64,000 nt of DNA from an uncultured Bacteroidota bacterium (GTDB lineage Bacteria > Bacteroidota > Bacteroidia > Bacteroidales > GCA-2748055), in assembly GCA_937129385.1 (NCBI GenBank), contig CAKZNC010000220.1, positions 96,483 through 160,482 on the forward strand. The letters are read 5' to 3'. A program made the position numbers and the translations under genes. The notes beneath the pieces were generated by a model. It saw only the letters and a program-made list of their open reading frames with translations. It ran no database searches and was not told the DNA's origin. Shown piece after piece: positions 1 through 64,000 of this stretch; position 1 is the stretch's first letter, and every line of letters begins with the position of its first letter.

Positions 1-32
1 TGATATATCAGGATTATTATTATACTTGAAAC

Positions 33-863
33 ATGATCTTAAAGAAATTACAATTTCTGCTTTTGCCGGTGATCTTCACCTCATGTCTGAAGACGCCTGA
101 CGAGGAGGTCTATTTCTTAAGTGAGATCTATTTCCCTGAAATCAAATATAAGACCGGACAACTTGATTCCGTCTACAGGTCTGAATTCTGGATCAACATC
201 ATTGATTTTGGAAACCAGGAAGATTACGACGCAGGTTTTATCGATTTTGCCCGGCACATTCCGCTTGAAAGGCTTGTGGATTCGAGCGGGTACCTGGTCA
301 ACCAGGGGAAAGTGATCACTGCCAATTACGATGATCAGTGGCCGTTCATTGTCTACTCCTCCTCAAATGATACCATTGCCTTTCATATTGCACATCTGAT
401 CCAGGCATTGGGCTATTCCCGTGTATATTTTTATGAGGGAGGGCCGGACGACTGGCAGGAACACGGGGCTGCCCTGAACCTCACCTACAAAGGGTTTATG
501 GACTGGTACAACACCCACCATCCCTTCACAGACACGCTGCAATTCCTTGTGGATGTACAGCCCGAAAGCTGGTACAACGGCTCCGGTCCGCTTGAAGGTC
601 ATATTCCCGGCGCCATCAATATTCCTGCAGGGACGGTTGCTGACACCCTGGACAATGAGCTTGTATTGGTTGATGACGGCAAGGCGCTCACCGATACCAT
701 CCCGTATGATATTTCGAAAATTGTGGTCTACAGTTCCCGTGAATGTCTGTCAAAGGAGCATGCATTCCTCGAAGCGGCCCAACAACTCGGATACAATCAA
801 TTGTACCGGTTCCCTTCCGGTTATGAAACCTGGAAAGAAAAAGGAAATGCCTTTGAGAACTAG
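33..863 (+). CDS. Rhodanese-like domain lipoprotein
   Basis: ORF with lipoprotein-type N-terminus (LLLPVIFTSC) and two rhodanese-like segments (GHIPGAINIPAG; IVVYSSRECLSKEHAFLEAAQQLGYNQLYRFPSGYETWKEKG). Confidence 0.75.
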   Translation: MILKKLQFLLLPVIFTSCLKTPDEEVYFLSEIYFPEIKYKTGQLDSVYRSEFWINIIDFGNQEDYDAGFIDFARHIPLERLVDSSGYLVNQGKVITANYDDQWPFIVYSSSNDTIAFHIAHLIQALGYSRVYFYEGGPDDWQEHGAALNLTYKGFMDWYNTHHPFTDTLQFLVDVQPESWYNGSGPLEGHIPGAINIPAGTVADTLDNELVLVDDGKALTDTIPYDISKIVVYSSRECLSKEHAFLEAAQQLGYNQLYRFPSGYETWKEKGNAFEN

Positions 864-1956
864 ATTTCGAACATCATTGTTTGTTGTGCTGATTGTGCAG
901 TGCTGTCTTTTGTCTTCCTGTAATAATGAAGATGCTGAAGCGGACCTGCTGATCGATAATTTTTTACAAAAACATCATTACTTCAATGCTTCAGAAGACG
1001 TCTACGGCAGTTACAAATTGAATTTTGGAGTTGAAGCCATGATTACCTATAGTATCATTTCAGGTAAACAAGATTATATTCCTGATATTGAAAGGTTTTT
1101 CTTGAACAGAGGTTACGAATTTGATGACACTGTTCCGTACCATTCAATCCCATTTTCAGATCCTTTTTATGCGTTTTATCTGTTGAGAAACGATGTGTCA
1201 TTTACTGCTCCTTATGTGTACGAATGTAAAAGGATGTTCGAGGAGGTCAGCAGGACCAAAGAGGGGGCTATCTGCATCCATCACGAAGGCAGGGATGCCG
1301 TACTGATAGATTACCTCCAGGACTATGCCTCCCGTATGGCAAGGCTGGGGATGATCACTGGCAACGAGGCTTATTACGAGGAGTGCGTTTCACAATTTGA
1401 AATCTACCGGCAATTGCTCAGGGATGAACAAAGCGGACTTTACAGCCAGGGACGAGGATGGCTGGAGGATACCCTGGAAACTTCGCCGGGTGCCTGGTCA
1501 AGAGGACAGGGCTGGCTGATAAGGGGTATGGTAAATTCACTGGAGTGTATTCCCTGTAAAACGGAAGCATATGATCGCCTTCAGGAGATTCTTGCAGAAT
1601 TTGCAGATGCACTTCTCTGTCGCCAGGATGAGGCCGGCATGTGGCACACCCTTCCGCATCTCGATTTCGAGTCGAGTGAACCCGAGGTAAGCGGGACCTC
1701 CATGATCTCATATTACATTGCAAAAGCAGTGAATGCCGGAATGTTGAAAGGAAGTCAATACACAAAAGCGGCCATAAGAGCCGAACGAGCCATCCATCAA
1801 TACATTGATAATGAGGGGAATATCCTGAATGTTTCGCCAGGCCCCGGCCCTTTGAGGGAAATCCAAAGTTACAGGCTGCCGGGAAAGACAAATGATGGTC
1901 ATGGATTTCCGGCTGTTCTGCTTGGCTTATCCGGCAGATTTCTGGTGGAAGAATAG
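847..1956 (+). CDS. GH88/GH105-like unsaturated glucuronyl/rhamnogalacturonyl hydrolase lipoprotein
   Basis: Likely start at ATG 847 (MPLRTRFRTSLFVVLIVQCCLLSSC, lipobox) rather than 547; WSRGQGWLIRGMV motif and alpha/alpha-barrel-like pattern typical of GH88/105. Confidence 0.7.
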   Translation: MPLRTRFRTSLFVVLIVQCCLLSSCNNEDAEADLLIDNFLQKHHYFNASEDVYGSYKLNFGVEAMITYSIISGKQDYIPDIERFFLNRGYEFDDTVPYHSIPFSDPFYAFYLLRNDVSFTAPYVYECKRMFEEVSRTKEGAICIHHEGRDAVLIDYLQDYASRMARLGMITGNEAYYEECVSQFEIYRQLLRDEQSGLYSQGRGWLEDTLETSPGAWSRGQGWLIRGMVNSLECIPCKTEAYDRLQEILAEFADALLCRQDEAGMWHTLPHLDFESSEPEVSGTSMISYYIAKAVNAGMLKGSQYTKAAIRAERAIHQYIDNEGNILNVSPGPGPLREIQSYRLPGKTNDGHGFPAVLLGLSGRFLVEE

Positions 1957-1974
1957 CCTGACCAGCTTTTGTAA

Positions 1975-2547
1975 TTACTCTATTTTCAGTTCATATTTAG
2001 AAAGAAGACCCGGTAATCCTTCAGGACTGACCCTTGCGTTGTGAATGTAATTGGTTTCCGGGTCAATGATGAAATTTTCTGCAGTTCGCAGGTCGGTTTT
2101 TTCAAGGATGGTGTTGTCAAAAATTGCATGGTACAGATCTGATTTCCGAAAGACTGAACCTGTGAGGTCTGCCCCGGTGAAATCGACTTCCTGCATATTG
2201 CACTCATTGAAGAGTGTAGAGGGAATCTTCAGTCCGTGAAAGGAGGACAATTGCAATAGGCATCTTTCAAACCGAAATGAGAGAAGCATTTGATTACACT
2301 GCTCAAAATGAGTACCGGTCATTTTACAATTCCTGAAAACTGCTTCCTGCAAAGTGGTGTTTTTAAGACTGGCCAGACCGAGGTTACATTGCTCAAACAC
2401 GCAACCGATGAATACCCGCTCAGACAGGTTACATTCACTGAAGTCACAGGACAAAAATTCACAATCTTCATAAACACCTTCGGGAAGTTGATTTCTTGTA
2501 AAATCTGTACCCTCGAAAGTCTGGTTCTCAATGATATTATCTGCCAT
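1975..2547 (-). CDS. Pentapeptide repeat protein
   Basis: Repeated A/C-D/N-L/F-x-x units (CDFSECNLSERVFIGCVFEQCNLGLASLKNTTLQEAVFRNC...). Confidence 0.85.
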   Translation of the reverse strand: MADNIIENQTFEGTDFTRNQLPEGVYEDCEFLSCDFSECNLSERVFIGCVFEQCNLGLASLKNTTLQEAVFRNCKMTGTHFEQCNQMLLSFRFERCLLQLSSFHGLKIPSTLFNECNMQEVDFTGADLTGSVFRKSDLYHAIFDNTILEKTDLRTAENFIIDPETNYIHNARVSPEGLPGLLSKYELKIE

Positions 2548-2557
2548 CAGTCTATGT

Positions 2558-3043
2558 TTACCGGTTTATCAACTCATCGATCTCGTCCAGATGCAGGTTA
2601 AAGTGGCGGAGAAAATCAACCACCATATCATGGAGTGTGACGCTATGGCCCGGAGCATTTATCCAGGCTCGTTCCAGGTTTTCTTCTCCAATATTTCGAA
2701 TCACATGCACCAGGTGCAGATGACTGTATTCCCATAAGCCCAGGAGGATCTTCCAGTCCTCATCCTGGAATTTTTGAATAGCGATCCACCTGTCGTTGTT
2801 TCCATTGGTTGCATAGTTCGGGAAATCTACCGGGCTCCTCCTGTATTGAAGATGGACGATCCTGTGCGTATTGTTTGAAGCAGAATCGATCATGTGTCCG
2901 ATGATCTGCTTAATGGAACGTCCCTGGCTGTTCCTTCTTGCATTGAGCACTTCGGATTCCAGGTTTTCAAGTCTGGATTTATATTTTGGAAGCAGTGCTG
3001 ATACTCCTTCAATTACCGGCACAAATTCTTCGGTTATGGCCAT
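2558..3043 (-). CDS. DinB-like / DUF1572-type putative metal-dependent hydrolase
   Basis: 161-aa four-helix-type protein with conserved His pattern (IIGHMIDSASNN... HLHLVHVIRNI... FLRHFNLHLDEI). Confidence 0.7.
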   Translation of the reverse strand: MAITEEFVPVIEGVSALLPKYKSRLENLESEVLNARRNSQGRSIKQIIGHMIDSASNNTHRIVHLQYRRSPVDFPNYATNGNNDRWIAIQKFQDEDWKILLGLWEYSHLHLVHVIRNIGEENLERAWINAPGHSVTLHDMVVDFLRHFNLHLDEIDELINR

Positions 3044-3098
3044 TCGGATTATTTTACCAGGCTGCCTGTCGCGTTCCTGAGGTACACTGCAGGCCGCC

Positions 3099-3233
3099 TC
3101 AATTGTCCCTGTTCTCGAAATTCTCTTTCTTCCTGATCTCTATTCTCCTGAAGACCAGGTATACCAGGAGAACGGCAGCAATTACAAGCCCGACTCCCTC
3201 AATGATCATGATCAGTTTAGCAAGCCCCGGCAT
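3099..3233 (-). CDS. Small single-pass membrane protein (44 aa), not in supplied ORF track
   Basis: Read from minus strand: MPGLAKLIMIIEGVGLVIAAVLLVYLVFRRIEIRKKENFENRDN*; one hydrophobic helix then basic tail; starts 2 nt after the YbjQ-like stop. Confidence 0.55.
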   Translation of the reverse strand: MPGLAKLIMIIEGVGLVIAAVLLVYLVFRRIEIRKKENFENRDN

Positions 3234-3234
3234 A

Positions 3235-3549
3235 TTACTTAAACTTCACGGCTGTTCCATAAGCCAGTATCTCAGCTGCACCCTGTGTTACCATCGAGGT
3301 GGCGAGCCTGATATTAATGATTGCATCGGCACCAAGTCTTTCAGCATCCTCCTTCATTCTCAGGAGCGCCTGTTCCCTTGATTCTGCCTGCAATTTTGTG
3401 TATTCTTCGATCTCCCCGCCCACGAGATTCTTCAGCCCTGCAAATATATCGCGCCCGATATTCCGGGCCCTGACTGTACTTCCCCGGGCTATTCCAAGAA
3501 TCTCGGCGATCTCTTTTCCCGGAACAAAATCGGTTGTTGTATGTATCAT
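3235..3549 (-). CDS. YbjQ/UPF0145 family protein
   Basis: 104 aa, pattern V.G.EI.EILGIARGSTVRARNIGRDIFAGLKNLVGGEIEEYT...LGADAIINIR. Confidence 0.88.
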   Translation of the reverse strand: MIHTTTDFVPGKEIAEILGIARGSTVRARNIGRDIFAGLKNLVGGEIEEYTKLQAESREQALLRMKEDAERLGADAIINIRLATSMVTQGAAEILAYGTAVKFK

Positions 3550-3708
3550 TGGTTTAAAATTTGAATGATCAGATAATCAATTCAATTTCTCTGATCGTGG
3601 AGTTTCAATGCAATGGATATTGTTACAATTATCCGTAATAAAGATATGAAGAATTGAGATGAAGCGTGTAATATTATTACAAAAGATTATTTTCGGACAG
3701 GCATACAA

Positions 3709-4404
3709 TCAACCTTTCATTTCCTGGCCGATCATCCTGATGAAGTCCCCGATACCTTCCGTTGCCTTTTTATTGATAAAAGTAACATTCATGCTATCTA
3801 TTCCCACGGGCTCTCCGGGGTCGATGACATAAACCGGTGTTCCCGGGCGGCAAAAATTCATCAGTCCTGCGGCGGGATATACATTCAGGGAGGTGCCAAT
3901 GATGAGCAGAATATCAGCCTCATTGACAATGGGCACTGCCCTTTCCATTTCGGGAACCTGTTCACCAAACCATACAATATGCGGACGGAGCTGATGACCG
4001 TTCTCTGAAAAATCTCCTTCATTCAGTTCCCATCCATCGATCTCATAAACATCATTTTCATTTACTGTGCAACGTGCTTTTCTTAATTCTCCGTGCAGGT
4101 GAAGTACCCGTGTTGATCCGGCGCGTTCGTGAAGGTCATCAATATTCTGTGTAATGATCTCCACTTTGAATTTTTTCTCCAGCCTGGCCAGGGCCAGGTG
4201 CGCTTCATTGGGCTTCGCTTTCAGCAGGTCTCTTCTTCGTTCATTATAGAACCGGATGACCAGGGGACGGTTTTTTTCCCATGCCATGGGACTTGCCACT
4301 TCGGTAACGTCATGTTCTTCCCATAATCCACCATGGTCACGGAAGGTCTTGATCCCGCTTTCTGCACTGATACCAGAGCCAGAAAGTACCACCAGTCTTT
4401 TCAT
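3709..4404 (-). CDS. cobB: NAD-dependent protein deacylase (Sir2 family)
   Basis: Sirtuin motifs LSGSGISAESGIKTFRD, TQNIDDLHERAGS, LHGEL, RPHIVWFGEQVPEM, IGTSLNVYPAAGL. Confidence 0.92.
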   Translation of the reverse strand: MKRLVVLSGSGISAESGIKTFRDHGGLWEEHDVTEVASPMAWEKNRPLVIRFYNERRRDLLKAKPNEAHLALARLEKKFKVEIITQNIDDLHERAGSTRVLHLHGELRKARCTVNENDVYEIDGWELNEGDFSENGHQLRPHIVWFGEQVPEMERAVPIVNEADILLIIGTSLNVYPAAGLMNFCRPGTPVYVIDPGEPVGIDSMNVTFINKKATEGIGDFIRMIGQEMKG

Positions 4405-4562
4405 AGGCTTCTTCGCTTTTTTCGGTTAAGTCGCACCAGGAACGCCAGGTTTTATGCAACGCTTATTGTTTCTCCTTCCCGTAAAAATAGGTTATTTCTG
4501 AAACTTTAACTAATTTTAAATGTTGGAATCAATGTTAAAAACCCTGATTTACTGATTGTTAC

Positions 4563-6503
4563 ATGATAAGCCAGGAAACGGTAAATAAAATATTTGATAC
4601 GGTAGACATTGTAGATGTCGTTTCCGATTTTGTAACATTGAAGAAATCCGGAGCCAACTACAAGGGGCTGAGTCCGTTTACCAATGAAAAGACGCCTTCG
4701 TTCATGGTTTCTCCGAGCAAGGGGATTTTCAAGGATTTCAGCTCCGGAAAGGGTGGTAATGCGGTTGGTTTTCTCATGGAACATGAAAAGCTTTCTTACC
4801 CCGAGGCTCTGCAATACCTGGCCCGCAAGTACAACATAGATATCGAGGAGACAGAGCTCACCCCCGAGGAGATCCAGCAAAGAAATGAACGTGAAAGTCT
4901 GCTTGCGGTCACCCAATATGCAGCAAAGTTTTTCAAGCAACAGCTCAGTACTTCTGAAGGGAAGGCCGTTGGATTCAGTTACCTGAGGCAGCGAGGTTTC
5001 CGGGAGGATATCATCGAGAAATTTTTGATTGGTTACAGTCCGGAAGACCGCAAGGCGCTGACAAACAGCGCGGTGAAGGCGGGATACAAGAAGGAGTTCC
5101 TGGTCAAAACAGGATTGACCATTCAGAAAGAGGATTACGAATTTGACCGGTTTGCGGGCCGGATCATTTTTCCCATTCATGGAATTTCGGGAAATGTCAT
5201 CGGTTTTGGTGGTCGGACCCTGAAGTCTGACAAGAACACGGCGAAATACCTCAACTCTCCTGAATCGGATATATATCACAAGAGCCGGGTCTTGTACGGA
5301 TTGTTCCAGGCCAAAAAGAGCATTGTCAATCATAACAGGTGTTTCCTGGTAGAGGGGTACACCGATGTGATCGCCCTGCACCAGGCCGGTATTGAAAACG
5401 TGGTGTCTTCTTCCGGAACTGCGCTGACGAGCGAACAGATCAGGCTGATCAAGCGGTTCAGCGAAAACATCACTGTCCTGTACGATGGTGACGAAGCCGG
5501 ACTGAAAGCCTCTTTCAGGGGAATTGACATGATCCTTGAGGAGGGGTTGAATGTCAAGGTGCTCCTTTTCCCCGAGGGGGAAGATCCGGATTCATTTTCC
5601 CAGGATAAAAGTGCCACTGAGTTCACGGAGTATATCAATGAAAACGAGCAGGATTTCATTACCTTCAAAACCCGGGTTCTCATTGCTGATACGAAAGATG
5701 ACCCCATCAAGCGGGCAAATATGATCACAGATATCGTTCGATCTGTCGCGGTTATTCCCGACGGGATCAAGCGGTCGGTTTATCTCAAGGAATGCAGTCT
5801 CTTGCTTGATGTGGAAGAGCGTGTACTGTATACCGAGGTAAACAAGATCCGTCAGAAGCGCAGGGAGCAGGCCTGGAAAAAGGAGCGCACCTCCACTCCA
5901 GATCAGCTGGAAGTGCCGCGACAACCTACCGTTCCCTCATTTGTAAAAAATGTATATTCTGAGATCGAAGAGCGGGAGATCATCTATTTCCTTTTGAAAT
6001 TCGGCAACAGGGCTTTGAAAATATCCGGGGAAGAAAATGCCGATATTAACGTAGCCCAGTATATCATCAGGGAGATCCAGAATGATGATCTTCAGTTTAC
6101 AAACCTGGTATACAAACAGGTCTTCGAGGATGTAAAAGCGATGATAGAATCGGGGAAAGAGATCACGGAACGGGTTTTCACTTTTCACGACAATAAAGAA
6201 GTACAGGACCTCGCAGTGGATATTGTTACATCGAAATATGAACTCAGCAAGGTATGGAAAAGAAAGGAGTCCTATATTGAACTTCCGGGAGAAAATCTTG
6301 GTGTTGAGGTGCCCAAAGCCCTGCTGCTGTATAAACTCCGCGTTGTCGGAATGGCGCTCGAAGAGCTCCGTAAGCAAATCGGTGAAGCTGAAAAGAAAAA
6401 GGAGGATGATCGCGTAATGGAGCTGATGTTGAGGCTCCGTGACCTGGAGGCTGCCAAGAATGAGCTCTCCACAGTCATTGGGGAGCGCATCATTCTCAAT
6501 TGA
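4563..6503 (+). CDS. dnaG: DNA primase
   Basis: 646 aa; DnaG N-terminal domain (PFTNEKTPSFMVSP), TOPRIM (VEGYTDVIALHQAGIENVVSSSGTALT, LYDGDEAG). Confidence 0.95.
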   Translation: MISQETVNKIFDTVDIVDVVSDFVTLKKSGANYKGLSPFTNEKTPSFMVSPSKGIFKDFSSGKGGNAVGFLMEHEKLSYPEALQYLARKYNIDIEETELTPEEIQQRNERESLLAVTQYAAKFFKQQLSTSEGKAVGFSYLRQRGFREDIIEKFLIGYSPEDRKALTNSAVKAGYKKEFLVKTGLTIQKEDYEFDRFAGRIIFPIHGISGNVIGFGGRTLKSDKNTAKYLNSPESDIYHKSRVLYGLFQAKKSIVNHNRCFLVEGYTDVIALHQAGIENVVSSSGTALTSEQIRLIKRFSENITVLYDGDEAGLKASFRGIDMILEEGLNVKVLLFPEGEDPDSFSQDKSATEFTEYINENEQDFITFKTRVLIADTKDDPIKRANMITDIVRSVAVIPDGIKRSVYLKECSLLLDVEERVLYTEVNKIRQKRREQAWKKERTSTPDQLEVPRQPTVPSFVKNVYSEIEEREIIYFLLKFGNRALKISGEENADINVAQYIIREIQNDDLQFTNLVYKQVFEDVKAMIESGKEITERVFTFHDNKEVQDLAVDIVTSKYELSKVWKRKESYIELPGENLGVEVPKALLLYKLRVVGMALEELRKQIGEAEKKKEDDRVMELMLRLRDLEAAKNELSTVIGERIILN

Positions 6504-6514
6504 CATCGTTCTGT

Positions 6515-8863
6515 TTATCTCAATACTTCGAAGACGACCGATTCCTGGTTTCCCTGCTCATCCACAACAGTCATTTTGTGCCTGCCCGGCAAGATATCTG
6601 CCGCAAGTTGGTGCGTCCCTTCCGTCGTACCTATAAAAATTTTATCAATGTGCCAGAAAACCCGTGCAGAGGACTGCCTGTGTGCCACCTCAAAAATCAC
6701 TTTGCCCTTACTGCCATCCAGCTCTCTAGGAATCACCAGGTGGCTGTCCCATTCAGGATATACAATTTCCATTGATTTTACAGACTCGTCCAGGCAGCCC
6801 TCCATGACCGGGGGCAGTTCTTGATAACCTGCAGCATGTCTTTTATAATACCATTCCATCAGCGGGGGTAAAACGAACCATGTTTTTGTTATCATATTGC
6901 TCACCGGGTAGCACCTGCTGTTGACGCGATAAGAACCCGTTGAATCGAGGTGGATCATTTCATGATAGGGGCATGATCGCGATTTCATTCCCCGGGGCAC
7001 TGCCTGGATGGTATCTGTTATTCTGCAGTAAGGCCCGGCAAGATAACCACTGGCGCGACAAATGACTGCATCTGAGAGATCATCCAGGGGAGCTTCGAAC
7101 CAGGTAGTTTCGGGCAGTATACTGAAGAGATCGAACATCAGTGGTGCTGCTGCTGTAATCCCTGAAATTCCGGGTCTGCCCTCTCCATCCGCATTTCCTG
7201 CCCAGACCGCCACGACATATTCAGGTGTCACACCAACAGCCCAGGCGTCTCTGAAGCCATAACTGGTACCGGTTTTCCATGCAATGTTCCTTGTTGATGA
7301 CATTAAATACCACATTGACAATTCCTCTGGTCTGTTTACCTCAAGTAATGATTGAAATGTTAAAAAGATACTTGAGGCAGACAACAGGCCCTCTTCCTGT
7401 TTATCCTTTCTAACAGGACGTGTGTGATCACTATCCAGGTTGGGCATATGGTAGTCGGAGGCAAAATAATTTCCATCGGACTGATTAAAGTGATTGAGCA
7501 CCCTGGCCATACTGCCGTACATACCTGCCAGTTCCCACAATGAAGTTTCAGCCCCGCCAAGAATGAGTGTCAGTCCATAATGTTCGTGGGAGTATTTAAA
7601 GGTTGAGAACCCTATATTCCTGAGCAGGCCCAGGAAAGGGTCTACACCATAATTTTTCAGCATGATCACAGCTGGGATATTGAGGGATCTTTCCAGGGCT
7701 TCATATGCAGGTACTGCTCCTTCATAACCCCTGTCGTAGTTTTTCGGAGCGTAACCGTTGTATCTTACAGGGACATCCGGAACCAATGCAGTTTGTAAAA
7801 TCCGACCGTTATCAAGGATTCCGGCAAAGAGGAACGGTTTAAGAATGGAGCCGGTGCTGCGCACAGACCTGACCACATCCACATCCTCCCCGTCAGATCG
7901 TTTTCCGGGTAGTTTGCTGTTGCCCACGTAGGCCAGCACCTTTCCTGACTCAACCTCCATCACAAGACAGGCCATGTTTTCTATTTCGTTGGCCCGCAGT
8001 ATCTCCTGCCGTATATTGGTCAGTTCATTTACCCTCTCCTGGAGGTCGCGATTGATTGAGGAGTTGAAGCGGTTTCGCTGTTCATCCAGCATCACCTGGT
8101 CTGTGACGTGGGGAGTTAAGTTGGGCAGTGGCAACGGGGCAGATGGCAGGGGTTCCTGCATAGAAAGTCTGCAGGTTTGCTCACTGATCTCTCCTTGCTC
8201 CATTAGCTTTTGGAGCAAGCGGTTTCTTTTTTCAATTAACAGATCCCTGTTCTTCCCTGGATGGATCAACGAAGGGGCATTGGGCAATACGGCAAGAAGA
8301 GCGGATTCGGCCCAGGTGAGGTCACCTGGGGAAGTCCCGAAATATCTCCATGCCGCTGCTTCAATCCCAACCACATTCCCCCCGAAGGGGGCGTTGTTTG
8401 CATAGACGGTCAGGACCTGCTGCTTGCTGTTTGAGAATTCATACCGGAGGGCCAGAAAAGATTCAATCAGTTTTTGCGTCACTGTACGCGGCCGGTTCTT
8501 TCTTGACATCCTGATCACCTGCATGGTAATCGTGCTTCCACCACTTCGGATCTCTCCTGCCCTGATGTTCTGGAGGGCCGCCCGCATCATGCTTGCAGGA
8601 TTGACGCCGGGATGAAAATAAAAATACCTGTCTTCGAAGGAGATCACCGCCCTGGAATACTTCTCCGGCACTGAATCCAGGCCCGGGAATCTCCACTGAC
8701 CATCCTCGGCGATCCTTGCCCCAAGTAATTCCCCATTCCGGTCATATACCACCGTAGAGAGGGGATCATCGAATAGTCTGACTGGAAGAGAAATCCAGAA
8801 CAGGACAAATACAGCGATCAGGCTGAACCAGAAATACCTGTACTTATTCCAGATCCTGTACAT
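6515..8863 (-). CDS. pbpC: Penicillin-binding protein 1C
   Basis: GT51 (EDRYFYFHPGVNP, GGSTITMQVIRM) plus transpeptidase (SILKPFL, KTGTSYGFRDAWAVG) and C-terminal PbpC domain. Confidence 0.93.
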   Translation of the reverse strand: MYRIWNKYRYFWFSLIAVFVLFWISLPVRLFDDPLSTVVYDRNGELLGARIAEDGQWRFPGLDSVPEKYSRAVISFEDRYFYFHPGVNPASMMRAALQNIRAGEIRSGGSTITMQVIRMSRKNRPRTVTQKLIESFLALRYEFSNSKQQVLTVYANNAPFGGNVVGIEAAAWRYFGTSPGDLTWAESALLAVLPNAPSLIHPGKNRDLLIEKRNRLLQKLMEQGEISEQTCRLSMQEPLPSAPLPLPNLTPHVTDQVMLDEQRNRFNSSINRDLQERVNELTNIRQEILRANEIENMACLVMEVESGKVLAYVGNSKLPGKRSDGEDVDVVRSVRSTGSILKPFLFAGILDNGRILQTALVPDVPVRYNGYAPKNYDRGYEGAVPAYEALERSLNIPAVIMLKNYGVDPFLGLLRNIGFSTFKYSHEHYGLTLILGGAETSLWELAGMYGSMARVLNHFNQSDGNYFASDYHMPNLDSDHTRPVRKDKQEEGLLSASSIFLTFQSLLEVNRPEELSMWYLMSSTRNIAWKTGTSYGFRDAWAVGVTPEYVVAVWAGNADGEGRPGISGITAAAPLMFDLFSILPETTWFEAPLDDLSDAVICRASGYLAGPYCRITDTIQAVPRGMKSRSCPYHEMIHLDSTGSYRVNSRCYPVSNMITKTWFVLPPLMEWYYKRHAAGYQELPPVMEGCLDESVKSMEIVYPEWDSHLVIPRELDGSKGKVIFEVAHRQSSARVFWHIDKIFIGTTEGTHQLAADILPGRHKMTVVDEQGNQESVVFEVLR

Positions 8864-8872
8864 TTCAGCTCA

Positions 8873-11800
8873 TTAATTTCTACCCTTCACCTCGGTCCAC
8901 TGTCCGGGAATTACCACCTGCACATCGTTTTTATACATCTCTTCAGCCTGCACAGAGGGCAGGTAAAATTTTCCCCTGTAAGCAGCGTTTAGCCTGATCG
9001 TAAAGGTTTTTGAAGCGTTTCCATTCAGTGAAAAATAGGTCATTACCCTGTCATCCTTTATGTCCTGGTAGGTAAATGACTGATTCGCACTTGATGTTGA
9101 AAAGAGTCTTTCATTGTGTATTTCCCAGCCAGATGGAAAGATTGTTGTCAGCGCCACATTGTTAAAAAATCCCAGGGTGCCCGGATTGTATACCCTGTAG
9201 ACAGCTTTAAAATCAGTTCCCTGTTGAATTTCCCCGGGAGAGAGTTTATTTCCTTCCATATCGGCATAATACAGGTCCACGCGCAGGTTATTATTCACGG
9301 TTTTCTCATTCCCTGGGGCAGGTATTCCGGTATTGATGATCCTTACGAACAGGATGCCGTCAGTTTTATTGGAGAGCTTCAGTGTCCCTTTAGGGTCATC
9401 TCCGGGTTCAAACTGAATCTGTGCAATGGGCATACCGGTTTCTGCAACAGAAGGAGGTTTCCCGTTGAGCGAATATTCGAACCTGATACGTTCGTCTGAG
9501 GTCCTGCCGCCCGTAAATTTCGCGATCGCTATCAGGCTGTAGGCGGTCGTTTGTGTACTCATCCACTGTTGAGAAGACAGCCTCCCGGCTATCTGCTCCA
9601 ACAACAAACCTCCGTTATCCTTCATCCCGATCAGGATCATTGCCTCCAGGATCATTGCCTTGTCACGGGTTGCACTGCCGTAGGTATAGCGTGAATCATA
9701 GTATTCATCCACCTCAACCGGTACCCGGGCAACCAGTTCTGAGGCGGTCTCCTTTTGTCCTGCCAGCGCATATGCAGCAGCAAGTCTCCATTTTGCCCCT
9801 GGGACCAGATCGGTTCTTTCGCGCAACCTGTTCATCGATCCCATTTCCGGTTTGCCGGCAAGTGCCAGAGTGTATAGCCTGTATGCCTGAAGGATCTGCT
9901 CCTGCCGGATCTCATAGACATTGGTTGACCCGGCTATGCTCCACCGGTTCGCTGTTTTTTTCTGGTACCGGGTCCAGTTCCTTAGTAATGATTGCGGAAC
10001 ATCATATCCTTTCTCCCTGGCTTCAAGCAGGAAATGTCCGGCATAGGAGGTCCCCCAGGATGATTCACTGATGGACCCCGGCCAGTAAGAAAAGCCTCCG
10101 CTTGACAATTGGAAGGAGGACAGCCTTCTAATACCTGCTTTCACGTTCGATTCGGTCTTCTTAATCGCCTTCTCATCGAGCTCCACCACGTCGGCCAGGA
10201 ATAATTGCGGAAATACTGCCGAAGTGGTTTGTTCTATACATCCATGGGGATACTTCAAGAGGTATTTGAGTCTTCTACCAAAATCTACGGGGGGGATGTT
10301 TGAAACTTCCAGCAGCAGGTCATTTGTGCCGACCATTCCCACATATTCAAATTCCTCTTCCATGCTATTTCCCGCTTCGAGTGTTGACGTGAGAAAATTG
10401 GTGACTGGCGGATTAGAAGGCCTGACATTCAGTTCAATGTCATATTCTGCCCGGTGCCTTCCTGAAGTCGCTGTAATATGTATTTTCCCAACGCCAGTCT
10501 TCTTTGGTGTTGTAAGCATAAAGTCGACAATCTCGTCGCCGGTTGATGAAAATGTGACCATTTTGCTCTTCTCTTCAGCGATCAGCATCTCATTTGAAGA
10601 TACTTCGATCTTCACATTCCTGATTCCCTCGTCCATCACAAACACATTCACCGGCAAAGCAACTTTTTCTCCGGGTCCCAATACGCGGGGAAGGGTTGCA
10701 AGGAGCATCAGTGGTTGTTTGACCGGGGTGGTCTTCTCCACGTGTCCATAGGCTCCTGTTTCCCTTGTTCCGGCGATTACCATTGTCCGTACCGAGCCAA
10801 TGTAGTTCGGGAGAGAGATCCGGTGCACATCACTCTTGCCCTTGAGAGTAAAGGGCCCCATAAAGCGAACCATTGGAGGAAACCGATTGGCTTCCTTCGC
10901 CTGTTCTCCCGCCTCATTTTCTCCTCCACCTATACTGTAGATGCCATCGATCCTGCCTCCAAAAGCTCCAAGAACATGTTCATACATGTCCCACGTTTTT
11001 ACTCCAAGAGCTTCCTTCGCGTAAAATACCGACCACGGGTCCGGGGTCCTGAATCTTGTAAGGTCCAGCAACCCTTCATCCACCATTGCAATGGTGTAGG
11101 TCATTTCTTTTCCATATTTTTCAGAAACCTCAACCTGTACAGTGGTGTTCGGACGCAGCTCGTCTGGCATTTCGATTTCCGGATACAGCCTTGTGTCCGG
11201 ATCTTCCACTTTCAGCGGAATGACACCGAACATTCTGATCGGGAGGTCGTTTTCGGTATTTTCATGAGGCTGAATCAGGGAGGCATACAGATAGATATTG
11301 GGTGTCATTTCGGGAGTGATCTTCAGGCTATACTTTGTTTCCGATCCACTTGTTGTGATCCACTCCTGCCTGAGCACGCCCGTTCCGTTTTCAAGGCTGA
11401 CCAGTATCCTTCCCTTGTTGGAGGAAGGAATTGTGATCATTGCGGTCTCCCCTACACGGTATGTCTTTTTATCTGCACTAAAAGTCAACACTGATGCTGC
11501 ATCCGGGTCTCCTTTCCTCGCGCGTCCTGCCCACCCGGGCCAATCAACATATACAATTTTCGCCGCACTGTGACCCCCTTTGTCTTTCACAACCACAAGG
11601 TACCTGCCCCAATCGGGATAATCGATCCTGAAACCGAAGGACCCATTGCCGCGCTTTGTGCTGATTGTTGTTGAAAATACGGGAGTCCGGTAATTACTGC
11701 CCATATAAGAAGCCAGGTTTTCATAGGAGGCATCCCACCACCATCGCCATGAAAGCTTGTAGACCTTCACATCCAGCCCGAGCTTTGTGAGCGGCTCACC

Positions 11801-14440
11801 ACCAGGGGAAAGCGTCACAACCTGTACTGTATGGGTGGTGTCGGTCAGCAGCATGTTTCGCTTATCCCCCGGGGGGGTCTTGATTCCAACATAAGTATTA
11901 TAGGGAGAGCATGCCACCGATTTCTGATCGATGCTAAAATCACCGGATTTCTCAAAGAGCTTTGTTGTAAAAACGGCTCTGAGCATTCCCGGCGCATTCC
12001 CCTTGATATCCAGTTGTCTTGAAAAACTGGCACTTCCTGCATCATCAACACGGCCATCCCAGAAAGTGGTTCCATATCCCTGCACCTGGTTAGCGGGATT
12101 GGTAAAGGTAAAGCCTTCATATCCGCTGAACGAGGTCGCAAGGGGTTTAAACACCACTTCGATGACCGCCCGGAGGTTCCTGGCAGTCGCACCTGTAAGC
12201 CACTTGCCGAATAAGTGTGTCGATACTGCACCTTTAGAGGGGTAAATGGTGTCACCATCAAATGTGAGATCGATTTTCAAACGATTGGGCTTGATGGTTT
12301 CCACCTGTATCCCCTTGCTGAAGCTTACTCCTCCCAGGCTTGCGGTTACTGTATACCTTCCTGTTGGTGCATCAGAAGCGGTACAGGTATGGAAGGGATA
12401 CAGACCTGTACTATTCCCGGCTGAGATCTTTTTGCTGACCACTTTTCCACGGGGGTTCTTCAGCTCGAATGTAACCGGATGACCCTGGGGAAGCGGATTC
12501 TGACGATCATCGATCATCAGGTTCATGTAAATCGAATCGCCGGGTCTCCAAACTCCCCGCTCGCCATACATATATCCTTTGATTCCTTTTCTTATCACTG
12601 TACCAGATACGTCGAACATACTATAGGAAAGTGCTCCTCCATCAACCAGCCTCAGGTATCCCTTCTGTCCATTGTGACTGGCCACAACAAGAAAAGGTCT
12701 TGTGTCCAGGTTAAACTCCACCATCCCCAGCCCGTCAGCATTGGCTTCTGCAAGTATTTGTTGCTGGAAATTGTAAACCTTTACATTTGCCCCGGCCGTG
12801 CCTCTCGCCTCCAGGAGGTCTGTTACGGTCACATTCAGTTTCTTTCCTGAACCATATTTAACGATCAGTCCCAGGTTGCTTGCCAGTACATTTCTCGATG
12901 CTGCTCTTCTTTTTCCATAATAAGCTGGCTTACAGGGATCTTCCCTGTCATCCCAGGAATAACCCTCGTAATAATAAGAATCCCAGCTGCTGTAATAACT
13001 TTCGTATGAATCCCAGTAGGACATTTCCTCCTGATCCACACCATCAAAATTTTCATCAGCCTGGAGTTGCTCCTTTTCTTCCAGGTCTCCTTCGCAGGGA
13101 AACATGGACTGACTCTGCCTGAAGTTCAGCTCCACTCGATAAATGGCACCCGGTTCAGTCTTCACTAATTCGGTCAGGTTCAAGGAAAAAGTATTCCATT
13201 GACCATAATTGATCGGCTTGTCAGCCACAAGATCGATGGTTTTTTTCAGGATCAGGCGACCTGCTCTTTTGAGTTCCCTGTTGCCAGACAGATCGTTCAC
13301 CTGTAAGAACTGGGCGATGTTGTCTTCAAAAATCCGGATCACCTTGAGGTCTACAGCCCTTAGGTTCACCGCCTTGAAAGGTAATATTACGTCGTCTGCA
13401 GAGGGGATGATCACACCATTGCCTAATAACTCCACAGCGGGCTTGATCTCTTCGAAGACAATATCCATGCTTGTGCCGGCGGTAAGACCCTTTCCGGCAG
13501 TATTGCGAATACCGGGTTCAACGAAGAGTTCCAGGGATCCGTTCTGTCTCACATTCGGATAGACCTTCACTGTATTTCCTTCAATAATATATTTAAGGTC
13601 GGTATCGTTACTCAGCCTGATCAGACCATCCAGCGACTGGTTTTTCCTCAGGGGGTCTGAGAAGCTCAGGATTACATGTTGCTCAGGATACTGGATCAGT
13701 TTGTGTTCAAGTACCTTAAAATCCCCCAGGGCCGGGACGATGAATTCCCTGACTCCCTGTTGTTCAGAACCTATTGATTCTCCGTCATACCTGATCTCTA
13801 CAGGTATTTCCTCCTCTCCTCTCCTGATGCTGTCGATGGTAAATTCATGCAGCTTTCCTTCAGGACCGTGATTCCATCTCATCTCCAACACCTTTTTCTT
13901 TTGGGTTGCCGACACTGCCTTTTCAACGGCTTCGGGCAGGGCGGCATCTGCTGTATTCACAAAGCCCGACAGGTAGTTGTTTTCCGGCTTGTAATCCTCA
14001 TAGGGACGAAATCCCGCCAGGTCAAGACTCAGGTGCTGCTCAATGGTATGAAATCTGAACTCGAAATTTTTTGATGTTGCTTCCGGAAAGAGCTTTCCCA
14101 GTTTGACTTTCACATCATAGACTGTACCTTGTTTGAGCTTACCGTCGGGTCGGAATTCGATGGTTTGTTGATCCACATAGTAGACCATTCCTGTAGCGGA
14201 GGGGTCAAGCATCATGATTCCCTCCCTGACGGGCGAATTTGGCTGTACTGAATCTTTAAATGGGTTTGTAAATCTTACTTTTACGGAGGATTCCGAAGAT
14301 ATGACCCCACTTGTAAAGGCTGAGATTAGTGGGTTGAATTCCGGGGTGTCAAAATCAGATCCGTTTCCCTGGTTTTTGCATCCAGCGATGAGCATGAATA
14401 CGGCAAGCAGGGAAAAATAAAGAGCACGGTTGAATTTCAT
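8873..14440 (-). CDS. Bacterial alpha-2-macroglobulin family lipoprotein
   Basis: 1855 aa; N-terminal lipobox (LIAGC), MG domains, thioester motif GCIEQT, alpha/alpha toroid; adjacent to pbpC as commonly seen. Confidence 0.93.
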   Translation of the reverse strand: MKFNRALYFSLLAVFMLIAGCKNQGNGSDFDTPEFNPLISAFTSGVISSESSVKVRFTNPFKDSVQPNSPVREGIMMLDPSATGMVYYVDQQTIEFRPDGKLKQGTVYDVKVKLGKLFPEATSKNFEFRFHTIEQHLSLDLAGFRPYEDYKPENNYLSGFVNTADAALPEAVEKAVSATQKKKVLEMRWNHGPEGKLHEFTIDSIRRGEEEIPVEIRYDGESIGSEQQGVREFIVPALGDFKVLEHKLIQYPEQHVILSFSDPLRKNQSLDGLIRLSNDTDLKYIIEGNTVKVYPNVRQNGSLELFVEPGIRNTAGKGLTAGTSMDIVFEEIKPAVELLGNGVIIPSADDVILPFKAVNLRAVDLKVIRIFEDNIAQFLQVNDLSGNRELKRAGRLILKKTIDLVADKPINYGQWNTFSLNLTELVKTEPGAIYRVELNFRQSQSMFPCEGDLEEKEQLQADENFDGVDQEEMSYWDSYESYYSSWDSYYYEGYSWDDREDPCKPAYYGKRRAASRNVLASNLGLIVKYGSGKKLNVTVTDLLEARGTAGANVKVYNFQQQILAEANADGLGMVEFNLDTRPFLVVASHNGQKGYLRLVDGGALSYSMFDVSGTVIRKGIKGYMYGERGVWRPGDSIYMNLMIDDRQNPLPQGHPVTFELKNPRGKVVSKKISAGNSTGLYPFHTCTASDAPTGRYTVTASLGGVSFSKGIQVETIKPNRLKIDLTFDGDTIYPSKGAVSTHLFGKWLTGATARNLRAVIEVVFKPLATSFSGYEGFTFTNPANQVQGYGTTFWDGRVDDAGSASFSRQLDIKGNAPGMLRAVFTTKLFEKSGDFSIDQKSVACSPYNTYVGIKTPPGDKRNMLLTDTTHTVQVVTLSPGGEPLTKLGLDVKVYKLSWRWWWDASYENLASYMGSNYRTPVFSTTISTKRGNGSFGFRIDYPDWGRYLVVVKDKGGHSAAKIVYVDWPGWAGRARKGDPDAASVLTFSADKKTYRVGETAMITIPSSNKGRILVSLENGTGVLRQEWITTSGSETKYSLKITPEMTPNIYLYASLIQPHENTENDLPIRMFGVIPLKVEDPDTRLYPEIEMPDELRPNTTVQVEVSEKYGKEMTYTIAMVDEGLLDLTRFRTPDPWSVFYAKEALGVKTWDMYEHVLGAFGGRIDGIYSIGGGENEAGEQAKEANRFPPMVRFMGPFTLKGKSDVHRISLPNYIGSVRTMVIAGTRETGAYGHVEKTTPVKQPLMLLATLPRVLGPGEKVALPVNVFVMDEGIRNVKIEVSSNEMLIAEEKSKMVTFSSTGDEIVDFMLTTPKKTGVGKIHITATSGRHRAEYDIELNVRPSNPPVTNFLTSTLEAGNSMEEEFEYVGMVGTNDLLLEVSNIPPVDFGRRLKYLLKYPHGCIEQTTSAVFPQLFLADVVELDEKAIKKTESNVKAGIRRLSSFQLSSGGFSYWPGSISESSWGTSYAGHFLLEAREKGYDVPQSLLRNWTRYQKKTANRWSIAGSTNVYEIRQEQILQAYRLYTLALAGKPEMGSMNRLRERTDLVPGAKWRLAAAYALAGQKETASELVARVPVEVDEYYDSRYTYGSATRDKAMILEAMILIGMKDNGGLLLEQIAGRLSSQQWMSTQTTAYSLIAIAKFTGGRTSDERIRFEYSLNGKPPSVAETGMPIAQIQFEPGDDPKGTLKLSNKTDGILFVRIINTGIPAPGNEKTVNNNLRVDLYYADMEGNKLSPGEIQQGTDFKAVYRVYNPGTLGFFNNVALTTIFPSGWEIHNERLFSTSSANQSFTYQDIKDDRVMTYFSLNGNASKTFTIRLNAAYRGKFYLPSVQAEEMYKNDVQVVIPGQWTEVKGRN

Positions 14441-14500
14441 GATTTGTTGGTTTGAGGGATTTTGTCCCTAAAGGTAATCAAGCTGACAAACAAATTCAAC

Positions 14501-14890
14501 TCATCGGCGCTCAGTTTCCGAAGAGAGTCTTGAAAGCAGAATCCTGACGGAATTCCGTATTGTCCTGAAATCGGCGATTTCGGTTGACTGGTATAGAAAT
14601 AGTATTTCGAGGCCTTCCCCGCGCCTTGCAAGTTTCTTACAAAGCTCCTGGTTTTGCATCCTGTAGGCCTCCCTTGTACGCCTTTTCAAAAGGTTTCTGT
14701 GCACCGCCCTTTTAATGGCCCTCCTGGGCACCGCCACAGTCATCCTCAGGGGCACAGGCTGTGTTTCCCCGGGAGTTCTGTATAACAACCTGAAAGGGGG
14801 AGAGGAAAAACTGCGGCCTGTCCTGAACAGTGCCTCGATGGATTTCCTGCGTTTCAGCCGTTCCTGCTTATTAAAAGTTGCCGGTGTCAT
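14501..14890 (-). CDS. rnpA: Ribonuclease P protein component
   Basis: FNKQERLKRRKSIEALF...; RAIKRAVHRNLLKRRTREAYR signature; start moved from 14971 to internal Met. Confidence 0.85.
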   Translation of the reverse strand: MTPATFNKQERLKRRKSIEALFRTGRSFSSPPFRLLYRTPGETQPVPLRMTVAVPRRAIKRAVHRNLLKRRTREAYRMQNQELCKKLARRGEGLEILFLYQSTEIADFRTIRNSVRILLSRLSSETERR

Positions 14891-15026
14891 TGTGCGGGGT
14901 CCCTCAATTACGTTCAAATATGTCGAATGACCTACAAAAATATAACAATGTACCTGATTTGAAGGTAACAAACGACTTTTTGTGCATTGGTAAACACCGC
15001 CAGCCGGAAGCTGTGCCGGGACTTAG

Positions 15027-15785
15027 TTAAGCCTTCCCGTTCTTGTTATGCTGTTCAATGAAAGATTCAAGCGCCATGGTCATTGATGGGGCCTGGGGTG
15101 CCGGCGCCTTGATGTCGAGCCTTAACCCCGCCTCTTTCACCGCCCTGGCAGTCTTGTCTCCAAATGATGCAATCATGGTGTTGTTCTGCTTGAAATCCGG
15201 GAAGTTTTGCATTAAAGACTTGATTCCGGAGGGGCTGTAAAAAACAAGAACGTCATAATTGACATGTGCCAGGTCGGAAAGGTCGCTGCATTCAGTTTTA
15301 TACAGGGTGGTCTTTGTATAGCTGAACTTATTCTTTTCCAGGAGTTTGGGAATCTCTTCCTTGTGTGCTGCAGACAGGGGCACCAGGAATTTTTCGTCTT
15401 TATGCTTCTGCATAACATCCAACAGATCCTCCAGTTTGCCGTTGGCAAAGAAGATCTTACGCTTCCTGTATACAATATATTTTTGCAGGTAATAGGCTGT
15501 GGATTCTGAGATACAGAAATACTTCATCGAATCAGGAATTGTTACCCTGGTCTCTTCAGCAATCCTGAAATAGTGATCAATTGCAGTCTTACTTGTAAAT
15601 ATTACAGCAGTATGATCGGAAAGGTCTACTTTTGACTGCCGGAACTCCTTTGATGTGATTCCTTCCACGTGTATGAAGGGGCGAAAATCGATTTTTAGAT
15701 TGTGTTTTTCGGCAAGATCATAGTAAGGGGATTTCTTATTTTGGGGCTCTGGTTGGGATACCAGAATTTTTTTAATTCTGCTCAT
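15027..15785 (-). CDS. hemD: Uroporphyrinogen-III synthase
   Basis: 252 aa HemD-like pattern (HTAVIFTSKTAIDHYF; YDVLVFYSPSGIKSL; IASFGDKTARAVKEAGL); typical location next to a DUF4271 gene. Confidence 0.82.
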   Translation of the reverse strand: MSRIKKILVSQPEPQNKKSPYYDLAEKHNLKIDFRPFIHVEGITSKEFRQSKVDLSDHTAVIFTSKTAIDHYFRIAEETRVTIPDSMKYFCISESTAYYLQKYIVYRKRKIFFANGKLEDLLDVMQKHKDEKFLVPLSAAHKEEIPKLLEKNKFSYTKTTLYKTECSDLSDLAHVNYDVLVFYSPSGIKSLMQNFPDFKQNNTMIASFGDKTARAVKEAGLRLDIKAPAPQAPSMTMALESFIEQHNKNGKA

Positions 15786-15809
15786 TTTCTTCTTCCTTTA
15801 AGTCCAGTA

Positions 15810-16604
15810 TTAAAAATCTACGATGATTGTGAACCACTTGTACAACAATAATATTGGAACTATTTCAAGGGCACAAAGGTATAAAAACAAATACAAATTA
15901 AAAACACGGTTGTTCAGTGAAAAAATCACCCCTCTCAGAAACTTCATCGCTAGCAGGATGATCAAAAACACCAGGGACAGGTATATAATCACATTATTCA
16001 GCGCTCCTTCAGTAAATACAACCAGGAAATTCAAAGGTATCAGTACAATTCCCAGTAACTTATTGTATGTGAAACCCATATACAAATGCTCCCTGAATAG
16101 CTCTACTGTATAAAAGACAAAACCCACGATATATAGCAGGATGAGCCTGGAGATGAAAACAACAAATGTCAGGCCAACATAAAAAAACAATAAATTCCTT
16201 CCCGTAAGTCCGTATGGATGAAAATTATAGTGTTCCGACAACAGCAGGAGATAGAACCCGAAGGAAAGAAAGTAAAAAGCGTACAATGCATTGTCTCTCT
16301 GCCTTTGTAGCTGACTATTGTCATTGAACATGCTGGCCGCCTGGTTATACCTGATCGTTGCTGTAAATGTACTGCTCAGAAGCTTGCCCAGATAGATGCG
16401 CGCGATGATGTAACCGGTGATCAGGGCAACCAGGAAATAGAAATACCATGCAATGGTTGGCGCCTGGATGACAAAACCGGGGTTTCCGGCAAAAAGTCCG
16501 GCGTCTACAGGGTTTTGTCCAACAATGGGTGGAGAAATTCCAATGCTGGTATCAGGCCTGGATGAATCTGCTAAAGAATTGTAAATAAAGACCGTATCAG
16601 TCAT
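15810..16604 (-). CDS. DUF4271 family multi-pass membrane protein
   Basis: Multiple TM helices; synteny with hemD in Bacteroidota. Confidence 0.75.
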   Translation of the reverse strand: MTDTVFIYNSLADSSRPDTSIGISPPIVGQNPVDAGLFAGNPGFVIQAPTIAWYFYFLVALITGYIIARIYLGKLLSSTFTATIRYNQAASMFNDNSQLQRQRDNALYAFYFLSFGFYLLLLSEHYNFHPYGLTGRNLLFFYVGLTFVVFISRLILLYIVGFVFYTVELFREHLYMGFTYNKLLGIVLIPLNFLVVFTEGALNNVIIYLSLVFLIILLAMKFLRGVIFSLNNRVFNLYLFLYLCALEIVPILLLYKWFTIIVDF

Positions 16605-16635
16605 ACTGTGTATTCTTCTTCCCTGGATTTTGTGG

Positions 16636-16643
16636 CAAAGATA
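16636..16643 (-). promoter_or_regulatory. Putative Bacteroidota -7 element (TATCTTTG) upstream of the DUF4271 gene
   Basis: Minus-strand TATCTTTG matches TAnnTTTG; no clear -33 seen. Confidence 0.35.
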
Positions 16644-16878
16644 TACAGAATATAGACCGCTTGTATACCCGGCGAGAGCGGGATTGAAATATTTGCTAAA
16701 AAAGTTAATCCGGTGAGGGTCTGGCTTCCACGGGAATGGATTGTCAGGGATTTAAGATATATTTGTAGCTTCCGGACCACAAAGAGTTCTGGACCGGGCT
16801 TTACCACTTCGGCTCGAATCCGCCTGGCCTCATTTTTGTGGTACCTGATAGTGAAAAAATCAGAAACAGATGATCATG

Positions 16879-18573
16879 GGAAAGATAAGAAATCGGGTTA
16901 TTGTGTTGGGGATCTTTATATTGATCACGGGGGTGGGTTTCTCCCTAATCAGGAATAAAGACCTTGAGATTGTAAAAAACCTGGATATCTATTGCACATT
17001 GTTCAGGGAGCTGAACATGTTCTATGTTGACGAAACTTTGCCGGAGGAACTGGTCACCACAAGCATCAACTCCATGTTGAAATCGCTTGATCCCTACACA
17101 ACTTACATCCCGGAGAAGGAGATGGATAATTTCAATTTTCAGACCACCGGGGAGTATGGTGGGATTGGAAGCCTGATCAGAAAGGATGGGGACAACACAA
17201 TCATTGCCGATCCCTACGAGGGTTTCCCAGCCGTAGAGGCTGGTCTTCGTCACGGGGATATCCTCATGGAGATCTCTGGCAATGATGTACAGGGGCTTGA
17301 CATTTCGGCAATCAGCGAATTATTGAAGGGAAAGCCGGGAACAGGTCTGACCATAAGATATAAGCGTCCATATACTGATACTATTAACGAGGTCAATCTT
17401 GTCCGGGAGAAGATCGTAATCAAAAACGTACCCTATTACGGGATGCTGGATAAACACACCGGATATATCCGGTTGAGAAATTTCACGACTGATGCTTCAC
17501 GGGAGGTCCGTTCGGCTTATCGTGCATTAAAGAAGAACGATGGATTCGAAAGGCTGGTTCTGGATCTCAGGGGAAATCCAGGCGGATTAATGATCGAGGC
17601 AGTACGTGTTTCGAATGTATTTATCGAAAAAGGTGAACTGATTGTCAGCACGCGTGGTAAAGTCGAAAGGTGGGACAATGAATACAAAACGACAGAACAG
17701 GCGTTGGACACAGAGATACCCCTGGTTGTGCTTGTGAATCGCGGCTCTGCTTCTGCGGCTGAGATCGTTGCAGGAGCGATGCAGGATCTGGACAGGGCTG
17801 TTGTAATCGGACAACGGACATTTGGTAAAGGATTGGTGCAGACCACTCGACCACTTAAATACAATGCGCAGCTGAAAGTCACAACGGCTAAATATTATAT
17901 CCCATCGGGAAGGTGCATACAGGCACTGGACTACTCCAACAGGAACGAGGACGGTAGCGTTGGCACCATTCCGGATTCACTTATCACTGAATATGCCACA
18001 CAAAATGGCCGTCCGGTATATGATGGTGGAGGCGTCAGTCCTGACATTGAGGTGGTCCCTGAAACATTGAGTCAGATCACATTGCGTCTCTTTACTGAAA
18101 ATGTCTATTTTGACTATGCAACGAAGTTCCGGACTGAACATCCCGGGATTCCGGATCCGGTCAAATTCGATCTCAATGATCAACAGTACGGGCTATTCAG
18201 GGATTTTGTGGTGGAAAAGAAGTTTGAATATGAAACTGCAAGTGAGCAAGCCTACGACAAACTGGTAAAAACCGCAAAACGGGAAAAGTATTTTGACCTT
18301 GCCAGTGCTGAGTTCGAGGCGCTTGAAAAAAAGCTATCACATAATAACATGCAGGACATGGCTACCTTCAGGGAAGAGATAGAGGAAATCCTTGAAGAGG
18401 AGATCGTAGGTCGCTATTACTACCATGCAGGACAGATCAGGCACCAGATCAACCAGGATCAGCAGGTTGATAAAGCCCTGGAGATAATCTCTGATCCGGT
18501 CAAGATGCAAGAGATCCTGGAGGGTAAAGCGGGTGCTCTTGCCATTAACGACCCTGAAGGTACTACACCTTAA
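16879..18573 (+). CDS. S41 family C-terminal processing peptidase
   Basis: PDZ and S41 motifs (GDILMEISGNDVQG, LDLRGNPGG, GSASAAEIVAGAMQD, FGKGLVQT); start at MGKIRNRV. Confidence 0.9.
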   Translation, partial: GKIRNRVIVLGIFILITGVGFSLIRNKDLEIVKNLDIYCTLFRELNMFYVDETLPEELVTTSINSMLKSLDPYTTYIPEKEMDNFNFQTTGEYGGIGSLIRKDGDNTIIADPYEGFPAVEAGLRHGDILMEISGNDVQGLDISAISELLKGKPGTGLTIRYKRPYTDTINEVNLVREKIVIKNVPYYGMLDKHTGYIRLRNFTTDASREVRSAYRALKKNDGFERLVLDLRGNPGGLMIEAVRVSNVFIEKGELIVSTRGKVERWDNEYKTTEQALDTEIPLVVLVNRGSASAAEIVAGAMQDLDRAVVIGQRTFGKGLVQTTRPLKYNAQLKVTTAKYYIPSGRCIQALDYSNRNEDGSVGTIPDSLITEYATQNGRPVYDGGGVSPDIEVVPETLSQITLRLFTENVYFDYATKFRTEHPGIPDPVKFDLNDQQYGLFRDFVVEKKFEYETASEQAYDKLVKTAKREKYFDLASAEFEALEKKLSHNNMQDMATFREEIEEILEEEIVGRYYYHAGQIRHQINQDQQVDKALEIISDPVKMQEILEGKAGALAINDPEGTTP

Positions 18574-21347
18574 TGTGCTTCCAGCCAGTTGTCTCCGTCA
18601 TTCATTTCCACGACAAGCGGCACAGACAGTTCAACGGCATTTTCCATGGAATTACGGACGATCTGGCGCACCTCCTCCAATTCAGTTACAGGAACATTCA
18701 GGTTTAGTTCGTCATGCACCTGGATGATCATCTCCGTTGCAAAGTTCTTCTCATTTAACGCATTGTATATTTTTACCATGGCGATCTTAATAATGTCGGC
18801 AGCAGCACCCTGGATGGGTGTATTGATCGCGTTTCTTTCCGCATTTCCCCTGATATTATTGTTTCGCGACATGATGTCCGGTAAGTTTCGTTTCCTCCCA
18901 AACATGGTTTCAGTAAATCCCTTTTCCCTTGCCTGGCTTATGCAGTGGTCCATGTATTTACGGACACCCGGATAGGTATTAAAATAACCATCGATGAGCT
19001 CTTTTGCTTCTGACTTGGGGATCCGCATGCGTTGCGCCAATCCGAATGCAGAGATACCATAGATAATTCCAAAATTTGCTGTTTTTGCTTTCGACCGCAT
19101 CTCCCTGCTCACTTCATCCATTCCCACTCCATAAACCTTTGATGCTGTAGCCGTATGAATATCTTCATTGTTCCTGAATGCATTGATCATATGATTGTCT
19201 TCACTCAAGTGTGCCATAAGCCTTAGCTCAATCTGCGAATAGTCTGCAGACAGGAACCGGTGGTCGGCGTCAGAACTTGTAAATGCACGTCTGATTTCCC
19301 GGCCACGCTCTTCCCTGATCGGAATATTCTGCAGGTTGGGATTGTTTGAGGAAAGCCTTCCTGTGGCAACCAGTGTTTGGTTAAATGATGTATGTATCCG
19401 GTTTGTCTTCTTATGAATTAATTTTGGAAGCGCCTCTACATATGTGTTTAAAAGTTTTTTAGCAGACCTGAAGTCCAGTACCTTCTGAACAATCTCATGC
19501 TTTTCGGTCAGGTTCACCAATACGTCTTCGCTTGTGCTGTATTGCTTCGACTTTGTCTTTTTGGCACCATCACTGATCTTAAGCTTATTAAACAGTATCT
19601 CTCCCAGCTGTTTCGGTGAACTGATGTTAAACTCCACTCCTGCAAGTGAAAAGATCTCCTTTTCAATCCCGATCAGCTCTTCACGCAAAGCTTCTGCAAA
19701 TGTTGCAAGGCTTTTCCTGTCCAGGCTAACCCCGGCATGTTCCATCTTCATCAAGACCCTGACAAGGGGCATTTCAATCTCTTCGGCCAGGGGTTCAAGG
19801 TGATTTTCCTTTATTTCTTTCGAGAGAATCTTGTACAATTGCCACGTTATATCTGCATCTTCACAGGCATAATCCTTTACTTTCCCGGCATCCAGGTTCC
19901 GGAAATTTAGCTGCGCAGACCCTTTCTTTCCGATAAGCTGTTCGGTCTTGATCTTTTTATATGACAGGTATTCTTCCGACATGGCATCCAGTCCGTGTTT
20001 CCTGTCAGGTGCAATAAGGTAATGTGCAACCATCGTATCAAATAATTTCCCCTTTACAACTATGCCATAATTCTTTAACATATGAAGATCATACTTGAGA
20101 TTTTGGCCGATGATGCGCACGTTTTGCCGATTGAATAACTGTCGTATCTGTTCCCTTGTAGTCTCTTTCCAATCAATTTCAGCAGACAGATCCAGGTAAT
20201 ATGCCTGGTGCGATTCCCACGAGAAAGAAATTCCAACAATTTGATCTTCAACAACATCCAAACCCGTAGTTTCTGTATCAAAACAAAATACTTCCTGGAC
20301 CATGAGCTGCTCAAACAATTCTTTCATTCCGCTCTCCGGGGTAACCAGCATGTAGTCATGATTGGTATTATCAATTGTATTCTTCGGTTCCACAATCAGT
20401 GTACTGGTTTCATTTGATTGTTCAAATAACATTCCCTGGGAACTTGTAGCAGAATTATTTGTAGAATCAACATCTCCCAGTATCCTGGTTCTAAGATTTT
20501 TAAAATTCAGTGCTTCAAATATGGTGTTAAGGTGGTCCTTTTCAATGGGTCTCCTTTTTGCCAGGTCGAGGTCGAAATCCACCGGGGCCTCCACGATGAT
20601 TGTGGCCAGTTCTTTGGAAAGTTTTGCCTGTTCGGCAGAATTTATCAGGTTTTCCTTTTGCTTGCCTTTGATCAAATGGATGTTATTATATATTCCTTCG
20701 AGGGAACCGTAGCTTTCGATTAGCTTTTTTGCGGTCTTCTCACCTATTCCGGGTACCCCGGGGATATTGTCAGAAGAATCGCCCCAAAGCGCAAGAATAT
20801 CAATGACCTGGTCGGGATTTTCGATTCGGAATTTTTCTTTTATTTCCTTAACTCCCAACACTTCTGCGGGGTTCCCTGACCGGCCTGGTTTATACATAAA
20901 TATCTTATCGCTGACAAGTTGTGCAAAATCTTTATCCGGGGTCACCATAAACACTTCATAACCCTCTTTTTCGGCTGATTTCGCGATTGTTCCAATGATG
21001 TCATCGGCTTCGTAGCCCAATTTTTCCAGGACAGGGATATTAAAAGCTTTCAGGAGATCCTTGATCCAGGGAACGGCTTCTTTTATATCTTCAGGGGTTG
21101 CGTCCCTGTTGGCCTTATAAGGTTCGTACATTTCATGCCTGAAAGTGGGTCCGGAAGCATCAAATGCTGCCATGATATGTGTCGGATCTTCTTTTCTGAG
21201 CAATTCGTCCAGGGTCAGCGTAAATCCAAATACGGTGGATGTATTCATCCCTTTTGCATTGCGCATCGGGTTATTTATAAATGCGTAATATGATCTGAAG
21301 ATCAGCGCATAGCTGTCCAGTAAAAAAAGTCTTTTTTCTTTGCTCAT
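18570..21347 (-). CDS. polA: DNA polymerase I
   Basis: 925 aa with 5'-3' exo, 3'-5' exo (FDTETTGLD) and polymerase motifs (LSADYSQIELR, VHDELN). Confidence 0.97.
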   Translation of the reverse strand: MSKEKRLFLLDSYALIFRSYYAFINNPMRNAKGMNTSTVFGFTLTLDELLRKEDPTHIMAAFDASGPTFRHEMYEPYKANRDATPEDIKEAVPWIKDLLKAFNIPVLEKLGYEADDIIGTIAKSAEKEGYEVFMVTPDKDFAQLVSDKIFMYKPGRSGNPAEVLGVKEIKEKFRIENPDQVIDILALWGDSSDNIPGVPGIGEKTAKKLIESYGSLEGIYNNIHLIKGKQKENLINSAEQAKLSKELATIIVEAPVDFDLDLAKRRPIEKDHLNTIFEALNFKNLRTRILGDVDSTNNSATSSQGMLFEQSNETSTLIVEPKNTIDNTNHDYMLVTPESGMKELFEQLMVQEVFCFDTETTGLDVVEDQIVGISFSWESHQAYYLDLSAEIDWKETTREQIRQLFNRQNVRIIGQNLKYDLHMLKNYGIVVKGKLFDTMVAHYLIAPDRKHGLDAMSEEYLSYKKIKTEQLIGKKGSAQLNFRNLDAGKVKDYACEDADITWQLYKILSKEIKENHLEPLAEEIEMPLVRVLMKMEHAGVSLDRKSLATFAEALREELIGIEKEIFSLAGVEFNISSPKQLGEILFNKLKISDGAKKTKSKQYSTSEDVLVNLTEKHEIVQKVLDFRSAKKLLNTYVEALPKLIHKKTNRIHTSFNQTLVATGRLSSNNPNLQNIPIREERGREIRRAFTSSDADHRFLSADYSQIELRLMAHLSEDNHMINAFRNNEDIHTATASKVYGVGMDEVSREMRSKAKTANFGIIYGISAFGLAQRMRIPKSEAKELIDGYFNTYPGVRKYMDHCISQAREKGFTETMFGRKRNLPDIMSRNNNIRGNAERNAINTPIQGAAADIIKIAMVKIYNALNEKNFATEMIIQVHDELNLNVPVTELEEVRQIVRNSMENAVELSVPLVVEMNDGDNWLEAH

Positions 21348-21355
21348 TTGGTAAG

Positions 21356-21802
21356 TCAGTTATCTGATGCATGCCATTCGGCATAGGATGTTGCTGTTTC
21401 AAAGAGTTTGAGAGAGTGAAGTGCAATTTCTTCAGGAAGTTCCGGGATTAGAATGTCGGATATATGGGCCACAAGGTTTTCACATGTGGGTTGAAAATCG
21501 AATACAATGACCTTTTCATACATCTTGCGCACACTGTCCAGACTTTCTCCTTCAGCCTTTCTGAAAACCACAAGGCTATGGTCAAGCTCGTCAACGACAT
21601 TCTTTTTCACAATGGTTTTCAGGTCTTTGAAATCCATGACCATTCCGAACTTGACCTGGTTTTCATCCGTTTCGGATATCCCCAGTATTGTTACAAACAG
21701 TCTGTACGAATGCCCGTGAATATTCCGGCAAGCGCCGTCGTAATTCCACAATGCATGTGCCATTTCAAAGGAAAATTCCTTTGTAACCCGGATCTTGTTC
21801 AT
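21356..21802 (-). CDS. queD: 6-carboxytetrahydropterin synthase / 6-pyruvoyltetrahydropterin synthase homolog
   Basis: FEMAHALWNYDGACRNIHGHSYRLFV, MVMDFKDLK, PTCENLVAHI; start at MNKIRVTKEF. Confidence 0.92.
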   Translation of the reverse strand: MNKIRVTKEFSFEMAHALWNYDGACRNIHGHSYRLFVTILGISETDENQVKFGMVMDFKDLKTIVKKNVVDELDHSLVVFRKAEGESLDSVRKMYEKVIVFDFQPTCENLVAHISDILIPELPEEIALHSLKLFETATSYAEWHASDN

Positions 21803-21813
21803 GATGATTCTGT

Positions 21814-22119
21814 TTAGTCCACGCAAGCGCAAGCGCTTATACATTCAACCAGGTTCTTGAGGTTTTTGTTCCGGATGGTATAAATTGTATTTTTTCCTTC
21901 CCGCCTGGAGATCAATATTCCCTTATCCTTGAGTATTCCCAGGTGATGGGATGCTGTGGATTGTTCTATTTGAACCAACTCATGAATCCTGGTAACCGTA
22001 AGCTCTGCTCCTTCTGAAAGATGCCCTAAAATTGAGAGCCGAACCGGGTGCGCTATGGCCTTCATCATATTGGCCGCATTTTCAATTTGTTCGGCATTTA
22101 TATCTGTAAACTTCGCCAT
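21814..22119 (-). CDS. ArsR-family winged-helix transcriptional regulator
   Basis: AIAHPVRLSILGHLSEGAELTVTRIHELVQIEQSTASHHLGILKDKGILISRREGKNTIYTI. Confidence 0.9.
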   Translation of the reverse strand: MAKFTDINAEQIENAANMMKAIAHPVRLSILGHLSEGAELTVTRIHELVQIEQSTASHHLGILKDKGILISRREGKNTIYTIRNKNLKNLVECISACACVD

Positions 22120-22312
22120 TTTTTTGACAGTTAGATCATAATATCTCCATATACAAATATATCAATTATTACAAGGATGGAAGTATCTATCTGTTCAGTT
22201 TTATTGGGTTTTGATACATGTTCATCAACCCATTATTCGATTCGGATCATCATTCAAGGATTTCTTCGCCCCAATAATTGGGTCTTTTCAGCCCATCACG
22301 CCAATTTATTTA

Positions 22313-22320
22313 TAAATTTG
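22313..22320 (+). promoter_or_regulatory. Putative -7 promoter element (TAAATTTG) for polyprenyl synthetase gene
   Basis: Matches TAnnTTTG, 19 nt before the likely ATG 22339. Confidence 0.45.
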
Positions 22321-22338
22321 CCGCTACAAGAGACAAAC

Positions 22339-23316
22339 ATGATGTTAAACCTGAAAGACATACGAAGACCTGTTGCGGAGGAGATGGAGGCGTTCCAAAA
22401 GACATTCCGGAGCGCAATTCATAGCGATGTGCGCTTATTGAACATCATTTCTTCATATATATTAAAGAAAAAGGGGAAGCAAATGCGGCCGTTATTCGTT
22501 TTCCTTACAGCCAAGCTGGTTGGTGAAGTTACAGAATCTACCTACACCGCGGCATCACTGATCGAATTGATGCATACAGCCACGCTGATTCATGACGATG
22601 TGGTAGATGACTCCTATGAACGCAGGGGTCTTTTTTCCATGAATGCCGTATGGAAATCAAAATTGTCCGTGTTGCTGGGAGATTATTTTCTTGCACGGGG
22701 CCTTTTACTTGCCACGACAAAAAAAGACCATGATCTTCTTGATATCGTGTCGGACACGGTTAAAGAGATGAGTGAGGGAGAGTTGCTTCAACTTCAAAAG
22801 TCACGTAAACTGAATATAGATACTGGTTCCTATTATGATGTGATCAGGAAAAAGACCGCAACATTGATCGCTTCATGCACAGCCAGCGGGGCCAAATCCG
22901 CTGGAGCTTCAACAGAAGATGTGGATGTTTTGTACGGTATGGGCTTAGATATTGGAATGGCTTTTCAAATCAAGGATGATCTGTTTGATTACCAGCCAAG
23001 GGGCATTACAGGGAAGCCTGCCGGTAACGATTTGAAAGAGAAGAAGTTTACACTCCCTCTTATATATGCACTGGAAAACAGTGACCGGTCTGACAAACGG
23101 AGCATCATGAAATTAATTCGAAACGGAAGCATGAGTCGAAACAAGATCACTCACATCGTCGATTTTGTTACTGCTCACAAAGGGTTGGAATTTGCCACTG
23201 AAAAGATGTATGAATATAAATCGTCTGCAGAAAAGGTCCTGGATAGCTTTCCTGCTTCTGAGGCCAGGCAATCACTACAGGACCTGATTACCTTTACTGT
23301 TGAAAGAAACAGGTAA
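22339..23316 (+). CDS. Polyprenyl synthetase family protein
   Basis: KGKQMRPLFVFLTA, LIHDDVVDD and FQIKDDLFDY motifs; start at MMLNLKDIRRPVAEEM. Confidence 0.93.
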   Translation: MMLNLKDIRRPVAEEMEAFQKTFRSAIHSDVRLLNIISSYILKKKGKQMRPLFVFLTAKLVGEVTESTYTAASLIELMHTATLIHDDVVDDSYERRGLFSMNAVWKSKLSVLLGDYFLARGLLLATTKKDHDLLDIVSDTVKEMSEGELLQLQKSRKLNIDTGSYYDVIRKKTATLIASCTASGAKSAGASTEDVDVLYGMGLDIGMAFQIKDDLFDYQPRGITGKPAGNDLKEKKFTLPLIYALENSDRSDKRSIMKLIRNGSMSRNKITHIVDFVTAHKGLEFATEKMYEYKSSAEKVLDSFPASEARQSLQDLITFTVERNR

Positions 23317-23326
23317 ATGTCAATGC

Positions 23327-25120
23327 CTACTTATTTGAAAAGTATGCCCTGATTTTCTTTGCTTTGTTCCTGTCAAGCAGATTTGCAAGTTCATCTTCCG
23401 GGGCAATTGCAAGGGCGTCAATCGATTTGTATTTTCTAAATAATTTTCTGATTGAACTTTCCCCTACACCCGGAATCGAATTCAGTACTGAAAGGGTCAT
23501 GTCCCCCGATCTTTTAAGTCGGTGAAATTCGATTCCAAAACGATGCGCTTCATTCCTCAATTGCTGAATAAGTTTCAATGATTCAGAGTTCTTATCGATA
23601 TAGAGCGGTACGGGATCGCCGGGAAAATAGATCTCTTCCAGTCTTTTAGCGATACCAATTAGTGCGATCCTGCTCTGCAGACCTAATTTTCTTATGCTTT
23701 TCATCGCGGCATTCAGTTGTCCTTTTCCACCATCAATAACGACGAGTTGCGGAAGAGACAGCTCTTCCTTTAAAAGCCTACTGTACCTCCTGTAGATCAC
23801 CTCCTCCATCGAAGCATAATCATCAGGACCCGTAACGGTTTTAATATTGAAATGCCGGTATTCTTTTTTAGCCGGACGGGCTTTTTTAAAAACGACGCAT
23901 GCTGCAACAGGATTTGATCCCTGGATATTACTGTTATCAAAACACTCTATATGTTCAGGGACCTTCTCCAGTCTCAGATCCGATTTAACTTTTTGCAGGA
24001 TGCGCTGAGCGGGATAGATCTTTGGGGCTTCTGACTCTTTTTTTCTTTTTTCCAGTTTATACATCCGGGCATTTCTTTGTGACAGGTCGAGCAGTTTTTT
24101 ACGATCTCCTCGTTGAGGTACGGTAATCTTGTACCAGGGGATCGCTTCGGAAAGATCCATCGGAAGAATGAGTTCCCTGGCCTCACTTCGCACTCTTTGC
24201 CTGATATCCATGATTGCAAATGTCAGAATTTCGCTGGTTGATTCATTCAGGCGCTTTTTTAATTCTACCGTATGAGCCTGATTTACAGCGCCTTTAGTGA
24301 TTTTTAAGTAGTTGACAATCGCATATTTATCTTCATCCTCGATACTGAATACATCTACATTGCTGATTGAGGGGTTAACAATGGTCGATCGTGTTTGAAA
24401 TCTTTGCAGTGCTTCAATTTTGCTTTTCAGTTTTTGAGCCTCTTCAAACCTATATGCTTTTGAAAGCATATTCATTTCCCTGTTCAAAAAAGAAACAACT
24501 TCCTGCAGGTTACCTTTCAGGATTTCATGAATTTGTCTTATTGACTCGTTATAACTCTCGGCATCCTGGAGACCTTCACATGGTCCCATGCAGTTTTCGA
24601 TATGATATTCCAGGCACACCTTAAACTTTCCGGCTTCAATATTTTCCTGGCTCAGTTTATATTTGCAGGTCCGTAACGAATAGAGTTGTCTGATCAGATC
24701 CAGCAGGGTCCTTGCGGTAGCTGCTGACGTATAAGGTCCATAATAGCGTGAGCCGTCATTGATCACATTTCTCGTAAGAAAAACCCTGGGAAAGGGTTCT
24801 TTCTTAATGCATATCCACGGAAAGGTCTTGTCATCTTTTAGAAGAATGTTATACCTCGGTTGCAATTTCTTGATCAGATTATTTTCCAACAGCAATGCAT
24901 CGGATTCAGAACTCACGACAATATGCCTGATCTCAGCTATCTTCCCCACAAGTATTTTTACTTTATAACTGTCAAATGCCTTTTTTTGAAAATAGGAGGA
25001 AACACGTTTTTTCAGATCTTTGGCTTTTCCCACATACAGGATCTTGCCATTTTGATCAAAGAATTGGTATACGCCAGGCTCACCGGGCAAAGATTTTATT
25101 TTTTGCTCAAGATCCTGCAT
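23327..25120 (-). CDS. uvrC: Excinuclease ABC subunit C
   Basis: GIY-YIG domain (PGVYQFFDQNGKILYVGKAKDLKKRVSSYF), UvrC catalytic domain (ECFDNSNIQG, VIDGGKGQLNAA), C-terminal HhH. Confidence 0.97.
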   Translation of the reverse strand: MQDLEQKIKSLPGEPGVYQFFDQNGKILYVGKAKDLKKRVSSYFQKKAFDSYKVKILVGKIAEIRHIVVSSESDALLLENNLIKKLQPRYNILLKDDKTFPWICIKKEPFPRVFLTRNVINDGSRYYGPYTSAATARTLLDLIRQLYSLRTCKYKLSQENIEAGKFKVCLEYHIENCMGPCEGLQDAESYNESIRQIHEILKGNLQEVVSFLNREMNMLSKAYRFEEAQKLKSKIEALQRFQTRSTIVNPSISNVDVFSIEDEDKYAIVNYLKITKGAVNQAHTVELKKRLNESTSEILTFAIMDIRQRVRSEARELILPMDLSEAIPWYKITVPQRGDRKKLLDLSQRNARMYKLEKRKKESEAPKIYPAQRILQKVKSDLRLEKVPEHIECFDNSNIQGSNPVAACVVFKKARPAKKEYRHFNIKTVTGPDDYASMEEVIYRRYSRLLKEELSLPQLVVIDGGKGQLNAAMKSIRKLGLQSRIALIGIAKRLEEIYFPGDPVPLYIDKNSESLKLIQQLRNEAHRFGIEFHRLKRSGDMTLSVLNSIPGVGESSIRKLFRKYKSIDALAIAPEDELANLLDRNKAKKIRAYFSNK

Positions 25121-26760
25121 TACAATCGGTATTCATCAGAATCAATAAATAAAGAAGTAAAAGAAAAGTTTGATCCGTCAAATAGCCCCTGGTCACTTAG
25201 TTTGAGTTCCGGGATAACCAGCAAGGACATAAATGCAAGTGTCATGAATGGTGCTGTCAGGCCCGAGCCCAAAACTTTCGCGTTTTTCGATAACTCCTTG
25301 TATTTTTCTGCAGCTTCTTTCACGGTTTTTACAGAGATGATTCCCGCAATCTCCAGCGGGAGTCCCAGTACTTTTTCCCCATCATGCATTGCAATTCCTC
25401 CTTTGTGGTCAATTACCCAGTTGATCGCTTCGGCAATTGCTTCATCGGAGGCTCCCACGCAAATGATGTTATGACTGTCATGTCCGATACTAGAGACAAG
25501 AGCTCCCTGTTTTAGTCCGAATCCGTGTATAAATGCCACTGAAGGATCGCATTGCCTGTACCTGTTGACAACCACGATCTTTAATAAATCCCTCTCCGGG
25601 TCTGGAATCACAAACCCATCTTTTATCAGGGCCTTCATTGTCTTTGACTTTGTAATTAATTCTCCATCGATTGCTTCAATTGTGCGCAATAATATTCCAC
25701 GTGCGCTTACTTGAAGATCCGCAGTACTTATTTTGCCTGTTTCGAAATGATTTGGGGTTCCGGATTGGACCTGATCAAAATGCGTCCTGCCTTCAGAAAA
25801 AACCTTCTCTCCGTTGATATATGTCGCGATAATATTTCCTTGTTCAAAAGAGTCGATGAGGATAAAGTCTGCAGGATCTCCCTCGCGCAACAGACCTGTC
25901 TCCAGCTGGTAATGTTCTACTGCATTTCTGCTTGCTGCTCGCAAGACATCATACAAATTGTAGCCTTCCTTGATGGCGCGAAAGACCAGCTTATTGATAT
26001 GACCCTCCAGCAAATCATCGGGATGCAAATCGTCTGTACAAAACATGATCTTACCGGGATGCGATTTAATCAATGGGCGCAACGCTTTGTAGTTTTTAGC
26101 ACCACTCCCCTCTCTGATCAAAATTTTCATTCCTGCCTCGATCTTCTCTTCAGCTTCTTCCAGGGAGAAACATTCATGGTCTGTAGAAATTCCAGCGTCA
26201 ACATAACGCTTCAAATCATCACCTATAAGTCCGGGAGCATGTCCGTCCACCGGCAATCCTTTTTCCCTGGCGATCTCTATTTTTTTCAAGACCTCAGCAT
26301 CATTGTGAATCACCCCTGGAAAATTCATCATTTCTGAAAGGTAGCCAATGCCCTTTCTATCGAGCAATGCGTTGATGGAGGCCACATCTATTCTTGCACC
26401 AGAGGACTCAAATCCAGTTGCCGGCACGCAACTTGGAGCGCCAAACATTATTTTCAAAGGAGTTAATTCTCCGTTTTCTATCATGAAATCAACCCCAGCC
26501 TCTCCCAATACATTTGCAATCTCATGCGGATCAGTAACCACCCCTACGGTGCCATGCTTCACCGCCTGGTAAGCAAAGGCAACAGGTGTTACCATGGAGC
26601 TTTCGATGTGCACGTGTGCATCAATGAATCCTGGAAGCATATAAACTTCAGGGGTTGCGTCTGCCTTTTTCACAGAAGCAATCCTTCCATCTTCGATATC
26701 AACACTTGCGGGATAGATTTCCCTATTATGGATGTCGACAAAATTCGCCGTGATGATCAT
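25120..26760 (-). CDS. ade: Adenine deaminase
   Basis: PGFIDAHVHIESSMVTP, DGHAPGL, STDHEC, FCTDDLHPDDL; start placed at MIITANFVDIHNREIYPASVDIED because the upstream in-frame residues (MFHVEHFKNVPRGT) are translated parS repeats. Confidence 0.93.
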   Translation of the reverse strand: MIITANFVDIHNREIYPASVDIEDGRIASVKKADATPEVYMLPGFIDAHVHIESSMVTPVAFAYQAVKHGTVGVVTDPHEIANVLGEAGVDFMIENGELTPLKIMFGAPSCVPATGFESSGARIDVASINALLDRKGIGYLSEMMNFPGVIHNDAEVLKKIEIAREKGLPVDGHAPGLIGDDLKRYVDAGISTDHECFSLEEAEEKIEAGMKILIREGSGAKNYKALRPLIKSHPGKIMFCTDDLHPDDLLEGHINKLVFRAIKEGYNLYDVLRAASRNAVEHYQLETGLLREGDPADFILIDSFEQGNIIATYINGEKVFSEGRTHFDQVQSGTPNHFETGKISTADLQVSARGILLRTIEAIDGELITKSKTMKALIKDGFVIPDPERDLLKIVVVNRYRQCDPSVAFIHGFGLKQGALVSSIGHDSHNIICVGASDEAIAEAINWVIDHKGGIAMHDGEKVLGLPLEIAGIISVKTVKEAAEKYKELSKNAKVLGSGLTAPFMTLAFMSLLVIPELKLSDQGLFDGSNFSFTSLFIDSDEYRL

Positions 26761-26799
26761 TTTTTTGGCTTTTTTATACAGGAACTTGTTCAGCACCCC

Positions 26800-26815
26800 T
26801 GTTCCACGTGGAACA
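26800..26815. promoter_or_regulatory. parS-like centromere site (copy 1), TGTTCCACGTGGAACA
   Basis: Perfect 16-bp palindrome matching known chromosomal parS pattern TGTTNCACGTGNAACA; adjacent to mnmG. Confidence 0.85.
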
Positions 26816-26824
26816 TTCTTGAAA

Positions 26825-26840
26825 TGTTCCACGTGGAACA
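26825..26840. promoter_or_regulatory. parS-like centromere site (copy 2), TGTTCCACGTGGAACA
   Basis: Second perfect copy, 25 bp centre-to-centre from copy 1, 4 bp from the mnmG stop. Confidence 0.85.
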
Positions 26841-26844
26841 ATGA

Positions 26845-28719
26845 TTACCGACCCATGTAAACAAGCAGTACGCTTATGTCACTTGGTGAAACTCCCGAGA
26901 TACGTGTTGCTTGTCCTATGGTTTCGGGTCGTTGCTTGTTCAACTTCTGTCGCGCCTCTGTGGAAAGGCTCTTGAATTTATCGTAATCGATTTTGGGTGA
27001 CAGAGCAATTTCTTCCAGTCGTCCAATTTTATCCGCCATCCTCTTTTCTCTAGATATATATCCTTCATATTTGATTCCGATTTCTGTGGATTCCACAACA
27101 TCAGATTGTTGTTTTTCTGAAAGACCCTCTTTCCAATTCACCACATTGAAATGGTCAATGACATCGTCAAGGTTCACCTGGGGTCTTTTTGCGACTTGCA
27201 GTAATTTGCCCTTTTCTTTTAATGGGGTGGTTCCCCTATCGGTCAAAAACACATTCGTATCCTCTAGTTGTGCATCTTTATCTTCCAGATCTTTGATCAA
27301 TCTTTCTCTCCCATGCACTTTGATTTCCATTAAATCCATCCGCTCCTTCGAGGCAAGTCCGATACCGAAGCTAAGTGGTGTGAGTCGTTCGTCTGCATTG
27401 TCTTGCCGTAGAAGGATTCGATATTCTGCACGTGAAGTAAACATCCTGTAAGGTTCGTCCACCCCTTTGTTGATCAAATCATCGATCAATACCCCAATGT
27501 ATGCCTGGTCTCTACCGAGAATAAACTGATTGCCTTGTTGTCTGTTCATGTGTGCATTGATCCCGGCAATGATGCCCTGCGCGGCAGCTTCTTCATACCC
27601 GGTTGTTCCATTGATCTGTCCCGCAAAATAGAGATTTTGAATTCCTCGCGTTTCCAGGGTATGCTTCAATTGTGTGGGAGGATAATAGTCATACTCTATT
27701 GCATAACCGGGACGGAATATTTTCACCTCTTCCAAACCGGGAACCTTCCTGAGCGCTTTGAGCTGAACTTCCCAGGGTAAAGAAGATGAAAATCCATTTA
27801 TATAGTATTCTACTGTGCTGTGACCCTCTGGTTCCAGGAATAGCTGGTGTTGTTCCTTGGCAGCAAAAGTAACGATCTTGTCTTCTATGCTTGGACAATA
27901 TCTTGGCCCTATACCGTCAATGGTTCCGTTAAATAACGGGCTTGTCTTGAAACCTTTTTCCAGTTCAGCATGAACGTCTGGATTTGTATATGAGATATAG
28001 CAGCTTTTGTGATTACTGTAATCGGTTGTATACTTGAGGAAGCTGAATTTTCTTTCTTCTGTGTCTCCCGGTTGTTCCACCATTTTTGAAAAATCGATAC
28101 TACGTCCATCAATCCTGGCAGGTGTCCCTGTCTTCATTCTCCCCACTTCAAAACCATGCTCAGCGAGTTGTTCACTTAGTCCTCCAGAAGGAGCTTCACC
28201 CATACGACCTCCGCGCAATTTCACATCTCCGATATGCATGAGACCATTTATAAACGTACCGGCGGTAAGTATAACACTCTTCCCCATGAAAACGACTCCC
28301 ATTCCGGTTTTAACACCCTCAACTTTACCTCCATTCATTACCAGGCTTGTGACTTTATCCTGCCAGAAATCCAAACCGTCTATTGACTCCAGCACCTTTC
28401 TCCACTCAAGCGTAAACAAAGATCTGTCACATTGCGCACGGGGACTCCACATTGCGGGTCCCTTTGAGCGGTTTAGCATTCGAAACTGAATCATTGACCG
28501 ATCAGTTATAACACCAGAATATCCACCCAAGGCATCTATTTCCCTGACAATCTGACCCTTTGCAATACCGCCCATAGCTGGATTACAGGACATTTGGGCA
28601 AACTTTGTCATGTCCATGGTAATCAGAAGCGTTCTGCTACCCAGGTTTGCTGCTGCAGATGCTGCCTCACAGCCTGCATGGCCTCCTCCAACTACAATAA
28701 CATCATACTCCTTTTCCAT
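26845..28719 (-). CDS. mnmG: tRNA uridine-5-carboxymethylaminomethyl(34) synthesis enzyme MnmG
   Basis: YDVIVVGGGHAGCEAASAAANLG, GGIAKGQIVREIDALGG, GRMKTGTPARID; start at MEKEYDVIVV. Confidence 0.97.
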   Translation of the reverse strand: MEKEYDVIVVGGGHAGCEAASAAANLGSRTLLITMDMTKFAQMSCNPAMGGIAKGQIVREIDALGGYSGVITDRSMIQFRMLNRSKGPAMWSPRAQCDRSLFTLEWRKVLESIDGLDFWQDKVTSLVMNGGKVEGVKTGMGVVFMGKSVILTAGTFINGLMHIGDVKLRGGRMGEAPSGGLSEQLAEHGFEVGRMKTGTPARIDGRSIDFSKMVEQPGDTEERKFSFLKYTTDYSNHKSCYISYTNPDVHAELEKGFKTSPLFNGTIDGIGPRYCPSIEDKIVTFAAKEQHQLFLEPEGHSTVEYYINGFSSSLPWEVQLKALRKVPGLEEVKIFRPGYAIEYDYYPPTQLKHTLETRGIQNLYFAGQINGTTGYEEAAAQGIIAGINAHMNRQQGNQFILGRDQAYIGVLIDDLINKGVDEPYRMFTSRAEYRILLRQDNADERLTPLSFGIGLASKERMDLMEIKVHGRERLIKDLEDKDAQLEDTNVFLTDRGTTPLKEKGKLLQVAKRPQVNLDDVIDHFNVVNWKEGLSEKQQSDVVESTEIGIKYEGYISREKRMADKIGRLEEIALSPKIDYDKFKSLSTEARQKLNKQRPETIGQATRISGVSPSDISVLLVYMGR

Positions 28720-29143
28720 TACGTAATTCACTCAATCTAGTCAAAGCATTATTTTCGGCGGAACGCATCTCCTTTCTTTGCCTGTCGTTGTCATCGTTTA
28801 ATCCCAGCAAATGCAACACACCATGGATCATAACCCTGCAAATTTCAGATTCAAAGTCAATATCCAATTCCCCTGCATTATATTCCACCTGTTCAGCGCT
28901 CACAAAGATATCACCTGAAATGATACCTCCTTCGTTATAGTTAAAAGTTATAACGTCTGTAAAGTAGTTGTGGTTTAAAAATTTTCTGTTAAGATCAAGC
29001 AGGTAGCTGTTGGAAGAAAATATAATTGAAAGCTCACCGACCTTTTTATGATAGCCATTTACTGTCGCTTCCACCCATTTGCTGTACAGATTCGCATCAT
29101 CCAATCTGAAATCAATATCAGCAACATGAAAATTTATCGGCAC
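28703..29143 (-). CDS. ybeY: Endoribonuclease YbeY
   Basis: LNRKFLNHNYFTDVITFNY and metal motif MIHGVLHLLGLND. Confidence 0.93.
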   Translation of the reverse strand: MPINFHVADIDFRLDDANLYSKWVEATVNGYHKKVGELSIIFSSNSYLLDLNRKFLNHNYFTDVITFNYNEGGIISGDIFVSAEQVEYNAGELDIDFESEICRVMIHGVLHLLGLNDDNDRQRKEMRSAENNALTRLSELRNGKGV

Positions 29144-29538
29144 TAGACCTTGAACTTAAGTTCAACAATTCTCCCCTCATCGTAAAATACAATGTCGTCA
29201 GAGAGCCTTTTCATTAAAAAAATACCCCTTCCATTGATCTTCTCAATATTTTCTGGTGAGGTTGGATCAGGTACAGTCGAATAATCAAAGCCACTTCCCT
29301 GGTCTGCGATTTTTATTACAAGACTGTTTTCATCTTTCAAAATCTCAACTTTAACCTGTTTTTCCGGATCCGACTTATTCCCATGCACGATAGCATTGTT
29401 GGTGGCCTCCATTGTGGCAACCAACACATTGCCATACACTTCATCACTCAAATCAAGTTCGAGCGACATATCATCAATGATCTTTTCAACGATACGAAGG
29501 TTTTCAGCATCTGAAGATATTTCAATATCTTTTCTCAT
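29143..29538 (-). CDS. RsbW-like ATP-binding protein (HATPase, anti-sigma/serine kinase type)
   Basis: MEATNNAIVHGNKSDPEKQV, IADQGSGFDYSTVPDP, GRGIFLMKRLSDDI. Confidence 0.88.
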   Translation of the reverse strand: MRKDIEISSDAENLRIVEKIIDDMSLELDLSDEVYGNVLVATMEATNNAIVHGNKSDPEKQVKVEILKDENSLVIKIADQGSGFDYSTVPDPTSPENIEKINGRGIFLMKRLSDDIVFYDEGRIVELKFKV

Positions 29539-29589
29539 GGCAATAAAATCGAGCTTACTTATACGGAATTTGTCTATAAAAGTTACATT

Positions 29590-30777
29590 CTATTTGCTTA
29601 ACCATTTCGAGGGATCGAGAATTTCCTTTGATTTCCATACCTGGAACTGCAGTTCCGTAATACCATCCTCTGCATTGGAATGAACTGTTCCAATTTCCTG
29701 CTTTGTTACCACCTTGTCTCCTGCCTTAACTTTTAGCTCGACAAGGTTTTGATAAACCGAAAGGTATTCTCCATGCCGTATGATCACTGCATAATTTGCT
29801 CCAAGAATTGCGAATACGCTTGTTACCTCTCCGTCAAAGACAGCCCTGGCGGTTGTGCCGGGGTTTGTGGAAATATCAATTCCATTATTGCTGATCTTTA
29901 CGCCAGATAAGACAGGATGATCGATCAATCCAAATTCGGCGGTTACCACTCCCCTGTCAACAGGCCAGGGTAGTCTGCCCTTATTTTGCAGAAAATTGCT
30001 GCCGACCAGTTTTTGCTCGGGAGTTAATGAGGTGATCACACTATTCCCAGAAGTTCTTCTTGTCTCCTCTTCAATCATTTTACGGATCTTCTCTTCCAAT
30101 TCTTTCCTGATCCTCTCTTTCTCTTCAATTTCTTTTCTAATTCTTTTTTCGTCCTGCGCCAACTGGCGGATCATATTGTTTCGTTGTGACCTTTCTCTAA
30201 CCAGGCTCCTGTTCTCCTTCTCTTTTGATTCAAGCAGTGATGCCTTCTCATTCCTTGCCCTTAGTAGCTCATCAGTTCTGGCCTCCTGCCTTGAAAGCAG
30301 TATCTTCAGCTCTTCGACTTTACGTTCTCTGTAATCAGTCAGATATTTCAAATATTTAAGGCGCTGATAGAATTGATTCAGGTCTTCGCTTGCAAGCAGG
30401 AACATCATCTTTTCCTCTTCAGTATGATTGATGTAAACAGACCTTAATATATGCGCATACTCTTGCTTACCAGTTGAAATGTCGTTTTGAAGACCCTGGA
30501 TCTCATCCTCAAGGATGTCTATCTGAACGTCCATCTCATCAATTTCCCTGACAATCGTAGAAATCAAAGTCTCCCTCGATTTTATCCCACGATTCAAAAC
30601 AGCAACGCGTCTGATCGAACTTCTTTTTTTATCCTGTGTCTGATCCAGCAGCTCACGAGCCATTTCAATTTCCTTCAGAGTGGAGACCTTTCTTTTTTCC
30701 AGCTCCTCCTTGTCCTGTGCCATTACTGGCAGGCTTACAAGTCCGATTAAACATATGTAAAACAGGAATTTCATCAT
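29590..30777 (-). CDS. EnvC-like murein hydrolase activator / M23 peptidase
   Basis: Signal peptide, long coiled coil, C-terminal M23/LytM-like domain (GVKISNNGIDISTNPGTTARAVFDGEVTSV). Confidence 0.9.
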   Translation of the reverse strand: MMKFLFYICLIGLVSLPVMAQDKEELEKRKVSTLKEIEMARELLDQTQDKKRSSIRRVAVLNRGIKSRETLISTIVREIDEMDVQIDILEDEIQGLQNDISTGKQEYAHILRSVYINHTEEEKMMFLLASEDLNQFYQRLKYLKYLTDYRERKVEELKILLSRQEARTDELLRARNEKASLLESKEKENRSLVRERSQRNNMIRQLAQDEKRIRKEIEEKERIRKELEEKIRKMIEEETRRTSGNSVITSLTPEQKLVGSNFLQNKGRLPWPVDRGVVTAEFGLIDHPVLSGVKISNNGIDISTNPGTTARAVFDGEVTSVFAILGANYAVIIRHGEYLSVYQNLVELKVKAGDKVVTKQEIGTVHSNAEDGITELQFQVWKSKEILDPSKWLSK

Positions 30778-31508
30778 AAGTAAATGATGTCATATTTATT
30801 GCGATTAACCGTCAGGTCAACATTAAGTTCCCTGTCATACTCCAGGTTCCCACCCTCAACTTCCACCTCCAGGTTCTTTAAAATATAGTTCGAATATATC
30901 ATAAAGATCTGTTCCCCCGTCATCTCCCCAACGATATATTCTCCTGTTTTTTTATGAAAAAATTCGAATTTCACAGGCACCAGCAAACCTGCGGAATATT
31001 TGATCCTTTTTGCCACGTCTTTAACTGATCTGTCGATCTCTGCAACTCCATCATTCAATGATAACCCGGGTATCCTATCACAAATCAACGGACGGCTCAG
31101 CAGCAATTCGATATCATCGAAATTGATCGGGGGAGCATATCCCGTTCCTGAATCCTTCAGTACATAAACCAATTTATCCAACCGGTTGATAATCACTGTG
31201 CTATCCTGGTTTACACCGATACGTATCATTTCAAAGCCTGCATTGACAGCACTAACCAACAGCACTGAACCGGGTCTGTAATAGAGGGTAAGCTTTGCAT
31301 TATAAGAATCCTCCCCCAACGTAACTTTTGCATCTATCTTTTTGACATACAATGTTTTATAATTGTATATTGAGTCGCAGGAGGTTGTTTCAGTTTCAAC
31401 ATAAGCTACGGTTTTGTCGGAACGAATCTTGCGGCCAGAGGAACATGATGCGGCCATCAATGCAATTAGGAGCAATGACAACATATTTCGATACTTACTG
31501 TTGCTCAT
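30774..31508 (-). CDS. DUF4292 family lipoprotein
   Basis: Lipobox (LMAASCSSG); position between EnvC-like and TPR genes typical of Bacteroidota. Confidence 0.75.
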   Translation of the reverse strand: MSNSKYRNMLSLLLIALMAASCSSGRKIRSDKTVAYVETETTSCDSIYNYKTLYVKKIDAKVTLGEDSYNAKLTLYYRPGSVLLVSAVNAGFEMIRIGVNQDSTVIINRLDKLVYVLKDSGTGYAPPINFDDIELLLSRPLICDRIPGLSLNDGVAEIDRSVKDVAKRIKYSAGLLVPVKFEFFHKKTGEYIVGEMTGEQIFMIYSNYILKNLEVEVEGGNLEYDRELNVDLTVNRNKYDIIYL

Positions 31509-33183
31509 ATGCTTGTTCTATTTTTTGAATCAGCCTTTCTTCGTTACCACCCAGAATAATTGCTTTCTGATAAAACGATTCGGCCATCTTCGTCTCCCCC
31601 AGCTCCCTAAAAATATCGCCCGCATGTTCGTTCACTTCAGCATCATCACCTGCCCCGTTATTCAGTGCCTTCTGAATATATTTACCCGCATCTTCATATC
31701 GTTCCATTTTATACAGAATCCATGCATAGGTATCAAGGTAGGTGCTGTTAAGTGGATCATTATTTAAGGTCATCCTGCTGTATTTCTCTGCCTCCTCAAG
31801 GCCTTTTCCGCGCTCCGAAAGGTAATAGCTGAAATTATTCATCGCCATAAAATTATCTGGCTCCATCATGATAATGGACCGAAAAAGGCTATCTGATCCA
31901 GGGTAATCTCCAATTCTGTATAGCGCCTCTGCATTCAATATCCTGGCCTGAGAAATCAATTCCTGTCTTGCAAATTTTTCAATATTTTCTGAACTAAAAG
32001 TAACAATGAGCGCTTTATAATCATTATTCTCATATTCAGCAATCCCTTTATAATAAATGATTTCTGCACTATCAGGAAATAACCTGAAGGCTTTCGTGGT
32101 AATTCTGAGCATATCCTCCTTTCTCCCGGTCGCGTTTGCCAGGAGTATTCCCTGTTTCCAAATCTCATATTTTTTTTCACCCTGTTCAAGCACTGGTATC
32201 AAAGCATCGAGGGCATTTCCATATTGATTATGCTGAATAAAAAAATCGGTTCCGAAAAGATGAATTTCTTTTTTATCGGGATACATCTCCAACATTGTAT
32301 TGATCAGATATGAAAGTTCCCTGCTAAAATTTTTAAAGAAATATTCATCGGAGAGATAGAAACTTAATATCGCCATCTTTTTCTCGTATGGTATCGCCTC
32401 ACTCCTGAAGGACCTTTCGAGGTAATAAAGACTTTTGCTATACGCTTCTTTTTGCCTGTAGTAATCAGTAAGATTTGTCAGCGCATAAATATTCAGGCTG
32501 TCCAGTTCAAAAACCTCTTCATATAGATCTGCAGCCACATCAGTATTGTCATTCTTAAGAGCGAGCTCTGCTGCCACCACATGGAATTCGATGGATTCAG
32601 GAAATACCTCTATCAGCTTTTCCACCTCCCGTCTCGCTTTCAGATACTCCTTCTCTTTCTCATAAATATTGGCCTTCAACATGGTGATCTTATCAGAAAT
32701 ACCATAATGATCTTCGATCCGAACAAGGGTTTTGATGGCCCTTTTAGCCTTTCCTTCCAAAAAATACACATTGGCAAGTTTGTAAAGATGATCTATGTTT
32801 TCGGGTGATTCCCTGATCCGTTGTTTTAACAATTTGACTGACGCTTTATACTCCTTATTCATAAGAAGTACATCAATGTAACTTTCAAAAAACCACTTAT
32901 TATCAGGATTCAGATCATTTGCCCGCACCAGGTGGTTAATGGCCTCTTTTGATTTACCAGTCATTGCCAAAAGGGTGCCAAGTTCGTAATGTGCAACAGC
33001 AACAGAATCATTTTCCTCAATCACCATCCGGTACAATTCCATTGCCCCGGGCAAATTGCCCAGATTTTTCTGTTTCACTGCTTCAATCAGCGCGTACTGG
33101 TAATCTTTATTTCCGCTTTGAGCTGAGAGCGTGAAATTCAAAATTAAAAGTAAGATGATTCCTAATCGACTCATCCCTATCAT
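31495..33183 (-). CDS. Tetratricopeptide repeat protein
   Basis: Multiple TPR units (AVAHYELGTLLAMTGKSKEAINHLVRANDLNP; NSTYLDTYAWILYKMERYEDAGKYIQKAL). Confidence 0.88.
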   Translation of the reverse strand: MIGMSRLGIILLLILNFTLSAQSGNKDYQYALIEAVKQKNLGNLPGAMELYRMVIEENDSVAVAHYELGTLLAMTGKSKEAINHLVRANDLNPDNKWFFESYIDVLLMNKEYKASVKLLKQRIRESPENIDHLYKLANVYFLEGKAKRAIKTLVRIEDHYGISDKITMLKANIYEKEKEYLKARREVEKLIEVFPESIEFHVVAAELALKNDNTDVAADLYEEVFELDSLNIYALTNLTDYYRQKEAYSKSLYYLERSFRSEAIPYEKKMAILSFYLSDEYFFKNFSRELSYLINTMLEMYPDKKEIHLFGTDFFIQHNQYGNALDALIPVLEQGEKKYEIWKQGILLANATGRKEDMLRITTKAFRLFPDSAEIIYYKGIAEYENNDYKALIVTFSSENIEKFARQELISQARILNAEALYRIGDYPGSDSLFRSIIMMEPDNFMAMNNFSYYLSERGKGLEEAEKYSRMTLNNDPLNSTYLDTYAWILYKMERYEDAGKYIQKALNNGAGDDAEVNEHAGDIFRELGETKMAESFYQKAIILGGNEERLIQKIEQAYEQQ

Positions 33184-33197
33184 AAATATACTCCTTC

Positions 33198-33632
33198 CTA
33201 GTTTGTTCCGGTATGACCGAATCCCCCGGATCCCCGGCTGGTCTCATCCAGCCTTTCAACGTGTTCCCATTTGATCGTTTCATGCTTTTTGATCACCATC
33301 TGACAAATTCTCTCCCCTGGGTCGATCAAATATTCATCTGAAGAAAGATTCACAACAATTACACCAATTTCCCCCCTGTAATCCGCATCAATCGTTCCAG
33401 GAGTATTTAATACTGAAATCCCATGCTTAAGTGCGAGTCCACTGCGTGGTCGAATCTGGGCTTCGTATCCCGGGGATAATTCTATGAAAAGACCTGTGGG
33501 AACCAACTTTCGCTCAAGGGGTTTTAGGTTAATTCCTTCTTCAATGTGCGCTCTTAAATCCATTCCGGCAGAATGCAGTGTGGCGTATTCCGGTAGCGGG
33601 TTTTTGGATTTATTTACAATTTTAACCTTCAT
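33198..33632 (-). CDS. dut: dUTP diphosphatase
   Basis: [52 protein letters not shown]. Confidence 0.97.
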
Positions 33633-33646
33633 GTGTTCTCTGCTCT

Positions 33647-35119
33647 TTAAGTTGAAATGTATTTCTTGAAAGATTTTCTCTCCCCAATATAAAACATGGT
33701 CAGTGCAGCAATGATCAATATTGGTTTAATCCAATCAACTATAAAATTATTGCTCAAAGTTAATGCCTTGTCAATGTAAAAGAAACCTACAATAGTAACA
33801 AAATAGATTGATAATCTTCTGAGATCGTAGGGTATATAAAACTGTTTTCTTGACAATAAGTACGAAAGCAATATCATTACTGTATAGCACACCAGGTGTC
33901 CCCATGCAGCAGCGACATATCCATATACAGGCACAAAAACAACATTGATAATGATCGTGATCAATGCGCCCGTAATCACCAGTACTGCACCTATTAACGT
34001 CTTATTTGTCAGTTTATACCAGATCGACAGATTGAAAAAGACTCCGATAAGCAAGTTCGCCATTAAAACAATGGGGACAATAAATACTCCCTCCCTGAAA
34101 TTAACCCCGATAAACAACTTGAAGACATCTATATACAGGGTAACAACCAGAAATATCATCAACGCGGGAATCAGGTAAAATTTCATTACATCGGCATACA
34201 ATTCCCTTGCATTCCTTTCCGAGGATTTTGAGAAGAAAAACGGTTCCGCGGCATACCTGAAGGCTTGTACATAAAGCGTCATCAGCACTGCGATCTTGTA
34301 ATTTGCTCCATAGATTCCCAGCTGCTCCATCGGGTTTGATTCCGAATCCATCAGGTGCTTCAGCAATGTCCGGTCCAAAGCTTCATTGACTGCTCCGGCC
34401 AGTCCTGCAATAAGAAGCGGATAGGAATATTTTAGTATTTTCCTAAGTAATACTGCCTGGAAAGATCCTCTTTTCACTGCGAGAATTTCTGGTAACAGCA
34501 AAATGGTTTTTACCAATGTCGCAACCAGGTTGGAGATCAATACATATCCTACCCCGATGTCAGGATTATAAATTCTCCTTACCCAATCCGCGGACTCATA
34601 ATTTTCATCGCAGTATTTTATAAAAAACAGGTTAAGTCCAATATTGACAACAATTTCCACGATTCGTATTGTCGCATACCGTTTAGCCTTATTCATCAGG
34701 CGAATCCTTGCAAAAGGAATTGCCGTAAATGCATCCAAAGCCACGATCAGTGCAAGCCATTGAATATATTCAGGATTTCCTGAATACTGCAGTAATCCGG
34801 ATACAGGTTTCAGAAAGATATTTATCAGTATAACGAACAAAGCAGATGTTGAAAAAACAGAAATGAGGATACTTTTATAGATCGTATCCTTCTTTTCGCT
34901 GTTGCTTGCGAAGCGGAAGAATCCTGTTTCCATTCCATAAGTAAGCACGATCAAGAGCAGTACCACATAAGCGTATAGTTCAGTGATCACTCCATATTCG
35001 CCAAGTTGGAATTCTCTCGTATAGAATGGTGTAAGGAATACAAAATTCAGAAACCGCGGCAGAACAATACCCATGCCGTATACCGCAGTTTGGCCAAAAA
35101 GTTGCTTAATTGGGTTCAC
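33647..35119 (-). CDS. Polysaccharide biosynthesis / Wzx-like flippase
   Basis: 490 aa, ~14 TM segments, MATE/Wzx-type N-terminus ([28 protein letters not shown]). Confidence 0.85.
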
Positions 35120-35967
35120 GATTGGTTTACGATGTGCTCAAATGTTTCATCAATCGTAGCAAAGTTAAACTTATATCCCGCTTCCAGCAGTTTTTTCGGA
35201 TAAACTGTTTGTCCTTTTAAGATGATTGAGGCTGCTTTTCCCATCAGGACATAAAACGCCAATGCGGGAATTCTGAAAAATGCAGGTCGGCGCAAATGAG
35301 CAGCCAGTGATCTTGTAAATTCCCTGTTGGTAACTGGATTTGGGGCGGTAATATTGAATGCGCCCTGACTGTTCTTATCAATGAGAAACCTGATGGAGTC
35401 AATCACATCATCCACATGAACAAATGAAATAACCTGCTTTCCCGAACCGATCACCCCTCCTAATCCCATCCTGAACAATTTATACAATCGCGGGAATGCT
35501 CCTCCCTGGTTCCCCAGGACCACGCCAAGCCTAATCAGCACAATTCGCGTTTTGGATCCGGTTTTTTCAGCCGTTTCTTCCCATTGCTGTACCACTTGAG
35601 CCAAAAAATCATCACCAGTCGAATAACTATATTCATCATGTACCTTTCCCTGTCTATAGATCCCTATTGCCGACGCATTGATAAAAACTCCGGGGCCTTT
35701 TTCACACAGCCGCATCGCCTCCACAAGGTTTTCAGTTACACGAACCCTGCTTTCCTGTATCTTTATCCTGTTCTTTTTTGTCCATCTTCTTGCAACGTTG
35801 TATCCTGCGGTATTAATAAGCACATCTGCATTATTGATTTTATCTGAAAGGACCGCTGTATTTCCATACAGCTCATTTCTATCAAGAAGAATCAAATCCT
35901 GATCGCGGAACGCTTTTTGTAGCTGCTTTCCAATAAATCCATTATAACCTGCAAGAGCAATAACCAT
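35116..35967 (-). CDS. TIGR01777-type NAD-dependent epimerase/dehydratase
   Basis: MVIALAGYNGFIGKQL, NAGYNVARRWTKKNR-like segment, SAIGIYRQG, FVHVDDVIDSI. Confidence 0.85.
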   Translation of the reverse strand: MVIALAGYNGFIGKQLQKAFRDQDLILLDRNELYGNTAVLSDKINNADVLINTAGYNVARRWTKKNRIKIQESRVRVTENLVEAMRLCEKGPGVFINASAIGIYRQGKVHDEYSYSTGDDFLAQVVQQWEETAEKTGSKTRIVLIRLGVVLGNQGGAFPRLYKLFRMGLGGVIGSGKQVISFVHVDDVIDSIRFLIDKNSQGAFNITAPNPVTNREFTRSLAAHLRRPAFFRIPALAFYVLMGKAASIILKGQTVYPKKLLEAGYKFNFATIDETFEHIVNQS

Positions 35968-36040
35968 ATTTTTATACTTTCGTATGCAAACTATTGAGGG
36001 TGCGTATTGTTATGCACATAATCATCTAAATACATTACCC

Positions 36041-36712
36041 ATGAAACATCTCTCCATTTTAAATGTTCTGCTGGTCCTTGCACTATATCCATTGAATGGT
36101 CAGGAACAGCATGGAAAAACAGGCGATGTAATTGTCATAGAAACATCCATGGGAGATATGGAGGTTCTTTTATATGATGATACGCCACTTCACAGGGATA
36201 ACATGTTAAAATTGGCTGATGACGGATATTACAATGACCTGATTTTTCACAGGGTTATAAACAACTTTATGATACAGGGTGGTGATCCTCACTCAAAAGG
36301 TGCACCCAGGGGACAGCGACTTGGAACGGGCGGACCAGGGTATACAATCCCTGCGGAATTCAAGGAACAGCATTTTCACAAAAAAGGGGCCCTGGCAGCA
36401 GCCAGACAGGGAGACAATGTCAACCCAAAAAAAGAATCATCCGGATCACAATTCTATATTGTCCAGGGACAGGTCTTCAATACCGACCAACTAACGATGA
36501 TGCAATCCTCTGGTCATCATACACCATTCACTCCTGAGCAGATCGAAGCTTATACCACAGTGGGGGGTACCCCGCATCTCGATGGATCCTACACAGTATT
36601 TGGTGAGGTAATCGTCGGCATGGAGATTCTGGATAGCATCGCAGCCGTAAAAACCGATAACTATGACAGGCCCCTTGAAGACGTGGCCTTCTCCATTCGA
36701 ATCAAGGAGTGA
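36041..36712 (+). CDS. Peptidylprolyl isomerase (cyclophilin type), secreted
   Basis: Signal peptide from ATG 36041; FHRVINNFMIQGGDP, GSQFYIVQG, FGEVIVGMEILDSI. Confidence 0.93.
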   Translation: MKHLSILNVLLVLALYPLNGQEQHGKTGDVIVIETSMGDMEVLLYDDTPLHRDNMLKLADDGYYNDLIFHRVINNFMIQGGDPHSKGAPRGQRLGTGGPGYTIPAEFKEQHFHKKGALAAARQGDNVNPKKESSGSQFYIVQGQVFNTDQLTMMQSSGHHTPFTPEQIEAYTTVGGTPHLDGSYTVFGEVIVGMEILDSIAAVKTDNYDRPLEDVAFSIRIKE

Positions 36713-36752
36713 TGCTATTTTTATTAACTTTACGGCTCTTTTTGAAAGTGTT

Positions 36753-37772
36753 ATGATTGACAGGATAGAACAATTAATCAGGGAGGCTGAAGAATTTCAG
36801 TCGGCTGAACCAGAATCAATAGAGGCGTTCAGGATCAGGTACCTGGGTAAAAAGGGTATACTGAATGACCTGTTTGCTGATTTTAAATCGGTACCCCCCG
36901 ACCAGAAGCGACAGGTAGGTCAGAAGATCAATGAACTTAAAAGCCTGGTTTCCAAAAGGGTAGAAGAGTTAAAGAGTGTTGTGAAGAAATCTAATAAAGA
37001 GGGATCCGTTCCAGACCTTACTGTTCCCGGAATCTCTTTACGATCAGGATCTCGTCACCCGATATCCATTGTCCGCAATCAGATCATCGATATTTTCACT
37101 CGCCTTGGTTTTAATATATCTGAAGGTCCGGAAATTGAGGATGACTGGCATGTTTTTTCTGCCCTTAATTTTCCACCTGAGCATCCAGCAAGAGACATGC
37201 AGGATACATTCTTTATTGAAAAAGATCCAGATGTTCTGCTGCGAACCCATACTTCATCGGTACAGGTAAGGGTGATGGAAAACAGTCAGCCCCCGATACG
37301 TACCATTTCTCCGGGCCGTGTTTTCAGAAATGAAGCTATCTCAGCAAGAGCTCATTGTATTTTTCACCAGGTGGAAGGATTGTATATTGACGAAAATGTG
37401 TCTTTTGCTGACCTAAAGCAGACGCTGATGTATTTTGCCAAGGAGATGTTCGGAGACCAGACCGAAATCAGGTTCCGTCCCTCATTTTTCCCATTTACCG
37501 AACCGAGTGCTGAAATGGACATCAGTTGCAAGATTTGTGGAGGAAAAGGATGCAATGTTTGCAAATACACAGGGTGGCTGGAGATATTGGGTTGTGGTAT
37601 GGTGGATCCCAATGTGCTTGATTATTCCAATATTGACAGTAAAAAATGCACGGGATTTGCATTCGGTATGGGTATAGAACGCATCACCATGCTTAAGTAT
37701 GAAGTTAAAGATCTGCGTCTCTATTTTGAAAATGATGTGCGTTTCCTGTCACAGTTTTCAGCAGCCTTTTAA
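36753..37772 (+). CDS. pheS: Phenylalanine--tRNA ligase subunit alpha
   Basis: MIDRIEQLIREAEEF start; FPPEHPARDMQDTFFIE, RTHTSSVQVRVM, SAEMDISC, GFAFGMGIERI. Confidence 0.97.
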   Translation: MIDRIEQLIREAEEFQSAEPESIEAFRIRYLGKKGILNDLFADFKSVPPDQKRQVGQKINELKSLVSKRVEELKSVVKKSNKEGSVPDLTVPGISLRSGSRHPISIVRNQIIDIFTRLGFNISEGPEIEDDWHVFSALNFPPEHPARDMQDTFFIEKDPDVLLRTHTSSVQVRVMENSQPPIRTISPGRVFRNEAISARAHCIFHQVEGLYIDENVSFADLKQTLMYFAKEMFGDQTEIRFRPSFFPFTEPSAEMDISCKICGGKGCNVCKYTGWLEILGCGMVDPNVLDYSNIDSKKCTGFAFGMGIERITMLKYEVKDLRLYFENDVRFLSQFSAAF

Positions 37773-38200
37773 ACATCAAGTTTATCTCCGTTCAGCAGAA
37801 TTTCATGTGACACCGGGAATGAATCCCTGTAATTTGCCGAAACGCCACAATACCTGTCTTTTGAAAGTGTAACTGCCTTCTTTATTTTCTCTTCCTGCAG
37901 TTCTTTGCCTTCGAAACGATAAATCACTTTCATCGCAGTATATGGCTTGGGATATTCCTCATCCATTTCAGCCACCACACCAATGCTGAGTGAATCATAC
38001 TCCACGCGCATTTTTCTCAGGATAGAAACGACATCCATTCCAGTACACCCAGCAAGCGCGACCATCATCAGCCCTTTGGGTCTCGGTCCTGAATTTTTAC
38101 CGCCCACTGATTCATCTGCATCAATGTATATTTTATGGCCATTCAATTCCGTTTCGAATGCCATGTCTCCAAGAAAATCAAGATCAATTTTTTGTTTCAT
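37769..38200 (-). CDS. OsmC family protein
   Basis: GPRPKGLMMVALAGCTGMDVVSILRKMR and GVSANYRDSFPVSHEI. Confidence 0.9.
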   Translation of the reverse strand: MKQKIDLDFLGDMAFETELNGHKIYIDADESVGGKNSGPRPKGLMMVALAGCTGMDVVSILRKMRVEYDSLSIGVVAEMDEEYPKPYTAMKVIYRFEGKELQEEKIKKAVTLSKDRYCGVSANYRDSFPVSHEILLNGDKLDV

Positions 38201-38284
38201 TTTGTCAATTTGTAGGGTTTCTATCCATTATATCAATCAGAAGTGCAAAATGTTCACCTTTCTGAGCTGATCCTGGTATACTCT

Positions 38285-38311
38285 AAAAAAAAATCCCGGG
38301 AATCCCGGGAT
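38285..38311 (-). terminator. Rho-independent terminator
   Basis: Minus strand ATCCCGGG-ATT-CCCGGGAT stem-loop followed by a run of nine T. Confidence 0.8.
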
Positions 38312-38338
38312 CAACAATAAATTATATGAAATCCCGGA

Positions 38339-38509
38339 TCAATCCAGGAATTTATTCAGTAGAATATGACCAAACAGACCCACTACAATCAGGATCAGAC
38401 TGACGGCAAGTTTTGCATTTGACTGGTTTTCTCTGAAAACAGAAATACTTAAAATAACCACACCAATAACAATCAACAAAAGGCCAAGATTTTTAAGAAT
38501 ATCTTTCAT
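38339..38509 (-). CDS. Small two-helix membrane protein (56 aa), not in supplied ORF track
   Basis: Read from minus strand: MKDILKNLGLLLIVIGVVILSISVFRENQSNAKLAVSLILIVVGLFGHILLNKFLD*; sits between ruvB and the terminator. Confidence 0.65.
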   Translation of the reverse strand: MKDILKNLGLLLIVIGVVILSISVFRENQSNAKLAVSLILIVVGLFGHILLNKFLD

Positions 38510-38551
38510 TTTGGGTTGCTTTTATTTTCAGTTCAAATATAATACAAAATA

Positions 38552-39577
38552 TCAAAACAGCAGGCTTTGGTCTCCTTTATATTTCCCTATATGTTTGTAG
38601 GCTATTTCCGTAGCCTCCCTTCCCCTTGGGGTTCTCTTGATGTATCCCTCCTTGATGAGAAATGGTTCATATACCTCTTCAATGGTCCCAGCTTCTTCAC
38701 CAACAGCCGTTGCTATTGTGGTAATTCCAACCGGACCTCCCTTGAACTTTTCAATGATTGTGGATAGTATTTTATTATCCATTTCGTCAAGACCAGACTT
38801 ATCAATATTGAGAGCTTCAAGTCCGAATTTTGTAATGTTAAGGTCAATTACACCGGTACCCTTTACCTGTGCAAAATCCCTTATTCTTCTCAGCAGCGCA
38901 TTGGCAATCCGGGGTGTTCCCCTGCTGCGTGAGGCGATCTCCACCGCTGCTTTATCTTCAATATCCACATCGAGTATTGAGGATGAACGCTTCACAATTC
39001 CTGTCAGCATATCTGCATCATAATATTCCAGCAGTGAATTGATGCCAAATCTTGCACGAAGTGGTCCGGTAAGCAACCCCGATCGGGTTGTGGCCCCGAT
39101 CAGCGTAAAGGGATTCAATGAGATCTGAACCGACCTGGCCGAAGGTCCCTTATCGATCATAATATCGATTTTATAATCTTCCATCGCTGAATAAAGATAT
39201 TCCTCTACAATGGGGGATAACCTGTGAATTTCATCAATAAACAGAACATCTCCTTCTTCCAGACCCGTCAGCAATCCTGCCAGATCTCCCGGTTTATCCA
39301 GTACAGGTCCAGATGTGGTTTTAATACTCACATCAAGTTCATTTGCGATGATATTTGCAAGGGTAGTTTTTCCAAGACCCGGGGGGCCATGCAACAATAC
39401 ATGATCAAGTGCTTCATCTCTCAGTCCAGCTGCTTCAACAAAGACTTTCAGATTGTCTGTGATTTTTTTCTGTCCACTAAAATCAGTGAATGACAGTGGT
39501 CTAAGCTGTTTATCAAGTTCCTTGTCCCGCTCTTGCAGGGGTTCATCCCTGAAATTAAAATCTTCTGTCTGGTCCAT
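38552..39577 (-). CDS. ruvB: Holliday junction branch migration DNA helicase RuvB
   Basis: [64 protein letters not shown]. Confidence 0.98.
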
Positions 39578-41167
39578 CTATTGAATTACTTTGATATCAC
39601 TTTCAGGAAGTCTTACCCTGATGCCATTGATTCGTATCTCCCTGTTTTTCCTGTATGTTATGGCAATTTCCATGTCTCCTGCCTCATCATATTTTCTCCA
39701 GGTTTTTTCCCTGATTCCTACTTCGTAATATTGTTCCTCTTTAATATCACCATCGGGGTAATAGTAAAATTGCCACTTGTCTGGAAGTCCCTGCAAATAG
39801 TTACCCTTGAAGTGGAGGGATCCATCATTGTAGTAATATAACCATTGCCCCTCTCTTAAACCAATAATATACTTACCCTCTTCACGGTGATCTCCCACAT
39901 GGTATACCCATTCACCATCCTTTTCTCCGGTAATATAATTTCCTGATGAAATGATACTTCCTGTCTCATTGTATTCAACCGCATAACCATCTTCCTTTCC
40001 GTTAAAATAGTTTTCTTCCCTCCATATTGCTCCTGATTCATAATACCATAGCCAAGTACCATTGAACCTGCCATTCAGGAAACCTCCCCGCTGTTCAATA
40101 TTTCCATTCTTAAAATAAAAAGTCCAGCTTCCTGATCTCCTGTTATTTGAATAGGTTCCTTTGGCCCTGAGTTCACCTGTTGCATAGAAATCAATCCAGC
40201 CGCCTCTCCTTTTTCCTTCAAGATCCACGACCCCTTCCGAAATCTTTTCCCCTCTCTGGTTATAAATATATGCGTTAGCAACGGTCCCGGTAGTATCAAA
40301 AAATCGGTGAATACCTATGGGTGTACCGTCCCTGTAACCTCCTGAAAATATGATTCTTCCATCTTCATCATAGGTCCTTTTGAAATCAATGATCTCACGA
40401 GCCTCTTCATCAATTTCTTCGATAACTGCCCCTCTTTCATACCTGAGGGTTTGTAACAATTTTCCATCCGGATCGTATTCCCTATAATATCCATGCAACT
40501 GACCCTCCAGGTAATTCTCCTCTTTTTTTAATGATCCATCCTGATAGAAAGTTTTAAATGTACCTTGTCTGAACCCCTGTTCACTGGTACGGTTGATCCT
40601 CTCCCTGCTGATCAGATAATTGTCTTTATACTGTTTAAGAGTGATAATCGTACTGTCCCTGTCAAATTCTTTTGCATAACCTTCCTTTTTTCCATCCTGG
40701 AAGTAGACAACCTCTTTCAGTTCACCACTTTTATAGTAGTAATAAGAAGTCCCTTCCTTTCTATCATTGATATATAGTTCTTTCGACTGCAGTGTTTTTT
40801 TACCAGGATATTCCGGGTTGTCATAGGCATAAGCATATGTATACCCACTTTTTTTTCCCACCTTGTAGTTAATTACTTCTATAAGTTCACCAGATTGGTT
40901 GTAAAAACTCCAGGTACTGTCAAGTAGAAAATTTTTTCGCTTTCCTTCAGATTTTATTACGCCTGTGACATAATAGGTCTTCCAGTATCCATCAGGCTTT
41001 CCGTTCCTGACATATCCTTCGCTTGAAACCTGACCGTTCGGATAATATATCTTCACCGGACCATCTTTCTCGTCGAGCTGAGCATTAAGATTGACAGAAC
41101 AGATCAAAATTGCTGGAAGTATTGCCTTTGCAATCTTTCGAAACCATATGTGATTTAACGTATTCAA
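39578..41167 (-). CDS. MORN-like / YwqK-type repeat protein
   Basis: Many YxxGxLxxxxxYxxGxxxGxWxxYxxxG repeats; hydrophobic N-terminal signal-like segment. Confidence 0.85.
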   Translation of the reverse strand: MNTLNHIWFRKIAKAILPAILICSVNLNAQLDEKDGPVKIYYPNGQVSSEGYVRNGKPDGYWKTYYVTGVIKSEGKRKNFLLDSTWSFYNQSGELIEVINYKVGKKSGYTYAYAYDNPEYPGKKTLQSKELYINDRKEGTSYYYYKSGELKEVVYFQDGKKEGYAKEFDRDSTIITLKQYKDNYLISRERINRTSEQGFRQGTFKTFYQDGSLKKEENYLEGQLHGYYREYDPDGKLLQTLRYERGAVIEEIDEEAREIIDFKRTYDEDGRIIFSGGYRDGTPIGIHRFFDTTGTVANAYIYNQRGEKISEGVVDLEGKRRGGWIDFYATGELRAKGTYSNNRRSGSWTFYFKNGNIEQRGGFLNGRFNGTWLWYYESGAIWREENYFNGKEDGYAVEYNETGSIISSGNYITGEKDGEWVYHVGDHREEGKYIIGLREGQWLYYYNDGSLHFKGNYLQGLPDKWQFYYYPDGDIKEEQYYEVGIREKTWRKYDEAGDMEIAITYRKNREIRINGIRVRLPESDIKVIQ

Positions 41168-41172
41168 AATAT

Positions 41173-42171
41173 TTAGAGGCCAAGTCGGCCTGATATTTCA
41201 AGCATCTTTTTAATTGAACCAACTGCTTTATTGATCAGTTCCTTTTCCATAACGACTTCAGGTTGTTCATATTTAAGAGAATTATAGATTTTTTCAAGTG
41301 AAATGAGCTTCATAAATTTACAATCATTGCATGCACAGGTAGAATCTTTCGGAGGAGCTGCAATGAATTGTTTATCAGGACTGGCAAGTTTCATCTGATG
41401 CAGGATCCCTGGTTCCGTAGCTACTATATACGCCCTGGATTCGTCTTCCTGAGTAAATTTAAGCAGGGAGGAGGTAGATCCCACGTGATCGGCAACGATC
41501 CTAACCGGCTTTTCACATTCAGGATGCGCAATGATCTTTGCATTGCTATACTCCTTTTTCAATTCCAGAATTCTTTCAAGGCTGAATTCTTCATGTACAT
41601 GGCAAGCACCGTCCCAAATGACCATTTCCCTACCGGTCAGATTATTTATATAATTCCCCAGGTTTCTATCCGGAGCAAATACAATTTTCTGATCCTTTGG
41701 CAAGCTATTTATAATTGCAAAGGCATTGGTAGAGGTAATTACTATATCAGTAAGTGCCTTGATGCGAGCAGATGTATTCACATATGAAACAACGATGTGA
41801 TCGGGATATTTATCCAGGAATTGCTCAAATTGGTCTGGAGGACATGATTCGGCGAGGGAACAACCTGCATTAAGGTCTGGTATGATCACCTTTTTCTCAG
41901 GGGAAAGAATTTTAGCCGTTTCTGCCATGAAATGCACTCCGGCGAATATTATAATATCAGCACTGGTACTTTCTGCTTTTCTTGAAAGATCAAGGCTGTC
42001 GCCAACAAAATCGGCAATGTCCTGAACTTCACTTTCCTGGTAATAATGTGCAAGAATCACAGCATTCTTTTCGTCTCTAAGATTATTTATCTCCTCCACA
42101 AGATTGGTTGAAGGAGGTATATCTGCCTCAACAAATCCTTTATCAATTGTCACTTTATTCACAAGATTCAT
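41173..42171 (-). CDS. nadA: Quinolinate synthase
   Basis: AVILAHYYQESEVQDIADFVGDSLDL, FAGVHFMAETAKILSPEK, PDLNAGCSLAESC, CNDCKFMKLISLEKI. Confidence 0.97.
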   Translation of the reverse strand: MNLVNKVTIDKGFVEADIPPSTNLVEEINNLRDEKNAVILAHYYQESEVQDIADFVGDSLDLSRKAESTSADIIIFAGVHFMAETAKILSPEKKVIIPDLNAGCSLAESCPPDQFEQFLDKYPDHIVVSYVNTSARIKALTDIVITSTNAFAIINSLPKDQKIVFAPDRNLGNYINNLTGREMVIWDGACHVHEEFSLERILELKKEYSNAKIIAHPECEKPVRIVADHVGSTSSLLKFTQEDESRAYIVATEPGILHQMKLASPDKQFIAAPPKDSTCACNDCKFMKLISLEKIYNSLKYEQPEVVMEKELINKAVGSIKKMLEISGRLGL

Positions 42172-42624
42172 AAGAACAATAATATTATAATAATTAATTC
42201 AAATATCTATAATGATGATGATATGCGGTTAACATTGTTAAAAAAGATTATAATTATATTCATATCACCGGTTCTTCAACAACAAATAACAAACAGTTAA
42301 CAATTGTTTTTTACAATCTGTTTTGATTTCCTGTAATTTAGAGAAACGCATCATGGTTTGTTAATAGTGCATTGTTTAAAAATGTTTAATGATCTGAGCG
42401 TTGATAACTGTGTATAGAACGTTTAATTTTTATCTAAAAAGCGACGGGTTTTTTTCTTGGCTTTGATATAAAATTGTATAAGGTGAAACTGAATGTAAAA
42501 AAGCAAGAATATTTTTTGATTCGCTATAAAAAGCAATTAACAACAAATTAACACTATTTTTGTTAAAAATTTTCTTCGTCGTTGTAACGGGAATATATTT
42601 ACTACTTTAACAAAAAGATCATTC
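42172..42624. other. AT-rich divergent intergenic region with TTAACA/TGTTAA repeats; candidate origin or regulatory region
   Basis: Eight TTAACA/TGTTAA hexamers between 42229 and 42612; palindromes TTAACATTGTTAA (42229-42241) and AACAATTGTT (42299-42308); DnaA-box-like CTATACACA on minus strand (42409-42417). Confidence 0.4.
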
Positions 42625-43065
42625 ATGAAAACACCTTCTCAGATTGCGATGACCAGTGATCATGCAGGGTACGAAATGAAGCAGCAGTTAAGAAAGCATC
42701 TTGAAAGCAAAGGTATCAAAGTTATCGATATTGGTACTTATAGACCGGACGCTGTGGATTACCCTGATTATGGTCATCAGTTAGGAGAGAAGATAGGAAA
42801 GGGAGAATATCCCATGGGAATATCAATCTGTGGAACCGGAAATGGGATCAACATGACAACCAATAAGCATACAGGCGTTCGGGGAGCCATTTGTTGGAGT
42901 GGGGAGATCGCTGAAATGGCGAGAAAACACAATGACGCCAATATATGTTCCCTGGCGGCCAGGTATACAGATTTAGATTTGGCAAAGCATATCGTTGATA
43001 TATTTGTCAGTACAGGTTTTGAAGGGGGACGACACGAAAGAAGAATCAGGAAAATAGATTTATAG
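42625..43065 (+). CDS. rpiB: Ribose 5-phosphate isomerase B
   Basis: SDHAGYEMKQQL, IDIGTY, VDYPDYGHQLGEKI, GICGTGNGI-like, GVRGAICW, EGGRHERRI. Confidence 0.95.
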   Translation: MKTPSQIAMTSDHAGYEMKQQLRKHLESKGIKVIDIGTYRPDAVDYPDYGHQLGEKIGKGEYPMGISICGTGNGINMTTNKHTGVRGAICWSGEIAEMARKHNDANICSLAARYTDLDLAKHIVDIFVSTGFEGGRHERRIRKIDL

Positions 43066-43068
43066 CTT

Positions 43069-43500
43069 ATGTTATCCAATACGTGTAAGTATGCGATCAG
43101 GGCCGTGGTCTACCTGTCGGTATATTCCTCGGCCAGTAAAAAGATTGGGATCAAGGAGATATCACAAAAACTTGAACTCCCCTCACCTTTTCTTGGCAAG
43201 ATACTTCAGTCACTTGCCAGGAACAAGTTATTGATTTCCACAAAAGGGCCACACGGAGGCTTTGGGTTGGGCAGGGCATCAGAAGACATCTCCCTGATGG
43301 ATATAGTTGAGATTGTTGACGGTCCGGACATCTTTGAAACCTGTCTTGTCAGGACCACCATTTGCTCTGATGAAGAACCCTGTGGTATTCATGACAATAT
43401 CACCGGAATGAGAAAGGAATTAAAACAATTCTTCATCGATCAGACCATCGACGACCTGGCCTCTGAATTCAAAAGAGACAGAAAAAGGATCAGGATCTGA
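43069..43500 (+). CDS. Rrf2 family transcriptional regulator
   Basis: CKYAIRAVVYLSVYSS, KEISQKLELPSPFLGKILQSL, KGPHGGFGL; Cys cluster CLVRTTICSDEEPC. Confidence 0.93.
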   Translation: MLSNTCKYAIRAVVYLSVYSSASKKIGIKEISQKLELPSPFLGKILQSLARNKLLISTKGPHGGFGLGRASEDISLMDIVEIVDGPDIFETCLVRTTICSDEEPCGIHDNITGMRKELKQFFIDQTIDDLASEFKRDRKRIRI

Positions 43501-43870
43501 ATCTCCTGATTATCAACACAACAATTAGTCCGAACAGGATTCCGGCCAGGTTTGCAAAAACATCGAGCAACTCACCAGACCGTGAGGAGATGAAATAGTA
43601 CTGAACCATTTCAATCACAACAGAATAGGCAAGTATTGCTGTGAGGATCAGCACGAGCGATCCCACCGAAACCCTTCCTGACCCGGAGTATTCCCTCAGT
43701 ACGACAACGGTAAACACCAGGTACATGAGACCATGAACCAGTTTATCGATGCCCGGGAAAAAGAATGATGGTTGATCATGGCCGAGGTCAGCCGGCAAAA
43801 TGCTCAGGACAAGGATAATGATTGCCAGGCCGGCTGACAAAATCGTTCCCCCTCTTTTTTTTATATCCAT
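43490..43870 (-). CDS. VanZ-like family membrane protein
   Basis: FPGIDKLVHGLMYLVFTVVVL, VIEMVQYYFISSRSGELLDVFANLAGILFG. Confidence 0.88.
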   Translation of the reverse strand: MDIKKRGGTILSAGLAIIILVLSILPADLGHDQPSFFFPGIDKLVHGLMYLVFTVVVLREYSGSGRVSVGSLVLILTAILAYSVVIEMVQYYFISSRSGELLDVFANLAGILFGLIVVLIIRRFRS

Positions 43871-43948
43871 GCAGGTTGAATTGATTGTAAAGTTAGAAAT
43901 TCTTAAATTCCAAAGCTTTGTATTGCAAAAATAATACCTTGCCGCTGA

Positions 43949-46900
43949 ATGAAAAGCAGGAACGATCTTAATTCGCTGTTAGAGAAGCTCAGGGCTGAAA
44001 AGGCAGATACCTGGTTTGACCTGGGTTTATTTATAGACCGGTTCAGGGAGGAGCACGCGCTAAGGGAAGAGGGATTTGGCGGCACTTATGAAGACTTCAG
44101 CAGGGAGATCAAAAAGGGGGGTATAGGATTCATCACCTTTCATTTCATGGTAGATGGCGTAACGGTGGAGGTGGGAAAATATGCCCACCTTTTTGAGCGG
44201 CTGTATCCGGGCATATTCATTCATTACATTGGCGGGAAATTCAGGAACAGATCAGAGACCCTGATCAATCCACAGTACAGGAAATACCAGATTCCTGAAC
44301 TTGCAGGTTTTGATGAGTGGGATCTGTATGAGGCTTTTTTCAAGACCCAGCTGGAACGGGGAAGCAGACAATACAATCAACTGGTCGGCAAATTCTGGAA
44401 CCAAACTCTTCAACTGGTCGAAAAGATCGGGACATATATAGAGGAAGAGGGCATCAGCATCCTGTACGTCATCAATGTTTGTTCGAATCCGGGGAACGTG
44501 TCTGCCGCCCTGTCCCTGGTTTTGCTTTCAGAGTTTTTATCCATTCCCGTGATCAACAACAACCATGATTTCTATTTTGAAGGGGGGAACAGTCGTTTCG
44601 ACCGGGAATCAAAGAACCTTAAAAAGGGACCCCGCGATTTCTTTTTCACAAACGCACATCTCGGGGAGCTTTTCTCTATCATTGAAACCATCTATCCATG
44701 GGAATCAAATTTGTGGATGAATGTCAATATCAACCGATCACAAAGTAATCAACTGATCCGTTACAAAGGGCACAATCCGGCCAGGGTAGCAGAGATAGGA
44801 ACAGCCGTTGATACTTCAGTCTACACCAAAAATGACAAAAGGAGGAACATCAATGCTTTTCTCCAGTTTGAGCATATTTTAAGCAGGTACGGGGACCAGC
44901 TGACATGTTTTTCGGTTGAGGATGTGGAAAAAAGAGAATTGGTATCAGAGAAAGACCAGGTTCCCATATTGATTGGTAAACAGACGGGTCGTGTTGAAAG
45001 ATTTAGTTCGGAGAACATTATTTTCCTGCAACCAACGAGAATCATCTCAAGGAAAAGGATAGAGCTGGGCATTAGCTTAATTATGAAGTTGCTTGAAAAC
45101 AGGGAGATGAGAACAAGGATGAACAGCACTCCAAACCTGAAGATCACTTTACTGATCAGCGGCCCGATTGCTACCGGCCACCACCCCTATTTTCTCGAGT
45201 TGATAAGGGCTTACGACCTGCTGATGAATGAAGTTCCGGCAGAATTCCGGAACAGGGTCTACCTGGCCCTGCTGATGGGAGAAATCGACCAACAATCTTT
45301 TATAGAGCGTTATGATGCACCAATCAGCATCCCGGATCTTTATAATATTGCTTCATTGATTCTGCTTCCAAGCAAGACCGAGGGAAGGGGGTTGCCGATT
45401 ATTGAAGCGACTGCTTGTGGAACCCCAATCTTCTGCTGCAGGTATGAACCCGAAGCAGTTTATTCTGAAGTGGTCGGCGAGCACCTCGGGGAAGACGACC
45501 GTTTAAGGGTCCAGGAATTCAGGGGTAAAAAAATCAGCAAGCGTATCGTATCAGATATCATTGAAAGGGTATTTTTCCCACACAAATATGCAGAAGACAC
45601 CAGGCACAATATCAGGACGGTTCAAAAAAGGTACAGCCTTGAAGCCCTCAGCAGGAATATCAGTTCGATCGTTCAAAAACTTCATGCACAACTTCAGCCG
45701 GAATTTTACGAAGCAGGGGAGGCCAAAAAAGCATTTATGGATTATGCAGAGATGATGGTTGCAGAGGACAACAATATTCATTCACTGCTTCATGAAGAAA
45801 ACAGGCAGTATTTGCCAGGATACGGGAAGCTCTCTTTCATGCTGTATTTAAAATCACTGATCGATCCGAGTTTTTTCAGGATCGAACAACAGCGGGTGCG
45901 GGGGAGCGTTTTCTATTTTGCCCGGGAAATTCTTCACAATGATCCTGAGATTGAAAACATTCCGGAAGAGAAGATCGAACAATTTTATCGTGCGGTAGAC
46001 AGGGTCTTTTTTATCACGAACGGTAACCAGGAGGTCCTCCATGATCATTCCATGTCATACCGCCACAGGAACAGACGCAGTTATTTGTATCAACAGTATA
46101 CCTTCCAGGAACTTACCGGCGTTGTAAACCTGCTTTACATGCGGATTGTTCAGCCGGCACCTCATGTAAAAATCGACCTCAGCCCACAGTTTTTTACAGA
46201 CTGGAACCTGGCTCTTTTACAGCTCTCAACAAGCAATTACCTGGCCATTGATAACAGGAAATTACTCATAGAAAAGTTAAAGGCAAATTTGCCCATCGCA
46301 TATTTTCCCGGGGAGTTCATCATGTATGAGCTGGAGTTCTTTGCATTGCAGGCAATTCGTTCCCGCCTTGATCTGCCTATAGAGAAGGAGCTTACGCGAG
46401 ACATTCTTGAAAGGAGGCATCAAAATATTGCTCCTGTTTATATTTTTGCACAGAAAAATAAGTTGGGGAAGCAGCTGAACCGCAGGGAAATTGAGAACTA
46501 CATTGAAAACGGCAGGTCAGAAGAATTAAGAATATTGCATGCATACCGGCTGATTCGGATCATACAAACCAATCAATTGTGTGTTGGAATCCACTTTTAT
46601 CAACTTGGAGCAAATGCAATTTCAACTTTGGTTGACATAGCACTACAGGGAGGATTCCTGCTGACCAACAGGAGACATGCGGCCCTGATGACAGATATTG
46701 TAAATATCGACAGGTTTCACATTGGGCGGGTGAGGGGAGAACTCGCGGCAAACATCATGGGAATTCCGCCCGAAGCAGGATATATTCAGTATGTACCGGC
46801 CGGACTCAGGGCAACGATCGCCTACCCGACTCCAGTGCAGACTGCACTTGACCTGGACAGGGCACTTCATAGCGAGCAATATCAGAAATTGAAGACGTCT

Positions 46901-48115
46901 ATGGGTGAGAGGAAATTACGGGAGAAATTACGGGAGGATGCTGAAAACAAAGGAACTCCCGTATTCAGGCTTCTGGAAAAATTAAACAGTCAGGAACCGG
47001 GGTCATCCACCGTATCTCACGAACATATTTGCGGAAAGTATGCCGATGGAAATCCATATAATGGGGTGTATGCAATGATTCATCCCGGAGAAGAAAAATG
47101 GGAATTCAGTGTTGCACAATCCGGGAATGGTACGCAGACGGTTTCATCGCTGGCGGGGAAATTTGAAAAGGAGACGGGAAAAAGTGTAAGGATCGCCTGG
47201 AATGGTGGATATATCCTCAACGCCGAGCTTGTGGGTAAGCTTGGAATGCCGGAATCATATATTGGTTCACCACTCGGACTCCTGGTAAGGGACGGAACCT
47301 GTCTTTGCCCGCCTCTTTTTAACAAGGCTGCATTTTTGATTGATAGTGAAGGTCGTTTATCTATCCGGCGGGTCAATTGCCGATCGGGACTTGTCATCAC
47401 GGCTGGTCACTCGAAGATCTCATTCGCTGCGACGGATTACAATACAGCCCATCCGCGGGAAGGCAAGCCTGCCTATTATGATCTGATGTATACTGAAGAG
47501 ATCCCTTTAAAAGGAAGAGTTTTAGTGAGGCTGTCCGGTCGCAGGGTAATGGAAATTTTACACAACAGTGGTGTCATGCCTAAGGAGATCGTACCGGTTG
47601 GACTTACCTTTTCGATCCCGGAGGAAAAGGTTCCCGACGACCTCATTGAGGGCACGGAGGTGAAGATCGAGATCAAGGGATTGAAAGGAGTACAGCAAGC
47701 AGTTGAAGCGGGTCCGCTTTTATTGAAGGAGGGAAAGCCGGTGATCGACATGGAGAAAGAGGGCTGGACCTCTTGTCATTCAATCGAGACCCAGGCAGCC
47801 AGACTGGATTACATGGATATGAGGGGACCGAAAATTGCCGTGGGACTCAACGAACAGGGAACCCTGGTGGTGCTTGCCATTCATGGAAGGATCAGGGAAT
47901 CGGTGGGTGCTACCCATACGGATATGGCCAGAATTTTAGCAAAACACGGCATGGATGTTGCCATGGGGTTCGATCCCGGCGGAAGCAGCACCCTGTATGT
48001 CGATGGAATAACTTTGAATATATCGCCCTACAACAGCAATTATGAATACAATGTTTATGCATTGCCTCCCGAACCCAGGGCAGTCTCAAATGCAATCCTT
48101 GGAACATTAAAATAG
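43949..48115 (+). CDS. GT4-like glycosyltransferase fused to a C-terminal phosphodiester glycosidase (NAGPA/DUF2233-like) domain
   Basis: N-terminal GT4-type motifs (PTRIISRKRIELGISLI, LLPSKTEGRGLPIIEATACGTPIFCC); C-terminal NGGYI, GSPLGLLVRDG, ATHTDMARILAKHGMDVAMGFDPGGSSTLYVDG; no signal peptide. Confidence 0.8.
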   Translation: MKSRNDLNSLLEKLRAEKADTWFDLGLFIDRFREEHALREEGFGGTYEDFSREIKKGGIGFITFHFMVDGVTVEVGKYAHLFERLYPGIFIHYIGGKFRNRSETLINPQYRKYQIPELAGFDEWDLYEAFFKTQLERGSRQYNQLVGKFWNQTLQLVEKIGTYIEEEGISILYVINVCSNPGNVSAALSLVLLSEFLSIPVINNNHDFYFEGGNSRFDRESKNLKKGPRDFFFTNAHLGELFSIIETIYPWESNLWMNVNINRSQSNQLIRYKGHNPARVAEIGTAVDTSVYTKNDKRRNINAFLQFEHILSRYGDQLTCFSVEDVEKRELVSEKDQVPILIGKQTGRVERFSSENIIFLQPTRIISRKRIELGISLIMKLLENREMRTRMNSTPNLKITLLISGPIATGHHPYFLELIRAYDLLMNEVPAEFRNRVYLALLMGEIDQQSFIERYDAPISIPDLYNIASLILLPSKTEGRGLPIIEATACGTPIFCCRYEPEAVYSEVVGEHLGEDDRLRVQEFRGKKISKRIVSDIIERVFFPHKYAEDTRHNIRTVQKRYSLEALSRNISSIVQKLHAQLQPEFYEAGEAKKAFMDYAEMMVAEDNNIHSLLHEENRQYLPGYGKLSFMLYLKSLIDPSFFRIEQQRVRGSVFYFAREILHNDPEIENIPEEKIEQFYRAVDRVFFITNGNQEVLHDHSMSYRHRNRRSYLYQQYTFQELTGVVNLLYMRIVQPAPHVKIDLSPQFFTDWNLALLQLSTSNYLAIDNRKLLIEKLKANLPIAYFPGEFIMYELEFFALQAIRSRLDLPIEKELTRDILERRHQNIAPVYIFAQKNKLGKQLNRREIENYIENGRSEELRILHAYRLIRIIQTNQLCVGIHFYQLGANAISTLVDIALQGGFLLTNRRHAALMTDIVNIDRFHIGRVRGELAANIMGIPPEAGYIQYVPAGLRATIAYPTPVQTALDLDRALHSEQYQKLKTSMGERKLREKLREDAENKGTPVFRLLEKLNSQEPGSSTVSHEHICGKYADGNPYNGVYAMIHPGEEKWEFSVAQSGNGTQTVSSLAGKFEKETGKSVRIAWNGGYILNAELVGKLGMPESYIGSPLGLLVRDGTCLCPPLFNKAAFLIDSEGRLSIRRVNCRSGLVITAGHSKISFAATDYNTAHPREGKPAYYDLMYTEEIPLKGRVLVRLSGRRVMEILHNSGVMPKEIVPVGLTFSIPEEKVPDDLIEGTEVKIEIKGLKGVQQAVEAGPLLLKEGKPVIDMEKEGWTSCHSIETQAARLDYMDMRGPKIAVGLNEQGTLVVLAIHGRIRESVGATHTDMARILAKHGMDVAMGFDPGGSSTLYVDGITLNISPYNSNYEYNVYALPPEPRAVSNAILGTLK

Positions 48116-48122
48116 CGGGAAG

Positions 48123-49253
48123 GTGGCTGGAATATATATACACGTACCATTTTGCAGAAAGGCATGTCATTATTGTGACTTTTACTTCACCGTAAGTCTG
48201 AAATATATTGATGATTATGTTGAGGCTCTTCTTGCCGAATTCTTGATCCGAAAAAAGGAAGGAGAAAACACGCCTGTAAAAACGATCTATCTTGGTGGAG
48301 GGACCCCATCGGTGCTGGAAAAGGATCACCTTTCCAGGATACTTGATCAGATCTCCGGAGTGTTTGGAATCGACGATGGAGCAGAATTGACCATTGAGGC
48401 AAATCCGGATGACCTCGAACGCCCGTATCTTATTGATCTTCGCGAGTTGGGATTCCGGAGGCTAAGCATAGGTGTTCAGTCGTTCCACCAATCTGACCTG
48501 GAACTGATGAACCGCTCCCATTCGGCCGAGCAATCATCAAGGAGTATTTTACAGGCCAAAGAGGCCGGAATTGACAATATCAATATGGACCTGATCTATG
48601 GCTTGCCAGGACTCTCCCAGAAAGGATGGGAAAAGAACCTCAAAACAACCATGGAACTTCCGGTGAATCATATTTCGGCTTATCATCTTACCTATGAGCC
48701 CAGAACAGTTTTTCACCACTGGAGAAAGAAGGGAAGACTGACAGAACTGCCTGAAGATACAAGTATCGAACAATACATGCTACTCAGGGAGATTACAGCT
48801 GTACATGGTTTTGAGCACTATGAGATTTCAAACTTTGCGCTACCGGGATTTCGTTCTGAACACAACAGCACCTACTGGTCGGGACAAGCATACCTTGGAT
48901 TCGGACCCTCAGCACACTCCTTTATGGGGAATGAGCGAAGATGGAACGTGGCTTCCCTGGGAAAGTACATTCAGAATATAAAGGACGGATCCCCAATGCA
49001 TGAATCAGAACAGCTCTCCATAGCGGATCAGTATAATGAAACACTGATAACATCCTTAAGGACCGACAGGGGAGTGGATCTTCAAATCATCCGGGAAAGA
49101 TATGGAGAAGATGCAAAGCAGGATCTCCTGGAAAGGGCCACGGTTTATATACAGCGGGAAGAGATGAAAAGGGAAGAAGATATTCTGAAAATGACGCCGG
49201 AGGGATGGTTGCGGTCAGACCTGATCATTTCCAACCTGATGATTGATGAATGA
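48123..49253 (+). CDS. hemW: Radical SAM heme chaperone / coproporphyrinogen-III oxidase-like
   Basis: GTG start; GIYIHVPFCRKACHYCDFYFT, IYLGGGTPSVL, SIGVQSFHQSDLELMNRSH. Confidence 0.93.
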   Translation: MAGIYIHVPFCRKACHYCDFYFTVSLKYIDDYVEALLAEFLIRKKEGENTPVKTIYLGGGTPSVLEKDHLSRILDQISGVFGIDDGAELTIEANPDDLERPYLIDLRELGFRRLSIGVQSFHQSDLELMNRSHSAEQSSRSILQAKEAGIDNINMDLIYGLPGLSQKGWEKNLKTTMELPVNHISAYHLTYEPRTVFHHWRKKGRLTELPEDTSIEQYMLLREITAVHGFEHYEISNFALPGFRSEHNSTYWSGQAYLGFGPSAHSFMGNERRWNVASLGKYIQNIKDGSPMHESEQLSIADQYNETLITSLRTDRGVDLQIIRERYGEDAKQDLLERATVYIQREEMKREEDILKMTPEGWLRSDLIISNLMIDE

Positions 49254-49255
49254 GT

Positions 49256-50545
49256 CTAGGCAAGCCCCGTTGCCTTATCGATCAGTTCTTCCAGTTTTTC
49301 CCGTAGGGTTTCATAGCTGAAGTATTTTTTGCCAAGGTCAAAATTGTATTCCGCAATTTCCCGGGCCCGCTGAGGTTTATGAATGACCTCAGAGATCTCT
49401 TCTATCGCTTTACCGGTGAGGTGATTTTCTTCCAGCATTACGGTTTTAAATCCCTTGCTGCCGATATCTGGCATATATACGGGCTTATAATTATTCACGA
49501 AGATGGGACGACGTGCAAGCACTGCCTCAACAAAAGCATTTCCAAAACCCTCATATGTGCTGAAATATGTGCATGCTGTTGAATGGGCATAGGCATCGGA
49601 TAGAGAAAACCTTACATCGCCATTGGAGGGCGACAGCCCTTTGTTATGGAATAGGTGATATGCAAACCTGACCTGGTTACTTAGTTTAAGGTCGTGGACC
49701 AGGTCCTGCAATTCATGGTAATACTCGCTCCCTGCGTCGTCAGCATAATTGCCGGTGATCACCAGCTTGATTCGGCCGTCGTTCAATTCAGATACCAGTT
49801 TGATGGCCACTTCAATTCCTTTTCGCCTGACGATCCTGGTAATCTGGTACAGGTAAATATCTTCTGCCCCGAAGCCCAGGTATTCCGGTAGTTGTGCGTT
49901 TTTTTCGTTTTTCACACCGAAAGGAACGTTAAAATCCATGACATTGGGGACAATGACGGATGAACGATTGAACCTCTCCTTCAAGGTGTTGCTGGCATTG
50001 GTATTGATCACGGCATGTACCGAATTTGGAGCCAGTAGCGGAAAGACGTTCTTCACAAACCGATTGACCTCATCATGTGTGGAGATGTAGCGGTACTCTC
50101 TTTCCCAGGCAAAGTCGTGGTCGTGGGTTATCGTTGGGAGCCCCAGTTTTTTGACGGCTTTGTTGATGGCCATTCCCATCTCAAGGTGTGAGGGAAGGGA
50201 AGAGGCATTTTCTGAGATCAGCAAATCGATCTTTTGGTCATGTACCCACTGGATGATCTTTTTATATATTACTTTCGAGTAGAGGTTCAGGTGTTCGATC
50301 AGCTCTTCGGGATCTGTTTCGGGTTGGAAAAATGCTTTTTTCTGACTCCAGTAACTTTCGGGAGAAAAAAAGGACATTTCCGGGACCAGGGTTTCTCTTT
50401 CCGGGTTCATGGCCCTTTCCTGGAACTGCCCTGAGATGATATAGATCTCATGCCCCATTGACTGGAGGACCTCGATCCATTTTTCGGTTTCAAGGGCGAC
50501 ACCGTCCACCCCCCCAATTCTACCGATGATGATCCCGATGTTCAT
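49256..50545 (-). CDS. GT4 family glycosyltransferase
   Basis: GRIGGVDGVALETEKW N-terminus, ITRIVRRKGIEVAIKLV, STYEGFGNAFVEAVLARRPIFVN. Confidence 0.88.
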   Translation of the reverse strand: MNIGIIIGRIGGVDGVALETEKWIEVLQSMGHEIYIISGQFQERAMNPERETLVPEMSFFSPESYWSQKKAFFQPETDPEELIEHLNLYSKVIYKKIIQWVHDQKIDLLISENASSLPSHLEMGMAINKAVKKLGLPTITHDHDFAWEREYRYISTHDEVNRFVKNVFPLLAPNSVHAVINTNASNTLKERFNRSSVIVPNVMDFNVPFGVKNEKNAQLPEYLGFGAEDIYLYQITRIVRRKGIEVAIKLVSELNDGRIKLVITGNYADDAGSEYYHELQDLVHDLKLSNQVRFAYHLFHNKGLSPSNGDVRFSLSDAYAHSTACTYFSTYEGFGNAFVEAVLARRPIFVNNYKPVYMPDIGSKGFKTVMLEENHLTGKAIEEISEVIHKPQRAREIAEYNFDLGKKYFSYETLREKLEELIDKATGLA

Positions 50546-50575
50546 AAACCAAGAAGTTTGTTTTTAAATCATGGG

Positions 50576-51463
50576 TCAGAGGGAAAACACATCGCTGCCG
50601 ATGATACTGCCATTTGCATAGAGTTCCACCTGGTATTCACCCGGTACTATTTCACCGTTATTGGTCCAGAATATCGATATCGGCAGGTCGGCATTTTCAT
50701 AGGTGACGGTTCGCGAAGCAGAGACAGGAACCTCTTGCTCATCGACAGTGATCACCTCCATATCGGGTGATCCAAGCGCCAGTCCGTCAGGTCTCACCAG
50801 GCGAAGATAGATGGTTTTCTCCCCTGGTTCAACGACTGAATTGGCACGGACAACAAAATCTGTACGGATTTTATCAATGCTCTTTATCCTTCTCCTGGGC
50901 CTGTTGTTTTCATTGATGGGTTCAACATAAATGTTTGAGGCCTGTAACGTGGAGGCCTTGTCCTTGATCTCTTCAAGTGCAGCCTTGTCTGTTTCAAGTT
51001 TTTCCTTTTCAGTTTTCAACTGTTGCTCTGTCCTTTTCAGCTGAACATTTTCAGCCATCAGTTCCTGATTTTTAGAATTCAGGGAGTCGATCTGTACGAT
51101 ATAGCTGCGAAGGACCGACCTCAGGGTTTCCATTTCACGTTTGTACATCCTGATCTTGTATGCATCGTCAGCTTGAATGGCAATCAGTCGGTTGATCTTC
51201 TCCTGCTGGATTGCCATTTCTTCCTGGATACGTGAGTTATCTGTTTCCAGGGAGTCGTATGAAACATAGATATTATTCAGCTCTTTTTCAAGGGAATCTT
51301 TTTCCATGGCAAAATAGACCCGGTTCTCCTCCAGCGCATCACTGGTTTGGTCAAAGTCCTTTTTCAGGTCGACCAACATATATACAGAAACAGCAAGCAC
51401 TACGGCCAGCAGTCCGATCACCCCATATAAAACGCCAACATTTGTTGTTTTTTTCTCAGTCAT
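50576..51463 (-). CDS. Single-pass membrane coiled-coil protein of unknown function
   Basis: N-terminal TM, ~130-residue heptad-rich coiled coil, C-terminal beta-rich domain. Confidence 0.7.
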   Translation of the reverse strand: MTEKKTTNVGVLYGVIGLLAVVLAVSVYMLVDLKKDFDQTSDALEENRVYFAMEKDSLEKELNNIYVSYDSLETDNSRIQEEMAIQQEKINRLIAIQADDAYKIRMYKREMETLRSVLRSYIVQIDSLNSKNQELMAENVQLKRTEQQLKTEKEKLETDKAALEEIKDKASTLQASNIYVEPINENNRPRRRIKSIDKIRTDFVVRANSVVEPGEKTIYLRLVRPDGLALGSPDMEVITVDEQEVPVSASRTVTYENADLPISIFWTNNGEIVPGEYQVELYANGSIIGSDVFSL

Positions 51464-51554
51464 TCTTGTCAGTTTTCTCTACAAATATATGCATTAGGAT
51501 TCTACAAGTTCATTCCATTGCTGATATAATCAAAGGTTCAGGAAGAGGTCATTA

Positions 51555-52490
51555 TTATTTGCCTGGTTCATTTTTCAGTTCACTCTCAGAAAGCCCATAT
51601 TTTTCATCTGACTCCCAATTTCCCATCGGCTCAACATGAACCATAACATCGTACACATTTTCGATGTCTTCTTTAATTACATCTTCAACATTTTTAGCGA
51701 TATCGTGTGCCTCTTTAACCGACAGATCGGGATTTACCTCAATATCCAGGTTGATCATATAATTTGATCCGATCTTTCGGGCCCTGGTCCGGTGTGGGTT
51801 ATGGGCGCCTTCCACTTTCCTTATTGCTTTGAACAAACTCCCGTATAATTCCGGATCATCCAGTCCGTCCATGAGCTCCGTATTGGACCTTAAAAAAATC
51901 ATTATTGCCTCTACCATGATAAAGATGCTGATGACCAATGCAATGATCTTATCAATAATTGCCACTTCAAACAATACAGTTGCTAGCAGACCAATCAGAA
52001 CTGCCAATGAGATGAGCATATCGTTCCTCATGTGAATACCCATTGTTGAAAACATGTTGCTGTTATTCTTTTTCCCGACCCACTTCAGGTACAAGCTCAA
52101 TGAGATCTTGCCCGCCATTGAGAACAGTGTCACATATATTGCAATCATTGAAGGAATCCCGGCAACTTCATTATTGAGCAGCCGCTCGATGGTGGAAATT
52201 GCAAGCTGTGCACCGGCGAGGAATATGAGCATGGACAGCACCTTTGTTGCCACGGTATCGGCCTTCACATATCCGTAAGGAAATTTGATGTTGGGAGGCT
52301 TTGAGACCACGCGGGCAGCAACGAGTGTAACGATGGAACTAATGATGTCTGCAGAGGAGTCGATCCCGTCGGCAATAACAGCAAAACTACCCGAGATAAA
52401 TCCAACGATCAGCTTGAGTGTGGCCAGGAGTGCATTTCCAACGATCGAAACCCATGAAGCAAATATGATTTGTCTGTTCTTTTTTTTCAT
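51555..52490 (-). CDS. Cation diffusion facilitator family transporter
   Basis: DGIDSSADIISSIVTLVAARVV, FPYGYVKADTVATKV, C-terminal VHVEPMG. Confidence 0.9.
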   Translation of the reverse strand: MKKKNRQIIFASWVSIVGNALLATLKLIVGFISGSFAVIADGIDSSADIISSIVTLVAARVVSKPPNIKFPYGYVKADTVATKVLSMLIFLAGAQLAISTIERLLNNEVAGIPSMIAIYVTLFSMAGKISLSLYLKWVGKKNNSNMFSTMGIHMRNDMLISLAVLIGLLATVLFEVAIIDKIIALVISIFIMVEAIMIFLRSNTELMDGLDDPELYGSLFKAIRKVEGAHNPHRTRARKIGSNYMINLDIEVNPDLSVKEAHDIAKNVEDVIKEDIENVYDVMVHVEPMGNWESDEKYGLSESELKNEPGK

Positions 52491-52494
52491 TTTA

Positions 52495-53418
52495 TTAATG
52501 TGATCCGGAAATCAACCCCTTTCCATGGGGGGCATCAAATTCGAATTGCAGGGTGATATGTTGAATATGAAACCTTTTCCTGAGCAGCCGCTCCACTTTG
52601 TCTCTTATCACCTGTATTTCGCTGATCTTAAGATCCGCTCCAACTTCGATATGCGCCTCAAGATGGATTTCGCTTTCACTCAGGTTCCAGACATGCAGGT
52701 GATGGATGCTGGTGATCTCGGGAAATGCTTCAACCTTGTATTGAATTTTTTTAAGGTCAAGGTGTTCGGGGGTTGACTGCATCAGGATATTCACTGCCTC
52801 TTTCAGTATAATGTAAGATTCGCGGATCAGGTAAAGTCCGATCAGGAAGGTAACCAGGGGGTCCAGCCAGTAGATCTCAAACAACTGGATTGCTGCTGCG
52901 GCCAGCACAACAACTACTGAAGAGAGGCTGTCTCCGATCAGGTGCACATATGCAGCCTTTACATTGATGCTTTTTTTGGAATCATTATGAAGCAGTGCAA
53001 CAGCCAGCACATTTGCCCCCAGTCCGATCATGGCAACAATGATCACAATCAGTGATTTGACCGGCTCGGGATCCTGAAGCCTTATCCAGGCCTCTTTGAA
53101 CAGATAGAAACAGATGATGATGAGAATGACCGCATTGAGCAAAGCGGCCAGAATTTCCACACGTTTATAGCCAAAGGTTTTCTTTGCGTCAGCCTTGCGT
53201 TTGCCCATTCTTATCGCCACATATGCGATGAAGGTGGCAAATGTATCACTCAGGTTATGCAGGGCGTCGGACAGAAGCGCCAGGCTGTTGGACAGGATTC
53301 CGCCCGCAATCTCAACAACCGTGATCACAAGGTTCAATAAAGTGGCCACAAGCAGGTTTTTATCATTTACCGGCTTGTGATGATAGTTTTTATATCTTTT
53401 CTTCTTTTTTTCCTCCAT
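52495..53418 (-). CDS. Cation diffusion facilitator family transporter (CzcD/ZitB type)
   Basis: GILSNSLALLSDALHNLSDTFATF, TFGYKRVEILAALLNAV, HLIGDSLSSVVV, HHLHVWNLSESEIHLEAH. Confidence 0.93.
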   Translation of the reverse strand: MEEKKKKRYKNYHHKPVNDKNLLVATLLNLVITVVEIAGGILSNSLALLSDALHNLSDTFATFIAYVAIRMGKRKADAKKTFGYKRVEILAALLNAVILIIICFYLFKEAWIRLQDPEPVKSLIVIIVAMIGLGANVLAVALLHNDSKKSINVKAAYVHLIGDSLSSVVVVLAAAAIQLFEIYWLDPLVTFLIGLYLIRESYIILKEAVNILMQSTPEHLDLKKIQYKVEAFPEITSIHHLHVWNLSESEIHLEAHIEVGADLKISEIQVIRDKVERLLRKRFHIQHITLQFEFDAPHGKGLISGSH

Positions 53419-53419
53419 T

Positions 53420-54244
53420 TTAAATAAACAATAACAGGCTCAGAGCCATTACAGCCATTCCGCTAATAAACCCATAGATGGAATAGTGATGATGTCCAAA
53501 CTCCTCTGCTGTGGGGAGCAGCTCATCAATGGAAATAAACACCATGATTCCTGCAACTGAAGCAAACAGGAATCCAAATACACCATGAGGGATCTCATTG
53601 CTGTTAAAAAAGACTGAGAGGATCAGGAATGCTGTAAGTGCCCCCACAGGTTCTGCCAGTCCGGAAACCAATGAAAGTAAAAACCCCTTTTTCTTATTAC
53701 CGGTACCATAAGAAATGGGGACAGACACCGCAATTCCCTCCGGAATATTGTGGATGGCAATCGCAATGGCAACCGGAACCGCCAGTTCAGGCTCTGACAG
53801 TCCGGCAAGAAATGTGGCGATCCCTTCAGGAAAATTATGAATTGCAATGGCCAGTGCTGTAAACAACCCCATTCTAACAAGTCGGGGATCTTTGTAAACA
53901 TTAGACATCTTCACATCTTCGATCCGCTTCACTTCATGCGGGTTTTCATAGGAAGGAATCAGTTTATCGATCAGGGCAATGACGAAAACTCCGGTAAAAA
54001 ATGCAAGCACCGTTATCCAGGCACCGCCAGGGGTTCCATATACGAGTTTCAAAGAATCACCGGCCTTGGAGAGGATCTCAACGAATGATACGTAGATCAT
54101 CACCCCGGCAGAGAACCCCAGGCTGGCGGACAAGAATTTTGTGTTTGTCTTTTTTGTAAAAAATGCAAGGGCACTTCCGATCCCGGTTGATAACCCGGCA
54201 AATACTGTCAATCCAAATGCAAACCAAAAATTACCAATATCCAT
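53420..54244 (-). CDS. zupT: ZIP family zinc transporter (ZupT-like)
   Basis: [14 protein letters not shown] and [12 protein letters not shown] metal-site helices; [16 protein letters not shown]. Confidence 0.9.
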
Positions 54245-54330
54245 GCACCAGTGAGAATTAAATCAATATCATCATTTTCGGGCGCAATCCCCGCATATCG
54301 CGGATCCGCGATTGAGCTGACTGATTGTGC

Positions 54331-55206
54331 TTATTTCTTTTTCTTTTTGTCCTGCTTTGCTTTTTCAGGAATTGGGGTTTTGGAAAAATATTTCGGTTTT
54401 TTCCCTGTATATACAATTAAAAGAACGCCAATGAGAATAAAGGGCAGACTTAGCCACTGCCCCATGTTCAGCAACATTCCCGATTCAAAAGATACCTGGT
54501 CGCGTTTGATAAATTCAATAAAGAACCTGGCTGCGAAAAGCAATATCAGGAAGATCCCGAAAATAAGTCCGTCCCTGATCTCGTCTTTCCGCCTTTTATA
54601 GAATATGAACAGGATGACAAAGATCAGCAGGTAGCTCAGGGCTTCGTAAATCTGGGTGGGATGGCTTGGAACATTCTGCAGGATCTCTCCCGTATTGGGA
54701 TCCCTTACCACATCCCTGACAAAGAGAAATGCCCAGGGAACATCCGTGGCCCTGCCGTATATCTCAGAATTGAAAAGGTTCCCGGTACGGATAAATGCAC
54801 CACCAAGCGGGACGACGATCACGATTCTGTCCATCAGCCAGAGGAATGAGAGTTTGTGTTTCCTTATATAGAGCCACAAAGCTAGCACTATTCCGATAGC
54901 AGCACCATGACTGGCCAGTCCGCCCTCCCATATCTTAAGAATCTCAACGGGGTTTTTCAGGTAGAATGCGGGTTCATAAAAAAGGCAATGGCCAAGGCGG
55001 GCACCGGCGATCGTACCTATGGCCACATAGATCAGGAGCTGATCGAGCATTTCAGCATCCAGGCGCTTAATTTTGAGGGCCTTTGTAAATACAAGGTAAC
55101 CCGAAAGGAATGCACCAGCAAACATCAGGCCGTACCACCGGATCGATAGTCCGCCAATGCTGAAAATTTCTGGATCAACATTCCAGGTGATATAATTCAG
55201 TATCAT
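54331..55206 (-). CDS. lgt: Prolipoprotein diacylglyceryl transferase
   Basis: IRWYGLMFAGAFLSGY, GARLGHCLFYEP, WEGGLASHGAAIG, RTGNLFNSEIYG, HPTQIYEAL. Confidence 0.95.
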   Translation of the reverse strand: MILNYITWNVDPEIFSIGGLSIRWYGLMFAGAFLSGYLVFTKALKIKRLDAEMLDQLLIYVAIGTIAGARLGHCLFYEPAFYLKNPVEILKIWEGGLASHGAAIGIVLALWLYIRKHKLSFLWLMDRIVIVVPLGGAFIRTGNLFNSEIYGRATDVPWAFLFVRDVVRDPNTGEILQNVPSHPTQIYEALSYLLIFVILFIFYKRRKDEIRDGLIFGIFLILLFAARFFIEFIKRDQVSFESGMLLNMGQWLSLPFILIGVLLIVYTGKKPKYFSKTPIPEKAKQDKKKKK

Positions 55207-55387
55207 GTTGTTGTGTTTTTGAAGGGATAAAGCTACAAATTATATACTATTCTTACTCACACAGAGTTTAATTAAATACACCCTCGGGTTACTCTCCCTG
55301 CAAGAAGGAGAAATTTCCGCTATTTTCCAGCCAGCTGTTTGAAAAAAAATTTGCGGGGATGCTTCTCATACGCACGGAGAGAGATTT

Positions 55388-55420
55388 TTTGCAGAACAGA
55401 TGATGGAATAACTATCTTTG
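55388..55420 (+). promoter_or_regulatory. Bacteroidota-type promoter (TTTG - N21 - TATCTTTG)
   Basis: TTTG 55388-55391 and TATCTTTG 55413-55420 ahead of the ATG at 55430. Confidence 0.5.
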
Positions 55421-55429
55421 CAATCCAGT

Positions 55430-57331
55430 ATGAGAACAAAATCTTTCATAGTCCCCATTACAATACTGTTGGCATTCCTGATTGCCCGGGGATGTGCCCA
55501 GCAGGGCGCACCAACCGGGGGTCCGCAGGATGAAACACCTCCGAAAGTTTTAAGCACCGATCCCCCCAATTATTCGACGCATTTTAATACTGACAAGATC
55601 ACCATAACATTCGATGAGTACCTGGACATGGGGAATTTTACCCAGGAACTTGTTGTTTCCCCTCCCATGGAGGAGAAGCCCCTGGTCAGGATGAGGAAAA
55701 AATCATTGATCATAGATTTTGAAGAGGAGCTGAAGGAGGATGTTACATATACATTCAATTTCGGAGAAGGTATCAAGGATCTTAATGAGCAGAATGTATT
55801 GATGAACTATGAATATGTATTTTCCACCGGTGATTATCTGGATTCGCTGTCTGTCAAGGGTCGCTTGCGGAATGCTTTTGACCTGACCATCCCGGAGACG
55901 CCCATATTTGTTATGTTGTACCGATCGTTGGAGGATTCTGTTCCGCTGACTGAAATTCCATATTATGTAGGAAGAGCAGACAAGGAGGGTAATTTTGCAG
56001 TCAACAACCTCAGGGAGGATATTTACAAGATCTTTGTACTTAAGGACGGCAACAACAATTTCCTTTATGACCTTCCAGCCGAGAAGATCGCATTTCTTGA
56101 TACGAGCTTAAGGGTGGATGGTGCATATTTCAGAAAGCTGCTCCTTGAAAGTGGCACATATGATTCTTCGGACCTTCAACCGGACACCCTGCGACTGGAT
56201 GTTGACACAACCGGGATGAGCAGTGATTCGATTACGATGCTGCTGGATTCACTTGAATCGCTCAAACCAGATTTCAATGCGCTATATGTGGACATGTTCA
56301 TGTTTGAAGAGAAATCACTGAATCAATTCATCAGCGAATATGACAGGGAAGCGCGTGAGAAATTGACCATGGTATTCAATATTCCGCTGACGGACAGTTT
56401 CAGCTATTCGCCGATCATTCCCGAATTCCTTGGGATGAAGGATTTGGTTCCTGAATTTGGTCTTGCCAGGGATTCACTTACGATCTGGCTTGGAGACACG
56501 GTTGTGGCGGCCCAGGACACTATAGGTATACAGCTTCAGTATACTGTCTATGATTCCCTGAGTCAGCCCCAGCTCAAAAACGATACGCTGATTTTTGTTT
56601 TCCGCGACCCTTCCTCAAAAAATAGTAAGGATGCAAAGGAAAATGAGCCGGAGGCCCTAAATGTCTCCATGGTTCGCAACCGGGGAAAGCACCACATACA
56701 GAAAGACCTGACTTTTACAATTCCACAACCTCTAAAGACCATTGACCCTTCTAAATTTGAACTTTTCATCATTCCCGATACTATAGAAGTTCCTGTCAGT
56801 TTCACCCCCGTTCAGGATACGGCACACATCCGAAAAGCAAGGATCAGTCATGAATGGAAGGAGGAGGCGAAGTACAAGATCGTGCTCTACCCGGGAGCGA
56901 TCCAAAACATTTATGGTGTGACCAATGACACTTCCATTTCAACGTTCCAGATCCGGCCACTGGCAGAATACGGGCAGATCAACCTGACAATCGAGAATGT
57001 CCAGGATACGCTACTGATACAACTTTTTGCAAAAAACAAAATGGTCAGAGAAAGCACAGCCCACGGACCGGGTACATATTCGTTCGGCTTCCTTGAACCG
57101 GCGACCTACCGAATTAAATTCATTCATGACAGGAATAATAACGGGGATTGGGATACAGGAAAATATATTGAAGGAAGACAACCGGAAAAAGTCGAATTTC
57201 TGACCAGGGATATGAAAGTGCGGGCCAACTGGGACCATAATGCTACATATGTGATGGGTTCCAATATTGAACCGCCGGCAGAAGCAGAAAACATTTCCAC
57301 AGAAGGAGGCAAAGAGGATCCATTGTTTTGA
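55430..57331 (+). CDS. Ig-like (Big_5/SbsA-type) domain lipoprotein
   Basis: Lipobox (FLIARGCAQ) from ATG 55430; PPKVLSTDPPNYSTHFNTDKITITFDEYLDMGNFTQELVVSPP. Confidence 0.83.
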   Translation: MRTKSFIVPITILLAFLIARGCAQQGAPTGGPQDETPPKVLSTDPPNYSTHFNTDKITITFDEYLDMGNFTQELVVSPPMEEKPLVRMRKKSLIIDFEEELKEDVTYTFNFGEGIKDLNEQNVLMNYEYVFSTGDYLDSLSVKGRLRNAFDLTIPETPIFVMLYRSLEDSVPLTEIPYYVGRADKEGNFAVNNLREDIYKIFVLKDGNNNFLYDLPAEKIAFLDTSLRVDGAYFRKLLLESGTYDSSDLQPDTLRLDVDTTGMSSDSITMLLDSLESLKPDFNALYVDMFMFEEKSLNQFISEYDREAREKLTMVFNIPLTDSFSYSPIIPEFLGMKDLVPEFGLARDSLTIWLGDTVVAAQDTIGIQLQYTVYDSLSQPQLKNDTLIFVFRDPSSKNSKDAKENEPEALNVSMVRNRGKHHIQKDLTFTIPQPLKTIDPSKFELFIIPDTIEVPVSFTPVQDTAHIRKARISHEWKEEAKYKIVLYPGAIQNIYGVTNDTSISTFQIRPLAEYGQINLTIENVQDTLLIQLFAKNKMVRESTAHGPGTYSFGFLEPATYRIKFIHDRNNNGDWDTGKYIEGRQPEKVEFLTRDMKVRANWDHNATYVMGSNIEPPAEAENISTEGGKEDPLF

Positions 57332-57400
57332 TCTGCCAGGAGCCGGGTTCTGTTTGAGAATTCCCTAAAGGCAGATGGAGGCTGGTCCCGTGTTCAGTTC

Positions 57401-58357
57401 TTAAATCTCTTTCCAGACCAATGCAGCAGCACCCAAAACTGCGATATTCTTATCGAGCAGCGCAGAGGGGAGTATTTTGATCTTGCCCCTGAAGATCTCA
57501 AGAACATTCTCATCCATGGCACATTTTGTGGGATCAAAGATCCAGGATCCGGCTTTTGCGAGTCCGCCGAAGAGGAATATGGCTTGCGGACTTATATGTG
57601 CTACTGTATCCGCAAGCGCCTTTCCCAGCATAATGCCGGTGCGTTTAAATGCCTTTTTTGCAATGGGATCTCCAGCGATTGCAGCATCGGTAATATCCTT
57701 TGCCTCGAGTTTGTCAAAAGTTGTCTTTCTGAATATTGTTTCATCGGTCTCAGAAGAAAGAAGTTCGAACACGGTTCTTTTGATTCCGGTAGCAGATACG
57801 TAAGTCTCAAGACATCCACGTTTTCCACAGCCACATTTGCGGCCGTTTTCAACTACATTCACATGGCCGAGCTCACCTGCAAATCCGTCATGACCATAAA
57901 CCAGGTCTCCATTTACGATGATCCCGCTGCCGAGTCCGGTTCCCAGGGTGATCATCAGGAAATTCTTCATATTCTGGGCCGCCCCGAAGACCATCTCTCC
58001 GATGGCTGCTGCATTGGCATCATTGGTAATTGCAACCGGCAGGTTAAATTTTGTACTGAATATTTCAGCGAATGGAATAACGCCCTTCCAGATAAGGTTT
58101 GGAGCAAACTCAATATTGCCGGTATAATAGTTTGCATTTGGCGCCCCGACACCGATCCCCATCAGCTTGTATTTCTCTTTTTCGTTCTCAAGAAAGTTAT
58201 TGATCCGTTCCCTGATCGCATCTGCAAACAGATTGGGATCGTCGTATTTGTCTGTTTCAATAAACGCCTCGTAATATAGATTTCCGGAACGGTCAGCAAT
58301 TCCCATTTTAGTATAGGTGCCGCCTATATCAATTCCAATAACAACTTCCACCGTCAT
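57401..58357 (-). CDS. ROK family sugar kinase
   Basis: GIDIGGTYTKMGI, ITNDANAAAIGE, ITLGTGLGSGIIVNG, CGCGKRGCLETYVS. Confidence 0.93.
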   Translation of the reverse strand: MTVEVVIGIDIGGTYTKMGIADRSGNLYYEAFIETDKYDDPNLFADAIRERINNFLENEKEKYKLMGIGVGAPNANYYTGNIEFAPNLIWKGVIPFAEIFSTKFNLPVAITNDANAAAIGEMVFGAAQNMKNFLMITLGTGLGSGIIVNGDLVYGHDGFAGELGHVNVVENGRKCGCGKRGCLETYVSATGIKRTVFELLSSETDETIFRKTTFDKLEAKDITDAAIAGDPIAKKAFKRTGIMLGKALADTVAHISPQAIFLFGGLAKAGSWIFDPTKCAMDENVLEIFRGKIKILPSALLDKNIAVLGAAALVWKEI

Positions 58358-58646
58358 AATTTCCCCTGTATTTGGTCAGGAAAACAAAAATATAACAAAT
58401 AGTTCACACCTTCAAGGAAACAGTGATAAGCCGTATTGTATGGGGTTTCCATTATACACCAACCTCCTGCCGATCCTGCAATGAATCCCGATATACAGCC
58501 TTGTTAATTAATCAATTTGCTCAAGTCATGAAAGGCCCCGGTTATGTTCTCTTTATTACATGTTATATATACATGAACACTGGTTTATCTCTGGGGAATT
58601 GTGGAATATTTTATAAATTAGCTGTATAAACCAAAAACAATACCTC

Positions 58647-59507
58647 ATGAAAAGCTTCATTATTCCCATCGATTTTTCCAGGGAATCGATCGCCGGTCTG
58701 GACATGGCAGTATTATTTTCCCAGAAGAAGGAGATCAATATTCAGATGGTCTATGTGATTACATCCATTACCGATTATCATCCGAGTTCCATCAGTGACG
58801 AGCACAAATTTGCAGAGGAGCGGTTTAAAAAACTGATCAGCGAATATGAGCCTAAGCTTGGAAAAAATTCAAAACTCAGGTACATCATTAAAAAGGGGAA
58901 AGTATACCGGGAGATCGTGAGCCAGGTAAACAGCTACAAAGATGCGATGGTCAGCGCCTCGACGCACGGCGCCTCCGGGTTCGAAGAGCTTTTCGTGGGC
59001 AGTAATGCACTGAAGATCATGTCTGCAACCAGCAATCCGGTCCTGACAGTCAGGAAAAGCCCGGTTCCGGACAAAATTCAGAAAGTCCTGCTGCCCATCA
59101 AGCTTCATCCGGATACACGACAGAAGGTACCCACGGCAGTGGAGATCGCCAGGCTTTTTGAAGCTGAAGTGCATGTTTTGGGTATATCAACCACAAAGAA
59201 CAGACGGGACCTGGAGCGCCTGGAGTCTTATAGTAAGCAGACAATGGGTTTCCTTGAAAGCAGGGATGTAAAGGTCGTGCATCATATGGTAACGGGGGAC
59301 AGTCTGCCCACACTCACTCTTAATTACGCTGAGGCGATTGATACCGATCTGATCATCATGATGTCGAGCGCCATTGACAAGTGGAATGTTTTTTTCGGCA
59401 GCTATGCTCAACAGATGCTGAACAGGTCAAAATTGCCACTCCTCAGTATTAAACCAAGACCCAAGCAGTTGCCAACAGGTTTTAATACATTCGGACCTGA
59501 ATTATGA
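58647..59507 (+). CDS. Universal stress protein (two tandem USP-like domains)
   Basis: MKSFIIPIDFSRESIAGLDMAV, VSASTHGASGFEELFVGSNALKIM, second half VLLPIKLHPDT...LIIMMSS. Confidence 0.88.
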   Translation: MKSFIIPIDFSRESIAGLDMAVLFSQKKEINIQMVYVITSITDYHPSSISDEHKFAEERFKKLISEYEPKLGKNSKLRYIIKKGKVYREIVSQVNSYKDAMVSASTHGASGFEELFVGSNALKIMSATSNPVLTVRKSPVPDKIQKVLLPIKLHPDTRQKVPTAVEIARLFEAEVHVLGISTTKNRRDLERLESYSKQTMGFLESRDVKVVHHMVTGDSLPTLTLNYAEAIDTDLIIMMSSAIDKWNVFFGSYAQQMLNRSKLPLLSIKPRPKQLPTGFNTFGPEL

Positions 59508-60175
59508 GATCAGTAGTAATTGTTGCAGGAGGGACAGGATCACGGATGCAATCGGAAACGCCAAAGCAGTTTCTTGAACTGCTTGGTAAGCCGGTCATCA
59601 TATGGACGATTGAGAAATTCATTGAGTTTGACAGGGAAATGAAGATCATCCTGGTATTGCCCGAGAGTCACCTGATCGTCTGGCATGGGTTGAGGGACAG
59701 GTACAGTATCACTGAAAAGGTAATCACGACCTCGGGTGGCGCCACTCGCTTTCATTCTGTGATGGAAGGGCTTGCCAATGTACACCCCGGGGAGATCGTC
59801 GGGATCCACGATGCTGTCAGGCCCCTGGTATCCGTTGAAACACTGAAAAAATGTTACGGTGAAGCTGAAAAGTCGGGCAGCGCAGTTCCCGTGATCGAAG
59901 CGGAGGATTCATTGCGCACAGTCATAGGCAAGGGAAGCAGCATTCTTGATCGTTCAACGGTTAAGCGGGTCCAGACTCCACAGGTATTCCAGGCGCATAA
60001 AATTCTGACTGCTTATGAGAACAGCCTGGAGCAAAGTTACACCGATGATGCTTCTGTTTATGAATCCTATTTTGGTCAGATCACCCTGGTAGAGGGCAAC
60101 GTGGAGAACATCAAGATCACCTTTCCTTCAGACATGCGTGTTGCTGCGGCACTCCTTGCTGAATCAGATCAATAA
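59504..60175 (+). CDS. ispD: 2-C-methyl-D-erythritol 4-phosphate cytidylyltransferase
   Basis: IVAGGTGSRMQSETPKQFLELLGKPVI, IHDAVRPLVS, VKRVQTPQVF, YTDDASVYE. Confidence 0.95.
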   Translation: MRSVVIVAGGTGSRMQSETPKQFLELLGKPVIIWTIEKFIEFDREMKIILVLPESHLIVWHGLRDRYSITEKVITTSGGATRFHSVMEGLANVHPGEIVGIHDAVRPLVSVETLKKCYGEAEKSGSAVPVIEAEDSLRTVIGKGSSILDRSTVKRVQTPQVFQAHKILTAYENSLEQSYTDDASVYESYFGQITLVEGNVENIKITFPSDMRVAAALLAESDQ

Positions 60176-60879
60176 TCGTCTTCTGAGCGCGATTTGACAT
60201 GCTCGATCTCTCCTCCCAGTCTGGTCTTCGTCTCTACAATTTCAGGATCGCCCATGTAGCCGATGTATCCCTTTGTATTGGCTGTTGCGTCAAGCATCGA
60301 TGAGGCTTTCACCTTGCCCTGTGATCCGGACACAACACGGATGTTTGTCTCACTGCACTCCAGGTCATAGGCAAGGTAATTACCGCCGGTGTTGACAGTA
60401 ACCTGCTGTGATTGCACCTTTCCGTACAAAACAATATCAGAAACCTGCGAGATGTTTGCAATGATCTTTTCTGCACCAACACTTAATTCAATCTTACCCC
60501 CTGTGCCTGCCTCAAGTTCCAGGGTCTCTCCTGTAAGATCCCTGGCGGAATTGATCTTTGCGCCAGCAAGTGCTTTGATCCTTTTAAGTTTGGTATAGGG
60601 GAGCCGAATACTTATCATGTCATCCTTATTGATCCTGGTGGGGACTTTGAGCTTGAGTTCGCCATCCCTGAATGTCACTTCAACAAGACCGGGCTGACCG
60701 TTGGAGGAGGTAATGCTCATCTCTCCGGAAGAGGCGTGAATCAGTTCCACATCGACCCTCCCTGAAACGACCAGTTCCCGAAACGGTTCGACCTCCATGG
60801 TTATGCGATTTTGTGCAGAACAATCAGTCCAGGTCAGGATGAAAAGAAACAGGTATACGGGAAGTACTTTTCTGATCAT
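60169..60879 (-). CDS. DUF2807 family (GIN head-domain) exported protein
   Basis: Signal peptide; IRLPYTKLKRIKALAGAKINSARDLTGETLELEAGTGGKIEL. Confidence 0.83.
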   Translation of the reverse strand: MIRKVLPVYLFLFILTWTDCSAQNRITMEVEPFRELVVSGRVDVELIHASSGEMSITSSNGQPGLVEVTFRDGELKLKVPTRINKDDMISIRLPYTKLKRIKALAGAKINSARDLTGETLELEAGTGGKIELSVGAEKIIANISQVSDIVLYGKVQSQQVTVNTGGNYLAYDLECSETNIRVVSGSQGKVKASSMLDATANTKGYIGYMGDPEIVETKTRLGGEIEHVKSRSEDDY

Positions 60880-61021
60880 GGCTGGAATTTTTCCTAAAAT
60901 TAAACAAATTCATTGATCAGCAACACAATTTTTGGTGCATTGCAATCTTCAGTTCCGCAATACGTTATTTTCCTAGATTGGGTTTTCTTTGCTACCTTGC
61001 GACCCTGTTCAATTCGAGCTG

Positions 61022-62446
61022 ATGATCAGACTGAAACATTTGTTAATCCTGTTCCTGACAGGAATCATGGTTTTTAAACTTACCGGGCAGTCGGAACGGG
61101 TCATTCCCGATCACCAGCTGTTGATCGACCGTATACTTATTGAGGGAAACCGGGTGACAAAACGCAATATTATTCTTCGAGAACTGACCTTTTCACCCGG
61201 AGACACAATTGATAAAATTGAGCTCATCCCGGCAATTGAAAGGAGCCGGGAAAATCTCCTGAACCTGTCACTATTCAATTTCGTATCGCTCGATGCCAGT
61301 CATCACCCCGGAAATCATATAGATGTAATTGTAAATGTACAGGAGAGATGGTACATTTGGCCGACCCCCATCTTTGAGCATGGAGAGCGAAATCTCAGCA
61401 CATTTTTAAAAGAACCCCGGTGGAACAGGTTGAATTACGGACTCTGGCTCAAATGGAATAATTTCCGTGGGATGAATGAATTACTGAACCTGAAGATCAG
61501 GCTTGGTTACAAGGAACAATACGTACTTCAGTATGAGAAACCCAACCTGGGCGTCGACGAGAATCATGCGATATCACTCAGTTACAGCTTAAGCAGGCAA
61601 CACAGGGTGAATTACATCACCCTTGAGAACCGCCCCATCTATTTCAGGGATGAAGAGAATTATGCCTTGAGTACCGCAGATGCTTTTGCGGCCTATGCAT
61701 ACAGGCCGGGGCTCTATTCCAGGCACAGGATCAGGCTTCACTATGTGGATGATTGGATCAGTGATACAGTTGCTGTATTGAACCCCGGTTTTTTTGGTGA
61801 CGGGTATACGCGTTACCGGCATTTTAAGATCGATTATGTCTACAGGTTTGACAAGCGGGACTCCAGGATCTATCCACTGGAGGGCAATGCATATAAATTC
61901 AAGATACAGCGATTCGGCCTGGGACTGATACCCGGTTATCCATATGGCAACTGGGAATTTGAAGCAGCCTCATTTTTGCACAGGAAAGTGGCCAACCGGT
62001 TCTATATGGCCAACGTAACAAAGGCCAGGCTGTTCACGAACAAGGACCTGCCCCTTATACAGCAGAAAGCGCTCGGATATGCCGAGTACATGACCGGTTA
62101 CGATGCATATGTAATTGACGGATCTGATTATTTCATCAGTAAATTGATCCTGAAATACCAGCTTATGAAGCCCTCAGCATTTACAATTCCTTTTATCAAT
62201 GCAAAACAATTCAGCAAAGTACATTTTTCCATATACCTCAATCTCCTTGGAGATGTAGGTTATGTCAACCAGCCCGGACTGACGGATCCTACCAATACCA
62301 TGGTAAATGCGCTTCAATACAGTACGGGAATCGGACTTGATTTTGTAACTTACTACGACAAGGTGCTGGGTGTGGAATATGCCATCAACCGGTATGGAGT
62401 TGGGGGATTCTTTTTTCATGTTACCACCCCGTTTTTTGATTGGTAA
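61022..62446 (+). CDS. POTRA-containing outer-membrane beta-barrel protein (BamA/TamA-like)
   Basis: IDRILIEGNRVTKRNIILRELTFSPGDTID POTRA; beta-barrel-like remainder; start at MIRLKHLLILF. Confidence 0.8.
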   Translation: MIRLKHLLILFLTGIMVFKLTGQSERVIPDHQLLIDRILIEGNRVTKRNIILRELTFSPGDTIDKIELIPAIERSRENLLNLSLFNFVSLDASHHPGNHIDVIVNVQERWYIWPTPIFEHGERNLSTFLKEPRWNRLNYGLWLKWNNFRGMNELLNLKIRLGYKEQYVLQYEKPNLGVDENHAISLSYSLSRQHRVNYITLENRPIYFRDEENYALSTADAFAAYAYRPGLYSRHRIRLHYVDDWISDTVAVLNPGFFGDGYTRYRHFKIDYVYRFDKRDSRIYPLEGNAYKFKIQRFGLGLIPGYPYGNWEFEAASFLHRKVANRFYMANVTKARLFTNKDLPLIQQKALGYAEYMTGYDAYVIDGSDYFISKLILKYQLMKPSAFTIPFINAKQFSKVHFSIYLNLLGDVGYVNQPGLTDPTNTMVNALQYSTGIGLDFVTYYDKVLGVEYAINRYGVGGFFFHVTTPFFDW

Positions 62447-62459
62447 AAAAGGGAAAATT

Positions 62460-63503
62460 ATGGCGTTACGGAAAACACCACGTGGTCAGTCCCTGATGAT
62501 CTCAACGATCGTTGTGATCATATATATTGCAGGCAGTGCGCTACTTGACCTGGCCGGATTGGCCGGGAACATCTTCTGGCAGGCCGGACTGGCCGCAGTG
62601 CTATTCATATTCTCATTTTTGGTCGTTCACAGGATCTTTTTGAAGTATGTTGAAAAACGTATGGCCCCGGTGTTCAAGACCATCCAAAAGGTTACCACTT
62701 CACAAAAGAAGATCCGGCAGCAGATCGATTCGGGTGATTTTTCGGAAAATCTTGATAAAGAGGTGGAATCATGGGCCACCAGTCAGACAGCAGAGATCAG
62801 GCAATTGCGTGAAATGGAGCGATACAGGAAAGACTTCCTTGGAAATGTGTCACATGAATTAAAAACGCCGATTTTCAATATACAGGGATATATCCTCACA
62901 TTGCTTGACGGTGGGCTTGAAGATGAAAACATCAACAAATTATACCTGAATAAGGCTGAAAAATCGATCAACAGGATGATTTCGATCGTTGACGACCTGG
63001 TCTCGATCTCACGTCTTGAGTCCGGAGAATTCAAGTTAAAAAGGGAGGAGTTCAATATTGTAAAACTTGTGGAGGATATCTTTGAGAACCATGAGATGCT
63101 GGCAAAACAATTCAAGGTAAAACTTGAGTTTGACAGTAACTATAACAAGCCCATCCGGGTCAATGCCGACAGGAAAAGAATCACGGAAGTCTTGAACAAC
63201 CTGGTGGTGAATTCGATCAAATACGGAAAGTCAGGCGGTAAGACCCGTGTTGGCTTTGCCGACACCGGGGAGTCCATCCTCGTGGATATCACAGACAACG
63301 GGATCGGGATAAGCGAAGAGGACCTTCCCAGGATTTTTGAAAGATTCTACAGGGTTGACAGGAGTCGGTCCAGGGATTCAGGGGGGACCGGGCTCGGCCT
63401 GGCCATTGTAAAACACATCATCCAGGCGCACAACCAGACCATCAATGTGCGGAGCGGTATCGGTCGGGGCACCTCATTTGTATTTTCTCTGCAAAAGGGT
63501 TAA
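62460..63503 (+). CDS. Sensor histidine kinase (PhoR-like)
   Basis: Two TM, FLGNVSHELKTPIFNIQGYI, DNGIGISEEDLPRIFERFYRVD, GGTGLGLAIVKHI; start at MALRKTPRGQS. Confidence 0.93.
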   Translation: MALRKTPRGQSLMISTIVVIIYIAGSALLDLAGLAGNIFWQAGLAAVLFIFSFLVVHRIFLKYVEKRMAPVFKTIQKVTTSQKKIRQQIDSGDFSENLDKEVESWATSQTAEIRQLREMERYRKDFLGNVSHELKTPIFNIQGYILTLLDGGLEDENINKLYLNKAEKSINRMISIVDDLVSISRLESGEFKLKREEFNIVKLVEDIFENHEMLAKQFKVKLEFDSNYNKPIRVNADRKRITEVLNNLVVNSIKYGKSGGKTRVGFADTGESILVDITDNGIGISEEDLPRIFERFYRVDRSRSRDSGGTGLGLAIVKHIIQAHNQTINVRSGIGRGTSFVFSLQKG

Positions 63504-64000
63504 GGAGCCTTCCAGTCGCCATGTTCGCTTATGACCTCAATCAGTTTATTTACAGCCTGATCCTGAGGCACATTTTTTGCAACAGGTTTTTTACCTGCGT
63601 AGATGGTTACCTTGCCCTCTGCCGCACCGATATAACCATAGTCGGCATCTGCCATTTCGCCGGGTCCATTCACGATGCACCCCATGACCGCGATCTTCAG
63701 CCCTTTCAGGTGTGATGTTCGTTGTCTGACCTCCCCCAGGACAGACTGAATGTCGAATCGGGTTCTCCCACAGGATGGACAGGCGATGTATTCAGTTGAA
63801 AAGATCCTGTTCCTGGTGGCCTGCAGGATCATAAAGGAGAGCCTATTCAGGAATTTTGGCGAAAGACCAGGGTGAGACAGCCATACGCCCGCCAGCAAGC
63901 TGTCGGTGAGCAGCAGCGAGAATTCTCCCGTGGCACGTACCAACATCGTCTCCTCATCTGGATCATCGTATCTTTTTTTCAGGATCACCGGCTTCTTATT
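63500..64000 (-). CDS. ispG: 4-hydroxy-3-methylbut-2-en-1-yl diphosphate synthase, C-terminal part (truncated by window edge)
   Basis: IACPSCGRTRFDIQ, MGCIVNGPGEMADADYGYIGAAEGKVTIYAGKKPV; reading frame continues past 64000. Confidence 0.93.
   Translation of the reverse strand, partial: NKKPVILKKRYDDPDEETMLVRATGEFSLLLTDSLLAGVWLSHPGLSPKFLNRLSFMILQATRNRIFSTEYIACPSCGRTRFDIQSVLGEVRQRTSHLKGLKIAVMGCIVNGPGEMADADYGYIGAAEGKVTIYAGKKPVAKNVPQDQAVNKLIEVISEHGDWKAP

Follow-up and report, generated by a model that had tools for sequence, protein, structure and literature searches.

Origins of Bacteroidota chromosomes are often placed at dnaA by convention. That oriC in Bacteroidetes commonly lies at a distance from dnaA has already been published (PMC4755523), and a paper on Flavobacteriaceae places oriC at mnmG. 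Lineage-specific DnaA boxes are also a known kind of variation. In E. coli, DnaA residues 432-435 and 438-439 contact the bases of the box (PMC5043019), and binding is made sequence-specific by Thr435 (Sutton and Kaguni 1997, as cited in PMC11511705). Where strand opening is concerned, the basal unwinding system has a GC cluster followed by DnaA-trio repeats, 3'-[G/A]A[T/A]-5', beside a DnaA box.

In this study we analysed a 64-kb stretch of DNA (the window) from an uncultured Bacteroidales bacterium, and we propose that the gap between its nadA and rpiB genes is very probably the chromosome replication origin. As in known bacterial origins, the gap is intergenic and AT-rich, it carries clustered 9-mer-like sites on both strands, and it has the least stable duplex adjacent to it, a skew switch and parS nearby; unlike a typical oriC, it is far from dnaA, its sites share the core TTAACA, and neither an exact canonical DnaA box (TTATCCACA) nor a canonical DnaA-trio was found at the gap. 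The oriC predicted with Ori-Finder for Prevotella intermedia (PMC4755523) likewise combines a skew transition and a box cluster with a distant dnaA, but that prediction was based on the E. coli box, allowing one mismatch, and no flanking genes are named for it in the part of the article available, whereas here the box itself differs and nadA and rpiB are the flanking genes. The boxes of Helicobacter pylori and other Epsilonproteobacteria (PMC5043019) offer a further parallel, with a changed box base accompanying changes in DnaA helix 5 at 432, 435 and 438-439; there T stands at position 5 with Ser/Lys variants, whereas in the present case position 6 carries A, together with Ala435 and Lys432. 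In the gap, a box is followed by a GC-rich spot, a trinucleotide run and an AT-rich stretch, an order that resembles the basal unwinding system. We considered the ATGATGATGATA run as a DnaA-trio and rejected it, because its polarity is wrong, with (ATG)n instead of (TAG)n on the trio strand. Our search found no report of a nadA-linked oriC or of an altered box in Bacteroidales; DoriC and supplementary tables, which lay outside that search, may list the location.

A conserved array of hexamers between nadA and rpiB

The two genes are transcribed divergently away from the gap, which is 453 bp long with a G+C content of 25% and, with the ORF caller used here, exceeds every other ORF-free gap of the contig, in agreement with an earlier note on this DNA that had called it the longest non-coding gap in the window. 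All eight TTAACA/TGTTAA hexamers counted in that note are present (TTAACA starting at 42229, 42297, 42537, 42548 and 42607; TGTTAA at 42236, 42359 and 42561). The note had expected about one by chance; first-order and second-order Markov shuffles of the gap give 1.2 and 2.1 expected copies, and eight or more copies occur in none of the first-order and 0.2% of the second-order shuffles. The hexamer was picked post hoc, and the commonest hexamer of so AT-rich a stretch, whichever it is, reaches eight copies in 45% of the first-order shuffles and 30% of the second-order ones; the gap by itself is therefore weak evidence. The significance of the hexamers rests on the contig-wide comparison and on their conservation in orthologous gaps, which together provide strong evidence. 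On the 163-kb contig (C220), the densest other 450-bp stretch holds three copies against the eight in the gap. The divergent layout and the hexamers recur in all 17 loci of the family, with two to eight hexamers per gap against 0.6-2.0 expected, so that this check, named in the note, does not refute an origin.

Alignment of the 17 gaps reveals several fixed blocks: the ATGATGATGATA trinucleotide run by a GC-rich spot with a GTT..TGTT element, TATTAACA, TTAACA..TGTTAATAG and, near rpiB, AAT.AACAACAAAT[TC]AAC..TTGTTAAA-like. Beyond the family, T[TC]AACA words are enriched in 23 of 32 additional Bacteroidales regions upstream of nadA, in a sample of loci skewed toward closer relatives. The word cluster upstream of nadA is kept where rpiB does not adjoin, and the words there are canonical DnaA boxes.

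These observations bear on the alternative put forward in the earlier note, namely that the gap is a dense regulator-binding region for nadA and/or rpiB with the hexamers as operator sites. Divergent promoters must indeed sit in the gap, and both genes flank it throughout the family, but the sites are scattered across its entire length in both orientations, and a cluster that persists without rpiB, as canonical DnaA boxes, is not what operators of this gene pair would lead one to expect. Operator sites would also leave the skew switch and parS unexplained. We consider this alternative very unlikely and favour an origin over it.

The elements mapped in and beside the predicted origin are collected in Table 1. 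Of all 60-bp duplexes in the window, the one at the nadA edge of the gap is the least stable in a nearest-neighbour calculation (-58.4 kcal/mol; the next has -63.0), and it adjoins box-like sites, as is expected of an AT-rich unwinding element. Although the canonical box is absent, a cluster of variant sites of the [T/C]TAT[T/C]AACA type is present, which we regard from their sequence as candidate DnaA boxes. Rfam gave no matches within the window.

Table 1. Features in and near the predicted origin (positions in the window)
Feature	Position	Strand	Basis or remark
Two exact parS sites TGTTCCACGTGGAACA, 25 bp apart	26800-26840	none	No other exact copy in the genome (4.28 Mb)
nadA (quinolinate synthase), bounding the gap on the left	41173-42171	minus	ORF and relatives
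Candidate DNA-unwinding element	42165-42224	none	Nearest-neighbour duplex stability
Predicted oriC, intergenic between divergent nadA and rpiB	42172-42624	none	Skew switch, complete chromosomes, conserved gap
ATGATGATGATA trinucleotide run adjoining TGCGG	42212-42223	plus	Sequence and family alignment; position conserved in the family
TTAACA + TGTTAA inverted pair	42229-42244	none	Outermost of the box-like sites, adjacent to the candidate unwinding element
TTAACA box-like core	42297-42302	plus	Hexamer scan
CTATTAACA 9-mer	42359-42367	minus	Strongly enriched in nadA gaps of the family and of many other Bacteroidales
GTTGATAAC + TGTGTATAG, degenerate DnaA-box-like pair (TTATCAACG; CTATACACA)	42399-42417	minus	Sequence
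AATTAACAACAAATTAACA...TTTTTGTTAAAAA, right-hand block with three hexamers	42535-42569	none	Conserved in the alignment of 17 gaps
TTAACA core close to the rpiB start	42607-42612	plus	Lacks conservation in the other gaps
rpiB-like sugar-phosphate isomerase gene, right flank of the gap	42625-43065	plus	ORF and relatives

Three neighbouring ORFs were read by eye: a 529-aa protein adjoining nadA (39578-41167) with tandem YWxYYxxG-type repeats, MORN/YwqK-like; an Rrf2-type regulator immediately downstream of rpiB (43069-43500); and a 1388-aa ORF (43949-48115), glycosyltransferase-like with a C-terminal phosphodiester-glycosidase-like domain.

Skew, parS and the position of dnaA

The genome that contains the window (G000) is a 4.28-Mb draft in 236 contigs, and the skew at the scale of the chromosome was therefore taken from relatives. 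The GC skew, which the earlier note had named as a check, switches from minus to plus at the gap beside nadA in ten genomes, G000 and nine relatives; in G000 it is -0.122 over the 20 kb to the left and +0.023 over the 20 kb to the right, and in G195 it climbs slowly to the right of the gap across a very AT-rich stretch. The sampled complete chromosomes of G195, G213, G247 and Chitinophaga sp. E66 (G271) all switch at nadA and have their second switch on the opposite side of the sampled circle. In these four genomes dnaA is far from nadA (in G195, at 1.94 Mb against 0.108 Mb), and in G000 it sits on a separate contig, where it has no hexamer cluster. Three other genomes depart from this pattern: in G100 the switch is away from nadA, in G145 nadA is at 1.84 Mb, outside the interval of 1.40-1.70 Mb that contains the switch, and in G222 the skew is noisy and the position of nadA relative to the switch is unclear. 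Thus the link between nadA and the origin is common, not universal.

The parS pair, which the note had put about 15 kb away, lies 15.4 kb from nadA, within the tens of kilobases expected for a bacterial oriC, where mnmG meets an adenine-deaminase-like ORF. Exact parS sites were present in four of nine genomes searched, always 3.6-15.4 kb from nadA. Among the indicator genes of oriC, mnmG (gidA) is 13.4 kb from the gap. This raises the question of whether the origin might be close by yet outside the gap, for instance at mnmG and parS (26.8-28.7 kb), given that mnmG is a known neighbour of oriC elsewhere, that oriC has been reported at mnmG in Flavobacteriaceae and that parS adjoins mnmG in the window. 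In the family genomes with flanks, however, the skew is negative throughout the 20 kb that lead up to the nadA gap and changes sign at that gap, and no hexamer cluster is found near mnmG, which makes an origin at mnmG extremely improbable. The genes to the left of the gap are mostly on the minus strand, as the note had described, and this fits a leftward fork.

The reading of the gap as oriC, one of the two offered in the earlier note, is thus favoured by the skew switch, the proximity of parS, the least stable duplex and the conservation of the gap, as well as by the words enriched in the homologous region of the sister orders, which are canonical DnaA boxes. An origin that is linked to nadA and has a box of its own would give a practical means of placing origins in draft genomes and of correcting growth-rate estimates based on read depth. 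Two complete genomes are numbered from within 0.5 kb of dnaA, which is 1.15-2.3 Mb off the skew switch.

Box words and residue 435 of DnaA

Words upstream of nadA were counted by order and without a preset motif. In Chitinophagales and Sphingobacteriales the top word is the canonical box TTATCCACA (24 copies against 1.0 expected), and in Bacteroidales the top words are TATTAACA (62 against 7.3 expected), CTATTAACA and TATCAACA. About a quarter of the 45 copies of TTATCCACA in the genome of Chitinophaga sp. E66 fall within 40 kb around nadA. We discarded CTATTAACA as an order-wide marker, as in the complete genomes G195, G213 and G247 the exact 9-mer shows no clustering at nadA.

The recognition helix of DnaA has the sequence GRDHTTV in Chitinophagales and GRDHSTV in Sphingobacteriales, and most of the Bacteroidales examined have GKDHATV, so that the position aligned to E. 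coli DnaA Thr435 (residue 435) is Thr, Ser or Ala. Base 6 of the box, C or A, tracks this residue. Among TATnnACA words, it is A in 87 of 110 at Ala435 origins and C in 57 of 83 at Thr435 origins, while Ser435 origins are mixed (A in 19 and C in 11 of 34). The fraction of A-type boxes per genome is 0.92 for Ala435, 0.35 for Thr435 and 0.73 for Ser435, and the difference between Ala435 and Thr435 has P = 8e-7 when phylogeny is ignored. One member of the Bacteroidales with Ser435 (G110) has mostly A-type boxes; the DnaA proteins of L086 and L105 are also Ser435 from a reading of domain IV. Because base 6 tracks the specificity residue, the TTAACA hexamers are probably the cores of altered, lineage-specific DnaA boxes, although the relationship is correlative and confounded by phylogeny.

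It may be argued instead that the gap is oriC but that the TTAACA words serve another factor, with DnaA using only degenerate TTATNCACA-like sites. Such sites exist: CTATACACA is present at 42409, where TGTGTATAG, next to GTTGATAAC, has two mismatches to TTATCCACA, and TTATTCACA, which the earlier note had not listed, lies at 42155, barely within nadA. TTAACA is also moderately enriched in Chitinophagales and Sphingobacteriales alongside TTATCCACA. At Ala435 origins, however, AT[CT]CACA is nearly absent (11 copies against 132 of AT[CT]AACA), and DnaA would thus be left almost without sites. We regard a separate factor as rather unlikely.

Our preferred reading, in which the gap is the origin and DnaA acts there on a variant box array, is one that we hold with high confidence as a whole. 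DnaA would load on a scattered array of lineage-specific 9-mers with a consensus of about [T/C]TAT[T/C]AACA and TTAACA as the core, the very AT-rich edge proximal to nadA would then melt, and forks would leave through nadA on the left and through rpiB on the right. An Ala435-type DnaA would prefer TTATTAACA-type sites, and residue 435 may be the cause of the changed box. We lean slightly toward the view that initiator and origin in Bacteroidota switched their code together, with residue 435 going from Thr, by way of Ser, to Ala as base 6 went from C to A across the origin boxes, and with the origin staying beside nadA. The correlation between residue and box follows the major clades, and hence reflects few independent changes. 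Under such a change of code, the preference of DnaA among TTATTAACA, TTATCAACA and TTATCCACA would switch with residue 435. The paired variation would then represent a natural experiment, in which an essential protein-DNA code changes while replication is kept.

Two dnaA loci in the comparison are unusual in themselves. The gene of Chitinophaga sp. E66 (L215/L218, 108782-109266) seems split by an in-frame TAG, leaving an open part of 316 aa, through either a sequencing error or a genuine break. The metagenome-assembled genome G291 (L244, L265) has two dnaA genes, of the RDHSTV and KDHATV types, which may reflect a mixed bin or a second gene.
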